A DNA stretch of 52,967 bases from Oscillospiraceae bacterium. GTDB taxonomy: Bacteria > Bacillota > Clostridia > Oscillospirales > Oscillospiraceae. Positions 1-52,967 of this stretch are shown in pieces. The notes under the pieces were generated by a model. That model was not told where the DNA came from. It was given only the letters and a program-made list of their open reading frames with translations, and searched no databases. Numbering within the stretch: the stretch's first letter is position 1; each line of letters starts with the position of its first letter. Both the position numbers and the translations under genes were made by a program. The stretch covers positions 1 to 52,967 of the forward strand of contig JAGASJ010000014.1 in NCBI GenBank assembly GCA_017621795.1, read 5' to 3'.

Positions 1-70
1 CCTGAGGCACTAATGCCTCTAAATCCACGATAATCGCTTCACTTCTGGCATCTTTTCTCCATTGTTCCAT
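1..70 (-). CDS. N-terminal end of a CDS cut by the window edge
   Basis: An ATG at 68-70 on the minus strand opens a frame of 23 codons that stays open to the window edge (starts MEQWRKDARSE, ends LEALVPQ). A GGGGG ribosome binding site and a TATAAT promoter box lie just upstream, so this looks like a real start. The fragment is too short to assign. The DLEALVP run resembles the beginning of some IS5/IS1182-type transposases, but that is only a weak impression. Confidence 0.45.
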   Translation of the reverse strand, partial: MEQWRKDARSEAIIVDLEALVPQ

Positions 71-91
71 AAAAACACCCCCGTTTCCTTT

Positions 92-120
92 ATTATACCA
101 GAAACGGAGGCTTATTGGAA
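92..120 (-). promoter_or_regulatory. Promoter of the truncated gene at the window start
   Basis: On the minus strand a TATAAT box (92-97) lies 17 bases from a weak TTCCAA -35 (115-120). A GGGGG ribosome binding site follows before the ATG at 70. The -35 is poor, so strength is uncertain. Confidence 0.45.
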
Positions 121-137
121 GTTTTTTGACAGACTGA

Positions 138-168
138 AAAGAGGTCAGGCGAAAAGCCTGACCTCTTT
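138..168 (-). terminator. Terminator of the SdpI-like gene
   Basis: Perfect stem GAGGTCAGGC/GCCTGACCTC extended by three A-T pairs, with a 5-base loop and a TTTTC tail on the minus strand. It begins about 10 bases after the stop codon at 176. Confidence 0.8.
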
Positions 169-175
169 CATAAGC

Positions 176-616
176 TTATTTTTTGGGGTTGCCCTCTTTG
201 TCGTAATGCATTGCTACAAAGATCTCCACAAAGAGGTATGCCGCCACACTGAGCGCCAGCTGAATAATGATAAACACCAGCGCTTTATCCGCCGCGTTCA
301 GAGGATCGCCGGAGGACATCACCACACAGCCGATAATGCCCAGGATGGTCAAAAGAATGCCCATCCCCCCAAACACGACGCCCGCAAGCCGCTGGGTAAA
401 CTGCCACGCCTGCACACTGCCCATTCCGAAATAGGTGCGGTAGCCGGCCTTGTGATTGGCCTGCTTCGGAGACAAAAAGAAATAATACGCTCCGAAAAGC
501 AGCATCAGCACCGGTCCGGCAATCATCAAAAAGCCCATCCAAAACTTCAGGCTTGAGAGCAGATCACCGATTTTGGGAATGACTGCGTCTAAAAACTTGC
601 TGATTGCGTTTTCCAT
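176..616 (-). CDS. SdpI/YhfL-family membrane protein
   Basis: 146 residues with a membrane segment at about 25-48, a soluble stretch at 49-75, and two more hydrophobic segments at about 80-105 and 112-135. The motif GYRTYFGMGSVQAWQFTQRLAG matches the GxRT...AWxxxxRxxG signature of the SdpI family. SdpI itself gives immunity to the SdpC cannibalism toxin and signals through SdpR; most homologues have no known role. No sdpC or sdpR is visible here, so immunity is not implied. The gene lies 2 bases downstream of nrdR on the same strand and is probably cotranscribed from the nrdR promoter. Family assignment is reasonable; function is unknown. Confidence 0.7.
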   Translation of the reverse strand: MENAISKFLDAVIPKIGDLLSSLKFWMGFLMIAGPVLMLLFGAYYFFLSPKQANHKAGYRTYFGMGSVQAWQFTQRLAGVVFGGMGILLTILGIIGCVVMSSGDPLNAADKALVFIIIQLALSVAAYLFVEIFVAMHYDKEGNPKK

Positions 617-618
617 AT

Positions 619-1074
619 TTACTGTTCCTCAAGATATTTGTTGATCTCGTGGACGAAGGTCTTTGCATCCTGGAACCGCCGATATACCGAAGCAAAACGG
701 ATATATGCCACCTCGTCCAAGGGCTTGATGCGCTCCATCACCATCTCACCGATCTTATCCGAGGAAACCTCCCGTTCCAGGGTGTTTTGGATGGTCTGCT
801 CGATCTCGGTAGTAATGCGGTCAATATCCTCGGTGGATACCTGCCGCTTATCGAAGGCACGCATCATCGAATTGATGATCTTATTGCGGTCAAAGCCCTG
901 GCGGCTGCCATCCCGCTTCACTACAATCACCGGCAGGCTTTCCACAATTTCGTAAGTGGTAAATCGGCGCTGGCACGCCAAACATTCACGGCGGCGGCGA
1001 ATGCTCAAGCCGTCGTCAGAGTGTCGGGAGTCCACCACCTTGGATTCCTGATCGCCGCAAAAGGGACATTTCAT
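619..1074 (-). CDS. nrdR: Transcriptional repressor NrdR
   Basis: 151 residues, the usual NrdR length. An N-terminal zinc ribbon starts MKCPFCG with a second CLAC pair at about residues 31-34, followed by RRFTTYE and an ATP-cone domain (VVKRDGSRQGFDRNKI). NrdR senses ATP/dATP through the ATP cone and represses ribonucleotide reductase genes at paired NrdR boxes. No nrd gene is in the window, so it acts in trans. The frame is open further upstream, but MKCPFC is the conserved start and has an AAAGGA ribosome binding site. It is the first gene of a two-gene transcript with the SdpI-like protein. Confidence 0.96.
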   Translation of the reverse strand: MKCPFCGDQESKVVDSRHSDDGLSIRRRRECLACQRRFTTYEIVESLPVIVVKRDGSRQGFDRNKIINSMMRAFDKRQVSTEDIDRITTEIEQTIQNTLEREVSSDKIGEMVMERIKPLDEVAYIRFASVYRRFQDAKTFVHEINKYLEEQ

Positions 1075-1114
1075 ATTGGCTCGTCCTTTCTTCGGTACGG
1101 ATACCGTTTTCCCT

Positions 1115-1143
1115 ATTATAGCAATTCCTTTGCCTGCTTGCAA
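1115..1143 (-). promoter_or_regulatory. nrdR promoter
   Basis: Minus-strand TTGCAA (1138-1143), 17-base spacer, TATAAT (1115-1120). It lies back to back with a plus-strand promoter for the gene at 1214. Confidence 0.75.
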
Positions 1144-1151
1144 GTTTTTTC

Positions 1152-1197
1152 TTGCGTTTTTTTCCTGTTTGGGGTAAACTAAGTAACGGAGTTTACC
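1152..1197 (+). promoter_or_regulatory. Promoter with overlapping inverted repeat
   Basis: TTGCGT (1152-1157), 17-base spacer, TAAACT (1175-1180). The -10 lies inside a perfect inverted repeat, GGTAAACT-N9-AGTTTACC (1173-1197). The placement suggests an operator or a 5' hairpin; the binding protein is unknown. Confidence 0.6.
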
Positions 1198-1213
1198 GCG
1201 GGAGGACCAAAGA

Positions 1214-1627
1214 ATGAAGCAGTGGAAGGAACAGATCTTGTACGCCGTTTGGTTTACACTATATATTATATGCACCGCCCTGGGAACCATTACAGAGCGA
1301 ACCGCAACGGGGCATATTCTTTTGATGATCCTGTCGGTTTTGTTTTTCGTGCCCGGCATCATCCTGGTGTACGACGGGCTGAAGAAAAAAGATAAAAAGA
1401 TGCTTTTCCGCGTACGCCTGGTGAGCATCCTTTCCATCGTGCTGACCCTGTCGCTGATCGTGCTCAACATTCTGTGTGTCGGTGCCGGCGAAAAGGTAGG
1501 GCAGCTGCTCAACGACCTGCTGATCTTGGTCTCTACGCCGATGTTTTGCAGCTACATCCGCGGAATCAGCATTTTTGGGTGGGCCTGCATATTTGTTAGC
1601 TCTTTCCCGTTTATGTGGAAGAAATAG
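1214..1627 (+). CDS. Small four-helix membrane protein of unknown function
   Basis: 137 residues with a strong GGGAGGA ribosome binding site. Hydrophobic segments lie at about 9-25, 35-54, 65-88 and 100-130, separated by a basic loop (LKKKDKKMLFRVR). No catalytic or binding motif is recognised. It is divergent from nrdR and has its own promoter and terminator, so it is monocistronic. Short membrane proteins of this type are common in Clostridia, usually annotated as hypothetical. Confidence 0.7.
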   Translation: MKQWKEQILYAVWFTLYIICTALGTITERTATGHILLMILSVLFFVPGIILVYDGLKKKDKKMLFRVRLVSILSIVLTLSLIVLNILCVGAGEKVGQLLNDLLILVSTPMFCSYIRGISIFGWACIFVSSFPFMWKK

Positions 1628-1659
1628 CCGATTCTACCGGAAAATAATTATGTTTTTAA

Positions 1660-1689
1660 GGACTCTACCGGCGGTAGAGTCCCGTTTTC
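1660..1689 (+). terminator. Terminator after the small membrane protein
   Basis: Stem GGACTCTACC/GGTAGAGTCC with a 3-base loop, followed by CGTTTTC. It begins about 33 bases after the stop codon. Confidence 0.75.
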
Positions 1690-1732
1690 TACCTCAAAGA
1701 GAGGGTTTGGGCCATGTTCTCCGGCAAAGGGA

Positions 1733-1761
1733 TTGCCAAAAGCTGTCTTTCAGGCTATGAT
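1733..1761 (+). promoter_or_regulatory. degV promoter
   Basis: TTGCCA (1733-1738), 17-base spacer, TATGAT (1756-1761), about 75 bases before the degV start. Confidence 0.6.
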
Positions 1762-1837
1762 ATTTTCAGCACTGTGGCGGTCGAGGGTGAAACCGTCAAC
1801 AGCTACAGTAGCGCAAAAACAAAAAGGAGCTTTCAAG

Positions 1838-2695
1838 ATGTCTTATCGGATCATTTCAGATACCTGCTGTGACCTGTGGCAAGATTTTTATAAGGAACTA
1901 AATGTGGATGTCACTGCCTTGGCAGTGACCTTTAAGGGGCAGACCCTTAGCGAATACGACGAGGCTTGGTTAAAGGACTTCTATGCCGGTCTGCGTGACG
2001 GAGAGGTGGCTACCACCGCCGCCGTTAACCCCGAGGGATGGAAGAAAGTGATCCGTCCCGCCCTGGAAAACGGCGAGGATGTTTTGGTGCTTGCATTTTC
2101 CTCCGGCCTGAGCACCACCTATCAGTCCGCGGTCATTGCCGCCCAGGAGCTGAAGGAGGAATTTCCCCGGCAGGATGTGATCGTGATCGACACCCTGAGC
2201 GCCTCTATGGGGCAGGGCTTACTGCTGTGGTACGCCTGCAAAAAGCGGGATGAGGGCGCTTCCCTTACCGAATGCGCCGCCTGGTGCGAAAACAACAAGC
2301 TGCACCTGAGCCACTGGTTCACTGTGGATGATCTGATGTTCCTCAAGCGGGGCGGGCGTGTCAGCGCCGCAACTGCATTGGTGGGCACCATGCTGAAGAT
2401 CAAGCCTGTAATGCACATGGACGACGAGGGGCACCTGATCAAGGTGGGCACTGCCCGCGGTAAAAAGGCCGCCCTGGATGCAATGGCAAAGCAGTTTGCA
2501 GAAACCGGTCTTCCCGGGCAGAACGACACCGTCTTTATCACCCACGGCGACTGCATCGAGGATGTGGAATACCTGAAGGGCAAGCTGCTGGCGCTGGGTG
2601 TTCAAAATGTGATCACCTACTATGTAGGCGCAGTGATCGGCTCTCACTCCGGCCCCGGCACGGTGGCGCTGTTCTTCCTGGCAAGCCACAGATAA
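1838..2695 (+). CDS. DegV-family fatty-acid-binding protein
   Basis: 285 residues, the normal DegV/FakB length. DegV proteins bind a fatty acid and, as FakB subunits, present it to the kinase FakA for phosphorylation. The sequence shows the N-terminal ISDTCCDL strand, the TTAAVNPEGW segment, the ligand-contacting SSGLSTTYQSA motif, a DTLSASMGQG loop and the C-terminal GSHSGPGTVALFF motif. The frame is open 35 codons further upstream, but this ATG has an AAAAAGGAG ribosome binding site and matches the family start. No fakA lies nearby. Ligand and partner are unknown. Confidence 0.93.
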   Translation: MSYRIISDTCCDLWQDFYKELNVDVTALAVTFKGQTLSEYDEAWLKDFYAGLRDGEVATTAAVNPEGWKKVIRPALENGEDVLVLAFSSGLSTTYQSAVIAAQELKEEFPRQDVIVIDTLSASMGQGLLLWYACKKRDEGASLTECAAWCENNKLHLSHWFTVDDLMFLKRGGRVSAATALVGTMLKIKPVMHMDDEGHLIKVGTARGKKAALDAMAKQFAETGLPGQNDTVFITHGDCIEDVEYLKGKLLALGVQNVITYYVGAVIGSHSGPGTVALFFLASHR

Positions 2696-2714
2696 TCCGA
2701 AAAGCGATCATACA

Positions 2715-2757
2715 TCTCCGCAAGGCCTGAAAATTCGGGGCGTTGCGGAGATTTTTA
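2715..2757 (+). terminator. Terminator after degV
   Basis: Stem ATCTCCGCAA/TTGCGGAGAT with a 19-base loop, followed by a T run. It lies 20 bases after the stop codon. Confidence 0.75.
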
Positions 2758-2863
2758 CATCTGAACAAAGGCATTGGCCAATTGTTTATTATATATAAAT
2801 TGTACAGCAGGCTTTTTTGTGGAAATATTCATAAAAAATTATAAATTTTTCCATAAAAAGCCC

Positions 2864-2928
2864 TTGCTTTTTCGGGGACAATGGGCTATGATATAGAAGC
2901 GTTAGCACTCAAGCGCAAAGAGTGCCAA
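2864..2928 (+). promoter_or_regulatory. groESL promoter with CIRCE operator
   Basis: TTGCTT (2864-2869), 17-base spacer, TATGAT (2887-2892). Immediately downstream is TTAGCACTC-N9-GAGTGCCAA (2902-2928). This is the CIRCE element bound by HrcA, with one mismatch from the TTAGCACTC-N9-GAGTGCTAA consensus. It implies heat-inducible HrcA control of groES-groEL; hrcA is not in the window. Confidence 0.95.
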
Positions 2929-2972
2929 AAACTGTAGATTTTGGGCGAAAGCTCTTTATAGGAGGAATTACA

Positions 2973-4893
<1,921 letters not shown>

Positions 4894-4982
4894 TTCCATT
4901 AGGGTAGAGCAATAAACCATCCTTTGTAAAACGAGTGCGGATTTATGGCTCTGCCCTACGCCCTCCTATCCCCCGTGGGGGC

Positions 4983-5011
4983 TTGCGTATACCTGCAAAT
5001 TATAGTATAAT
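4983..5011 (+). promoter_or_regulatory. Promoter of the CsoR-family gene
   Basis: TTGCGT (4983-4988), 17-base spacer, perfect TATAAT (5006-5011). An imperfect inverted repeat lies upstream (GGGTAGAGC near 4900, GCTCTGCCC near 4950) and may end the groESL transcript, though it lacks a T run. Confidence 0.75.
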
Positions 5012-5040
5012 TTGGAAAAAACAGAGAAGGAGGGCAGGAG

Positions 5041-5391
5041 ATGTCTGATCATCATCACGACCACGACCACGATCATTACCACGACCACGCCTATCTCCAC
5101 GCCCATGGCATTGCCCACAGCCACGACCACGTTCACGAAAACCAAAAAGCGGTGATCAACCGCCTGGCACGGGCCATCGGCCATTTGGAAAAGGTCAAGC
5201 GTATGGTGGAAGAGGGCTATGATTGCTCCGAGGTGCTGGTACAGCTGGCGGCTGTGCGCTCCGCCTTGGACAACACGGGCAAAGTGATCCTCAAAGACCA
5301 CATGCGTCACTGTATGGTAGACGCGGTGGCGGCAGGAGATCACGGTGCGGTGGACGATCTGTGCGAGGCCATTGATAAATTTGTAAAATAA
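5041..5391 (+). CDS. CsoR/FrmR-family metal-sensing repressor with a His-rich N-terminal tail
   Basis: 116 residues. From about residue 38 it is a standard all-helical CsoR/RcnR domain (RLARAIGHLEKVKRMVEEG). The metal-site residues are C62, H87 and C91, matching the Cys-His-Cys Cu(I) site of CsoR. The first 32 residues are exceptional, with 14 histidines interspersed with Asp (HDHDHDHYHDHAYLHAHG). Such tails chelate Ni, Zn or Cu in other proteins. Family members release operator DNA when they bind metal. No copper ATPase or efflux gene is adjacent, so the regulon is elsewhere. The ATG follows a GAAGGAGGG site. Confidence 0.9.
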   Translation: MSDHHHDHDHDHYHDHAYLHAHGIAHSHDHVHENQKAVINRLARAIGHLEKVKRMVEEGYDCSEVLVQLAAVRSALDNTGKVILKDHMRHCMVDAVAAGDHGAVDDLCEAIDKFVK

Positions 5392-5394
5392 AAA

Positions 5395-5429
5395 CGCGGG
5401 CGTAAGGACCAAATTGGTCCTTACGCCCG
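5395..5429. terminator. Convergent terminator between the repressor and the surface-protein operon
   Basis: A 14-bp stem (GGGCGTAAGGACC/GGTCCTTACGCCC) lies between two convergent genes. The T run is on the minus strand (GTTTTTATTTT), so it chiefly ends the minus-strand operon; it may also stop the plus-strand gene. Confidence 0.8.
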
Positions 5430-5436
5430 TACTTCT

Positions 5437-6672
5437 TTATGCTTTTTTCTTCACCAGCAGAAGTGTTGCGCCTACGCCCACACCCACTGCTGCCAGCCCG
5501 ATCAGCAGATAGCCCCACCAGGGGAAGCTGTCTGTGCTGTCGGAGGGCTTCTGCGTCTGAACCGGCGGCTTTCCTTCTGTAGGTACAGGCTCCGTCGGTA
5601 CCTCTTCCGTTCCCATCGGCTCGGTGGTTGCCACCTCTGTCCCCTGGGGCTCTGTGGTTGCCTGGGTGGGATCCTCGGCGGATATTTCCTCCACCTTCAG
5701 CGACAAAACACCGTAGCCCTCGCCGTAAGCATTGGAAACGCATACTGTAAAGGTATATGTACCCGCCTTGGTGGGCTTTCCGATGAGCATTCCCTCCACC
5801 GTCAGCGACAGACCGGTCTTTTCAAAGTCGTTGGCGCCGCCCGGATTATAAGACACACTAAACTCCGCATCGTAGCGGTCGGCTTCCAAAATAAAGCCGT
5901 AATCCTCCCCTACTGTAGCCTGGGGCAGTGTTTTGGTCAACAATACAGGGGGTTCCCCGGCGGGAGTACTGTCGATCACTGTGACCGGTACTACACTGGA
6001 ATACGCCATCCCCCCATCGCTGGCTCTTACAAGGCATACATAGTACCGGGTGCCAACGTTTTGGGTGTTCAGGAAGATATAATCCGCTTCCTCCCCGACC
6101 ATCGCCCGAATATCCATCAGTCTGCCTGTGGTAGTTTCATACCACTGGAAAACCAGCTGGCTGGCGTTGTTGGATTTGGCAACACAGCGCAGCTCCGCGG
6201 ACTCTCCCCGTTTTACCGTCAGTGAGGTAGGAAGCTGCAGGATTTCCGGAGGCAATGCGCTCCCCTGCACAGTAATGATGGCGTGTGCGCTTTCCACATC
6301 GTAGTGTCCGTCTTCCAGCACGCACCAGATCTCGGCGCCGTTCAGACCTTCCTCAATACCGCCGAAGAACCAGCTGAAGGTATTGGGGCCGTCCTCCATC
6401 GGGCCGTAGTTTTCCCCGGCAAAGCCTTCCCACGGCTCCATACCGTTGGTGTTATCGGAAAGATTGTAGGTGACACCCTGGTATTTGATGTACCAGGTGG
6501 CTGTGAGGTTTTGGCCTGTGGCCTTCACTGTATATACCGCCACGCTGTACTGGGGATAATGATAGCTTTGGGGCTGAAGTGTAATCACCGGGGCGTCAGC
6601 CGCCGCAGACGGCATTACCGGTACACTCAGCAGCAGCACGCAAAGCAGCAACGCCAAAATTCTTTTTTTCAT
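5437..6672 (-). CDS. Secreted Ig-like surface protein with C-terminal membrane anchor
   Basis: 411 residues. A signal peptide (MKKRILALLLCVLLLSVPV...SAAA) is followed by Ig-like beta-sandwich segments at about 30-135, 140-235 and 240-335. The third has the putative-Ig signature (GKPTKAGTYTFTVCVSNAYG). A Thr/Pro/Glu-rich linker (TEPxGTE repeats) spans about 340-375, then a single membrane helix ends in LLLVKKKA. There is no LPxTG motif, so anchoring is by the helix. It is probably exposed on the cell surface; ligand unknown. It is the last gene of the minus-strand cluster, 58 bases after a neighbour with a near-identical anchor. Confidence 0.75.
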   Translation of the reverse strand: MKKRILALLLCVLLLSVPVMPSAAADAPVITLQPQSYHYPQYSVAVYTVKATGQNLTATWYIKYQGVTYNLSDNTNGMEPWEGFAGENYGPMEDGPNTFSWFFGGIEEGLNGAEIWCVLEDGHYDVESAHAIITVQGSALPPEILQLPTSLTVKRGESAELRCVAKSNNASQLVFQWYETTTGRLMDIRAMVGEEADYIFLNTQNVGTRYYVCLVRASDGGMAYSSVVPVTVIDSTPAGEPPVLLTKTLPQATVGEDYGFILEADRYDAEFSVSYNPGGANDFEKTGLSLTVEGMLIGKPTKAGTYTFTVCVSNAYGEGYGVLSLKVEEISAEDPTQATTEPQGTEVATTEPMGTEEVPTEPVPTEGKPPVQTQKPSDSTDSFPWWGYLLIGLAAVGVGVGATLLLVKKKA

Positions 6673-6730
6673 ATTTTCGTTTCCTCCTTAAAATCGTCTT
6701 TATGATGGGGGCAGTGTTCTCATAGAGATT

Positions 6731-8440
6731 TTACGATTTCTTTTTTCTCGCGATCAGCAAGGCGGCGCCCACACCGATGCCAAGGCCCAGGACGGCCACT
6801 GCAACCATAATGATCCACGAATTGGAATCGGAAGGCAATCTATCCTGCTTGTCGGTGTCAGCGGATACAGGCTTGGTTTCTGCCGGTATGATCTCCTCGC
6901 CGATGGTGTAGCCGCAGGTGGGGCACTTGCCCTCCTGTGTATCGTGGAGCATCCGGGTCTCGGCAAGCATCTCGCCGCAGGCGGTGCAGGTACGCCAGTG
7001 ATACTCCGCGTCAAAGCCCCAGTCGTCGGAGGTGGTATGTCCCAGGGGCGGAATGGTCACTGCCGCATCTGCAGGAAGGGGATTTTTGCCCTCTGCATCA
7101 GAGAACAGCACACCGCATCCGGAGCAGGTGTAATAGGCAGCCGTACCGGCATCCACGCAGGTGGGCTCTGCCGCAGGCACCAGGGTCAGCTCATGGGTGT
7201 GATTCTTTGCAGGGGTAATGATGTAATCGCACTGGGTGCAGATCTGAGGGGTGGTTTCCGTTGCCTCAGGTCCCGGCGTGTGGGGCTGCTGTTCATCGCA
7301 ACCCTTACAAACGGCGCACTGGTAGGCATGCCCCTTGGCATCGGCTACGTGGGGCTTGGGACTCCACTTGTGATCCTCTATGTCGCAGTGGGCACCGCAG
7401 ATGCTGCACTTGTGGAAATGATACATATCGCCACGAATGAGCCATTTGGAGGTATCCGGCAGGTGATAATCCTCACTTGCCTCCAAATAGGCATAGCCGC
7501 AAGCCGTGCAAACACCGGGATCTACACAGCTGGCCTTGCCGCCATAGTGATCCTCCTGCTCCAAAAAGTCCCCGCAGGAAGTGCAGGCTTTATAGTGGTA
7601 TGCGCCGGTGGTGCGCCATTCGGAGGGCGTATGGACGTGTGCGGTGTCCTCGGTAGCCGGGAAGACGTAGGATACAGTCAGGAAGCTATCATAATCCAGA
7701 CTTACCTTTGCAGATTCGCCGTTGACCCGCACCGTTGTCTGCTCGGTCATACGGTAACCTTCTTTGGGATGGATCAGGCAGTGGAATTTATAAGAGGTTT
7801 GGGGCGCAAAGACTTCTCCGGCAGCAGGATCCAGCTGCTCAGCGTTCGCGGCATTGTACCAGCTGATGCCGTTTAACATCTTGGGATCGGTGTATCCGTT
7901 AAAGTACACATTAGCCAGGACATAGGTCGCGGTATCGATCTTGCCGTAGAAGGGCTCGGCCCCCGCTGTGGGTGCGGGGATCGTCAGGTCCACAGATTTG
8001 ATCCATCCTTTTGCGGGAACAGGCGAAAAGCCGCAGGTCACTGTGACCATAGCCCAGGCCTTGTACTCGTAGGCCTTTGCTACATTCCCATCTTTATTGT
8101 TGACAGTAGCCGTCACAGCAGGGGTATTGTCATTGGCGGCTTTAAATTCATAGCCATCATCCGCCTCCACCCAAATGACCGCTTCATATTGGTGTCCCTC
8201 CCGGATCTTGTCACCGGGCTGCAGATAGCAGTCGTCGGTACGGTCGAACCACTCCACATCCCATACACTGTAGCCCCGTCCATTGCAGACAGCGCCAGCA
8301 GGCGCTTTTCCCGCCTCCGGATACTCCAGCGTCAGGGATATATGCTCAATGGTGGTTGCCGCAGACGCCTGCAGAGACAGTGCGCTTACAATTGGCAGCA
8401 GCAAAACTGCACACAGCAGCACACTTATCATTCGTTTCAT
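6731..8440 (-). CDS. Secreted surface protein with repeated CxxC zinc-finger-like units and membrane anchor
   Basis: 569 residues. A signal peptide (MKRMISVLLCAVLLLPIVSALSLQASA) is followed by a beta-rich N-terminal half. From about residue 270 come at least six short CxxC units (CTSCG, CTACG, CSICG, CAVCKGC, CTQC, CSGCG, CTACG, CPTCG), each preceded by a His. The helix IIMVAVAVLGLGIGVGAALLIARKKKS anchors the C terminus. These metal- or disulfide-forming units recur in surface proteins of gut Clostridia, but their role is unknown. It is 61 bases downstream of a lipoprotein gene in the same operon. Confidence 0.72.
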   Translation of the reverse strand: MKRMISVLLCAVLLLPIVSALSLQASAATTIEHISLTLEYPEAGKAPAGAVCNGRGYSVWDVEWFDRTDDCYLQPGDKIREGHQYEAVIWVEADDGYEFKAANDNTPAVTATVNNKDGNVAKAYEYKAWAMVTVTCGFSPVPAKGWIKSVDLTIPAPTAGAEPFYGKIDTATYVLANVYFNGYTDPKMLNGISWYNAANAEQLDPAAGEVFAPQTSYKFHCLIHPKEGYRMTEQTTVRVNGESAKVSLDYDSFLTVSYVFPATEDTAHVHTPSEWRTTGAYHYKACTSCGDFLEQEDHYGGKASCVDPGVCTACGYAYLEASEDYHLPDTSKWLIRGDMYHFHKCSICGAHCDIEDHKWSPKPHVADAKGHAYQCAVCKGCDEQQPHTPGPEATETTPQICTQCDYIITPAKNHTHELTLVPAAEPTCVDAGTAAYYTCSGCGVLFSDAEGKNPLPADAAVTIPPLGHTTSDDWGFDAEYHWRTCTACGEMLAETRMLHDTQEGKCPTCGYTIGEEIIPAETKPVSADTDKQDRLPSDSNSWIIMVAVAVLGLGIGVGAALLIARKKKS

Positions 8441-8501
8441 AATCGTTCCTCCGTTTTTATGTATTTTTATTTCATCAGAAGCGCACCGTTTGTGACTGTA
8501 A

Positions 8502-8936
8502 TCACGGTGTGAATAGTTCCTTTTGCAGCAGCTGTTTCAGCTTTTCCCGGGTTTCGGGAGAAAGTCGGATCCGGCGCTGTGTGCCGTCTGCGTAACCCAG
8601 CGTCACCGTAATTTGTGTGCCGTCTGCCATGCCGGGAGGCTTTTGCTTATCCGTGGGCGATTTTTCCGGTTCCAAGGCCATAATGGCATCCGCGGCATCC
8701 CGCGAAACCGCCTTGGCATCTTCCACCCGGTATTCTCTGCCGTCTGCAAAGCAGTAGCCGGTCAAGGTCATATTGCCCGCATCATCCCGGGTCAGGGAAA
8801 AATGACAGCCCTCTGCCTGCACCGAGGAAGTGACATGGTAGCTCAGGCTCTGCCAGGGCTCAGACTTCTGTCCGCCACAGCCGAAAAGGCCGGCAAACAA
8901 GCTTAAAATCATACACATCACACCGATCCTTCTCAT
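8502..8936 (-). CDS. Small lipoprotein, second of a coupled pair
   Basis: 144 residues. The signal peptide MRRIGVMCMILSLFAGLFGC ends in a lipobox with the acylated Cys about 20 residues in. The mature part is a beta-rich domain with repeated strands (ITVTLGYADGTQRRIRLS). The ATG overlaps the TGA of the upstream lipoprotein gene (ATGA), with a GGAG site inside that gene, which indicates translational coupling. A longer in-frame start three codons upstream lacks that signal. Function unknown. Confidence 0.7.
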   Translation of the reverse strand: MRRIGVMCMILSLFAGLFGCGGQKSEPWQSLSYHVTSSVQAEGCHFSLTRDDAGNMTLTGYCFADGREYRVEDAKAVSRDAADAIMALEPEKSPTDKQKPPGMADGTQITVTLGYADGTQRRIRLSPETREKLKQLLQKELFTP

Positions 8937-9493
8937 TTGCAACACTCCTGTTCCTGATGTTGCAAATCGTTGGGGTTAAATAAACATACCAGCTCTTCCA
9001 TTGCCTGCAGGGGCAAAAAACAGCTTTGATTATCCGAGGCGTAGATCTGCTCATCCGAGGCATAGCGGATATTCAGCTTTATTCCCAAATCCGGGGGAAG
9101 CCCGGCCACCGTATAAAACTCCCCGTTATATTGGGCAAGATCATATTTTGAAACGATCTGCTGCAGCTGCGCAAAAAATCGGTCGTCCGTGTCAAAGGAC
9201 CGCTTTGCGAAAACATCACCGCCGGCTCTTGCCTCGAAGCTGCCCCCATTTTCTCCTGCATAAAGGGTGTAGTAACGCCCTGCTACCGCAGACTCGTTCA
9301 GGGGACGGTCGGTGGCGGAAAATTCGCAGTAAAAGAAGGTGATCAGCTGCGATTGCACCGCCTTGGGCGCATTTTTGTTTACATAGTGGGTTTGCCCGCC
9401 GTCAATGACCTCTGTGTCCCTTTTGAAATGTTGGAAACATCCGGTCAGAAGCCTCATCGGCATAGCTGCCAATGCTGAAAAACGCCATTTCAT
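8933..9493 (-). CDS. Small lipoprotein, first of a coupled pair
   Basis: 186 residues. The N terminus MKWRFSALAAMPMRLLTGC gives a short signal peptide ending in the lipobox LLTGC. The mature part is acidic, with several aromatic residues (YYTLYAGENGG, DDRFFAQLQQI), and ends EQECCK. It overlaps the next lipoprotein by 4 bases and probably acts with it. No family is recognised. Confidence 0.65.
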   Translation of the reverse strand: MKWRFSALAAMPMRLLTGCFQHFKRDTEVIDGGQTHYVNKNAPKAVQSQLITFFYCEFSATDRPLNESAVAGRYYTLYAGENGGSFEARAGGDVFAKRSFDTDDRFFAQLQQIVSKYDLAQYNGEFYTVAGLPPDLGIKLNIRYASDEQIYASDNQSCFLPLQAMEELVCLFNPNDLQHQEQECCK

Positions 9494-9523
9494 AAGCTTC
9501 CCTCCTGCTCTTATACTGCCGCA

Positions 9524-9712
9524 TCAATAGCGTGCGGCGCGACCAGCTGCCCCTTCTGCTCCAAGGCAGTCGCCGCTTGCCGCCACTACACAGCCAAAAA
9601 GCGCCAAAAACAGGCGGTTCCGTCTATGGTCAAAAACAAGATCGGTAATGAAAAGCAATACCGACAAAAGCGCAAGGATGCCATATACAATAGACAGATC
9701 TGCGTTTTTCAT
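9524..9712 (-). CDS. Small membrane protein, first gene of the lipoprotein operon
   Basis: 62 residues with a hydrophobic helix at about 8-27 (IVYGILALLSVLLFITDLVF), a basic loop (DHRRNR) and a second shorter helix. The ATG follows a GGGGG site and a good promoter. Its C terminus (EGAAGRAARY) is unlike a membrane protein, so it could be the remnant of a longer gene. It is 30 bases before the lipoprotein pair. Confidence 0.45.
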   Translation of the reverse strand: MKNADLSIVYGILALLSVLLFITDLVFDHRRNRLFLALFGCVVAASGDCLGAEGAAGRAARY

Positions 9713-9761
9713 CAATGCGGAACCCCCTTTCCTGCAATATGTTCACAGAAATTTCACATCT

Positions 9762-9790
9762 ATTATAAACGCAAAAAGAGAAAAATGCAA
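9762..9790 (-). promoter_or_regulatory. Promoter of the lipoprotein/surface-protein operon
   Basis: Minus-strand TTGCAT (9785-9790), 17-base spacer, TATAAT (9762-9767). The five genes down to 5437 are closely spaced on the same strand with no terminator between them, so this may drive all of them. Confidence 0.7.
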
Positions 9791-9892
9791 TGTTATTTTC
9801 TTGATGGGGTTCAGGGGGCGGATATTATCTAACTGCATTTTTTACAAAAGTTGTTTTGCCATTTTCAGGACATCCAATTGTAATTACGCACT

Positions 9893-10210
9893 TCATTTAT
9901 TGTTATCCTTTGCAGTGTTAATAGAGGCAATCAACACACGACGAATCGTTCCGCATTGATTGCGTAGCTCAACTGCCATTTCTCTGCTCAGAATATCGGA
10001 TTTCGCAAACAGTTCCAGCCAATATTCCGTTTCATAACACTCTTTTAAAGCAACCTGTAATTTAGCAACAAAATCAGACTTACCGTGCGCATAGTTTGCT
10101 TCGTGAATGTTTGCACCAATAGAGGTTGCAGAACGCTCCAGTTGATTCACAAGAGAATAATGACCTTTGATCGTTTCGCAGAGTTTAATGATCTTAATAG
10201 CGAAATCCAT
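9893..10210 (-). CDS. Four-helix bundle protein (S23 / 23S rRNA-IVS family, Avd-like fold), start interrupted
   Basis: 105 residues from MDFAIKIIKLCE. NQLERSATSIGANIHEANYAHGKSDFVAKLQVALKECYETEYWLEL is the family core, giving four amphipathic helices. The family includes proteins coded in 23S rRNA intervening sequences and Avd, the nucleic-acid-binding pentamer of diversity-generating retroelements. The normal family start appears to be the ATG at 10238-10240. That start has a GAGGTGAGG site and reads MKENKLVE, but codon 9 is TGA (10214-10216), followed by Ser and the internal ATG used here. Full-length expression would need readthrough or restart. The upstream region is hairpin array 1. Confidence 0.8.
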   Translation of the reverse strand: MDFAIKIIKLCETIKGHYSLVNQLERSATSIGANIHEANYAHGKSDFVAKLQVALKECYETEYWLELFAKSDILSREMAVELRNQCGTIRRVLIASINTAKDNNK

Positions 10211-10274
10211 AGATCATTCAACGAGCTTATTTTCTTTCATTATCCTCACCTCTACAAATAATATAGCATATTGA

Positions 10275-10446
10275 ATGAAATATTGCTACGCAATATGAAA
10301 TAATCCTTTGGATTATGAAATATTTTGCCTTAGCGGCAAAATATGAAATAAAATAAATCCCTCATACGCCGCAGCGTATTTCATAGCATCAGCTATTTCA
10401 TAACGCGAAGCGTTATTTCACAAATCCCGTAAGGGATTTATTTCAT
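10275..10446. repeat. Hairpin array 1 (separator ATGAAAT/ATTTCAT)
   Basis: Four ATGAAAT words (10275, 10295, 10315, 10343) are followed by four inverted ATTTCAT words (10378, 10395, 10415 with a C at the last base, 10440). Between neighbouring words is a perfect short hairpin with its own stem: ATTGC/GCAAT, AATCC/GGATT, ATTTTGCC/GGCAAAAT, ATACGC/GCGTAT, AGC/GCT, AACGC/GCGTT, AATCCC/GGGATT. Several words are spaced exactly 20 bases apart. At the turning point is the unpaired word AAATCCCTC (10355-10363). It lies immediately upstream of the four-helix-bundle gene and codes for nothing. Confidence 0.85.
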
Positions 10447-10690
10447 TAAAAAAGCACCTGCAAAAGCAAGTGCTTTTTTAAGGTCGCCCTCTTCGAGTCC
10501 CATTAGAACCCCATAAAAAAAGCAGACCCAAAGGTCTGCTCTGTAAATGCGCTGTTTCCTGTGATAGATGCGCCTGACGGCGCATGGGACTCTCCCCCGG
10601 GCTAAAAATTGCTCGCCAGCTCTCAATTTTTCCCCATCCTTCGGATGGGTCGCCCTCTTCGAGTCCCATTAGCACCCCATAAAAAAAGCA
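10446..10690. repeat. Duplicated inverted tRNA-tail/terminator block
   Basis: A 43-base direct repeat with one mismatch (10482-10524 and 10648-10690) contains TTCGAGTCCCATTA and ACCCCATAAAAAAAGCA. This copies the 3' end of the tRNA-His gene plus the start of its terminator, in inverted orientation. Each copy abuts a terminator-like hairpin (10446-10480, 10515-10541, 10681-10714). Between the copies are more short hairpins (GCGCC/GGCGC, CCCATCC/GGATGGG, AAAATTG/CAATTTT). It appears built from repeated inverted copying of the tRNA tail. Confidence 0.75.
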
Positions 10691-10714
10691 CCTGCGTTTG
10701 CAGGTGCTTTTTTT
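10681..10714 (-). terminator. tRNA operon terminator
   Basis: Stem AAGCACCTGC/GCAGGTGCTT with a 4-base loop and T runs on both sides, immediately after the CCA of tRNA-His on the minus strand. Confidence 0.85.
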
Positions 10715-10715
10715 A

Positions 10716-10792
10716 TGGGGTGGGTAATGGGACTCGAACCCACAACACCTGGAACCACAATCCAGTGCTCTGCCAATTGAACTATACCCACC
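10716..10792 (-). tRNA. tRNA-His (GTG)
   Basis: 77 bases including an encoded CCA. The anticodon loop TTGTGGT gives GTG. It has the extra G at -1 opposite C73 that is diagnostic of tRNA-His, and the T loop GGTTCGAGTCC is intact. It is the last gene of the Gly-Arg-His operon, separated from tRNA-Arg by hairpin array 2. Confidence 0.96.
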
Positions 10793-10807
10793 ATATTTGA
10801 AGTTATG

Positions 10808-10978
10808 AGTTATATTAAATCCTTATGGATTTAGTTATATTTTCTGCTAACACAGAAAGTTATATTATATTCGCTCTAACTGCCCGCAGGCAATATAACT
10901 TGCGAAGCAAATATCACTGTCGAAGACAATATAACTCGCCGCAAGGCGAATATAACTGAAAAACGCCTGGCGTTTTTC
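10808..10978. repeat. Hairpin array 2 (separator AGTTATAT/ATATAACT)
   Basis: Three AGTTATAT words (10808, 10833, 10858), with a partial one at 10801, are followed by inverted ATATAACT words (10893, 10911 as ATATCACT, 10929, 10950). The intervening hairpins have different stems: AAATCC/GGATTT, TTTCTG/CAGAAA, TGCC/GGCA, TTGC/GCAA, TGTC/GACA, CGCC/GGCG, and GAAAAACG/CGTTTTTC at the end. The architecture is the same as arrays 1 and 3 with a different separator. It lies inside the tRNA operon, so it is probably transcribed with it and must be removed or tolerated during tRNA processing. Confidence 0.85.
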
Positions 10979-10979
10979 T

Positions 10980-11056
10980 TGGCACGCCAGGAGGGACTCG
11001 AACCCCCGACCTACTGCTTAGAAGGCAGTTGCTCTATCCGGCTGAGCTACTGGCGC
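10980..11056 (-). tRNA. tRNA-Arg (TCT)
   Basis: 77 bases with encoded CCA. The acceptor GCGCCAG pairs with CTGGCGT (one G-T pair). The anticodon loop CTTCTAA gives TCT, and the T loop GGTTCGAGTCC is present. Second gene of the operon, 7 bases after tRNA-Gly. Confidence 0.96.
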
Positions 11057-11063
11057 ATTTCTA

Positions 11064-11137
11064 TGGAGCGGGTGACGGGAATCGGACCCGCGTATCCAGC
11101 TTGGAAGGCTGGTGTTCTACCATTGAACTACACCCGC
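11064..11137 (-). tRNA. tRNA-Gly (TCC)
   Basis: 74 bases with encoded CCA. The acceptor GCGGGTG pairs with CACCCGC. The anticodon loop CTTCCAA gives TCC. First gene of the operon, about 30 bases after the -10 box. Confidence 0.96.
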
Positions 11138-11168
11138 AAATCCTATTGCATAACGTATCAGCCATAGA

Positions 11169-11197
11169 ATCTTAGCATAGAAAAGGCTTCCTGTCAA
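11169..11197 (-). promoter_or_regulatory. tRNA operon promoter
   Basis: Consensus TTGACA (11192-11197), 17-base spacer, TAAGAT (11169-11174). The -35 overlaps the stop codon of the HAD phosphatase gene upstream, so the two units are tightly packed. Confidence 0.85.
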
Positions 11198-12042
11198 GGC
11201 TCATTTTTGAGAATCTCAGGGATTTTATTGAGAATCACGTCTGCAACAGCGCCTTCGCTGCAGCTGCAAACGTTTTCATATTGGTCTGCGACCACACCGT
11301 CTGCAGGACAGTAGGCATAATCTGCACCGTCCAGCATGGTCTTATCGTTGTCGGCATCTCCCACGCATACCAAAATGGACTTGCCCAGCTCTTTTTGCAG
11401 ATCTCTGGCGGCCCGCAGCTTGGACACCCCTTTTGCGTGCACATCAATGATCCGCGGTGCGGCAAAAAACACATCCACCTTGTCACCGTACATCCGTTCG
11501 ATGGTTTTTCTTGCCTGCGTAAAGCGGTCTATTTCCTCCTGCGGCCCCTCAAAAAAGCCGCCTACGGAATTTTCATAAACCTTGCCGAACAGCGAAAACT
11601 TCAAAAACGGGCCCACATCGGTATAGGGAACGGCTTCCGCCCAATCCCAGCCGATGGCCTCGTAGCAGCGGATATAGCTTTGACGGGGCTTGTACAAATA
11701 GTGATTTTGCGCACCCTGCAGCTCTAAATTCATCTCCGGAAACAGGTTCGACACTGTTTCCAGTGTCTCCCACAGCGGCAGGTCGATGGGCACCAGCTTT
11801 TCCAGCCTTCCGTTTTGGTAGCGGGCACTGCCGTTCATCAGCAGCAGCGGCGCATTCACCGGCAGAGTGTTCAGGTACTTTTTAAAGGTGTTGGTACTGC
11901 GTCCCGTGTTTACGGTAAATGTACCCCCCTGTGCCATAAAATATTCGATCGCCTCTATATTTTTCTGAGGAATGGTAGAGTCGGTGGCGGTGAGGGTACG
12001 GTCAAAATCCACGGTCAGCAGAATATCGGAAAAATCAGCCAT
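11194..12042 (-). CDS. HAD-superfamily (Cof-type) phosphatase
   Basis: 282 residues. Motif I is VDFDRTLT, with D12 the expected nucleophile and D14 the acid/base. Motif II-type residues occur near TVNTGRS, and motif IV is CVGDADNDKTML. The large C2-type cap between about 90 and 200 fits Cof/YidA hydrolases, which remove phosphate from small metabolites such as sugar phosphates and pyridoxal phosphate. The chosen ATG (MADFSDILLT) follows the rluD stop by 5 bases, and the longer frame overlaps rluD. It is third in an lspA-rluD-HAD operon. Substrate unknown. Confidence 0.88.
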   Translation of the reverse strand: MADFSDILLTVDFDRTLTATDSTIPQKNIEAIEYFMAQGGTFTVNTGRSTNTFKKYLNTLPVNAPLLLMNGSARYQNGRLEKLVPIDLPLWETLETVSNLFPEMNLELQGAQNHYLYKPRQSYIRCYEAIGWDWAEAVPYTDVGPFLKFSLFGKVYENSVGGFFEGPQEEIDRFTQARKTIERMYGDKVDVFFAAPRIIDVHAKGVSKLRAARDLQKELGKSILVCVGDADNDKTMLDGADYAYCPADGVVADQYENVCSCSEGAVADVILNKIPEILKNEP

Positions 12043-12047
12043 AGTGT

Positions 12048-12962
12048 TCAGGCCTTTTTCGGTGCGCCCAAGCGGCTCAGTGCCTTCTGGAAGTACTCCG
12101 GCAGCGGCGCTTTTACGGTGACCTGACGTCCATCCCGGGGATGGGTAAAGGTCAGCTCTCCCGCGTGGAGGCACTGGCTGTCCAAGCCCAGCTCCGGCTT
12201 TTTCTTGCCGTAAACGGTATCGCCCAAAATGGGATGGCAGATATAGGCCATGTGGACACGGATCTGATGGGTCCTGCCGGTTTCCAAACGGCAGCGGATG
12301 TGGGTATGGTTGCGGTAGCGGGTCACGACCTCCCAGTGGGTCACCGCAGGTTTGGAATTGTAAGAAGTGACACATCTTTTTTTCCGATCACCGGGCTTGC
12401 GTCCGATGGGCGCATCAATGGTGCCGCTGTCTGCCTTAAAGCAGCCGCATACGATCGCCTCGTATGTACGGACCACATTGTGGACCTTCAGTTCCTCGGC
12501 AATGAAAACGTGTGCCATATCGTTTTTGGCCACCAGCAGCAGTCCGGAGGTATCCTTGTCGATCCGGTGGACAATGCCGGGGCGTATTTCGCCGTTAATG
12601 CCGGAAAGGGCATCTGCTCTGGCGTACAAAAGTCCGTTGACCAGGGTGTCGTCCCTGTGACCGGCGGCAGGATGCACCACCAGGCCCTTGGGCTTGTTGA
12701 TGACCATCACGTCGTCATCTTCATACACGATGTCCAGCTCCATTTCCGTGGCAGCCATAAACACCGCCTGGGGAGGGGGCAACTGTACACTAACTTCATC
12801 ACCGATCTTCAGACGGTAATTTTTTTGCTTAATGTGTTTTCCGTTGACGGTCACATTGCCTCCCTCAAGCAGCTTTTGGGCTGCGGAACGGGAGATATCC
12901 TCCATCACACGGGCCAAAAAGGTATCGGCTCGCTCCTCGCGAATATCGGCAGTATAGATCAT
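12048..12962 (-). CDS. RluD-family 23S rRNA pseudouridine synthase
   Basis: 304 residues. An N-terminal S4 RNA-binding domain (about 12-60) is followed by the catalytic domain. The active-site motif HRIDKDTSGLLL carries the nucleophilic Asp at residue 135; GRTHQIRVHM and HPILGDTVYG are the other conserved motifs. In most Clostridia this gene follows lspA (ylyB-like) and modifies large-subunit rRNA. The start overlaps the lspA stop by 4 bases (ATGA), with a GGAGG site inside lspA, indicating coupling. The exact rRNA position is not predictable. Confidence 0.94.
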   Translation of the reverse strand: MIYTADIREERADTFLARVMEDISRSAAQKLLEGGNVTVNGKHIKQKNYRLKIGDEVSVQLPPPQAVFMAATEMELDIVYEDDDVMVINKPKGLVVHPAAGHRDDTLVNGLLYARADALSGINGEIRPGIVHRIDKDTSGLLLVAKNDMAHVFIAEELKVHNVVRTYEAIVCGCFKADSGTIDAPIGRKPGDRKKRCVTSYNSKPAVTHWEVVTRYRNHTHIRCRLETGRTHQIRVHMAYICHPILGDTVYGKKKPELGLDSQCLHAGELTFTHPRDGRQVTVKAPLPEYFQKALSRLGAPKKA

Positions 12963-13438
12963 TTCTTCTTGCCCTCCTTCCAAAATTCCTTGTTAAAGAA
13001 AATCAGGCTGACAACCAAGGCGATGCAGCCACAGGAAATGTAGCAGTCTGCTACATTAAAAACGGGGAAATTCATAAAATCTGTCTGGATCATATCGATC
13101 ACGTAGTTCAGACGGATCCGATCGATCATATTGCCCAGGCCGCCGGCAAAAACAAACAGGATGCACCAGCGTTCAAAGGGCTTAAAGGGCATCTTCTTTT
13201 TGGAAAATTCCCATACAATCAGCGCCGCAAACAATAAAAAGATGATGGCAAAAAGCCATTGCTGACCCTGCAGGATGGAAAATGCCGCGCCGTCATTTTG
13301 GGTGTAGGTCAGGCTCAAAACGTTGGGGATCAGACCCACCTGCCCGTGCAGGGGAATATTTGCCACAGTCAGAAGCTTGGTCAGCTGGTCCACACCCACC
13401 AGGGCAAGAACGGCAAGCCCCGCGATCCATAAACTCAT
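12959..13438 (-). CDS. lspA: Lipoprotein signal peptidase (signal peptidase II)
   Basis: 159 residues with four membrane helices. The catalytic aspartates are D115 (VIDMI) and D131 (NVAD). The conserved VDQLTK, TQNDGAAFS and GGLGNMIDR motifs are present. It cleaves the signal peptide of prolipoproteins after lipid attachment, and so serves the many lipoproteins in this window. A frame extends nine codons upstream, but the ATG at 13438 has a GGAGG site 6 bases away. First gene of the lspA-rluD-HAD operon. Confidence 0.97.
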   Translation of the reverse strand: MSLWIAGLAVLALVGVDQLTKLLTVANIPLHGQVGLIPNVLSLTYTQNDGAAFSILQGQQWLFAIIFLLFAALIVWEFSKKKMPFKPFERWCILFVFAGGLGNMIDRIRLNYVIDMIQTDFMNFPVFNVADCYISCGCIALVVSLIFFNKEFWKEGKKK

Positions 13439-13495
13439 ACGGTTCCTCCAAAGCGAGAAATTCAAAAATGCGCATACCTATACATTGTATAATAC

Positions 13496-13524
13496 ACTAT
13501 ACCAAATTCCGAAAAGTTTGTCAA
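13496..13524 (-). promoter_or_regulatory. lspA operon promoter
   Basis: Minus-strand TTGACA (13519-13524), 17-base spacer, TATAGT (13496-13501). Confidence 0.8.
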
Positions 13525-13590
13525 TTGCCCCTTTCCATCTATCCCCCCGATGGGGATGGCAAAAAGTAGGGAAAATTGGAGAAATAACCA

Positions 13591-13665
13591 TTGACTTTCA
13601 GGGGGGGACAGGGTAAAATAAATGATGAATTACTATGTACTACCGTGCCTGGCGGTACGGTAGTA
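13591..13665 (+). promoter_or_regulatory. cooS operon promoter and leader hairpin
   Basis: TTGACT (13591-13596), 17-base spacer, TAAAAT (13614-13619). About 20 bases downstream is an inverted repeat, TACTACCG and CGGTAGTA, spanning 13638-13665. It could be an operator or an mRNA-stabilising 5' hairpin. It has no T run, so it is not a simple attenuator. Confidence 0.65.
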
Positions 13666-13692
13666 ATAATCTGAATTTAGGAGGAAATCACA

Positions 13693-15597
13693 TTGAAAGA
13701 TTGGGCATCTTTAACCACTGTTGAAGAAATGGAACAGGCCACAAACTCTTTGCTGGAAAACGCAGCAAAGGTGGGTGCCGACACCTGGCAGCAGCGCGTC
13801 AAAAACCAAACCCCTCACTGCGGTTTCGGTGAAGCAGGCACCTGCTGCCGAATCTGCTCTATGGGCCCCTGCCGCATCACCCCCAAGGCACCCCGCGGTA
13901 TTTGTGGCTGCGATGTTCACGGTATCGTCGCCCGCAACTATCTGCGCTTTACCGTTGGCGGTACTGCGGCGCACTCCGACCACGGTCGTGAGATCATGCA
14001 CACCCTGCATCAGACCAAGGAAGGCGGCAACTACACCGTTAAGGACCCCGAAAAGCTTTTGCGCATCGCAAAGGAATGGGGCGTAGAGACCGAGGGCAAG
14101 GACATTTATGACCTGGCACACGAAATGGCTGAGATCGGCCTTTTGGAATACGGCTTCCCCTTCGGCACACAAAAGTTTGCAAAGCGTCCCCCTCAGCATA
14201 CACAGGATCTGTGGAACGCGGCAGAGATCACTCCCCGCGCCATCGACCGGGAAATTGCCACCGCAATGCACATGACCCACATGGGTTGTTCTTCCCTGCC
14301 TGAGGCTCTGATCCGTCAGTCCCTCCGTGCCGGCCTTTCCGACGGCTGGGGCGGCTCTATGATGGGCACCGAGTTCTCCGACGTTATGTTCGGCACCCCC
14401 AAGCCTGTGGATACCGAGGCAAACATCGGCGTTATGGAGAAAGACAATGTCAACATCGTTGTGCACGGTCACGATCCCTCTCTGTCTGAGATGATCGTCT
14501 ACTACGCCAACGATCCCGAAATGATCGCCTATGCCAAGAGCCTGGGCGCAAAGGGCATCACCGTTTCCGGTGTCTGCTGTACATCCAACGAAGTCGCTAT
14601 GCGTCACGGCATTCCCATGGCCGGTAACTTCCTGAATCAGGAAAACGTTGTTCTGACCGGCGCTTGTGAAGCCATTGTTGTAGACGTGCAGTGTATCTTC
14701 CCCGCACTGGGCCCCTTGTCCAAGTGCTTCCACACCAAGTTCATCACCACCTCTCCCATCGCCCGTATGCCCGACTCTGAGTTCATTCAGTTCAGCGCAG
14801 AGTCTGCCGGTGAAAACGCCAAGGCGATCGTGAAGATGGCTATTGAAAACTTCCAAAACCGTAATCAGGATCTGGTCAACATCCCCTCTCAGAAGCAGAA
14901 GGCCCGCGTGGGTTACTCTGTTGAAGCCATCAAGAAGGTGCTTGACGGCGTTGCAAACACTCAGGTGGACGAGATGGGCACCACCAAGCCCCTGATCGAA
15001 TGTGTCCATTCCGGCGTTCTTCGCGGTGCTGTGGCAATGGTCGGCTGTAACAACCCCAAGGTTCGTCCCGACTCTGCGCACATCGGTCTGATGAAGAAGA
15101 TGCTGGAAAACGATATCATCCTGATTGTCTCCGGCTGTTCCGCACAGGCTGCCGCCAAGGCCGGTCTGATGGATCCCGACAAGGCGAAGGAATACTGCGG
15201 CGCAGGTCTGAAGCGTGTTTGTGAGCTGGCCGGCATTCCTCCCGTTCTGCACATGGGCTCCTGCGTGGACATCTCCCGTATGCTGGTCCTGGCTTCCGAT
15301 ATTGCGAAGGACTGGGGCATCAACATTTCTCAGGTTCCCGTAGTAGGCTGTGCTCCCGAATGGATGTCCGAGAAGGCTGTTTCCATCGGTAACTACGTTG
15401 TGGCTACCGGTATCGAGACCTTCCTGGGCGTAGATCCCTACTCCAAGGGCTCTACCGAGGTCACCGAGCTGCTGCAGGGTGAGAACGGCATCAACAAGTG
15501 GGTCGAAGCAAAGTTTGTTGTGGACACCGACATCGACAGCTTGGGTGACAAGATGATCGCTTGCATCGAAGCAAAGCGTGCCGCACTCGGAATCTAA
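13693..15597 (+). CDS. cooS: Anaerobic Ni-Fe carbon monoxide dehydrogenase catalytic subunit
   Basis: 634 residues, the usual CooS/AcsA size. The N-terminal Cys cluster (CGFGEAGTCCRICSMGPCRI, C43-C60, then ICGCDVHG) holds the D and B iron-sulfur clusters. Active-site C-cluster ligands lie in GVCCTSNEVAMRHG, CEAIVVDVQC, VGCNNPK, VSGCSAQAA and MGSCVDISR. It interconverts CO2 and CO and passes electrons through ferredoxin. The start is TTG, chosen for the AGGAGG site 8 bases upstream; the first in-frame ATG would lose 12 conserved residues. It is followed by cooC and acsB, so it supplies CO to acetyl-CoA synthase. Confidence 0.96.
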   Translation: MKDWASLTTVEEMEQATNSLLENAAKVGADTWQQRVKNQTPHCGFGEAGTCCRICSMGPCRITPKAPRGICGCDVHGIVARNYLRFTVGGTAAHSDHGREIMHTLHQTKEGGNYTVKDPEKLLRIAKEWGVETEGKDIYDLAHEMAEIGLLEYGFPFGTQKFAKRPPQHTQDLWNAAEITPRAIDREIATAMHMTHMGCSSLPEALIRQSLRAGLSDGWGGSMMGTEFSDVMFGTPKPVDTEANIGVMEKDNVNIVVHGHDPSLSEMIVYYANDPEMIAYAKSLGAKGITVSGVCCTSNEVAMRHGIPMAGNFLNQENVVLTGACEAIVVDVQCIFPALGPLSKCFHTKFITTSPIARMPDSEFIQFSAESAGENAKAIVKMAIENFQNRNQDLVNIPSQKQKARVGYSVEAIKKVLDGVANTQVDEMGTTKPLIECVHSGVLRGAVAMVGCNNPKVRPDSAHIGLMKKMLENDIILIVSGCSAQAAAKAGLMDPDKAKEYCGAGLKRVCELAGIPPVLHMGSCVDISRMLVLASDIAKDWGINISQVPVVGCAPEWMSEKAVSIGNYVVATGIETFLGVDPYSKGSTEVTELLQGENGINKWVEAKFVVDTDIDSLGDKMIACIEAKRAALGI

Positions 15598-15600
15598 ATT

Positions 15601-16371
15601 ATGAAAATTGCAGTAACCGGAAAGGGCGGTGTGGGCAAAACCACATTGTCCTCCACACTGGCAAGACTTTATGCCGATGACGGCCGCACGGTGCTGGCCG
15701 CCGACGTAGACCCGGATGCCAACTTAGGGTTGGCGCTGGGCCTGACCCAGGAGGAAGTGGACGAGATCATCCCCATTTCCAAAATGAAGGCTTTGGCCAA
15801 GGAACGCACCGGCGCCAGCGATGACAACAAGTTCTACAAGCTCAATCCCTATGTGGCGGATATCCCGGATATCTACGCCAAGCCCATCAACGGCGTGAAG
15901 CTGTTGGTAATGGGCACAGTGGATCTGGGCGGTAGCGGCTGTGTGTGTCCCGAGCACGTGATGCTCAAGCAGATTCTTGCCAGCTTGACCTACCGGAAAA
16001 ACGATGTGGTCATTATGGATATGGAAGCAGGCTTAGAGCATCTGGGCCGCGGTACAGCATCCAATATGGACCAGTTTATTGTGGTGATCGAGCCCGGTGC
16101 CCGCAGCGTCCAAACCTACAAAAATGTAAAGCGTTTGGCCACCGATTTAGGTGTGAAGCAGGTGCGGGTGGTTGCAAACAAGGTGCGGGACGCACAGGAT
16201 GAGGAATTTATCCGCAATGCCATCCCCCCCGAGGATTTGCTGGGCATCATTCATTACAATACCGAAGTGATCGATGCAGACCGTCAGGGAAAATCCCCTT
16301 ACGACTGCAGTCCCACAGCACTCAATGAAATCCGAGCCATTAAAGCACGCTTGGATTGTGACGATGAATAA
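15601..16371 (+). CDS. cooC: CooC/AcsF nickel-insertion ATPase
   Basis: 256 residues of the MinD/CooC P-loop family. It has the deviant Walker A GKGGVGKTT, DVDPDANLG (Walker A' region), the metal-binding CxC pair in GCVCPE, and the DMEAGLEHLGRG segment. CooC dimers bind Ni(II) at the CxC and use ATP to mature the C-cluster of CODH; AcsF does the same for acetyl-CoA synthase. It starts 3 bases after the cooS stop, which supports coupling. Being between cooS and acsB, it could serve either or both. Confidence 0.94.
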   Translation: MKIAVTGKGGVGKTTLSSTLARLYADDGRTVLAADVDPDANLGLALGLTQEEVDEIIPISKMKALAKERTGASDDNKFYKLNPYVADIPDIYAKPINGVKLLVMGTVDLGGSGCVCPEHVMLKQILASLTYRKNDVVIMDMEAGLEHLGRGTASNMDQFIVVIEPGARSVQTYKNVKRLATDLGVKQVRVVANKVRDAQDEEFIRNAIPPEDLLGIIHYNTEVIDADRQGKSPYDCSPTALNEIRAIKARLDCDDE

Positions 16372-16387
16372 TTAAGGAGGATCTATT

Positions 16388-18520
16388 GTGACACTGTTTG
16401 ATAGAGTTTTCGGCGGCAACGACTACAATTATGAGCGTACCGTCGCTGCTGTTGATGCCGCAATCGCCACCTACGGCGAAAACGAGCCTGTTGGTTTCCC
16501 CGATACCGCATACGCTCTGCCTTGCTACTACGGCGTTACCGGCGTAAAAATTACCACACTGGCTGAGATGAAGGCCGCTATGGACACCATCAAGGCCAAA
16601 ATGACCCGCAACAACCGTCTGCACGACGCATTTGAATCCGGCATTGCTTCTGCTCTGTGCGCAGAGTTTTTGGAAGCCCTCAAGTACATCCACGGCGCTA
16701 CCCCCTACACCGAGCCTGAGATGGGTCACCTGACCGACGCCTTCGTGCGTAACCTGGGCGTGCCTCTGGTTACCGGCGACATCCCCGGTGTGGCAGTCAT
16801 CATCGGCGGCGCTGACGACCCCGCTGAGACTGTAGAGCTGGCAAAGTCCTATCAGAATCAGGGTATTCTGGTCACTCTGACCGGCGACGCCGTCAAGCAC
16901 ATCAGCGATGCCGGTATGAAGACCGGTGAAGGCGTGCGTGTATGCCCCCTGGGCTACGAGATGCAGTCCGTGATCCACGTTGTATCCGTTGCTGTTCGTG
17001 CGGCGCTGATTTTCGGCAACATCACCCCCGGTGATTTCCCCGCACTGGCCAAGTACACCATGGCCCGTGTTCGCGCCTTTGTAAATGCCTATAAGCCCCT
17101 GTCCGACGAGATCGTCTCCTACGGTGCAGGCGCCATCTGCCTGGGCTTCCCCGTTATTTCCAACGAGACCGAGAATATGTTCCGCGTACCCAAGAGCCTG
17201 ATCCAGCAGCTGGATACCTCCAAGTGGAACGCTACCTCTCTGGAAGCCCGTGACATTAAGATCAAGATCACCAATATCGACATCCCTGTTGCCTACGCCA
17301 CCGCTTTTGAAGGCGAGATCATTCGCCGCGGCGATATGCAGGTGGAAGTGGACGGCTCCCGTGTGGACTGCTTCGAGCTGGTGCAGACCAAGGAAGCCGC
17401 CGAGGTGGAGGATCACAAGATCACTGTGATCGGACCCGAGATCGACGACGTGCCCGTGGGCTCCAAGATCTCCCTGTCCTACACCATCGACGTAGCAGGC
17501 AAGGCTATGCAGGCCGACTTTGAGTCTGTTATGGAACGTAAGATCCACGCATGGCTCAACTGCATTGAGGGCGTCATGCACACCGGTCAGCGTGATATGA
17601 TCCGTATTCGTATCTCCAAGGCAGACTTTGAAGCAGGCTTCAAGTTCCGTCACCTGGGCGAAGTGCTGTACGCCAAGCTCAAGAGCGAGTTTGAAGCTGT
17701 TGTAGACAAGTGCCAGGTCACCATCGTGGTCGATGCCGAGCAGAATAAGCTTCTGCGTGCAAAGGCCAACGAGGTATTTGCAAAGCGTGACGACCGTCTG
17801 CGCACCATGACCGACGAATCCGTACCTGTTTACTACACCTGTATTATGTGTCAGGCCTTCTCCCCCAGCCACGTATGTATCGTTACCCCCGAGCGTTTGG
17901 GTCTGTGCGGTGCAGTGTCCTGGCTGGACGCTAAGGCTACCAACGAGCTGGATCCCACCGGTCCCTGTCAGATCGTACCCAAGGAGCGCTGCATCGACGA
18001 GCGCCTGGGCCGTTACGAGGACGTGGACGAGGCTATTGAAAAGTACTCCCACGGCGAGCTGCACAACGTTACACTGTACTCCCTGTTCCAGGATCCCATG
18101 ACCTCCTGTGGCTGCTTCGAGTGTATCTGTGGCGTAGAGCCCTGCTCCATGGGCGTAGTGATCACCTGCCGTGAGCACGCCGGTATGACCCCCCTGGGCA
18201 TGAGCTTCTCCGATATGGCTTCCATGACCGGCGGCGGCGTACAGACCCCCGGCTTTATGGGCCACGGCAAGCAGTTCATCTTCTCCAAGAAGTTCATCGC
18301 CGCTGAAGGCGGCCCCGGCCGTATTGTTTGGATGCCCAAGGATCTGAAGGAACAGGTCCGCGAGCGTTTGGATGCTGTGGCACTGGAGCTGTACGGTGTG
18401 GAGAACTTCACCGATATGATCGCAGACGAAACCGTCTGCACCGAGGACCCCGAGCAGCTGCTGGAGTTCCTGGGCGAAGTAGGCCACCCGGTCCTGGGTA
18501 TGGAGCCCTTCGATATGTAA
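16388..18520 (+). CDS. acsB: Acetyl-CoA synthase (CODH/ACS catalytic subunit)
   Basis: 710 residues. It condenses CO, a corrinoid-bound methyl group and CoA into acetyl-CoA. The A-cluster cysteines are all present: C485, C488, C497 and C507 for the Fe4S4 cluster, and C574-Gly-C576 for the distal nickel. They keep the exact spacing of the Moorella enzyme, with numbering shifted by 21. The N-terminal domain that contacts CODH is kept. The start is GTG with AAGGAGG 8 bases upstream, 16 bases after cooC. No corrinoid protein (acsCD) or methyltransferase (acsE) follows; a strong terminator closes the operon. Confidence 0.97.
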   Translation: MTLFDRVFGGNDYNYERTVAAVDAAIATYGENEPVGFPDTAYALPCYYGVTGVKITTLAEMKAAMDTIKAKMTRNNRLHDAFESGIASALCAEFLEALKYIHGATPYTEPEMGHLTDAFVRNLGVPLVTGDIPGVAVIIGGADDPAETVELAKSYQNQGILVTLTGDAVKHISDAGMKTGEGVRVCPLGYEMQSVIHVVSVAVRAALIFGNITPGDFPALAKYTMARVRAFVNAYKPLSDEIVSYGAGAICLGFPVISNETENMFRVPKSLIQQLDTSKWNATSLEARDIKIKITNIDIPVAYATAFEGEIIRRGDMQVEVDGSRVDCFELVQTKEAAEVEDHKITVIGPEIDDVPVGSKISLSYTIDVAGKAMQADFESVMERKIHAWLNCIEGVMHTGQRDMIRIRISKADFEAGFKFRHLGEVLYAKLKSEFEAVVDKCQVTIVVDAEQNKLLRAKANEVFAKRDDRLRTMTDESVPVYYTCIMCQAFSPSHVCIVTPERLGLCGAVSWLDAKATNELDPTGPCQIVPKERCIDERLGRYEDVDEAIEKYSHGELHNVTLYSLFQDPMTSCGCFECICGVEPCSMGVVITCREHAGMTPLGMSFSDMASMTGGGVQTPGFMGHGKQFIFSKKFIAAEGGPGRIVWMPKDLKEQVRERLDAVALELYGVENFTDMIADETVCTEDPEQLLEFLGEVGHPVLGMEPFDM

Positions 18521-18528
18521 TAACTGTC

Positions 18529-18565
18529 AGAAAGCCTAACGCACCTGCGTTAGGCTTTCTTTTTT
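18529..18565 (+). terminator. Terminator of the cooS-cooC-acsB operon
   Basis: Near-perfect 15-bp stem (AGAAAGCCTAACG/CGTTAGGCTTTCT) with a tight loop and a run of six T, 9 bases after the stop codon. Confidence 0.92.
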
Positions 18566-18575
18566 AAAAAATTTT

Positions 18576-18604
18576 TTGAAAAATATGTCACATTTTGGTA
18601 TCAT
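18576..18604 (+). promoter_or_regulatory. Promoter of the lipoprotein at 18692
   Basis: TTGAAA (18576-18581), 17-base spacer, TATCAT (18599-18604), with an 87-base leader. Confidence 0.6.
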
Positions 18605-18691
18605 TAAAACATAATAAGGTGAAAGCAGTATTAGCCCCCTGCTTTATAAAACGATCCAAAGAACAGAACTTATTAAAAGGAGAAGGATGAT

Positions 18692-19372
18692 ATGAGAAAG
18701 TTATGGGTGTTTTTCATTTGTATGATGACCGTATTTTCGTTCGTCGGCTGTAAAAGCAGTGACCAGGTTTTATTTACAGAGGCAGACAGCAAAACTGTCG
18801 TTTCCAATGACGGAACTGAATATATCTATGCCGGCTCCGAGGTGCAGGTCTGCAGCTTTGGTGAATTGGATTTTCTTGGTCATATAAAAGGAGAGAAAAA
18901 GTCGTTTGTTCATCTGGCCACTGAAATCAAAACGGGAATGTATGCTGTAGGCGGCGAGCAGGATGTTTTGGTGCGGTATTTTCCGGATAACGAATTTTTC
19001 GCGGTATATGTAAAGTCCGATCTGCTTACGACCGAAGTGGCTCTTGAAAACTGCATAAGATTTGAGCTTGTAAAAGCACCGCATTTCGACAATTCCGAAG
19101 CGATCGTCCTTTGTGACGAGGCAGCTGAATGTCAGGCATTTCTCCAAGAGATCCAAAGCGCAGAAAAGGCAAAAGAGGCGGGGCTGTACGATTTGGTGAA
19201 GCAGCCTGACGGTTCACTTCAAAACTGTTATCTGTACGGATGGATCTGCGGCGTCATTCAGGAGGATCTCAATCTCTTTATTCGCTTGGACGTTACGTCC
19301 TATGACGATCAGGCGTATTCCGTTCTGATCGGCGCAGAAGAGTACGTCCTGTCCGGCGAATGGATCGGGTAA
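18692..19372 (+). CDS. Lipoprotein of unknown function
   Basis: 226 residues. The signal peptide MRKLWVFFICMMTVFSFVGC ends in a lipobox. The mature part is mixed alpha/beta with an SDG-type turn near the N terminus and a second half starting around KAPHFDNSEAIV; no family is recognised. An AAAAGGAGAAGG site precedes the ATG. It is AT-richer than the acsB operon before it. Monocistronic between the acsB terminator and the CotH promoter. Confidence 0.7.
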   Translation: MRKLWVFFICMMTVFSFVGCKSSDQVLFTEADSKTVVSNDGTEYIYAGSEVQVCSFGELDFLGHIKGEKKSFVHLATEIKTGMYAVGGEQDVLVRYFPDNEFFAVYVKSDLLTTEVALENCIRFELVKAPHFDNSEAIVLCDEAAECQAFLQEIQSAEKAKEAGLYDLVKQPDGSLQNCYLYGWICGVIQEDLNLFIRLDVTSYDDQAYSVLIGAEEYVLSGEWIG

Positions 19373-19390
19373 GTACATACAGTGCGGCAG

Positions 19391-19409
19391 GGGCGGATAT
19401 CATCCGTCC
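19391..19409. repeat. Copy of the dispersed GGCGGATATCATCCG repeat
   Basis: GGGCGGATATCATCCGTCC, an imperfect palindrome of the family also found at 23973, 27005, 30071 and 30127. It lies in the 200-base gap before the CotH operon. Confidence 0.6.
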
Positions 19410-19502
19410 ACCGTTTCCCGGTTGCTGCGCGGAAGAATTAGAGAATAGAGAATCCGTTCCCTCCATATACACTTTAAGACAGCCCCTTCTTTTTATTGGC
19501 TA

Positions 19503-19531
19503 TTGTTTTTCTGTACCCATTGTGGTATGAT
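19503..19531 (+). promoter_or_regulatory. CotH-VTC-DUF4956 operon promoter
   Basis: TTGTTT (19503-19508), 17-base spacer, TATGAT (19526-19531), about 48 bases before the chosen ATG. Confidence 0.6.
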
Positions 19532-19579
19532 TAGAAATGTCGAATAATGGCAAATTTTATAAATGAGAGGAAGTGCGCA

Positions 19580-22414
19580 ATGGGCAAAGATCGGATCAAA
19601 ATACTGATTGCCCTGGTCGCGTGTCTGCTTGTATTTGCGCTTGCCCTTGTTTTTGTGCCTCAGGGCTCAAAAACGGAAAACGGCGTCACCGCAGGCAGTG
19701 TGGTAATCAGCGAAATTCTATCGGGCAACACCATGTATCCCGATGAAAACGGCGCGTATTTGGACTTTATAGAGATCCACAATCCCAATTCGTATCAAGT
19801 CAATCTCTCCGGCTACAAGCTCTCCGACAAAGAAACATCCGTAGGCTATACCTTTGCCGGGGACGCGGTGATCCCTGCCGGGGGCTATGTGACGGTGTAC
19901 TGCAGTAAAGAAGACCGCAGCGGCACATACGCGGACTTTGGCATCTCCTCCAAGGGTGATGAATCCGTATACCTTTATAACAGCGCCAATGTGCTGATCG
20001 ACCGTGTGGCAGTACCAGCCTCCGAAAAGAATGTGCCCCTGATTCGGGAAGCGGACGGAAGCTTTTCGTGCGGAAGCTTTGCCACCCCCGGCTATCCCAA
20101 TACCGGGGAGGGTTTTCAGCAATGGCTCATCTCCCAGGGGGAAGGAGACTGTACCGTGCGCATCAACGAGGTACAGACCTCCAACCGCAGCAGTGTGCTC
20201 AGCGCAAACGGGCAGTTTTGCGACTGGATCGAGCTTTTTAACTACGGCAGCACTCCCCAAACACTGACCGGTTTTTACCTGTCCGATGAGGAGACAGACC
20301 CCCTGAAATGGGCACTGCCGGAGCTGACGCTGCAGCCGGGCGCATATCAGGTCATTGCCTGCGTCGGTGACGGGGCAGGGCCGGATGAAGCACCCTTTTC
20401 TCTGTCAAAAAACGGCTGTACCGTGACCCTTTCCGGTGTTTACGGCAACACACTGAGCATGGTGGTATGCCCCGCCATGGCGGCAGATGAATCCTATCAA
20501 TATGTTGAAAACGAAGAGTTTTTGGTCTCCAAGGAGGTAACCCCCGGCTACCCCAATACCCAAGAAGGGGCAAAGCAGTACCGGGATACCTGCACGGTGC
20601 GGGGCGATTTGGCCATCAACGAGGTCATGCCCTCCAACAGCCGCTATATGCTCCAAAGCGACGGCAACTATTATGACTGGGTGGAGCTGAAAAACATCTC
20701 TGACCGGGCAGTCAATTTGGCCGATTATGCCCTCTCGGACCAGGAGGACAACCTGCGGCTCTTCCCGCTGCCGGAAAAGGTCCTTCAGCCCGGGGAGAAG
20801 ATCGTGATCATCTGCTCCGGCAATACCGCACTGACCGGAAATTACATCCACGCCCCCTTTGGGCTGAATTATCAGCAATGCTGGGTCTATGTGACCCACC
20901 TGGAAAAGGGTCTGTCTGACGGCTATCGGGTGGAAAATGTGCCCCCCGGCGGCAGTATGGGCAGAAAAAACGGCGAAAATGACCTGTTTTATTTCACGAC
21001 TCCCTCCCCCAAGGAGGAAAACACCGGCGGTCAGGCGCAAATTGCAGACACCCCTTTTGTTGAAACCCCGGCAGGCGTGTATAACGATGTGCAGGGCGTA
21101 GAGGTGATCCTTTCCGGGGAAGGACCTATTCGCTACACCTTAGACGGCAGTGTTCCGACTGCCCAATCCGCCCTGTATATCGCGCCTATTTATTTGACCT
21201 CTACCGCCACGGTACGGGCGGTGAGCTTTGCGGACGGAAAGCTGCCCAGCCGGGTGATGACCGCCGGGTACATCATCAACGAACAGCACGAATTTCCGGT
21301 GCTGAGCATCTCTGCCGATCCCAATTCCCTCTTTGGCGGTTCTGGCATTTATACCAACTACAACTCAGAGGCCGAAGTGCCCTGTAATGTGTCCTTTTTT
21401 GAGGATGGAGACGGCTTTTCCATTGACTGCGGCATCAAAATGCACGGTCATACCGGCCTGATGAATCCCAAAAAGAGCTTTAAGATCAACTTCCGCAGCC
21501 GCTACGGCGAAAAATACCTGACCTATCCCGTATACGGAGACGATGCCCCTCAGGTCTTTGACAGCCTGTGTATTCGGGCGGGGCAGGATTATCTGTTTGC
21601 GTTCTTTCGGGAGGAATTATTTGTATCCCTGTGTCAGGATATGACCGACGAGGTGCTGACCCAGCGCAGTCGGCACTGCGTGGTGTATATCAACGGCAAA
21701 TACTTTGGCATCTACAATCTGAAGGAGGCATTTACAGAGCTTTACTACGCCCAAAATCGGGACGTCTCCGAGGAGAGTGTGGAAATTCTGCAGGCGCCGG
21801 TGTATCCCAACACCGAGGTTTACGGGCTGATGGCCTATATGCGTACCCACGACCTGTCGGTGCAGGAGCACTATGATTACGTTTGCTCCAAGCTGGATAT
21901 TGAAAGCATCATCGACTGGATGATCATTGAAGCCTATTGCACCAACGGTGACGTTCAGCAAAACCTGCGGTACTTCCGCAGCTCCGAAAACGGCTATCGC
22001 TATGAGCCTGCACTGTACGACCTGGACTGGGCCTTTTACTACCACAACCCCTTCGGAACACTGTTGGACCCCGACACCGAATGGCAGCACGTGCGCCTGC
22101 TTCGGCCACTGTTTGAAAACGCCACATTCAGGGAGCAGTTTTTCTCCCGCCTGAGCTACCATCTGGAAAACACCCTGTCTACCGAAAACGTGCTCCGGCG
22201 CATTGACGAGCTGGAAGCCACCCTTCTAAACGAGATGTATCGGGAGAAAAGCCGCTGGGGCGGCACTGTGGGTATATGGAAGTCCCGGGTGCAGGATCTG
22301 CGCAGCTTTATCACCAATCACAATCATCCCGCGCAAATGGTTTACCGCCTGCAGCGGTATGTTTGGCTGAGCAGCGAGGAAACCCAAAAATATTTTGGGA
22401 GGTGGGTCGGATGA
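19580..22414 (+). CDS. CotH-kinase surface protein with three lamin-tail domains
   Basis: 944 residues. An N-terminal membrane/signal helix (IKILIALVACLLVFALALVFV) precedes three lamin-tail domains (about 35-165, 185-330, 345-490; signatures ISEILSGN, INEVQTSN and INEVMPSN, each followed by D-W/F-I/V-E-L/I). A short chitobiase-type C-terminal domain (about 510-570, YTLDGSVPT) comes next. The CotH kinase domain covers about 575-930 (GIKMHGHTG, KSFKINFR, YINGKYFGIYNLKE, LYDLDWAF). CotH proteins are atypical kinases, known from spore coat and secreted proteins. The chosen ATG has a GGAAG site; a start 11 codons upstream lacks one. Coupled to the VTC gene by ATGA. Confidence 0.88.
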   Translation: MGKDRIKILIALVACLLVFALALVFVPQGSKTENGVTAGSVVISEILSGNTMYPDENGAYLDFIEIHNPNSYQVNLSGYKLSDKETSVGYTFAGDAVIPAGGYVTVYCSKEDRSGTYADFGISSKGDESVYLYNSANVLIDRVAVPASEKNVPLIREADGSFSCGSFATPGYPNTGEGFQQWLISQGEGDCTVRINEVQTSNRSSVLSANGQFCDWIELFNYGSTPQTLTGFYLSDEETDPLKWALPELTLQPGAYQVIACVGDGAGPDEAPFSLSKNGCTVTLSGVYGNTLSMVVCPAMAADESYQYVENEEFLVSKEVTPGYPNTQEGAKQYRDTCTVRGDLAINEVMPSNSRYMLQSDGNYYDWVELKNISDRAVNLADYALSDQEDNLRLFPLPEKVLQPGEKIVIICSGNTALTGNYIHAPFGLNYQQCWVYVTHLEKGLSDGYRVENVPPGGSMGRKNGENDLFYFTTPSPKEENTGGQAQIADTPFVETPAGVYNDVQGVEVILSGEGPIRYTLDGSVPTAQSALYIAPIYLTSTATVRAVSFADGKLPSRVMTAGYIINEQHEFPVLSISADPNSLFGGSGIYTNYNSEAEVPCNVSFFEDGDGFSIDCGIKMHGHTGLMNPKKSFKINFRSRYGEKYLTYPVYGDDAPQVFDSLCIRAGQDYLFAFFREELFVSLCQDMTDEVLTQRSRHCVVYINGKYFGIYNLKEAFTELYYAQNRDVSEESVEILQAPVYPNTEVYGLMAYMRTHDLSVQEHYDYVCSKLDIESIIDWMIIEAYCTNGDVQQNLRYFRSSENGYRYEPALYDLDWAFYYHNPFGTLLDPDTEWQHVRLLRPLFENATFREQFFSRLSYHLENTLSTENVLRRIDELEATLLNEMYREKSRWGGTVGIWKSRVQDLRSFITNHNHPAQMVYRLQRYVWLSSEETQKYFGRWVG

Positions 22415-23091
22415 AAGACGGCTTCCGACATGAGCATAAATACCTGATCTCCACCCAATGCGCGGTACTGCTAAAGCACCGTCTGCAGGGTGTGATGCGG
22501 CGCGACCCCTATGCAGGCCCCACGGGGCAGTACACCATCCGCAGTCTGTATTTTGACGATGAAAAGTTTACCGCATACGGGGAAAAGCTGGACGGGCTGC
22601 GGGACCGCATCAAATACCGCATACGGTTTTACAATTACAATTTAGACCAGATCCGCCTGGAGAAAAAAGAAAAACACGAAGAACTGACCCGCAAAACCGG
22701 GGAACGGATCTCCCGGGAAGAAGCACTGTACCTGCAAAAAGGCATTCGGGAAGGCGGGCTTACAGGAAAAGGTCCGCTGATGCGGGAGCTGGAAGCAGGT
22801 ATTCGCTGCGGACTGCGGCCTGCCATTTTGGTAGACTATGACCGCACGCCCTTTGTGTGCAGTGCAGGTCAGACACGGATCACCGTGGATGAGCACATCC
22901 GCACCCGTCCGTATAGCCCGGATCTGCTTGCCTCTCCGGGGGCAATGGTGCCGGTACTGGAGGATGGTATGGCTGTATTGGAGGTAAAATACAACGACTT
23001 CCTGCCGGGCCATCTATCGGAAGTGCTGGAGGGTATTCCCAAGGTGCCTTTGGCCATTTCCAAGTACGTTTTATGTGTAAATACCATCTAA
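22411..23091 (+). CDS. VTC-domain (polyphosphate polymerase-like) protein
   Basis: 226 residues. The tunnel-lining charged motifs of the VTC/triphosphate tunnel family are in order: RHEHKYLI, RSLYFDD, KYRIRFYN, RLEKKEKHEE, ILVDYDRTPF, RITVDEHI, LEVKYNDFLP and ISKYVLC. Family members include the yeast Vtc4 polyphosphate polymerase and triphosphatases. The basic and acidic residues needed for metal-phosphate binding look intact. The ATG overlaps the CotH stop (ATGA), with GGGAGGTG inside CotH. The upstream in-frame extension is CotH overlap. A partner role with CotH and DUF4956 is likely; the product made is unknown. Confidence 0.9.
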   Translation: MKDGFRHEHKYLISTQCAVLLKHRLQGVMRRDPYAGPTGQYTIRSLYFDDEKFTAYGEKLDGLRDRIKYRIRFYNYNLDQIRLEKKEKHEELTRKTGERISREEALYLQKGIREGGLTGKGPLMRELEAGIRCGLRPAILVDYDRTPFVCSAGQTRITVDEHIRTRPYSPDLLASPGAMVPVLEDGMAVLEVKYNDFLPGHLSEVLEGIPKVPLAISKYVLCVNTI

Positions 23092-23106
23092 AGAGAGGAA
23101 AAAAAG

Positions 23107-23772
23107 ATGAGTTTTCAAGATATTATCAAAAATTCTTTTTTGGAAGAGTTTTCTGCCATTTCTGTCAATACCGCGCTGATCGCCATTGGCCTTTCCTTTG
23201 TGCTGAGTCTGTTTATTGCGTGGATCTACCGCATCACCTACGGCGGCGTTTGCTACAATAAAAGCTTTACCCACTGTCTGATCATGCTGACCATGGTTAC
23301 GACCGTGGTGATTTTGGTCATCTCCTCCAATGTGGTGCTGTCGCTGGGTATGGTGGGCGCGCTGTCCATCGTCCGTTTCCGCACCGCCATCAAAGAGCCC
23401 ACCGATACGGCGTTTCTGTTTTGGGGCATTGCCACAGGCATCATCTGCGGCGCCGGCTATATCGGCGTTTCCGTGCTGGTGACCCTGCTGCTGGGTCTGC
23501 TGTTCGTGGCGGTGCACGCCTTCGCGAAAACACAAAAACGGGGCAGCTATATGATCGTCATGCGTTGCAGCAAGGGTTGTGAGGCGGCAAAGACGCTGGA
23601 GCATCTCCCCCGCTTTGTGCTGAAAAACAAAAACCTGCAGGGTGAAAATATGGAGCTGGTGGCCGAAGCAGAGCTGACAGCACAGGCACTGCAGGCAATG
23701 GAAACACTGAGCACCGCCGAAGGTGTACAGGAAATTACCATTATGCGCTCCGTAAGCGGCAGCGTACTATAA
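23107..23772 (+). CDS. DUF4956 membrane protein
   Basis: 221 residues. Four membrane helices lie at about 19-42, 58-75, 80-110 and 113-138 (SLGMVGALSIVRFRTAIKEP is the family signature). A cytoplasmic ferredoxin-like domain follows from about 145 (GSYMIVMRCSKGCEAA). It lies 15 bases after the VTC gene with a GAGAGG site. DUF4956 genes repeatedly sit next to VTC and CotH genes in Firmicutes and Actinobacteria, so a shared envelope function is inferred; none is proven. Confidence 0.9.
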   Translation: MSFQDIIKNSFLEEFSAISVNTALIAIGLSFVLSLFIAWIYRITYGGVCYNKSFTHCLIMLTMVTTVVILVISSNVVLSLGMVGALSIVRFRTAIKEPTDTAFLFWGIATGIICGAGYIGVSVLVTLLLGLLFVAVHAFAKTQKRGSYMIVMRCSKGCEAAKTLEHLPRFVLKNKNLQGENMELVAEAELTAQALQAMETLSTAEGVQEITIMRSVSGSVL

Positions 23773-23813
23773 GCATATAATGCTTAATGCATAATGCAAA
23801 ATGCAGAATTTAA

Positions 23814-23841
23814 CGGGACGGCAAAAGCCGTCCCGCATTTT
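23814..23841 (+). terminator. Terminator of the CotH operon
   Basis: Stem CGGGACGGC/GCCGTCCCG with an AAAA loop, then CATTTTG. It lies 42 bases after the DUF4956 stop. It also resembles the dispersed GGGACGG repeat family, so it may be a repeat serving as terminator. Confidence 0.6.
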
Positions 23842-23869
23842 GTTCCACACCCACCTACCGTTTTCTCTC

Positions 23870-24245
23870 GTAGGGACACCCGTCCTCGGGTGTCCGCGGA
23901 TGATGCGTTATCGGACACCGCAGGAGCGGTGTCCCTACAAATTGGAATCGGTGGGTGCAACCGAAAAACGGCGGGCGGATGATATCCGCCCCTACGGTGT
24001 TGGACGAAAACGTACGATAAAACTCGTAGGGGAAGATATCATCTTCCCGCATAATTTTCAATTCGTCGGCAACGCCGACACCTTTTCTCTTCTCTCTTCT
24101 CTCTTCTGCGTTCTCTCTTCTCTATTCACTGACGCAAAACGGCGCTGTCTCAAAACGTGTCTGTAGGGAACGACCTATGTGTCATTCCAAAGATCTTTCT
24201 TTAAAAATATGCAATTAGGAACGGCACACAGGCCGTTCCCTACAG
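23870..24245. repeat. Cluster of small MITE-like palindromic repeats
   Basis: The 540-base gap 23773-24312 has no gene. Element a (23870-23938) has ends GTAGGGACACC/GGTGTCCCTAC and two internal hairpins. Element b (23973-23995) is GGGCGGATGATATCCGCCC-like. Element c (24025-24155) is a long direct repeat of 28074-28191. Element d (24161-24245) has perfect 12-base terminal inverted repeats CTGTAGGGAACG/CGTTCCCTACAG. None encodes a protein. All are relatives of the GTAGGG-type repeats elsewhere in the window. Confidence 0.7.
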
Positions 24246-24247
24246 TG

Positions 24248-24277
24248 AAAAACTGCCTCCGACCGGAGGCAGTTTTT
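24248..24277 (-). terminator. Terminator of the first XRE gene
   Basis: Stem AAAACTGCCTCCG/CGGAGGCAGTTTT with T runs on both strands, 36 bases after the XRE stop on the minus strand. It could also stop any plus-strand readthrough. Confidence 0.8.
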
Positions 24278-24312
24278 TGTTTGCATCAATATAACTTCCC
24301 TGCGGGGTTTCC

Positions 24313-24555
24313 TCATTTTATATTCTTTCGCTTATAGGGCTTCCTTTCATCGGTGATGCCTAACAAATAATCCGTTGATGTGTTGTAAAAATGCGCCAGA
24401 GCAATCAGCGATTCCAACGGGATTTGGCGACTGCCGGTTTCATATTGGCAATATGTGTTCTGCCGGATGTGCAGATAATCAGCCACCTGCTGCTGCGTTA
24501 AATCGGAATCCTCCCGAAGTGCACGAATACGAATAGCAATCACCTCCTTTTTCAT
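24313..24555 (-). CDS. XRE-family helix-turn-helix repressor
   Basis: An 80-residue reading from the ATG at 24555. The HTH core is LTQQQVADYLHIRQNTYCQYETG, with a C-terminal ALAHFYNTSTDYLLGITD tail typical of clostridial XRE regulators. The start is uncertain. This ATG has no ribosome binding site and lies inside a TATAAT sequence. A perfect AAGGAGG (about 24542-24548) instead points to ATT at 24532-24534, giving a 73-residue protein whose start aligns exactly with the other XRE protein here (MRLKELR vs IRIRALR). It is divergent from a lipoprotein whose promoter carries a palindromic operator. Confidence 0.85.
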   Translation of the reverse strand: MKKEVIAIRIRALREDSDLTQQQVADYLHIRQNTYCQYETGSRQIPLESLIALAHFYNTSTDYLLGITDERKPYKRKNIK

Positions 24556-24578
24556 TATATCCATCACGAAACGAGATA

Positions 24579-24607
24579 TTGACTTTTATCACAATTTGTG
24601 ATACCAT
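24579..24607 (+). promoter_or_regulatory. Promoter with palindromic XRE operator
   Basis: TTGACT (24579-24584), 17-base spacer, TACCAT (24602-24607). The spacer contains the perfect palindrome ATCACAATTTGTGAT (24588-24602). Its position between -35 and -10 of the lipoprotein gene and just upstream of the divergent XRE gene makes it the likely XRE operator. Confidence 0.7.
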
Positions 24608-24654
24608 CCCAACAAAGGGCATTGCCCGTATAAAAAAGGAAGAAGGTTTACTAT

Positions 24655-25383
24655 ATGAAACGACTATTCGTATGTTTACTGGCAATTTGCCTCATCGCAT
24701 CCCTGTGCGCCGCCTGTGGCGGCAGCAAGACAGCGCAGGACGCCGGTACACAACCCCCAACCACCACTGACGTTCCCGCTGACAGCAACACCACATCCAA
24801 CGAGGTGGAGCAGCCTCAGGACCCCACCTTGCTGTCTGCGCCCACTAAGGTTTTGACCACAGATGAACTGAGCTTCCACTTTGCTTACAGCGATGTCAAC
24901 GGCAACTCCTTTTCCGGCACACTGACCGTGGTCAACAACGCTTCTCCTGCTCTGTTGCGTTTTTGGACTGGTGATGAAGAATATTTGTACGAACTTGCCG
25001 ACAACGGCACAATTACCCTATATACCCCCGTCGACAGTTGGAATTACGCAGCGGATACTACAACCAGTCAGGAGGAACTGAGGAATGCCACCAACTCTCT
25101 GTTGGAGCTGCTTTCCTTTGGCGGTTGGAACTTCACTACCCGAAATCCCGACCTCCGCTATCGCCCCATTGAAGAGCCGGACACCATTAATGCTATTGCC
25201 TTTGGTGGTGAGGATTCCAGCTGGTACGAATTGGTAAACGATGGCATTACCGTCGGCTGGGTAGCTGTTGATAACCAGACCGGTGTGTTTAACTATATGG
25301 AAACCGCCGATTTTACTTTTTCCACTGCCTTTGCGGAATTGGCTGATGTTTATATCCCGTATTCGTATAACGAAAATTGGTGA
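24655..25383 (+). CDS. Lipoprotein under XRE control
   Basis: 242 residues. The signal peptide MKRLFVCLLAICLIASLCAAC ends in a lipobox; a Thr/Pro/Asp-rich linker spans about 25-65. The mature domain (from SFHFAYSDVNGN) is beta-rich and acidic with many Trp/Tyr (YELVNDGITVGWVAVDNQTG); no family is recognised. A GGAAGAAGG site precedes the ATG. Probably repressed by the divergent XRE protein through the 24588 palindrome. It is 7 bases upstream of a zinc-ribbon gene, so they are cotranscribed. Confidence 0.72.
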   Translation: MKRLFVCLLAICLIASLCAACGGSKTAQDAGTQPPTTTDVPADSNTTSNEVEQPQDPTLLSAPTKVLTTDELSFHFAYSDVNGNSFSGTLTVVNNASPALLRFWTGDEEYLYELADNGTITLYTPVDSWNYAADTTTSQEELRNATNSLLELLSFGGWNFTTRNPDLRYRPIEEPDTINAIAFGGEDSSWYELVNDGITVGWVAVDNQTGVFNYMETADFTFSTAFAELADVYIPYSYNENW

Positions 25384-25390
25384 ATGAAAT

Positions 25391-25654
25391 ATGTTTTGTA
25401 AGCACTGTGGATCTCAGGTAGACGACAATAGTAAATTTTGTCCTGTTTGCGGTAAGAGTCTTGCGTCTGACATTTCTCAAGGCAACGGCAAGATTCAAAT
25501 GCATTGGGTTTTAATATTTGTTGCCATTGGTTTGGGATTGCACAGGCTTCAATTTATGACATTACCAAAATCCACACTAAGAAAACAAATAATTAGAAGA
25601 AGATATACTCAAAAGGAGTTTTTAAAATGCACAAAATACTGCCTTTCATCTTAG
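25391..25654 (+). CDS. Zinc-ribbon membrane protein with a probable -1 frameshift
   Basis: In frame it reads 87 residues: a zinc ribbon (C3, C6, C17, C20), a linker, and one membrane helix (MHWVLIFVAIGLG). After that it turns basic and runs 28 bases into the next gene. A shift to the -1 frame at TTTGGGA (25531-25537) gives a sensible ending, IAQASIYDITKIHTKKTNN, with a TAG at 25594-25596 just before the next gene's AAAAGGAG site. Either one base was lost or the X XXY YYZ heptamer causes programmed slippage. A related zinc-ribbon gene lies at 26284. Confidence 0.55.
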   Translation: MFCKHCGSQVDDNSKFCPVCGKSLASDISQGNGKIQMHWVLIFVAIGLGLHRLQFMTLPKSTLRKQIIRRRYTQKEFLKCTKYCLSS

Positions 25655-26148
25655 TTGTAATTTCGTTGCTTGTTCCTTTTGCCGGTTGTTCTTCAGATGT
25701 TGACGAGGCAAGAAGCACAGTCCAAACACCATCAAACAGCAATTTATTAGTTGGAAGGTGGTCATCGCTAGAAGATGTTGGTCACAAAATAGAGAACACG
25801 TTCGGTTACGAAAATATAGAATTCTATATCACCACAGAATACTGCTTTAATGAGGATCATACATTTACATTCAAAGTAACGGATGTCGATGAAGAAGCGC
25901 TGACAAGTATTTTTATGGCGAATCAGGGAAATTCTCCCATTGAGACAGTCAATGCACGTATACAAGATACAAAAGAGATATTGTATCTCCAAACAGATCA
26001 CGGAACCTACGAAATTAACGGAGACAAACTCATTTTAAATGCGAAATTACAAACATTTGAAATCGATTTAAAAATTATAAATAATAAGACTATATCTTTA
26101 ACCCGCGGGCAAATATCGTTCGATTTAAATTGGATTGGCAATCCCTGA
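25627..26148 (+). CDS. AT-rich lipoprotein of unknown function
   Basis: 173 residues. The signal peptide MHKILPFILVVISLLVPFAGC ends in a lipobox. The mature domain (LVGRWSSLEDVG...CFNEDHTFTFKV...YEINGDKLILNA) resembles the lipocalin-like beta-barrel fold common in clostridial lipoproteins. An AAAAGGAG site precedes the ATG. Its base composition is clearly more AT-rich than the metabolic genes, which suggests an acquired gene. Function unknown. Confidence 0.7.
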   Translation: MHKILPFILVVISLLVPFAGCSSDVDEARSTVQTPSNSNLLVGRWSSLEDVGHKIENTFGYENIEFYITTEYCFNEDHTFTFKVTDVDEEALTSIFMANQGNSPIETVNARIQDTKEILYLQTDHGTYEINGDKLILNAKLQTFEIDLKIINNKTISLTRGQISFDLNWIGNP

Positions 26149-26283
26149 CACTGTTGCCGTCCTTGAAAAGTGTTAATAAAAGCTGAGTCCTTCTTTTGCG
26201 GACACCCCTATGTGTTTATGCAGAGCATAGCACAAAGTCTTCTCTTCACATATATATTTTAACAGAAAATTAGGAGGATACGT

Positions 26284-26850
26284 ATGTTTTGTAAAAATTG
26301 CGGCTGCGCTAATTCCGATAGCGCTACATTTTGCTCCCAGTGCGGCACAAGCCTTGCTTCAAGGGAGTATTCAAGTCAGAACAATAGAACAACTGCACCC
26401 ATCACCAAGAAGGAGTTCTTTGCAAATCACTGTTCAGAAAATGCCCAAAAGAACAGAAGAACCATTAAAATTTTGAGTATTGTTTCCTTGACGGTTCAGG
26501 GTATTCTGAACTTGTTGTTCATTATATGCTTCATGGTTTTAGAAAATGCAGTAAATCATAATCCCCTATACAATGGCGATACTTCAGTTATGTTTGCACC
26601 AATCATTTTGTCACTGACCTTCTTTGGTTTTTCTCTTCTTTTCACAATCTGCGGCACAAAGATGAATAGTACAGGATGCTTCATCACTGCTACGATTTTT
26701 GCTTTTATCGCAACGATGTATGGTGGTTTGATCTTTGAACTTGGTCTTCGTTGGCTGGTCGGACTTGTCGTGGTTGTAGCTTACATCGTAATCACTATGC
26801 TGAATCATCAGAACAACCAAGAATACAAAGTCTACTTAAACAAAATCTGA
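26284..26850 (+). CDS. Zinc-ribbon protein with four membrane helices
   Basis: 188 residues. An N-terminal zinc ribbon (C3, C6, C17, C20; FCKNCGCANSDSATFCSQCG) precedes a polar linker and four hydrophobic segments at about 62-85, 98-120, 128-147 and 150-170. The zinc ribbon is of the zinc_ribbon_2 type often fused to membrane domains. It has its own AGGAGG site and terminator. The N terminus is close to that of the frameshifted gene at 25391, so the two are probably paralogues. Function unknown. Confidence 0.75.
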   Translation: MFCKNCGCANSDSATFCSQCGTSLASREYSSQNNRTTAPITKKEFFANHCSENAQKNRRTIKILSIVSLTVQGILNLLFIICFMVLENAVNHNPLYNGDTSVMFAPIILSLTFFGFSLLFTICGTKMNSTGCFITATIFAFIATMYGGLIFELGLRWLVGLVVVVAYIVITMLNHQNNQEYKVYLNKI

Positions 26851-26861
26851 ACATAATAAAC

Positions 26862-26893
26862 CAGCGGAGTGATGTTCACTCCGCTGTTATTTT
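26862..26893 (+). terminator. Terminator after the zinc-ribbon membrane gene
   Basis: Stem CAGCGGAGTGA/TCACTCCGCTG with a TGT loop, then TTATTTT, 12 bases after the stop. Confidence 0.85.
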
Positions 26894-26912
26894 GTATCTT
26901 TCTCATTTTTTT

Positions 26913-27024
26913 CGTAGGGAACGACCTATGTGTCGTTCCTGTTTTGCAATACGGGACGGGAAACCCGTCCCCTACGTTGTAGGATCGGTATGTGGAGCAT
27001 CGTAGAGGCGGATATCATCCGCCC
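26913..27024. repeat. GTAGGG-type element and GCGGATATC palindrome
   Basis: A 64-base element (26913-26976) has ends CGTAGGG/CCCTACG and internal hairpins. It begins like the 24161 element (GTAGGGAACGACCTATGTGT). A second copy of the GGCGGATATCATCCGCC palindrome is at 27005-27024. Confidence 0.65.
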
Positions 27025-27054
27025 GCGGATGACAACCCCGTCCGGTGTGCTACA

Positions 27055-27255
27055 TCATTTCCGGGTAGGTTTCACATTGGCAGCAGGTGTAATACTGCCG
27101 TCGATCGTACCATTGGCTTCCTCAAAAGATTTGATGTTCTCCCGAATCAAAACCAACACCTGACTGTTGACACTTCTGCCCTCATAATCTGCAATATAGG
27201 CAATCTTATTCAGCATTTCTTCTTCAATCCGAATCGATACACTCTTAACAGACAT
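27055..27255 (-). CDS. Ribbon-helix-helix (Arc/CopG-type) DNA-binding protein
   Basis: 66 residues from MSVKSVSIRIEEE. A beta strand SVSIRI is followed by helices EEMLNKIAYIADYEG and SVNSQVLVLIRENIKSFEEANG, the ribbon-helix-helix pattern. The ATG at 27255 has a GGAG site 8 bases away; the frame extends three codons further without one. It ends in a short tail (TPAANVKPTRK). It is divergent from the SLOG gene with about 105 bases between them, so it may regulate itself and that gene. No toxin is adjacent in the usual antitoxin position. Confidence 0.75.
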   Translation of the reverse strand: MSVKSVSIRIEEEMLNKIAYIADYEGRSVNSQVLVLIRENIKSFEEANGTIDGSITPAANVKPTRK

Positions 27256-27360
27256 CTTTATCACTCCAAAATAAATATATAGTATGTTTATTTTAGGAGA
27301 ATTATGTGATATAATGTTCGTATTGGATATACTGTATATCTACTAAATGGGGTGGCATCG

Positions 27361-27855
27361 ATGATCTGCTGTTTTTTAGGGCATCGCGAAATCTGCGAAA
27401 CCGAAGAGTTAAGGGCTCAATTATATGCAGTAATAGAAGAACTGATTGTCAGCAGAAAGGTAGATACCTTTCTATTTGGAAGTAAGAGTCAGTTTAATAA
27501 CCTTTGCTACGCGTTGGTGACGGAGCTGAAGCAGACGTATCCCCACGTAAAGCGGATCTATGTAAGGGCAGAATTTCCGGTAATTCGCGGGGATTATCTG
27601 GCATATTTGTTAGACTGTTATGAAGACACCTATTATCCGGAAAAAGCAATCGGTGCCGGAAGATCAGTGTATATAAAACGGAATACGGAAATGATTGATA
27701 AAAGCAGCTTTTGTGTGTTCTACTACGATGAGGCATATCTCCCAAAAGGCAGAAAAAGTGGCACAAAAATCGCACTGGATTATGCGATAAAACACAAAAA
27801 AGTGATTTTTCGGTTTCCCCTTTTGAAGTCGGCACAAGCATCCAACAAAGGCTGA
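27361..27855 (+). CDS. SLOG-family (YspA/DUF1273-like) nucleotide-binding protein
   Basis: 164 residues from MICCFLGHRE. The CCFLGHREI start, FLFGSKSQFNNLCYALVTELK, RIYVRAEFP and the C-terminal SGTKIALDYAIKHKKVI are typical of the SLOG/YspA Rossmann-type proteins. These are thought to bind nucleotide-derived ligands, some in stress or defence settings. The ATG follows GGGGTGG. Three codons further upstream is a GTG without a better site. It is divergent from the RHH gene, with no partner downstream. Substrate unknown. Confidence 0.75.
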   Translation: MICCFLGHREICETEELRAQLYAVIEELIVSRKVDTFLFGSKSQFNNLCYALVTELKQTYPHVKRIYVRAEFPVIRGDYLAYLLDCYEDTYYPEKAIGAGRSVYIKRNTEMIDKSSFCVFYYDEAYLPKGRKSGTKIALDYAIKHKKVIFRFPLLKSAQASNKG

Positions 27856-27922
27856 TTGCGAACAAAACCTGTGTGCCGCCCCGTGTACGGTATGCTTGTT
27901 ATAGACCGTAAGGGCGGCTTCC

Positions 27923-28046
27923 TGTCATTGCGAGGGCGTTTACGATAAGTGGCAATCCGTAACCCCTGCCGCCGAAGGCGGCGCGATGCTTCGCACCGCA
28001 AGAAAACGGATTCCCACGCCAGTGTGCGCACTGGCTCGGAATGACA
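27923..28046. mobile_element. MITE-like element with TGTCATTGCGAG ends
   Basis: 124 bases bounded by TGTCATTGCGAG and CTCGGAATGACA, which are inverted repeats with one mismatch. Inside are hairpins (GCCGCC/GGCGGC-type, TGTGCGCACT). It has no coding capacity. It is flanked by two partial copies of GTGTACGGTA..TTATAGACCGTA (about 27884 and 28050), which may be a duplicated target or another repeat. Short elements with these ends recur in gut Firmicutes genomes. Confidence 0.6.
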
Positions 28047-28073
28047 AGGGTGTACGGTACGCGTGTTATAGAC

Positions 28074-28191
28074 CGTAGGGGAAGATATCATCTTCCCGCA
28101 TAATTTTCAATTCGTCGGCAACGCCGACACCTTTTCTCTTTCTGCGTTCTCTCTTCTCTATTCACTGACGCAAAACGGCGCTGTCTCAAAA
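28074..28191. repeat. Long direct repeat of 24025-24155
   Basis: About 118 bases nearly identical to 24025-24155. The other copy has about 14 extra bases in a CTCTTC run. Both carry GGGGAAGATATCATCTTCCCG, CGTCGGCAACGCCGAC and the sequence up to CGGCGCTGTCTCAAAA. Here the last part is the start of the pckA terminator stem, so the distant copy has half a terminator. Confidence 0.85.
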
Positions 28192-28206
28192 AGAGACAGC
28201 GCCGTT
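28174..28206 (-). terminator. pckA terminator
   Basis: 14-bp perfect stem (AACGGCGCTGTCTC/GAGACAGCGCCGTT) with a 5-base loop, then TTTTG on the minus strand, 20 bases after the pckA stop. Confidence 0.85.
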
Positions 28207-28225
28207 GCGTTTTACAGGTATTCGA

Positions 28226-29830
28226 TTACAGCTTGGGGCCGGCTTCAACCAGAGCCTTGCCGGCGTCGTTGCCGGTGTACTTCACGAAGTTCTTTACGAA
28301 GCGGCCAGCCAGGTCCTTTGCCTTCTCTTCCCAAACGGAGGGATCGGCGTAAGTGTCTCTGGGATCCAAAATGCCGCTGTCCACGCCGGGCAGGCTGGTG
28401 GGCACTTCAAAGCCGAAGTAGGGAATGGTCTTGGTCTCAGCCTTCAGGATGGAGCCATCCAGAATGGCGTCGATGATGCCACGGGTATCCTTGATGGAGA
28501 TGCGCTTGCCGGTGCCGTTCCAGCCGGTGTTGACCAGGTAAGCCTTTGCGCCGGACTTTTCCATCTTCTTGACCAGCTCCTCACCGTACTTGGTGGGGTG
28601 CAGCTCCAAGAATGCCTGACCGAAGCAAGCGGAGAAGGTGGGAGTGGGCTCAGTGATGCCACGCTCGGTACCGGCCAGCTTGGAGGTAAAGCCGGAGAGG
28701 AAGTAGTACTGCGTCTGCTCGGGGGTCAGGATGGAAACGGGAGGCAGAACGCCGAAAGCATCAGCGGACAGGAAGATCACGTTCTTGGCGTCGGGACCTG
28801 CGGAAACAGGACGAACGATCTTCTCGATGTGGTTGATGGGGTAGGATACACGGGTATTCTCGGTCACAGAGCCGTCAGCAAAGTCGCACTTGCCGTTTTC
28901 GTCAACGGTGACGTTCTCCAGCAGTGCATTGCGCTTGATGGCGTTGTAGATGTCGGGCTCGGACTCAGCATCCAGGTTGATGACCTTTGCGTAGCAGCCG
29001 CCCTCGAAGTTGAACACGCCGTTATCGTCCCAGCCGTGCTCGTCGTCACCGATCAGCAGACGCTTGGGGTCGGTGGACAGGGTGGTCTTGCCGGTGCCGG
29101 ACAGGCCGAAGAACAGAGCAGTGTTCTCACCGTTCATATCGGTGTTGGCAGAGCAGTGCATGGAAGCCATGCCGTTGAGGGGCAGGTAGTAGTTCATCAT
29201 GGAGAACATACCCTTCTTCATCTCGCCGCCGTACCAGGTGTTCAGGATGACCTGCTCACGGGAGGTCAGGTTGAACAGTACTGCAGTTTCGGAGTTCAGG
29301 CCCAGCTCCTTGTAGTTTTCTACCTTGGCCTTGGAGGCGTTGTAGATCACGAAGTCGGGGGTGAAGTTTGCCAGCTCTTCCTCGGAGGGAGTGATGAACA
29401 TATTCTTTACAAAGTGTGCCTGCCAAGCCACTTCCACGATGAAGCGGATCGCCATACGGGAGTCGGGGTTGGTGCCGCAGAACAGGTCCATTACGTACAG
29501 CTTCTTATTGGACAGCTCCTTTACAGCCAGCTCCTTGCAAGCATTCCAAGCTTCCATAGAGGCGGGCTTGTTATCGTTGCTGAACTCCTTGGAGGTCCAC
29601 CACACGGTGTCCTTAGAAGTGTCGTCCATCACGATGAACTTGTCTTTGGGGGAACGGCCGGTGTAGATACCGGTCATCACGTTGACAGCACCCAGCTCAG
29701 TCAGCTGGCCCTTTTCAAAGCCTTCCAGAGAGGGATCCATCTCTGCTTCAAACAGAGCCTCGTAAGAGGGATTGTGGACCACTTCGGTAGTACCGGTAAT
29801 GCCATACTTGGTTAAATCCAGATTTGCCAT
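28226..29830 (-). CDS. pckA: Phosphoenolpyruvate carboxykinase (ATP)
   Basis: 534 residues, the normal size for the ATP-dependent enzyme. It has [11 protein letters not shown] (substrate-binding Arg), the kinase-1a P-loop [13 protein letters not shown], the metal site [22 protein letters not shown], and the [12 protein letters not shown] and [15 protein letters not shown]-type segments. It interconverts oxaloacetate and PEP; in gut anaerobes it often works toward oxaloacetate for succinate or anaplerosis. The start [10 protein letters not shown] has AGAGGTAA upstream; the frame extends six codons further. Monocistronic with a long leader. Confidence 0.97.
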
Positions 29831-29971
29831 TTGAGTTACCTCTTTCATTTATAGATTTTTCATAGAGTTGCGATTTTTTACAGGGAAATGCGTGAATTAT
29901 TCGCCAAAATTGGGCATTTTTCCAAACACTTTTCTGCTTGAGTAAATCGTTTTCTCATATTCTGCAATGAT

Positions 29972-30000
29972 ATCATACACTATAAAGCATTAAAAATCAA
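29972..30000 (-). promoter_or_regulatory. pckA promoter
   Basis: Minus-strand TTGATT (29995-30000), 17-base spacer, TATGAT (29972-29977). It leaves a leader of about 135 bases before the ATG, long enough for regulation; I recognise no riboswitch in it. Confidence 0.6.
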
Positions 30001-30070
30001 TAAAAACATTTTTAAATTTGGAAATCTTTTGTGAACGGGCTTTCCACCACCAAAAGCGCAACAAAAAAAC

Positions 30071-30180
30071 GGCGGGCGGATGTGTTTCATCCGCCCCTAC
30101 AAATTAGAATCGATAGGTTTACCGTCGTAGGGGCAGATATCATCTGCCCGTAAATATTGAAATCGTCGGCAACGCCGACA
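30071..30180. repeat. Two palindromic GGCGGAT/GGCAGAT repeats
   Basis: In the gap between rqcP and the pckA promoter. GGCGGGCGGATGTGTTTCAT with its complement occupies 30071-30100. GTAGGGGCAGATATCATCTG with GTCGGCAACGCCGAC occupies 30127-30180. The second shares its right part with the 24025 and 28074 repeats. Confidence 0.65.
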
Positions 30181-30259
30181 CCTTAACTTTCCACTTTCCG
30201 CTTTCAGCTTTCCACTTTCTCGTCACAACGCTTCCCTTTTGCCCAGCGCAGCCGGGTAA

Positions 30260-30300
30260 AACGAAACAGGTGTGTACAAAAAGTACACACCTGTTTCGTT
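30260..30300 (-). terminator. Terminator of hup-rqcP
   Basis: 18-bp perfect stem (AACGAAACAGGTGTGTAC and its complement) with a TTTTT loop and TTTT tail on the minus strand. The stem starts at the rqcP stop codon. Confidence 0.92.
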
Positions 30301-30538
30301 ATAACTCTTTATACATTGCGCCGGCATCGTCCTTACGGACATTGTCGGCCACCTGCAGAACTTCCACAGCCACAACGCGCTCGCCTAAGGTAATCTCGAT
30401 GCGGTCACCGATTTTGACCTCATAGCCGGCTTTTGCAACCTTACCGTTGACCGAGATACGCCCATGATCACAGGCTTCGTTGGCAACAGTGCGGCGCTTG
30501 ATCAAGCGGGAAACCTTCAGGTATTTATCCAGACGCAT
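30299..30538 (-). CDS. rqcP: RqcP-type S4 RNA-binding protein (YabO/Hsp15 family)
   Basis: 79 residues, one S4 domain: MRLDKYLKVSRLIKRRTVANEACDHGRISVNGKVAKAGYEVKIGDRI. In Bacillus RqcP (YabO) joins RqcH on stalled 50S subunits and helps poly-alanine tailing during ribosome rescue. The gene directly follows hup (1 base between stop and start), with the SpoVB-type flippase upstream, matching the yabM-yabO neighbourhood of Firmicutes. A role in ribosome-associated quality control is inferred from family and context. Confidence 0.9.
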   Translation of the reverse strand: MRLDKYLKVSRLIKRRTVANEACDHGRISVNGKVAKAGYEVKIGDRIEITLGERVVAVEVLQVADNVRKDDAGAMYKEL

Positions 30539-30539
30539 A

Positions 30540-30815
30540 TTACTTTGCGACTTCGTCCTTCAGAGCCTTAGCAGCCTTGAAAGCGGGAACTTTGGAAGCG
30601 GGGATCTGGATGGTTTCCTTGGTCTGGGGGTTACGGCCGGTACGGGCAGCACGTGCCTTTACCTCGAAAATGCCGAAGCCGGAAACGTTCACCTTGTCGC
30701 CATTCACCATTGCTTCGGTGATAGCAGCGAAAGTTGCGTCGAGGGCAGCAGCAGCGTCCTTCTTGGTCAGGCCGGCCTTTTCAGCAACGGCAGCAATCAG
30801 GGTGGTCTTGTTCAT
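30540..30815 (-). CDS. hup: HU-family DNA-binding protein
   Basis: 91 residues: [21 protein letters not shown], then the DNA-binding arm [42 protein letters not shown]. It is a histone-like protein that bends and compacts DNA as a dimer. It has its own promoter and is cotranscribed with rqcP. It is the usual single HU of Clostridia. Confidence 0.97.
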
Positions 30816-30850
30816 AAAAAATTACCTCTTTCCATATAGTTGGTATTCTA

Positions 30851-30879
30851 ACATTACCATATATTCGTTCAAATTGCAA
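30851..30879 (-). promoter_or_regulatory. hup promoter
   Basis: Minus-strand TTGCAA (30874-30879), 17-base spacer, TAATGT (30851-30856). Confidence 0.6.
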
Positions 30880-30908
30880 GCATTTTTCTGATTTTTTTGC
30901 CAATTTTT

Positions 30909-32585
30909 TTACAATTTTAACAATTTTGCGATCTTGTCGCCCTTAGGCAGCAGCAGGCAGTCCTCTTTTGTGATGGCCTTGCATACGACCACCAGCACAA
31001 AATACGCCACAACGCCCACCAAAATCGGCACACCGCAAAGCAGCATATTGCTGGTGATGCCTGCGATGTTTACCATCAGCCAGTAGACCCCGTACACCAC
31101 CGCGCCCATCAGTGCCGCAGGCAGAAGGGGCCGGAGCATATTGCGCAGCAGCTTGGGCTTTTGGGGTACGACCTTCCGGATGCTGAGCAGATTCAGCGCG
31201 CTGACCGACAGATAGCACAGTGCAGAGCACACCGGTACTGCCAAAATGCCCACATTGGGATTGCCCACCAGCACATACATCAGCCCCAGCTTTACACCGC
31301 CGCAAATCAGGGTGTTGATCACCGGGATATGGGCTTTTCCGTGGGACTGGAGCAGGACGGTGGTAAACATGGTGGCGGTATACAGACATACCGCGCCGCC
31401 CATAACCGTCATCATTACGGTTGCCAGTGCCAGCTTTTCTCCCCCGTAGCCGCCCAGCATTCCCATGATCGGGCCCGCCAGCACCGCAAGCCCCACCGAA
31501 CAGGGCAGTGCCAAAAGCCCGGTGATACGGGACGCGGATTCCTCCGTTTCACGAACACTTTTGTGATCACCCACCGTCAAAAATGCCGTAATTGCCGGCA
31601 GCACGCTGGTGTTAATGGGGATGATAAAGGCACAGGGCATATTGAAGATGGTATAGCCGAAGTTATAGATGCCCTTCATACCGGAGGCCATCAGGGAGAA
31701 GTGATTTTCAGGCGTCCAATCCTTCAGCGCCCGAACCTCCTCTTCCAGCTCCGGCACTAAATTCTGTGCATAGGTGCCGGATGCCAGCAGCTCCTCCAGC
31801 CGATCCATATAAATGCCGATCTCCAGCACATTCAAAAGCTGCATTCCTGCAGAGCCGATGGTAATGGGAATGGCAATGGCCAGCAGCTTTTTGGTGGTAA
31901 CGGCGAAGCGCTCCACCTCCTCGGCAGAGACAGACAGCTCCCGATATGCGGGGCGGAACTTGCCGTACAGATAAAACGCGGAGATCAGGCAGCTGACTGT
32001 CACGCCCAAGATGGCGCCGCCTGCCGCCCAGGAGACCTTCCCGGTCAGCTTCATCAGCCCGTAAGCCGCGCTCAAGCCCACCACCAATTTACAGAACGCC
32101 TCCAAAACCTGCGACACGGCGGTGGGATTCATATTGCCCTGCCCCTGGAAGAAGCCCCGATAGATGCTCAAATAGCCCATCAGTACCGCACAGGGCGCCA
32201 AGCACAAAATTGCCGCCCACGCACCGGGCTGTTCAAAGCTGGATGCCAGCCTGGTACAGAAAATGCCCATGATCAGCGCCGCAACCAAGCCCAGTCCCAA
32301 AAACAGCATTCTGCTGACCTTGTAGATCTGCCGCACCCGATTATGCTGACCCAGGGAATAGGCCTGGCTGATCATCCGGCTCATAGCAATGGGCAGACCG
32401 GCAGTGGCAATGGTAAGCAGCAGGGTGTAGATATCATAGGCGGTATTGAAATAGGCAAAGCCCACGTCGCCGATGATGCCCTTCAGGGGAATCTTGTAGA
32501 TGGCGCCGATGACCTTCACCACCGCCACAGACAGCGACAGCACCGCCGCACCCTGCAGGAAGTTTTGTTTTTTAGAAGCAGCCAT
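30909..32585 (-). CDS. SpoVB/MurJ-type lipid-linked oligosaccharide flippase
   Basis: 558 residues with about 14 membrane helices of the MVF/polysaccharide exporter superfamily. The N-terminal FLQGAAVLSLSVAVVKVIGAIYKIPLKGIIGD and GLPIAMSRMIS motifs are typical of SpoVB/YabM. These proteins flip lipid-linked cell-wall precursors; SpoVB is needed for the spore cortex, and related members act in vegetative growth. Hup and rqcP lie downstream. An AGAGGAG site precedes the ATG. Whether it is the sporulation or the general flippase cannot be told. Confidence 0.9.
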   Translation of the reverse strand: MAASKKQNFLQGAAVLSLSVAVVKVIGAIYKIPLKGIIGDVGFAYFNTAYDIYTLLLTIATAGLPIAMSRMISQAYSLGQHNRVRQIYKVSRMLFLGLGLVAALIMGIFCTRLASSFEQPGAWAAILCLAPCAVLMGYLSIYRGFFQGQGNMNPTAVSQVLEAFCKLVVGLSAAYGLMKLTGKVSWAAGGAILGVTVSCLISAFYLYGKFRPAYRELSVSAEEVERFAVTTKKLLAIAIPITIGSAGMQLLNVLEIGIYMDRLEELLASGTYAQNLVPELEEEVRALKDWTPENHFSLMASGMKGIYNFGYTIFNMPCAFIIPINTSVLPAITAFLTVGDHKSVRETEESASRITGLLALPCSVGLAVLAGPIMGMLGGYGGEKLALATVMMTVMGGAVCLYTATMFTTVLLQSHGKAHIPVINTLICGGVKLGLMYVLVGNPNVGILAVPVCSALCYLSVSALNLLSIRKVVPQKPKLLRNMLRPLLPAALMGAVVYGVYWLMVNIAGITSNMLLCGVPILVGVVAYFVLVVVCKAITKEDCLLLPKGDKIAKLLKL

Positions 32586-32599
32586 ATTTTACTCCTCTT

Positions 32600-32873
32600 A
32601 AGCCTGAGCAATATCACTCGAATCAGCCCAAGCGGGCGTCTGATCGGCTCAGTCCTCATTTTATTCATTGATGGGCGTCAGCCCATCTGCTTTATAAACT
32701 TTTGCCTGACCCAATCATCCATCCCTCTTGGGTCGCAGATTTCTAAGCCGTGAGGCCGCTTCAAGGCAAGGCAGAGCTTTGCCGATGGGCTTTGCGCCCT
32801 TCAAAAAGCGATAACGACGCCTTGGAGTGGTCTCGCGGCTCAGAAACTGGTTCGAGTGATAATGTTCAGGCTT
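32600..32873. repeat. Large nested inverted-repeat element
   Basis: The gap between the flippase and amidohydrolase genes is enclosed by inverted repeats of about 23 bases (32600-32622 and 32851-32873; core AAGCCTGARCA and ATCACTCGAA), with three mismatches. Nested inside are a second pair (about 32739-32757 and 32830-32848; TTCTRAGCCGYGAG) and hairpins such as GATGGGC/GCCCATC. The right arm contains the stop codon of the amidohydrolase gene. It looks like a small non-coding insertion element or a large structured RNA/terminator. Confidence 0.65.
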
Positions 32874-34176
32874 CGAACAAGTGGTCCATTGCGTAGCCGG
32901 TCAGGTCTTCCACGGCGGATTTCAGATCCAAGGTGGGAAATTGACCGTTCTGATAAAGGACCTTGCCCCGCACCATGGTCATGGCCACGTCGCCGCCCTT
33001 TGCACTGAATACCAGTCCGTTTATCACATTATGACAGGGGATCAGGTGGGGTGCGGTGAAGTCCACCAGCACAATATCCGCATCCATACCCTCTTTCAGC
33101 ATACCGCAGCTTTCACTGCGCCCCTGGGCTCTGGCACCACATACCGTTGCCATCATCAGGCAGGCAGCTGCCGGCATTGCGGCGGCATCCCCTTCTGCGG
33201 TACGGGCATCATAAGCGGTGGCGCGCATCTCTTCAAACAGATCCATATTGCCGCATTCCGGTGCGCCTCCGGTGCCCAACGCCACGTTGATGCCTGCCTT
33301 TACCGCGCTCTTGACGGAAAGCGTTTGCATTCCCGCTTTGCGGTAGGCAATCGGTGTGGTGACGATGCTTGCCTTCTTTTTACCTAAAAGGGTACGTTCC
33401 TCATCGGACAGTGCCACACCGCCGGTTGCCGTAACCGGCACATCCAGCATCCGATGACAATTTAGAAGCTCCGCCACACCCAAGCCGGTGCGGTCCAAGG
33501 TATCCTCTGCCTCCTGCGCCGTTTCTGCCATGTGCAGCTGGATGCCCAGGCCTTCCTCTTTGCAGTAGTCCGCGATCCCCTCCCACAGCAGATGATTGCT
33601 GGTATAGGGGGCGTAAATGCCGCCGTCAATGCGGATGCGGCCATCATCGTAGCCATTCCACTTTTCTTTCAGTCGGCGCAGCTCCACACACTGCTCGTCG
33701 GTTTCAAAATCAAAGTCCTCGGTATCGCTGATGAAGCGATAGGCAGAAAGGGCCATATTTGCCTTGATGCCCGCGTCTGCCGCGGCCTGTGCCGTTGCCT
33801 CGGGGAAGTAATACAGATCCGACACCGAGGTAATACCAAACCGCAAACACTCCGCAATGCCGATGGTGGCGGCTGCCTTGGCGCATCGGGCATCCATACG
33901 GTCCTCTTTGTTCAGGCGGCTCTGCAACGCCTCGGCGTTGGGCACATCGTCCCACAAATTCCGCAGGGCAGTCGCCGCCAAATGGGTATGGCAGTTCACA
34001 AGCCCGGGAATGGCCACCATACCGGTGCCGTCAATGATCATCCCCGGCTTTTCATCCGGTGCCTCCTTGGAGATATGGCAGATCTTTCCCTGCTCGATGC
34101 CAATATATGCGCCGAACAGCACCTGCATTTGTTCATTCATTGTGACCACGGTCACATTGGAAATCAAGGTATCCAA
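32866..34176 (-). CDS. Amidohydrolase of the SAH/MTA deaminase family with altered active site
   Basis: 436 residues, TRZ/ATZ/MtaD type. These enzymes deaminate S-adenosylhomocysteine, methylthioadenosine or related purines. The first metal motif is intact (NCHTHLA, H63 and H65), as is the third His (QLHMAET, H215). The usual H in AHxVxLT is missing (TATGGVALS, about 249-257). HNPxSN is replaced by TTPIAY. The catalytic Asp of GTDGA is Gly303 (GTGGAPEC). So it may be a pseudo-enzyme or a divergent subfamily with other chemistry. Last gene of the recJ-to-hemZ run; its stop lies in an inverted repeat. Confidence 0.85.
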   Translation of the reverse strand: MDTLISNVTVVTMNEQMQVLFGAYIGIEQGKICHISKEAPDEKPGMIIDGTGMVAIPGLVNCHTHLAATALRNLWDDVPNAEALQSRLNKEDRMDARCAKAAATIGIAECLRFGITSVSDLYYFPEATAQAAADAGIKANMALSAYRFISDTEDFDFETDEQCVELRRLKEKWNGYDDGRIRIDGGIYAPYTSNHLLWEGIADYCKEEGLGIQLHMAETAQEAEDTLDRTGLGVAELLNCHRMLDVPVTATGGVALSDEERTLLGKKKASIVTTPIAYRKAGMQTLSVKSAVKAGINVALGTGGAPECGNMDLFEEMRATAYDARTAEGDAAAMPAAACLMMATVCGARAQGRSESCGMLKEGMDADIVLVDFTAPHLIPCHNVINGLVFSAKGGDVAMTMVRGKVLYQNGQFPTLDLKSAVEDLTGYAMDHLFEA

Positions 34177-34195
34177 AACAACAGTTCCTTTCCTT

Positions 34196-35629
34196 TTATC
34201 CGATTATATCTTTCAGCAGGCTACAGAGCTTCCGTTTTTGCTCTAATACGCCCTCAAATTGCTCCATATACTGCTCCGGGAATTTGGGATTATGGAAGCG
34301 CTCCAGCTTGCCGCCGGGCAGGTTTACCTTGCTCATTGCCCCGCCCCCCAAAGAGACGATGCTATGCAGCTCCTCCATCATAAAGATATTGTAAAGGCAA
34401 TCCCGATTATCCCGACTCCAGCCTACATTTTCATAGCTGCCGGACATATATTTCTGCCTGTACAGATAATAGGGCTGATAGCCCGCCTCTGACAGCCGCA
34501 TCCTGGAATAGTCCACCATCTCGGAGACCTCCTGACGGGTTGGCAGGCTTTGCCTGGACCAAAACAGGTCCGCACCCTTTTTCAGTGCCAATGTATGCAC
34601 CGTAATGTTGGCCGGGCGCAATGCGATCAGCTCGTCCAGCGACGCCTGAAAGCCTGCAACCGTGTCTTTGGGCAGACCTGTGATCAGGTCCATATTGATG
34701 TTCTCAAAACCCATATCCACAGCCTCTTTGTAGATATCACGCACATCCTGGGCGCTGTGGGGTCTGCCGCAAGCGTGCAGCACCTCATCGTGCATGGTCT
34801 GAGGATTGATGCTGATGCGATCCACCCCTGCCGCCTTCAAAACCCGCAGTTTTTCCTCCGTCAGGGTATCGGGGCGGCCTGCCTCTACGGTAAATTCCAC
34901 ACAGCGGCTCAGATCCAAATGGGCTTTGACGCAGGAAAGCAGCCGTTCCAGCTGCTCTTTTTCCAAGGTGGTGGGCGTGCCGCCGCCGATGTACACCGTG
35001 CGCAAAGTCGCCCCCGCATCCTTCAGCAGCGGACCGGTATGCTCTATTTCTTTCATCAAATACTGCAGGTACTGCTCTACCATATCCTTTTTCTTGCCGG
35101 CCGTACGGCTGACAAAGCTGCAATAGCTGCAGCGGGTGGGGCAAAAGGGGATGCCTATATAAAGGGACACATCCTGTTTTTGTGTCCCGGCAACGGCCCT
35201 GACGGATGCAAGGGAGCAGGCGATCGCCAGTCCCCGCCGCTGGGCAGTTACGTAGTATTCTTCTTCCAGCAATCGGTGGGCTGAGCGCTCTGTGCCCCCC
35301 TCCAAAAGGTGCTTCGTGGTGATTTTGGTGGGACGGACACCTGCCAGCGCACCCCACACCGGTTCTTCCGGCAAATGGGGCAGTGCCGCGTCAAAATAGC
35401 TTTGCCGCAGTGCCTTATGGAAGGCAGGAACGGTCTCATTTTCCGCAGGAAGGATACGCACCCCCTCCGTGACCTTGTCGCCTACCGTGATGGTGGTGAT
35501 AAAGCGAACGGCGTCCTCCGTACGCTCTACCCTACTGACCGCTGTGCCCTCCTGATCCAAAGAAAATAGGGCCTGCTGGAGCTGTTCCACCTGATATAAA
35601 CTGTCGTGACCGACCAGTGTTAATTCCAT
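34196..35629 (-). CDS. hemZ: HemZ-type radical SAM coproporphyrinogen dehydrogenase
   Basis: 477 residues. The radical SAM cluster motif is C163-x3-C167-x2-C170 (IPFCPTRCSYCSF), followed by YIGGGTPT and the C-terminal HemN-like domain. A distinct N-terminal region of about 150 residues (LAGVRPTKITTKHLLEGG) is characteristic of HemZ rather than HemN. HemZ is linked to anaerobic coproporphyrinogen III oxidation, but this organism shows no other haem gene here, so the substrate is unproven. The ATG follows GAGG, with an in-frame GTG one codon before. 29 bases after the MBL gene. Confidence 0.9.
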   Translation of the reverse strand: MELTLVGHDSLYQVEQLQQALFSLDQEGTAVSRVERTEDAVRFITTITVGDKVTEGVRILPAENETVPAFHKALRQSYFDAALPHLPEEPVWGALAGVRPTKITTKHLLEGGTERSAHRLLEEEYYVTAQRRGLAIACSLASVRAVAGTQKQDVSLYIGIPFCPTRCSYCSFVSRTAGKKKDMVEQYLQYLMKEIEHTGPLLKDAGATLRTVYIGGGTPTTLEKEQLERLLSCVKAHLDLSRCVEFTVEAGRPDTLTEEKLRVLKAAGVDRISINPQTMHDEVLHACGRPHSAQDVRDIYKEAVDMGFENINMDLITGLPKDTVAGFQASLDELIALRPANITVHTLALKKGADLFWSRQSLPTRQEVSEMVDYSRMRLSEAGYQPYYLYRQKYMSGSYENVGWSRDNRDCLYNIFMMEELHSIVSLGGGAMSKVNLPGGKLERFHNPKFPEQYMEQFEGVLEQKRKLCSLLKDIIG

Positions 35630-35658
35630 CACTATACCTCAAATGATTTTGTAAGCGG

Positions 35659-36246
35659 TTACAAATAGGGATTGTACTTTTTTTCTGCCTCCAGGGTGGT
35701 GGCACTGCCGTGACCGGGGTACACCTTATAGTTCACATTCAGGTTTTTGAGCCGTTGCAGAGATTTCTTCAGCATCGACCAGTTGCCCAAAGGCAGATCC
35801 GTCCGCCCACAGGAACCGGCAAACAGGGTATCGCCGCAAAACAGGCAGTCCTCACAGGCGTAGCACACACAGCCGGGGGTGTGCCCGGGGGTATGCAGTA
35901 CGGAAAAGGTCAGCCCGGCCAGTTCCAAAGTATCCCCCTCTGCCACACTGTTGGTATAGCACAGACTTCCTGCGGTGAGCCGTTCCGGCATTGCGCAGTC
36001 CTCGGGGCACAGATAAATATCGCAATCGGTTTGCGCAAACAGCGGACGCACACCGCCCACGTGGTCAAAATGCCCGTGGGTCAGTAAAATGGCGGTAATC
36101 GTTTTCCCCAACGCCTTTGCTTCCTCTAAAATGCGGGCAGGCTCATAACCCGGGTCGATCACCACACATTCCTGTGATCCCTCCGCCCATACCAAATAGC
36201 AGTTTGTCTCATAATCGCCCAAAACAAGTGTTTTAAACTGAATCAT
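35659..36246 (-). CDS. Metallo-beta-lactamase-fold hydrolase (glyoxalase II-like)
   Basis: 195 residues. The zinc motif THGHFDHVGG (H57, H59, D61, H62) is intact, with later ligands in HTPGHTPG, CGDTLFAGSCGRTD and YPGHG. Small MBL proteins of this type (YcbL/YqgX-like) hydrolyse thioesters such as lactoylglutathione analogues; the substrate in Clostridia is unknown. 16 bases after dtd and 29 before hemZ in the recJ operon. Confidence 0.9.
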   Translation of the reverse strand: MIQFKTLVLGDYETNCYLVWAEGSQECVVIDPGYEPARILEEAKALGKTITAILLTHGHFDHVGGVRPLFAQTDCDIYLCPEDCAMPERLTAGSLCYTNSVAEGDTLELAGLTFSVLHTPGHTPGCVCYACEDCLFCGDTLFAGSCGRTDLPLGNWSMLKKSLQRLKNLNVNYKVYPGHGSATTLEAEKKYNPYL

Positions 36247-36262
36247 CGCTCTTCCCTCTTTT

Positions 36263-36730
36263 TTACCCTCTGCGGGGTGTATCCAGTAATTGATCGGTGT
36301 CCAAAATCAAGGTCACCGGGCCGTCATTTTCGGAAGCTACCAGCATATCTGCCCCAAACTGTCCGTGTGCCGGGGGATATCCTAAATCCCCGCAGCATTT
36401 TAAAAAGTACTCGTACAGGGCATTGCCTAAATCGGGAGGGGCCGCGTCGGTAAAGCTGGGACGGCGACCCTTGCGGCAGTTGCCGTAAAGCGTAAACTGG
36501 CTGACCACCAGCACTTGACCGCCCACATCCTCCAAAGACCTGTTCATCTTCCCGTTTTCATCCTCGAAGATCCGCAAAGACAGTGCTTTTTCTGCCAAAT
36601 AACGGCATTTTTCCTCGTTGTCCTCCGGTCCTACACCCAGCAGAATCAAAAATCCTTTTCCGATTTGACCTACCACGGTGCCGCCGATGGTCACGGACGC
36701 ACTTTTCACCCTTGTCAGTACTGCTCTCAT
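36263..36730 (-). CDS. dtd: D-aminoacyl-tRNA deacylase
   Basis: 155 residues. The two active-site motifs SQFTLYG and NDGPVT are present in order. It removes D-amino acids (and glycine mischarged onto tRNA-Ala) from tRNA. In Firmicutes dtd normally follows relA, as here, 29 bases after it. The ribosome binding site is weak (AGAGGAA), which fits expression by coupling to relA. Confidence 0.95.
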
Positions 36731-36759
36731 ATAAATTCCTCTTTATCCGTTTTAAATGC

Positions 36760-38937
36760 TCAGTTTTGCCCGCGGCGGGAGCCTGTAACATCCCGAATGT
36801 TCAAAAGTCTGTTCCGAACAGCTTCCAGCTCTGCCACGTTCTTTACCTCAAAGCGTACCGTGAAAACACTTCTGCCGCCGGGCAGATCCTTGCCGGAAAG
36901 CTCTCTGACCCGGATGCGGGCGGTAGTCATCGCTGTGGCCACGTCCAAAAGCAGGCCGTCACGGGTAATACAATCCAGCTCCAGGGTGGTCTCGAAGGGC
37001 TGTTCGTCCTGACTTGCCCACCGCACCCGCACCCAACGGGCAGCCTGACGGGGATCGTCTCTGTGGACCGTGTTGGGGCAGTCTGCCCGATGGATAGACA
37101 CGCCGAAGCCCTTGGTGATAAAGCCCACGATGGCATCACCGGGAACAGGCGTACAGCAACGGGAAAACTTGATCATACAGGAGTCGATATCTTCTACGAT
37201 CACGCCGTTTACCGCGTGGCGGTTTTGGCGTGTATCCTCTACGGTCTTCAGGGGGTTGGTATTTTTATCCACCGGCGCGCGGGTGGCACGGTTGATGTCG
37301 TCACGGATACGGCCTACCGCTTTGGCGGCAGTCAAGCCGCCGTAGCCAATGGCGGCATACATATCGTCCCAGTTGTCAAAGGCCAGTTTCTTGAGTAGCT
37401 GTGCCTCCAATTCCCCATCGCTGAGGGCAGACATAGGAAGTTGCAGACGCTTCATTTCCGCTTCAAAGCTGGCTTTTCCGTGGGCGATATTCTCCTCCCG
37501 CTTTTCCTTCTTGAACCACTGCTTGATCTTCGTCCGCGCCTGATTAGACTTGCAGATATTCAGCCAGTCACGGCTGGGGCCCTTGGCGCTTTTGGAGGTG
37601 ATGATCTCAACAATATCACCGTTTTCCAGGGGTGTGTCGATGTTGCAGATGCGGTTATTGACCTTGGCACCTACCAGGGCGTTGCCTACGCCGGAGTGGA
37701 TCATATACGCAAAGTCGATGGGCGTAGAGCCCGCCGGCAGAGAGACGATCTTTCCTCTGGGGGTGAACACAAATACCTCATCGTCAAACATATCAATTTT
37801 CAGAGAGACCACATAGTCCTCTGCATCTGTGTCCTGCTGGCTTTCCAGCAGACGGCGCACCCACTCAAAGTCCTTTTCATCCCCTGCGGCACCGCCCTGC
37901 TTATACTTCCAGTGGGCGGCAATGCCGTATTCCGCGGTTTCGTGCATCTCCCAGGTGCGGATCTGCACCTCAAAGGGAATGCCCTGATTGCCGATCACGG
38001 TGGTGTGCAGGCTTTGGTACATATTGGGCTTGGGGGTGGAGATATAATCCTTAAAGCGGCCGGGCACCAGGTTAAACAGGTCGTGGATGTGACCCAGCAC
38101 GTTATAACAGTTTGGAATGGTATCCACGATCACACGGAAGGCATAAATATCATACAGCTCATCTATGGCCTTATCCTGGGTGGTCATCTTCCGATAGATG
38201 GAGTAGACGTGCTTGATGCGTCCGTAGGTGGTATTGTGGATGCCCATGCTGGACAGCCGATCGGTCACCTTCTCCTGAATGGTGTGCATAAATGCCTCAT
38301 CCTGCTCCTTATGGGCAGAAAGATAGTTCATGATCCGTTCGTATGCACCGGGATCCAGGTACTGCAGTGCGATATCCTCCAGCTCCCACTTGATCTTTTG
38401 CATACCAAGACGGTGGGCAAGAGGGGCATAAATATCCATGGTCTCCCGACATTTGGAGATCTGCTTGGCAGGGGTCTGATACTGCATGGTGCGCATATTG
38501 TGCAGACGGTCGGCAATTTTGATCAGCACCACCCGAATGTCCTTGGACATCGCCATAAACATCTTCCGCAGATTTTCCATCTGCTGCTCCTCAGAGCTGG
38601 AAAAATTGGCCCTTGTCAGCTTGGTAACACCCTCCACCAGCTCTGCGGTGGTTTTGCCAAACAGCTTTGAGATCTCGTCAAAAGAGGCATCGGTATCCTC
38701 AATACAGTCGTGCAGCAGTGCGCCCAAGATCGCCTCCATATCCAGCCCCATCTCTGCCACGATCTCCGCAACAGCCAGCGGGTGGATGATATAGGGAGAG
38801 CCATCCTTTCGCTTTTGGTCCTTATGCTTTTGGCGGGCATACTCCACCGCACGGTCAATGCGCTCCATATCTGCCCCCGGCAGACAGCGATTTACCGTTT
38901 GGTACATCGCCCCGTAATGTTCCGCAAAGCTTTCCAT
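36760..38937 (-). CDS. relA: Bifunctional (p)ppGpp synthetase/hydrolase RelA/SpoT
   Basis: 725 residues. The HD hydrolase domain has YIIHPLAV (H52) and LLHDCIED (H76, D77). The synthetase domain (about 225-340) holds GRIKHVYSIYRKM and YNVLGHIHDLF. TGS (about 395-455, DEVFVFTPRGKI) and a C-terminal ACT domain (about 650-725) follow. Both HD metal residues are intact, so it should hydrolyse as well as make ppGpp. It sets the stringent response at the ribosome. 28 bases after recJ, followed by dtd, the standard Firmicute order. Confidence 0.96.
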   Translation of the reverse strand: MESFAEHYGAMYQTVNRCLPGADMERIDRAVEYARQKHKDQKRKDGSPYIIHPLAVAEIVAEMGLDMEAILGALLHDCIEDTDASFDEISKLFGKTTAELVEGVTKLTRANFSSSEEQQMENLRKMFMAMSKDIRVVLIKIADRLHNMRTMQYQTPAKQISKCRETMDIYAPLAHRLGMQKIKWELEDIALQYLDPGAYERIMNYLSAHKEQDEAFMHTIQEKVTDRLSSMGIHNTTYGRIKHVYSIYRKMTTQDKAIDELYDIYAFRVIVDTIPNCYNVLGHIHDLFNLVPGRFKDYISTPKPNMYQSLHTTVIGNQGIPFEVQIRTWEMHETAEYGIAAHWKYKQGGAAGDEKDFEWVRRLLESQQDTDAEDYVVSLKIDMFDDEVFVFTPRGKIVSLPAGSTPIDFAYMIHSGVGNALVGAKVNNRICNIDTPLENGDIVEIITSKSAKGPSRDWLNICKSNQARTKIKQWFKKEKREENIAHGKASFEAEMKRLQLPMSALSDGELEAQLLKKLAFDNWDDMYAAIGYGGLTAAKAVGRIRDDINRATRAPVDKNTNPLKTVEDTRQNRHAVNGVIVEDIDSCMIKFSRCCTPVPGDAIVGFITKGFGVSIHRADCPNTVHRDDPRQAARWVRVRWASQDEQPFETTLELDCITRDGLLLDVATAMTTARIRVRELSGKDLPGGRSVFTVRFEVKNVAELEAVRNRLLNIRDVTGSRRGQN

Positions 38938-38965
38938 AAATTCCTTTCTCCTTTGCCTGCAGCAG

Positions 38966-41017
38966 TTATTTTACACCCAGTAACCGCTGCATGGTCGCAC
39001 TTTCATTTAAATCCCGCTTTCCCTCATTGGGAAGCAGATGTATGGTAAAATTCTGTGTATGACGGGTAATGTGGATCAGCCCTACATCCGTAAATATATC
39101 CAGGCAGATCAGCATTTGTGCCAGGCTCAGATCCTTATTGCCCCAGCGGACGATCTTTCGGCAAAGACACAAGGGATTTTCCTCCCTGGCCTTGCTCTGA
39201 GCAGAAATATACCGCCATACCAGTGTCAGCGTCTCCCTTGTGGGAAGCAGACGCTCTGCCACCGCCTTGTTCAGCCGATTCTCCCGCAAAGCACGGTAAG
39301 CATCCGTTTCAAAAGAACAGCTTGCCCGACAGTGGGGACGAATATCCACAATGTTCATCTGCACGGTACGCTGACCCCGAAAGCTGTTGATCTGGGGATA
39401 AAACGCCACGTCCACCCGATCGCCATAGTCAATATCCGCACTTTCCGCGCTGGCAGAAAAGAAAATGCCGTTAAACAGATACAGACCTGCCGACAGCTGC
39501 AGACGCATGTGCTTGCCGCCGCCAACCTGGGTGATCCGTTCCACCGTCATATTTTCCATCGTCAGCAGCGGACGGGGACAGCCGTTGCCGCAGGGCTCCA
39601 ATGCCTCCAGCGCATCAATGCCCGCCACGGTCATCAGCTCCGGCTGAATGCGGCAGTCGCAATCCAGCTGGGTACGGGGCAGATCGGTGTCGTAAAACTG
39701 CCGTGCCATACGGCAGATCGCCTCTCGGAAGGCGGGGATCTGATCCCGATGAATAGTAAAGCCTGCCGCCAGCTCATGGCCGCCATAGCTCTCCAAAAGA
39801 CTTTGCAATTGGGTCAGCGAGGCAAACAGGTTGAAGCCGCCGTAGCTGCGGGAGCTGGCCTTGCCCCGTTCTCCATCCAGGCAGATCAGGAACGCCGGGC
39901 AACAGTATTCCTCCGCAATGCGGCTGGCAACGATTCCCACAACGCCCTGATGCCAGCCTTCATCTGCCAGCACAATGGCGGCAGGCAAATGGTCGGCAGG
40001 CAGCATTGATACCGCCTGGGCATAGATCTCTGCCTCCACCCCCTGACGGGTCTTGTTCAGCTCGCAAAGAGCAAAGGCCAGCTTTTTGGCTTTTTCGCTG
40101 TCCTCGGTCAAAAACAGCTCCACCGCCAGGTCGATCTGCCCCATCCGTCCCGCGGCATTGATCCGCGGCGCCAGGGTGTAGCCCACCGAGGTAGCGGTCA
40201 GGGTTTGGGGATCACAGTTGCACTGGGCCATCAGCGCTGCCAGGCCGGGGCGTCTTGTATTTCTCAGGGCCTGCAGACCTCGGGCGACAATGATCCGATT
40301 TTCCCCCTGCAGGGGCATCACATCCGCCACTGTGCCCAAACAGACCATATCCGCATAATCGTTTAATAGCTGCTCCTGACTGCCGTAAATGGCCGCCGCC
40401 AGCTTGAACGCCACACCCACACCGCACAAATTTTTGTGGGGATAGCTGCTGTCGGGACGGTGGGGGTCTACCACCGCCACCGCGTTGGGCAGATATTCCT
40501 TACATTCGTGGTGATCGGTAATGATCAGGTCCATGCCCAGTTTTTTACACAGACGGGCTTCCTCGATGGCGGTAATTCCGCAGTCTACCGTCACGATCAG
40601 CTTCACGCCTTCCCCCTGAAGCTGTCTTAGAGCAAGCTCATTGAGGCCGTAGCCCTCCTCCAGTCTGCCGGGGATATAGGGCACACAGCTGCCCCCCTGC
40701 CGCCGCAAAAAATCGGTGAGCAGGCAGGTCGCTGTAATGCCGTCCACATCGTAGTCTCCGAAGACGGCGATTTTCTCGTGATTTTTCAGTGCCTGGCGAA
40801 TCCGCTGCACCGCAGGCTTCATATCCTTCATCAGATAGGGGTCCAAAATGTCCCCGTCACAGCGCAAATACGCCTGTGCCTGTCGGGGCTTTCCCACCCC
40901 GCGGGCAGACAGCACCATACTCACCAAGGGCGCATAGCCTGCACCTACCAATCCGTTTACTTCCTCCTGCCTCGGCTCCGCCACATTCCAAATTCCGTAT
41001 TTCAAAGCATAACACAT
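38966..41017 (-). CDS. recJ: Single-strand DNA 5'-3' exonuclease RecJ
   Basis: 683 residues. DHH-family motifs: GDYDVDG (D88, D90, D92), TVDCG (D145) and the DHH box TDHHE (168-170). The DHHA1 domain lies at about 380-500 and an OB-like C-terminal region follows. It degrades single-stranded DNA in RecF-pathway and base-excision repair. The ATG has no clear ribosome binding site; a TTG five codons in (MKYGIW) is an alternative. First gene of the operon, with a good promoter. Confidence 0.95.
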   Translation of the reverse strand: MCYALKYGIWNVAEPRQEEVNGLVGAGYAPLVSMVLSARGVGKPRQAQAYLRCDGDILDPYLMKDMKPAVQRIRQALKNHEKIAVFGDYDVDGITATCLLTDFLRRQGGSCVPYIPGRLEEGYGLNELALRQLQGEGVKLIVTVDCGITAIEEARLCKKLGMDLIITDHHECKEYLPNAVAVVDPHRPDSSYPHKNLCGVGVAFKLAAAIYGSQEQLLNDYADMVCLGTVADVMPLQGENRIIVARGLQALRNTRRPGLAALMAQCNCDPQTLTATSVGYTLAPRINAAGRMGQIDLAVELFLTEDSEKAKKLAFALCELNKTRQGVEAEIYAQAVSMLPADHLPAAIVLADEGWHQGVVGIVASRIAEEYCCPAFLICLDGERGKASSRSYGGFNLFASLTQLQSLLESYGGHELAAGFTIHRDQIPAFREAICRMARQFYDTDLPRTQLDCDCRIQPELMTVAGIDALEALEPCGNGCPRPLLTMENMTVERITQVGGGKHMRLQLSAGLYLFNGIFFSASAESADIDYGDRVDVAFYPQINSFRGQRTVQMNIVDIRPHCRASCSFETDAYRALRENRLNKAVAERLLPTRETLTLVWRYISAQSKAREENPLCLCRKIVRWGNKDLSLAQMLICLDIFTDVGLIHITRHTQNFTIHLLPNEGKRDLNESATMQRLLGVK

Positions 41018-41039
41018 CCAATTATATCATTTTCCCTTT

Positions 41040-41068
41040 ATTATATCAAAAAAGGACGTGTAACACAA
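41040..41068 (-). promoter_or_regulatory. recJ-relA operon promoter
   Basis: Minus-strand TTGTGT (41063-41068), 17-base spacer, TATAAT (41040-41045). A second TATAAT lies about 17 bases closer to the gene. Confidence 0.7.
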
Positions 41069-41117
41069 TACCTTTATTCGTTTTTTAAGGCTTCTGTTTT
41101 TCCGTGACAGAGTGCCC

Positions 41118-41146
41118 TTGCCATTTTGCTCTTTTGGGGCTATAAT
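41118..41146 (+). promoter_or_regulatory. NUDIX gene promoter
   Basis: TTGCCA (41118-41123), 17-base spacer, TATAAT (41141-41146), 20 bases before the ATG. Confidence 0.75.
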
Positions 41147-41166
41147 AGAGAAAAGGATGTGAAAAT

Positions 41167-41649
41167 ATGGTCAATACCACGCTGTGCTATATCACCCGGG
41201 GAGACGAGGTCTTGATGCTCCATCGGGTCAAGAAGCAAAAGGATATCAATAAGGACAAATGGATCGGAGTGGGCGGTAAATTTGAGGGGATGGAAAGCCC
41301 TGATGAATGTCTGCTCCGGGAGGTATATGAGGAGACCGGTCTGACACTGACCAGCTGGGCCTGCCGTGGGGTGGTGACCTTTGTTACCGACACGGAGGAC
41401 GGCCCCTTTGGGGAGTATATGTACCTGTTTACCGCCGATGGCTTTGAAGGCACGCTGAAAAGCTGCGACGAAGGGGACCTGCAGTGGGTCAGTCGGGCAT
41501 TTTTGGACAGCCTGCCCAAATGGGAGGGTGACCGCATTTTCTTAAAGCTTTTGTGGGAGGATGCCCCCTTCTTTCTGCTCACCCTCCACTACGAAAAAGA
41601 CCGTCTGATCAAGGCCGTTTTAAACGGCGAGGCTATTTTGAATCCCTGA
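41167..41649 (+). CDS. NUDIX hydrolase (8-oxo-dGTP diphosphatase type)
   Basis: 160 residues. The Nudix box is complete: G37-x5-E43-x7-R51-E52-V-Y-E55-E56-T-G58 (GKFEGMESPDECLLREVYEE). The N-terminal MVNTTLCYITRGDEVLMLHR strand and W near KDKWIGVGG fit the MTH1/MutT group that hydrolyses oxidised nucleotides. Divergent from recJ, with its own promoter and a strong terminator. The substrate is inferred from similarity only. Confidence 0.9.
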   Translation: MVNTTLCYITRGDEVLMLHRVKKQKDINKDKWIGVGGKFEGMESPDECLLREVYEETGLTLTSWACRGVVTFVTDTEDGPFGEYMYLFTADGFEGTLKSCDEGDLQWVSRAFLDSLPKWEGDRIFLKLLWEDAPFFLLTLHYEKDRLIKAVLNGEAILNP

Positions 41650-41670
41650 TGCGCAAATTGTACATATACA

Positions 41671-41715
41671 ACGAACAAATTTCTTTCTCCGGGAGAAATT
41701 TGTTCGTTTTTTTTT
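41671..41715 (+). terminator. Terminator after the NUDIX gene
   Basis: 14-bp stem ACGAACAAATTTCT/AGAAATTTGTTCGT with a 9-base loop and nine T, about 22 bases after the stop. Confidence 0.9.
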
Positions 41716-41804
41716 CGCGTTTCCTATTTTCAAATTATTTTAAATATGGTATAATGCCCGGGAATATATGTTTTACACACGCGCGTATCGGAAGGAGAAA
41801 AAAG

Positions 41805-43586
41805 ATGATATTCGGCAAGCATATCAACCGCTATTACCGCCGATTCTTCCATCTGTTGGTTTTCGGTCTGTTGTCCCTGATCATGGTGGACTATTTGCAG
41901 CTGGAGATCCCTGCGATGTACCAGCTGGTCATCAACGGCATCAACAACGGAGAAGTGCTGGTAGACGGTCAGATGGTTCCCTTTGATCTGCATTTTTTGG
42001 TACGGCATATCTGTACCCCTATGCTGGTCATTATTTTGCTGATTGTGTTGGGACGGTTTTTGTGGCGTATTTGCTTCTTTACCGCCGGCATTAGTGCGGA
42101 AAGCGACCTGCGCAATCGGATGTTCGACCACTGCAAGGACCTGTCTCAATCCTATTACCACGAAAACAATGTGGGTAATCTGATGAGCCTGTACACCAAC
42201 GACCTGGATACCTTTCAGGAGTGCTATTCCTGGGGTATTATGGAGTTTTTTGATGCCACATTTTTAGGGGCTCTGGCCATCATCAAAATGTGGAAAATGG
42301 ACCCTCTGCTCACCGGTCTCGCCCTGATCCCCATGGGCTTTTTGATGGCAAGCTCCATCGTGGTAGGGAACTATATGTCCAAAAAGTGGGAAAAGCGGCA
42401 AGAGGCCTTTTCCAATCTCTCCGACTTCGCCCAGGAGAGCTTCTCCGGCATCGCCGTCATCAAGGCCTTCGTAAAAGAGGGCAAGGAGCTTTGGGCATTT
42501 AAAAAGCTCAACAGAGAGAACGAGGAAGCCAACATCTCCTTTACCAAAAGCTCGGTGCTGTTTCGTATTTTGGTAATGTCCTTTGTAGAAAGCGTTATTT
42601 GCATCATTTTAGGCTACGGCGGCTACCTGGTGTACAAGGGTACCTTTAATGCCGGTCAGCTGATGGAGTTTATCGGCTACTTTAACGCCATTATATGGCC
42701 CATTATGGCGGTAGCGGACCTGATCGATATGACCAGCCGCGGCCGTGCCTCCGTCAAACGCATCTCCGAGCTTTTGGATGCCAAAAAGGACGTGGTAGAC
42801 CGTCCCGACGTGACGCCCCTGAAAAACATCCGGGGCAGTGTGGAATTTCGGAATTTGGACTTCTGCTATCCGGACGGAGAATTTAACGCCCTGCATAATG
42901 TTTCCTTCACCATCAACGCCGGTGAGAACATCGGCCTTGTAGGCCGCACCGGCTCCGGCAAGACCACCCTGGTCGACCTGATCCTGCGCACCTATAATGT
43001 GCCCGACGGCACCGTCTTTATTGACGGCCACGACGTCAACACCGTGCCCATTCAGGACGTGCGCGCCGGCTGTGCCTACGTTCCCCAGGACAATTTCCTG
43101 TTCTCCGACACCATCTATAACAACATCGGCTTCGCCTCCGACAACCGCTCCTGTGACGCGGTGGTGCAGGCGGCAGTTTTGGCAGATGTGGACGGCAACA
43201 TCCGGGAATTTTCCAAGGGCTATAAAACGGTGCTGGGCGAACGGGGCGTTACCGTCTCCGGCGGTCAGAAGCAGCGCATTTCTATTGCCCGCGCACTGAT
43301 GAAGGACGCACCCATTCTGATTTTGGACGACTCGGTCTCCGCGGTGGATACCAAAACCGAGCGCACCATTTTGCAAAACCTGCGGCAGACCCGTCAGGGC
43401 AAAACCACCATCCTGATCGCCCACCGTATTTCCACCATTGAACAGATGGATAAGATCCTGTTCATTGACGAGGGCTCTGTCTCCGGCTTCGATACCCACG
43501 AACGGCTGTACGAGACCAACCGCGCCTATCAAAAAATGGTGGATCTGCAGCGGTTAGAGGAGGAAGGAGGTGCCCACAATGTCTGA
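41805..43586 (+). CDS. ABC exporter half-transporter, degenerate-site subunit
   Basis: 593 residues: six membrane helices (about 1-320), then the nucleotide-binding domain. It has Walker A GRTGSGKTT, signature VSGGQKQR and Walker B ILILDD with D in place of the catalytic Glu (DDSVSAVD). This pairs it with the downstream subunit as a heterodimeric exporter like BmrC/BmrD or TM287/288, in which one ATP site is degenerate. Such exporters move drugs or lipids. The chosen ATG has GAAGGAG; the frame upstream runs through the NUDIX terminator and is not used. A TATAAT lies at 41750. It overlaps the next gene by 8 bases. Confidence 0.93.
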   Translation: MIFGKHINRYYRRFFHLLVFGLLSLIMVDYLQLEIPAMYQLVINGINNGEVLVDGQMVPFDLHFLVRHICTPMLVIILLIVLGRFLWRICFFTAGISAESDLRNRMFDHCKDLSQSYYHENNVGNLMSLYTNDLDTFQECYSWGIMEFFDATFLGALAIIKMWKMDPLLTGLALIPMGFLMASSIVVGNYMSKKWEKRQEAFSNLSDFAQESFSGIAVIKAFVKEGKELWAFKKLNRENEEANISFTKSSVLFRILVMSFVESVICIILGYGGYLVYKGTFNAGQLMEFIGYFNAIIWPIMAVADLIDMTSRGRASVKRISELLDAKKDVVDRPDVTPLKNIRGSVEFRNLDFCYPDGEFNALHNVSFTINAGENIGLVGRTGSGKTTLVDLILRTYNVPDGTVFIDGHDVNTVPIQDVRAGCAYVPQDNFLFSDTIYNNIGFASDNRSCDAVVQAAVLADVDGNIREFSKGYKTVLGERGVTVSGGQKQRISIARALMKDAPILILDDSVSAVDTKTERTILQNLRQTRQGKTTILIAHRISTIEQMDKILFIDEGSVSGFDTHERLYETNRAYQKMVDLQRLEEEGGAHNV

Positions 43587-45465
43587 TTACTTTCCTGTTT
43601 TAATGGTCGCCGCCATCATCCTTCTTTTTACCGCGGCGTTTGTCATTGCATACGCAAGGCTGAAAAAAGCCACCGCCAAGGACGAAAAGGACCGCACCAT
43701 GTCCGACCGGGAGATCATTGGGCGTCTACTGAACTTTGCAAAGCCCTATAAAAAGCAGTTTGCGCTGGTGCTCATCATAATGCTGATCTCCATTGGCTAC
43801 GACCTGCTCTCCCCCATCCTGGTGGGCAACATTCAGAATTTGGTCAAGGGTTCATTTACCCTGAATGTACTGTTTGCCCGTGTTGCTGTCTATGCCGGCA
43901 TTTTGGTGGTCTCTCTGGTGAGTATGTATCTGCAGACCATGATTTTGCAGAAGGTGGGGCAGAAGATCCTCTCCGACCTGCGTCTGAGCGTCTTTACCCA
44001 CATTGAAAGCCTGTCCCACGAACAGCTCAACAACATCCCCGTAGGCAAGCTGGTCACCCGTGTTACCAACGATACCAACGGCATTTCTATGATGTTCACC
44101 AACGTACTGGTTACGATGGTCAAAAACGTGATGGTCATTTTCGGCGTATTCGGTGCCATGCTCACCGTGAACTTGGCGCTGGCGCTGGTGGTAAGCTGCT
44201 TTGTGCCCTTTGTGGTGCTGTTTACGGTGATATTCCGTAAATTCTCCCGCAAAGCCCACCAAAATGTTACCGATGCCCGCACCGAGCTGAACACCTTCCT
44301 GTCTGAAAATCTCTCCGGCATTAAGATCACCCAGATCTTTAATCGGGAAGCAGAAAAAATGCAGGCCTTTATGGAACGTAGCCGGGCGCTGCAAAAGGCG
44401 AAACGGCAGAGAATGTTCGTTTTCGGCATTTTCCGTCCCATGGTGTATATGCTGCATATCAGCTGTGTGCTGTGCATTTTGTATTTTGGCAGCCGCAGTT
44501 ATTTGGAGGGCTGGTCCTTCCTGGGTCAGACCATCACCAGCGGCACCGTCGTGACCTTCTATCTGTACGCCTCCCGCTTCTTTGACCCCATTCAGACCCT
44601 CTCCGAGCACTTCGACACCCTGCAGTCCGCCTTCGCCTCCGCCGAAAAGATCTTCGCCGTGATGGATATGGTGCCTCAGGTCGTAGACAGTCCCGACGCC
44701 ATCGAGCTGGAGCATATTGAGGGTAGAATCGAATTTAAGGACGTTTGGTTTGCCTACAAGCCGGACGAATGGGTCTTAAAGGGCGTCAGCTTTACCGTCG
44801 AACCCCGTCAGACCGTGGCTTTCGTGGGCTCCACCGGCTCCGGTAAGACCACCATTTTGTCCCTGATCTGCCGCAACTACGATATTCAGAAGGGTCAGAT
44901 CCTCATTGACGGCATCGACATCAAGAAAATCAAGATTTCCTCTCTGCGCCGCCATTTCGGGCAGATGCTTCAGGACGTATTTTTGTTCACAGGCACCATT
45001 CGCAGCAACATTCTTTTGCGCAAGGAGGATGTGAGCGACGAGGAGGTTTGGCAGGCTTGTGAGTATGTAAACGCGGACCGCTTTATTAAGAAGCTGGATA
45101 AGGGCCTGGACGATGTAGTCCGTGAACGGGGCAACAACTTCTCCTCCGGTCAGCGGCAGCTATTAAGCTTCGCCCGCACCATCGTCCATAAGCCGTCTGT
45201 GATGATCTTGGACGAGGCCACCGCCAATATCGACACCGAAACAGAGGTGCTGATCCAGGACTCCCTGGAAAAAATGAAGAATATCGGAACCATGCTGATC
45301 GTGGCGCACCGTCTGTCCACCATCCAGCACGCAGACAACATCATCCTGCTGTCCCACGGGCAGATTATGGAGCAGGGCAACCATCAGGCACTCTTGCATC
45401 AGAAGGGTCGCTACTACAATCTGTATACCCTGCAGTTTAACAAACAACAATTGGAGCAGTCCTGA
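43579..45465 (+). CDS. ABC exporter half-transporter, catalytic subunit
   Basis: 628 residues. An extra N-terminal membrane helix (YFPVLMVAAIILLFTAAFVIAY) precedes the six-helix core. The nucleotide-binding domain has Walker A GSTGSGKTT, a non-canonical signature FSSGQ, and Walker B VMILDEA with the catalytic Glu, then H-loop VAHRLS. The canonical Glu and odd signature complement the partner upstream, so they form one heterodimer. The start at 43579 has AGGAAGGAGG; the frame opens three codons earlier. The substrate is unknown. Confidence 0.93.
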   Translation: MSDYFPVLMVAAIILLFTAAFVIAYARLKKATAKDEKDRTMSDREIIGRLLNFAKPYKKQFALVLIIMLISIGYDLLSPILVGNIQNLVKGSFTLNVLFARVAVYAGILVVSLVSMYLQTMILQKVGQKILSDLRLSVFTHIESLSHEQLNNIPVGKLVTRVTNDTNGISMMFTNVLVTMVKNVMVIFGVFGAMLTVNLALALVVSCFVPFVVLFTVIFRKFSRKAHQNVTDARTELNTFLSENLSGIKITQIFNREAEKMQAFMERSRALQKAKRQRMFVFGIFRPMVYMLHISCVLCILYFGSRSYLEGWSFLGQTITSGTVVTFYLYASRFFDPIQTLSEHFDTLQSAFASAEKIFAVMDMVPQVVDSPDAIELEHIEGRIEFKDVWFAYKPDEWVLKGVSFTVEPRQTVAFVGSTGSGKTTILSLICRNYDIQKGQILIDGIDIKKIKISSLRRHFGQMLQDVFLFTGTIRSNILLRKEDVSDEEVWQACEYVNADRFIKKLDKGLDDVVRERGNNFSSGQRQLLSFARTIVHKPSVMILDEATANIDTETEVLIQDSLEKMKNIGTMLIVAHRLSTIQHADNIILLSHGQIMEQGNHQALLHQKGRYYNLYTLQFNKQQLEQS

Positions 45466-46863
<1,398 letters not shown>

Positions 46864-46898
46864 ACCTGCATACCAATTCCAATCCGTAGGGAACCAAC

Positions 46899-47044
46899 GC
46901 CTCCCCTGCAGGGGAGGTGGCTCGCCGTAAGGCGAGACGGAGGGGTTAACGGAGTCTTCGTTTATCATATCCTTGTAGCTCTGTAAACCCCTCAGTCATA
47001 TTGTCTAAAATCGGCAATATGCCAGATCCCCTACAGGGGAGCCG
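46899..47044. repeat. MITE-like element with complementary arms
   Basis: In the 356-base gap after gdhA. The left arm (46899-46947) has CTCCCCTGCAGGGGAG, GGCTCGCCGTAAGGCGAG and GGAGGGGTT. The right arm (46985-47044) has AACCCCTCAGTCA, an AT hairpin and CCCCTACAGGGGAGCC. The arms pair with each other over most of their length. There is no coding capacity. Such CTCCCCTGCAGGGGAGG elements are frequent in gut Clostridia. The rest of the gap (47045-47219) holds nothing I can identify beyond fragments. Confidence 0.65.
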
Positions 47045-47219
47045 TAAATAACCCTCCCAGTATGGTAATGACAAAGTAAACTTTTAACTGAAACAAGGTG
47101 CTACGAGCTTTTACGGTAGGTCTATGGTATACGGGCAAACGGATCGCCGCTGATCGCTTCGCGCCTGCGGCAATGACGAAACATTTTCAATTACGCAGAT
47201 GAAGAAGGAACTAAAAGGT

Positions 47220-48176
47220 ATGAAAATAAAAAGATTACTGTCGTGGCTGCTGGTCTTTGTGCTGTGCTTTGCTCTGTGTGCTTGCAAGGATGCTTCCCAG
47301 GACCAAAGCAGCACTTCCCAGGAAACAAAGCCTCTGCTGTATCGGGTTACCGATGAAGACGGCCATGTGCTTTGGCTGTTCGGCTCTATTCATGTAGGAC
47401 GGGAGGATTATTACCCGCTTCCGGAGTATGTGATGAATGCCTTTGACGGTGCGGACAGTCTGGCGGTGGAAGTGGATATCATCGCTTTTGAAGGGGATAT
47501 GGGCCTTCAGATGGAGACCCTGATGCCCCTCATGTACATGGACGGCAGCTCCATTAAAGACCACATCTCCCAGGAGCTTTACGACCAGGCCGTGGAAGCC
47601 TTTGAGGGCTTTGATACCTATATGTCGGCACTGGATCTGTACTGCCCCGCATTTTGGAGCAGTATGCTGGAATCCCTGCTGATCGAACAGCTGGGCGCAG
47701 ACATCTATCTGGGCATTGATCGGCATTTGCTGGAAAAAGCCAAGGAAAATCAAAAGCCCATCCTGGAGATCGAATCCGCCGCGTCCCAATATCAAATGCT
47801 GGCCGGCTTCTCTGATGAATTGCAGACGTTTATGCTGGAAAACTCCGTGCAAATGTGCCAAAATCAGGCTGCGGCCTGGATGGATCTGAATCTGATGATG
47901 GACTTGTGGGCATCCGGCAATGAGCAGAACTTTGCTACATACCTGGCCGGCTCTGACGAAAATATGACCGACGAAGAAAAGGCATTATACGAAGAATATA
48001 ATCAAGCCTTGCTCACAGACCGAAATCTGCAGATGGCAGAGTTTGCACGGGACGCACTACTCTCCGGCGACGAGGTGTTTATCTGCGTAGGTGCTGCTCA
48101 CGTGATCGGCGAAGGCTCTGTGTCCCAGCTGATGGCCCAGTGGGGCTACACCGTGGAACAAGTCGTGGCGGAATAA
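47220..48176 (+). CDS. TraB/GumN-family lipoprotein
   Basis: 318 residues. The signal peptide MKIKRLLSWLLVFVLCFALCAC ends in a lipobox. The mature protein shows the TraB/GumN pattern: LWLFGSIHVG near the start (GxxH), D-SLAVEVD, and the C-terminal FICVGAAHVIGEGSVSQLMAQWGYTVEQV (GxxH..G). The family shares a fold with the Tiki proteases, which use these His/Glu residues with a metal. An in-frame ATG seven codons upstream is also possible. It may act on a surface peptide; the substrate is unknown. Confidence 0.88.
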   Translation: MKIKRLLSWLLVFVLCFALCACKDASQDQSSTSQETKPLLYRVTDEDGHVLWLFGSIHVGREDYYPLPEYVMNAFDGADSLAVEVDIIAFEGDMGLQMETLMPLMYMDGSSIKDHISQELYDQAVEAFEGFDTYMSALDLYCPAFWSSMLESLLIEQLGADIYLGIDRHLLEKAKENQKPILEIESAASQYQMLAGFSDELQTFMLENSVQMCQNQAAAWMDLNLMMDLWASGNEQNFATYLAGSDENMTDEEKALYEEYNQALLTDRNLQMAEFARDALLSGDEVFICVGAAHVIGEGSVSQLMAQWGYTVEQVVAE

Positions 48177-48187
48177 TCATTGCAAAT

Positions 48188-48218
48188 AAAAAATGCTGAC
48201 GAAAGTCAGCATTTTTTT
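48188..48218 (+). terminator. Terminator after the TraB/GumN gene
   Basis: Stem AAAAAATGCTGAC/GTCAGCATTTTTT with a GAAA loop and seven T, 11 bases after the stop. Confidence 0.92.
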
Positions 48219-48224
48219 ATTCGC

Positions 48225-48420
48225 ATCGATATAAATCCCTGACGGGATTTTCGATATTTCCCTTTGGGAATCGATATATGCTTCGCACTCGATATGCCCT
48301 GCGGGGCAAGAGGGATTTATATCGAACTCGTTGCCGCAAGGCAACATATCGCAATTCTGCAACGCAGAATTATATCGATTTTGCAAAGCAAAAATATCGA
48401 GCCGCAAAGCGGCATATCGA
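48225..48420. repeat. Hairpin array 3 (separator TCGATAT/ATATCGA)
   Basis: Four TCGATAT words (48226, 48251, 48271, 48289) are followed by five ATATCGA words (48319, 48346 as ATATCGC, 48372, 48394, 48414). The intervening perfect hairpins have distinct stems: AAATCCC/GGGATTT, TTCCC/GGGAA, TGC/GCA, GCCC/GGGC, GTTGCC/GGCAAC, AATTCTG/CAGAATT, TTTTGC/GCAAAA, GCCGC/GCGGC. At the turning point is GAGGGATTT (48310-48318), the reverse complement of the AAATCCCTC centre of array 1. It lies just after the TraB terminator; 48426-48500 holds nothing else identifiable. Confidence 0.85.
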
Positions 48421-48500
48421 CAAAACAAACACAGGGGGTCTTTTTAGGGGTGATGCAGGTGTCGTTCTCTGTGTAAATAGAAGCAGATATAATTCGCCTA

Positions 48501-48707
48501 TCATCGATTCATTTTCGGATTTTCTGTGCGGCCAAGCAAATAATCCACAGAAACATTAAAATAATTCGCGATTTTAATCAATTCATCAATCCCCGGCTCC
48601 CGTTCGCCGGTTTCGTAGCGGCTAATGGTATTTTGCGTCGTATGCAAATCGGTTGCCAATCGTAATTGAGAAAGACCTTTTCTTTTCCGTAATTCCTTTA
48701 ATCGCAC
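48501..48707 (-). CDS. XRE-family helix-turn-helix repressor
   Basis: 68 residues from a GTG start: MRLKELRKRKGLSQLRLATDLHTTQNTISRYETGEREPGIDELIKIANYFNVSVDYLLGRTE. This is a minimal single-domain XRE repressor. A GAGG lies about 10 bases before the GTG. It is divergent from the Cys/His-repeat membrane gene, with two palindromes between them. A close relative is at 24313, also divergent from a secreted/membrane protein, so the two modules look parallel. Confidence 0.88.
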   Translation of the reverse strand: MRLKELRKRKGLSQLRLATDLHTTQNTISRYETGEREPGIDELIKIANYFNVSVDYLLGRTENPKMNR

Positions 48708-48723
48708 ACAACCACATCCTCTC

Positions 48724-48776
48724 TTGACTTAATTATCCCATAGTGGTATAATTAAGATATCCCAATTTGGGATATC
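48724..48776 (+). promoter_or_regulatory. Promoter with two palindromic XRE operators
   Basis: TTGACT (48724-48729), 17-base spacer, TATAAT (48747-48752). Operator 1, TTATCCCATAGTGGTATAA (48733-48751), covers the spacer and -10. Operator 2 is a perfect 21-base palindrome with half-site GATATCCCAA (48756-48776), at about the transcription start. Binding at either would block the promoter; the divergent XRE protein is the likely ligand. Confidence 0.8.
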
Positions 48777-48795
48777 CATAAAAAGGAGTATTGAT

Positions 48796-49212
48796 ATGAA
48801 AAAGAAATTACCCTACATCATTGGAATTGCATTTGTAGCGATCAGCGTATGTGTTTTGCTTCTGTTGCTGAATAAATCCACTTGCTTGATAAATGATTGT
48901 GACAACCCCCCTATGTCCGGAAGCGAATACTGCAAGCACCACACTTGCAGCTTGGATGGCTGTAACGAACAGAAATCCCTTGAAGATGCATACTGTGGTA
49001 ATCACGGCTGTTTGGAGGATCACTGTACAGCACTGGTCATAGAGGATGAAAGAACCTCCTATTACTGCGAGGAACATCGTTGCAAAATCGGCAACTGCCC
49101 CGAACGCATATATGTTGGTGATCACTGTCTTATGCACAATTGCAGTGATGTATACTGTAATGAAGCAACGGACGAATATTACAGCTATTGCCCCAAGCAC
49201 CAAAGCAATTAA
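48796..49212 (+). CDS. Membrane-anchored protein with five Cys/His repeats
   Basis: 138 residues. An N-terminal membrane helix (LPYIIGIAFVAISVCVLLLLL) precedes five tandem units of about 20 residues with the pattern C-x(3-4)-C-x(8-11)-(Y)C-x2-H. Examples are CLINDCDNPPMSGSEYCKHH, CSLDGC...YCGNH, CLEDHC...YCEEH, CKIGNC...HCLMH and CSDVYC...YCPKH. Each unit could hold one zinc. I recognise no named family. An AAAAGGAG site precedes the ATG. It is controlled by the strong promoter with two XRE operators. Confidence 0.8.
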   Translation: MKKKLPYIIGIAFVAISVCVLLLLLNKSTCLINDCDNPPMSGSEYCKHHTCSLDGCNEQKSLEDAYCGNHGCLEDHCTALVIEDERTSYYCEEHRCKIGNCPERIYVGDHCLMHNCSDVYCNEATDEYYSYCPKHQSN

Positions 49213-49253
49213 AAGAAAAGAAACTCTTATAATATGAAACAGCGGGCGCACAA

Positions 49254-49283
49254 AAAGGCCGCAGTCGATCGACTGCGGCCTTT
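49254..49283 (-). terminator. gap terminator
   Basis: Stem AAGGCCGCAGTCGA/TCGACTGCGGCCTT with a TTTTT tail on the minus strand, 20 bases after the gap stop. It may also stop the convergent plus-strand gene. Confidence 0.85.
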
Positions 49284-49302
49284 GCCTGTTGAATTATAAT
49301 AA

Positions 49303-50319
49303 TTACAGCAGCTCAGCGAAGTGCTTGATGGTGCGGACCATCTGAGAAACGTAAGAGTTCTCGTTGTCGTACCAGGAAACAACCTGTACCTGGGTCTTGC
49401 CGTCGGGCAGAGCGCAAACCATGGTCTGAGTGGCATCGAACAGAGAGCCGTAGCGCATACCGATGATGTCGGAGGATACGATCTCGTCAGTGTTGTAGCC
49501 GAAGGACTCGGTAGCAGCAGCCTTCATAGCCTCGTTGATCTCGGCAACAGTCACGCTCTTGGAGCAAACAGCGTTCAAGATGGTGGTGGAGCCGGTGGGA
49601 GTGGGGATACGCTGAGCAGCGCCGATCAGCTTGCCGTTCAGCTCGGGGATAACCAGGCCGATGGCCTTGGCAGCGCCGGTGGAGTTGGGAACGATGTTCA
49701 CAGCACCTGCACGGCTGCGGCGCAGGTCACCCTTTCTCTGGGGACCGTCCAGGATCATCTGGTCGCCGGTGTAAGCGTGGATGGTGCACATAATGCCGGA
49801 CTCGATGGAAGCCAGGTCGTTCAGAGCCTTTGCCATGGGAGCCAAGCAGTTGGTGGTGCAGGAAGCAGCGGAAATGATGTTGTCTTCCTTGGTCAGAGTG
49901 TTGTGGTTGACGTTGTAAACGATGGTGGGCAGATCGTTACCTGCGGGAGCAGAGATCACGACCTTCTTGGCGCCGGCGTCGATGTGTGCCTGAGCCTTGG
50001 CCTTGGAAGTGTAGAAGCCGGTGCACTCCAGCACAACGTCTACATTCAGCTCGCCCCAGGGCAGCTCGGCAGCATTTGCCTTTGCGTAGATGGTGATCTT
50101 CTTGCCATCGACAACAATGTGGTCGTCACCGGCCTCAACAACGTGACCCTGAGCAGCGTAATTGCCCTGAGTGGAGTCGTACTTCAGCAGGTGAGCCAGC
50201 ATAGCGGGAGAGGTCAGATCGTTGATTGCGACAACTTCATAACCCTCAGCACCGAACATCTGACGGAAAGCCAGACGGCCGATACGGCCAAAGCCGTTAA
50301 TAGCAACTTTTACAGACAT
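49303..50319 (-). CDS. gap: Glyceraldehyde-3-phosphate dehydrogenase
   Basis: 338 residues. NAD-binding INGFGRIGR with NDL (D34) favours NAD. The catalytic Cys is C154 in [12 protein letters not shown], with the His in HAYTGDQ and the substrate site [12 protein letters not shown]. It carries the phosphorylating oxidation of glyceraldehyde 3-phosphate in glycolysis. The start MSVKVAING has GGAGG; the frame extends five codons upstream through it. Monocistronic with its own promoter and terminator. Codon use is strongly biased, as for a highly expressed gene. Confidence 0.97.
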
Positions 50320-50398
50320 TTTTTGTTCCTCCAATTTTATTGCTGTATCATTACAGCATTTTTTACATGTGTGACGGGGAAAAGACCCATACAGCGTT

Positions 50399-50427
50399 AT
50401 TATACAACAAACAGGCTTTGTTGTAAA
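50399..50427 (-). promoter_or_regulatory. gap promoter
   Basis: Minus-strand TTTACA (50422-50427), 17-base spacer, TATAAT (50399-50404). Confidence 0.75.
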
Positions 50428-50449
50428 GTAGGGAAAATGTAAAATTCTA

Positions 50450-51667
50450 TCATTTTATCTGCTGTTTTCTATGATTTTTGCCTAAAATTGATACTTCCTG
50501 CAAACCGTGCACAGACTGGGCCGCATCTTCAAAAAAGCGGACGATTTGCCCGCGGGTGGCATGGACCGTGCCCTGAACAGCCTCTTTTTTTCCGCCGCCC
50601 CGCCCGTTTAAGCTTTGGATCGCCTGCTTGCCAAAAACCGAAACATCCGTATGCTCTGAATAGATGCAAATGCTGTAGACGGCATCATCACTGCCGCTGC
50701 ACACCACACTAACCGCCGCATATTGGCCGATCGCCTGCGCCAGATCCCGCACGCCGCCACTATTTAAGCCTTCTTCAAAGTGCAGTGCAAGGCTCTGCCC
50801 TGCATAGCCTGCGGCAACGTACTCAAACACCTTTTTCTGCAGGGCACCTGCCCGATATTTTTCCTCACTGCAATGTGTCTGCAGGCTTTGCACTGCCGCC
50901 GCGGTTTCCGGCATTTTGGCAGAGAGCAGACGGGAGATCTCCCGATTTTGTCCAAATATATGGGCCATATAACGGTAGGCCCGCTGACCGCATACCAGTT
51001 CCAGCCGCACACCGCCTCTTAAAGCGACGCAGGAGAGAATTTTGATAAGTCCCACCTGACCGGTAAATGCCACGTGAATGCCACAGCAGGCGCAAATGTC
51101 GCCCCCCGGAATCTCCACGATCCGTACCGGCCAGGGCAGTGCCCGCTTGGTGCGGTAGGGTATATGGGGCAGCTCCTCCCGCGCCGGATAGTAGCAATGC
51201 ACCGGCAAATTCTGCCATATCAAGGCGTTGGCTTCCTCTTCCAGTGCCCACAGATCCTCCGAAGGGATGGGGCCGTCAAAATCCACCTCCATCACATCCT
51301 TGCCCACGTGGAAGCCGGAATTTTGGTAGCCGTATTTTTTAAAGATCAGGCCGGAGAGGATATGCTCCCCGGTGTGCTGCTGCATCAGATCAAAGCGCCG
51401 CTGCCATTGCACACAGCCATCCACAAGCGCCCCCGGTTCCAGCGCACAGTCGCACAGATGCACCACCTGCTCTTCCTTTTCCTGCACGTCCAGCACCTGC
51501 GCTGTGCCCAGGGTGCCCAGATCACAGGCCTGTCCACCGCCCTCCGGATAAAAGGCAGTGCGGTCCAAAATTACCTCATAGCCCGTTCCTGTGGGGGTGC
51601 AGCTTAAAACCGTGGCGGTAAATGCGGTTTGCTGTCCGTCCTCGTAATACAGCCTTCTTGTTGCCAT
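50450..51667 (-). CDS. AlaX-type alanyl-tRNA editing protein with DHHA1 domain
   Basis: 405 residues. The AlaRS-like editing domain has the zinc motifs HTGEH (H98, H102) and CACCGIH (C195, H199), plus [11 protein letters not shown]-terminal DHHA1 domain (about 300-400, [14 protein letters not shown]) completes the AlaX-L form. It hydrolyses Ser- or Gly-tRNA-Ala in trans. The start [10 protein letters not shown] has GAAGGAGG; the frame extends 11 codons further. It has its own promoter, back to back with the ParB-like gene. Confidence 0.93.
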
Positions 51668-51758
51668 GGTATCCTCCTTCACAGAATATTCCTTCCGCAA
51701 AAAATCGGCACTACAAGCAACGCATCAAAATCCGTTGGAAGGAAAATAGTTTTGTATA

Positions 51759-51787
51759 ATTGTAGCACACAATGGGAAACGGTGCAA
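51759..51787 (-). promoter_or_regulatory. Promoter of the AlaX-type gene
   Basis: Minus-strand TTGCAC (51782-51787), 17-base spacer, TACAAT (51759-51764). No equally good promoter is seen for the plus-strand ParB-like gene. Confidence 0.65.
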
Positions 51788-51895
51788 CTTTCCATACCCA
51801 ATCTGTCGAGCAATTCTGTAAATTTTACCCCTCGTTTCGTGGCATTTTGAAGTCTTCTGCTTATAAAATGGAGAAAAAACCAAGGAGGAAGCACT

Positions 51896-52678
51896 ATGCA
51901 ATGCACCAAGATCAAAACCTATATGGAGACCGGACGGGTGGTTTTTCTCCCCGCCCGATCCATTCGACCCAACCCCACCCAGCCGCGAAAGATCTTTCGG
52001 GAGGAAAGCCTTTTAGAGCTGCGGGATAGCATTTTACGCCACGGCATCCTGCAGCCGCTGTCTGTGCGCCGCATCAGCGGCGGCTATGAGCTGATCGCCG
52101 GGGAACGGCGTCTGCGTGCCGGCATTATGGCCGGGCTGACGGAGATCCCCTGTATTGTGATGAATATGACCGATCAGGAATCCGGAATGGTGGCGCTGGT
52201 AGAAAATCTGCAGCGACAGGATTTGGATTTTATTGAGGAGGCCAGAGGGATCAGCCTACTGATGGAGCAGTGGAGTATGAGTCAGGAGCAAACCGCCCGT
52301 GTGCTGGGCAAAAGTCAAAGCGCTATTGCCAACAAGCTCCGTCTTCTGCGCCACAGCAGTCCGGTGCTGGACGCCCTGCGGCAGGCAGAACTGACCGAAC
52401 GGCACGCCCGGGCACTGCTGAAGATCCCCTCAGAATCGGAAAAGCTCAAGGCCATCGACTATATTGCCCGTGCCGGCCTGAGTGTGGCCAAAACCGAGCA
52501 ATACATCGAAGATCTGCTCAGCGAAAAACAGGAGCAGCCGCCCAAGGCGGATTTGGACCGCTTTATAAAATCCGTGACCCAAACATTGAGCCGCATCCAA
52601 AAAAGCGGCATCGCCGCCATCTCCGAACGGCGGGAAACAGACAGTCAGATCGTCCTGACCATCACCATCCCCAAATAA
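51896..52678 (+). CDS. ParB/Noc-family nucleoid protein
   Basis: 260 residues. The N-terminal CTPase domain has LPARSIRPNPTQPRKIF, LSVRRISGGYELIAGERRLRAG (the GERR motif binds CTP) and ALVENLQRQDL. The HTH is QEQTARVLGKSQSAIANKLRLLR, followed by LTERHARALLKI and a C-terminal dimerisation region. ParB binds parS for chromosome segregation; Noc is the paralogue that blocks division over the nucleoid and usually lacks an adjacent parA. No parA is visible, which slightly favours Noc, but the window ends soon after. AAGGAGG precedes the ATG. Confidence 0.9.
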   Translation: MQCTKIKTYMETGRVVFLPARSIRPNPTQPRKIFREESLLELRDSILRHGILQPLSVRRISGGYELIAGERRLRAGIMAGLTEIPCIVMNMTDQESGMVALVENLQRQDLDFIEEARGISLLMEQWSMSQEQTARVLGKSQSAIANKLRLLRHSSPVLDALRQAELTERHARALLKIPSESEKLKAIDYIARAGLSVAKTEQYIEDLLSEKQEQPPKADLDRFIKSVTQTLSRIQKSGIAAISERRETDSQIVLTITIPK

Positions 52679-52680
52679 CA

Positions 52681-52720
52681 AAGTGCAGGCGTGTTGTTTG
52701 CAACACGCCTGCGCTTTGTT
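52681..52720 (+). terminator. Terminator after the ParB/Noc gene
   Basis: Stem AAGTGCAGGCGTGTTG/CAACACGCCTGCGCTT with a TTTG loop, then TTGTTC, immediately after the stop. Confidence 0.8.
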
Positions 52721-52767
52721 CAGAGTGTCAAAGAACCCCCAAACCGTCAAAATATAAGTCTAAATAT

Positions 52768-52912
52768 GTAGGGGACGGGTTTCCCGTCCCGCATCGGGAT
52801 CGGTTTTCTGTCCCGCAAACAGTTTGCTGAAATGGCTTGCTGCGCAAGATATTTTGACTTACGGCACAACGCGCCCCGCTCGAGTATCTGTATACACATC
52901 GGGGGCGCGTTG
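52768..52912. repeat. GTAGGGGACGGG repeat and GC-rich hairpin
   Basis: The last 290 bases hold no gene. GTAGGGGACGGGTTTCCCGTC (52768-52788, continuing to 52792) is another GTAGGG-type palindrome. A second hairpin, CAACGCGCCCC/GGGGCGCGTTG (52867-52912), is followed by CTTGTCTTT and could be a terminator. Confidence 0.55.
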
Positions 52913-52967
52913 CTTGTCTTTGGCGCTTCTTTGACCTCTGCAGTCTGTCAAAAAACAAGTTTTTTGA

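Follow-up and report, generated by a model that had tools for sequence, protein, structure and literature searches.

A row of short hairpins separated by a seven-letter word, with the word reversing its orientation halfway along, raises the question of what kind of element it is and what ties it to the gene beside it. The window analyzed here is a stretch of 52,967 nt from an Oscillospiraceae bacterium (contig JAGASJ010000014.1), and the row, array 1, lies on its minus strand at about 10263-10452 (about 190 bp for the whole mirrored element). The preliminary description had counted four ATGAAAT words followed by four ATTTCAT words. The four left words are exact (starting at 10275, 10295, 10315 and 10343), whereas the right side has three ATTTCAT (10378, 10395 and 10440) and one variant, ATTTCAC, at 10415. 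A hairpin with a different stem had also been claimed for every interval; seven hairpins with different stems could indeed be parsed, placed between and beside the words, but the middle interval also contains AAAATAAATCCCTC, which is able to base-pair with the right arm at its outer end. The stems often extend into the words, so that hardly more than GAA/TTC is left unpaired. Unlike CRISPR repeats, which keep one orientation and enclose unrelated spacers, the words flip mid-array and the inserts are palindromes. In 1000 dinucleotide-preserving shuffles of 10000-11200, the array detector found no mirrored arm pair and any single arm in only three.

Array 1 is followed by a leader (10241-10262, minus strand) that leads to the start codon used by relatives of an S23 (23S_rRNA_IVP, PF05635) gene at 9893-10240, also on the minus strand. 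The match to PF05635 scores 82.9 bits against a cut-off of 33.8. With the relatives' start at 10240, codon 9 is an in-frame TGA, and the ORF is open from a later ATG (9893-10210). The ATG of a cargo gene remnant (9825-9896, minus strand) overlaps the S23 stop in ATGA, and its 23 codons resemble the start of a P-loop cargo protein at a related locus, L155. The unit in the window is thus probably decayed, with an early stop in S23, a truncated cargo gene and an intact array. The outer end of the array is capped by a terminator-like palindrome (10446-10481, minus strand) like those at the tRNA loci of relatives, and a same-strand tRNA-His (10716-10791, minus strand) lies upstream. A copy of array 1 with the same end points occurs on contig C46 of this genome (96.8% match over the 190 bp of 10263-10452), and the S23 search found no gene on that contig.

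The right, "closed" arm of array 1 (10373-10448, minus strand) matches the Rfam family Gut-1 (RF01706) at 63.1 bits, above the family threshold of 50 bits in covariance-model score. The left, "open" arm (10269-10326, plus strand) matches on the opposite strand at 48.1 bits, just under that threshold. Array 2 (10800-10979, minus strand), with words GTTATAT/ATATAAC and a short palindrome, sits between tRNA-His and a tRNA-Arg (10980-11056, minus strand) whose CCA end directly precedes the palindrome; its Gut-1 arm (10888-10958) scores 55.4 bits. Array 3 (48226-48420, plus strand) has words CGATAT/ATATCG and a closed arm on the plus strand, and belongs to the array family of contig C18. The words thus differ from array to array within one genome. 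Genome-wide there are 40 matches to Gut-1 at E ≤ 1, of which 14 exceed the family threshold, and many form opposite-strand pairs: Rfam Gut-1 models one arm of what is actually a unit of two opposite-strand arms. In the family of the window, Gut-1 occurs in 25 of 150 genomes and 21 of 106 genera. A survey of 61 genomes of the genus found Gut-1 in 31 and S23 in 41, with both in 30 (Fisher p = 3e-7).

The preliminary description had linked array and gene and had named compensatory stem variation as a check; both held up, the association for the S23 clade of the window. We scanned contigs with the S23 protein that neighbors array 1 and kept the best-matching 80 loci, mostly from Clostridia or Oscillospiraceae and many from ruminant guts. 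Using a detector that takes no account of S23, we found an array arm in the 600 bp upstream of the gene at 60 of the 66 loci with enough sequence, and downstream at 6 of 73. The gene and the near arm tend to be about 65 or 87 bp apart. In all, 124 arms were counted in 90,687 bases within 600 bp of S23 and 9 in 296,328 bases beyond 1500 bp, an enrichment of about 45-fold. Four words per arm is the usual number (76 of 117 detected hairpin-class arms), and GAAAT is the word detected in 74 of 122 hairpin arrays, with none in 41 and few others. Of 29 candidate arrays, 26 entered a first alignment (A1) and 19 a second (A2), the remainder having shifted or different stems. Across the 19 arrays 95.8% of cells pair; 8 base pairs and 20 cells are changed on both sides, against 3.0 and 5.9 in shuffles, and one of the five measures of covariation, further pair types, is no higher than in shuffles. 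It is plausible that the array is a putative ligand or substrate of the S23 protein.

Pairwise homology between these loci delimits the unit. Its right ends fall within -20 to +19 nt of the end of the S23 match for 5,294 of 5,479 HSPs, which are not independent of one another, as is equally true of the left ends, 2,515 of 4,366 of which fall 230-349 nt upstream, with 2 farther out than 600. The left ends are spread out, and many HSPs span the gene alone. In 41 of 79 best-matching loci S23 and the following ORF overlap, stop codon on start codon, and many have an AAGGAG-like site inside the 3′ end of S23. The ORFs that follow are diverse: a Pfam scan of 50 of the 79 loci, retained after a length, offset and closure filter, found hits to 32 families among the 50 proteins, no family being hit by more than four of them, among them GNAT, NUDIX, AAA, WapI-like, HAD, SfsA, ASCH and MazG.

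The other landmark is a tRNA gene. A same-strand tRNA ends within 700 nt upstream of S23 at 56 of the 67 best-matching loci with at least 500 nt upstream, and any tRNA within 700 nt downstream at 1 of 71. Many kinds of tRNA serve as the upstream neighbor. Between the CCA and the array most loci have, by eye, a near-perfect palindrome ending in a run of T. Gut-1 loci chosen without regard to S23 have a tRNA within 300 nt in 16 of 25 cases, a count that leaves out three loci of unknown strand (L096-L098). The comparisons show the order tRNA gene, terminator palindrome, hairpin array (about 190 bp), leader, S23 and cargo.

Several observations speak to movement. A related whole cargo is found behind tRNA-Arg at L125 and tRNA-Leu at L157 (73.5% over 1145 bp), and two further pairs of related cargo, cut by contig ends, also lie behind different tRNAs (L120, Leu, and L162, Arg, 76.5% over 871 bp; L127, Leu, and L130, Gly, 89.9% over 655 bp). 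Arrays or units are chained at L125, L157, L176 and L192 and on contig C18. The gap between tRNA-Arg and tRNA-His, compared across 25 genomes (5 of 30 HAD loci, which lack both tRNAs, are omitted), is short in 15 (13-60 nt), holds other inserts in 9 (136-272 nt) and holds array 2 in the genome of the window. Flanks read by eye have no clear target-site duplication. Genome comparison shows a unit that runs from the array to the S23 stop, with varied cargo, a position behind tRNAs, chained copies and presence or absence at orthologous sites.

The tRNA loci hold other short elements. By eye, the tRNA-Arg/tRNA-His gaps of L207 and L228 contain heptamers, and even the 46-nt gap of L200 has a few. 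A second short element at tRNA 3′ ends, GGACTCGAA...CGAGTCCCT...CCA, duplicates roughly the final 20 nt of the tRNA; in the tRNA-Arg/tRNA-His gap it occurs at L206, L215, L216, L219, L220, L224, L226 and L228, and inverted pieces related to it lie within 10482-10690 of the window, downstream of tRNA-His. Self-complementary stretches at L102 (7455-7528), at L114 (9332-9404) and in the window (10658-10738) contain an inverted copy of the tRNA 3′ end past the terminator palindrome, and those at L102 and L114 directly precede GTTATAT arrays. Loci L189, L190, L194 and L195 share a similar tail after the cargo (GCATGG...CCATCATC...CACGGA...GTTTTTG), with tRNA-Trp or tRNA-Gln in three.

Beyond the close relatives, the arrays take a simpler form. 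Genus and phylum samples were assembled from the best-scoring S23 gene per genome, with at most 30 loci kept, and tandem arrays were called with TRF, which detects clear arrays only. Among 29 best-scoring S23 genes of the genus, a tRNA lies upstream in 4 and a hairpin array in 4. The tRNA cassette is therefore a single sub-type, and the figure of 60 of 66 applies to close relatives of the gene in the window. Immediately upstream, the sequence has a significant 7-nt periodicity at 23 of these 29 genes and at 0 of 27 controls. Tandem heptamers flank the gene on both sides in 21 of 29 and are reverse complements with at most one mismatch in 20; such mirrored loci span 389-472 bp, with arms of mostly about four to five words. 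In a plasmid sample of 15 S23 loci listed among 32 matching records (cyanobacteria, Treponema, Bernardetia and Monoglobus), heptamers flank S23 on both sides at all 15, and at 13 of them the two sides mirror each other at up to one mismatch, the nearest arrays of L233 and L234 not being mirror images at that limit. As a control, 35 genes in 50 kb of one Nostoc plasmid include none with heptamers on both sides and 7 with heptamers on at least one. In the phylum sample (n = 30) heptamers occur on both sides in 16 and are mirrored in 13, while 14 of 30 do not have both sides, and TRF found no period-7 array on either side in 7 of the 30 best-scoring loci. These samples show that S23 genes often lie between mirrored arrays of 7-nt words, even in unrelated bacteria, and the hairpin array appears to be an elaboration of this wider pattern.

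The purH-purD interval, surveyed in 29 genomes (1 of 30 purD loci has no purH and was left out), captures the heptamer form in several states. S23 with heptamers is present in 5 genomes, with gaps of 461-471 nt. Heptamers occur without S23 in 5 others, with gaps of 102-151 nt and only one arm called by TRF in two, and 19 have neither (10-385 nt). Gene-less copies at other sites, a hallmark of MITEs, are therefore found both here and in the copy on contig C46. Words are shared, with at most one mismatch, by 7 of 7 S23 pairs at 75% identity or more and by 24 of 246 pairs below. The seven pairs all read as purH-site elements, and shared descent can therefore explain the shared word.

We think it rather probable that a small mobile gene cassette begins, at its 5′ end, with array 1, and that in this cassette the S23 protein binds the words and the mirrored arms mark the unit. 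The only solved S23 relative found by sequence is 2rld; from the five chains in that entry we infer a pentamer, which could bind the repeated words with perhaps one word per subunit. The hairpins between the words would space them or expose them single-stranded. The mirrored arms, as DNA ends, as a folded stem or as both, may mark the unit for copying or joining, and the enzyme for that step would be supplied in trans. We place the array among the S23 (IVS-like) elements as a new form, and there is a real chance that it points to a much broader class of mobile DNA; mirrored heptamers framing S23 suggest an overlooked type. A still wider reading is possible, and we offer it tentatively: S23 proteins would be word-specific binders of nucleic acid that maintain mirrored heptamers, forming an unrecognized class of mobile elements in at least four phyla (Bacillota, Cyanobacteriota, Spirochaetota and Bacteroidota) that takes in 23S rRNA IVSs, some of the heptamer repeats of cyanobacteria and the tRNA-parked, integron-like cassettes of gut Clostridia, whose hairpin arrays are filed as Gut-1.

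The arms might instead act in transcripts, as a long stem around S23 of the kind that RNase III cuts in 23S IVSs, with Gut-1 a piece of it. By folding around S23, the stem would let the unit sit harmlessly in operons or behind tRNAs. This RNA-level explanation seems to us rather unlikely, and the evidence falls on both sides of it. One published 23S IVS has, in the accessible part of its description, a 28-bp terminal stem, RNase III cleavage and heptameric repeats upstream of the S23 ORF (PMC4990558). RNA folding of 10266-10447 gives -61.6 kcal/mol (z = -6.75; z = -5.89 for the DNA fold), and in an RNA fold of the L247 element the arms pair up as a stem. The first stem strand can pair with either the adjacent strand or the array center in 70 of 70 parsed loci over at least 6 nt and in 65 of 70 over at least 8 nt, and it does so over several different sequences; two mutually exclusive folds of the array seem to be kept. 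G-T exceeded A-C mismatches 20:7 in S23-sense stems (p = 0.019), as expected of RNA, but the excess weakened with more arrays (24:13, p = 0.10). The alignment itself counts 13 G-T against 21 A-C, including column pair 111/133, which fails in 15 of 19 rows and is read as lying outside the stem. In the ATTTCA reading direction, GNA accounts for 200 of 339 triloops and TNC for none, and GNRA for 107 of 248 tetraloops. The arms are thus alike when read from opposite strands, and one transcript would present the two arms differently, which fits a two-fold symmetric DNA site better. In addition, the second unit of L125 has by eye a promoter-like TTGAAA-N17-TATAAT past its array, which would exclude the array from the S23 mRNA.

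That the arms are a stand-alone small RNA, as Gut-1 is listed in Rfam, is improbable. The 14 threshold-passing matches among 40 in this genome and the covarying stems agree with it, and the table of Weinberg 2010, in the part of that report available to us, rates Gut-1 "Y" as an RNA and "n" as cis-regulatory (PMC2864571). Set against this is the nearly fixed position 5′ of S23 and behind tRNA terminators. The stand-alone candidate was rejected, as its model spans a single arm whose partner is found on the other strand. A Y1 (RAYT-type) transposase that moves REP/BIME-like palindromes would also yield short, dispersed palindromes in inverted pairs, some as array-only copies. We consider this explanation very improbable, given words that vary between arrays. 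Y1/RAYT mobilization was rejected as a candidate, with no match to PF01797 (Y1_Tnp) in G000, the genome of the window, or in G001, G002, G003 and G011, all of which bear Gut-1. Chance or slippage, by which simple repeats happen to adjoin S23, is extremely improbable overall. Some of the genomes are rich in period-7 repeats (34 others in 78,312 bases; 12 in 50 kb), yet the two-sided heptamers at S23 against none at 35 control genes, the shuffles without mirrored arms and the compensatory stem changes refute it as a general explanation; single loci may have arisen by chance.

The mobile cassette reading can be set beside known systems. Cyanobacterial STRRs are tandem 7-nt words in intergenic DNA, and in Nostoc the SDRs described by Elhai in 2008 are reportedly small hairpins with compensatory changes embedded among heptamers; these SDRs are not known to be tied to S23, tRNA genes or cargo. 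Integron cassettes likewise combine a hairpin-rich site with a small variable cargo ORF, chained units and similar kinds of cargo, but here many units carry S23, lie behind tRNA terminators and are scattered over contigs. The DGR accessory protein Avd shares the four-helix bundle with S23. TAACTGA heptamer repeats are tandem 7-nt words in intergenic DNA, including that of cyanobacteria and Bacteroidetes, in a report whose accessible main text has no mention of S23 or four helix bundle (PMC4679880); here, the heptamers frame S23 genes. REP, BIME and REPIN elements share dispersed, inverted palindrome pairs, in the portion of the source at hand (PMC3116915), and differ in that several array-bearing genomes have no Y1 transposase match and the words vary. 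The 23S IVSs share the protein family, complementary ends and, in the one IVS mentioned above, heptamers before the ORF, whereas the present units are intergenic or behind tRNAs and carry inter-word hairpins and cargo. An Rfam search of the window returned tRNAs and Gut-1 only, with no 23S rRNA, and an S23 ORF enclosed by complementary ends is seen in the tandem-heptamer relatives, while the window has both arms 5′ of S23. The accessible part of the original report describes Gut-1 as a motif of non-coding RNA drawn only from human gut sequences (PMC2864571). Single array arms exceed its Rfam threshold, but here each is half of a two-armed unit that is linked to S23 and to tRNA loci, and this context, as read from sequence, argues against Gut-1 as an independent non-coding RNA. 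Our literature search, with subscription papers mostly outside it, found no link between S23 and heptamers beyond the IVSs.

The cassette reading connects four unexplained items: the S23 protein, the Gut-1 motif, bacterial heptamer repeats and cassette-like cargo behind tRNAs. If S23 binds its own seven-letter word, it becomes possible to test where heptamer repeats and rRNA intervening sequences come from, and a compact system for shuffling genes in gut bacteria would have been overlooked.

Some minor observations concern S23 and heptamers in other settings. Two phage-labeled contigs from human feces (L236 and L237) carry S23 behind an array-like leader, with a detector match in L236 only and a tRNA 3′ end and terminator ahead of the leader in L237; both may be bacterial pieces. 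The Nostoc plasmid L246 has mirrored-looking, miniature-like period-7 pairs with no S23 between them at 8359-8431, 27103-27171 and 32335-32438. In a Nostoc plasmid (L244, 1102-2858), an S23 gene lies between genes annotated as cas2 and cas1.
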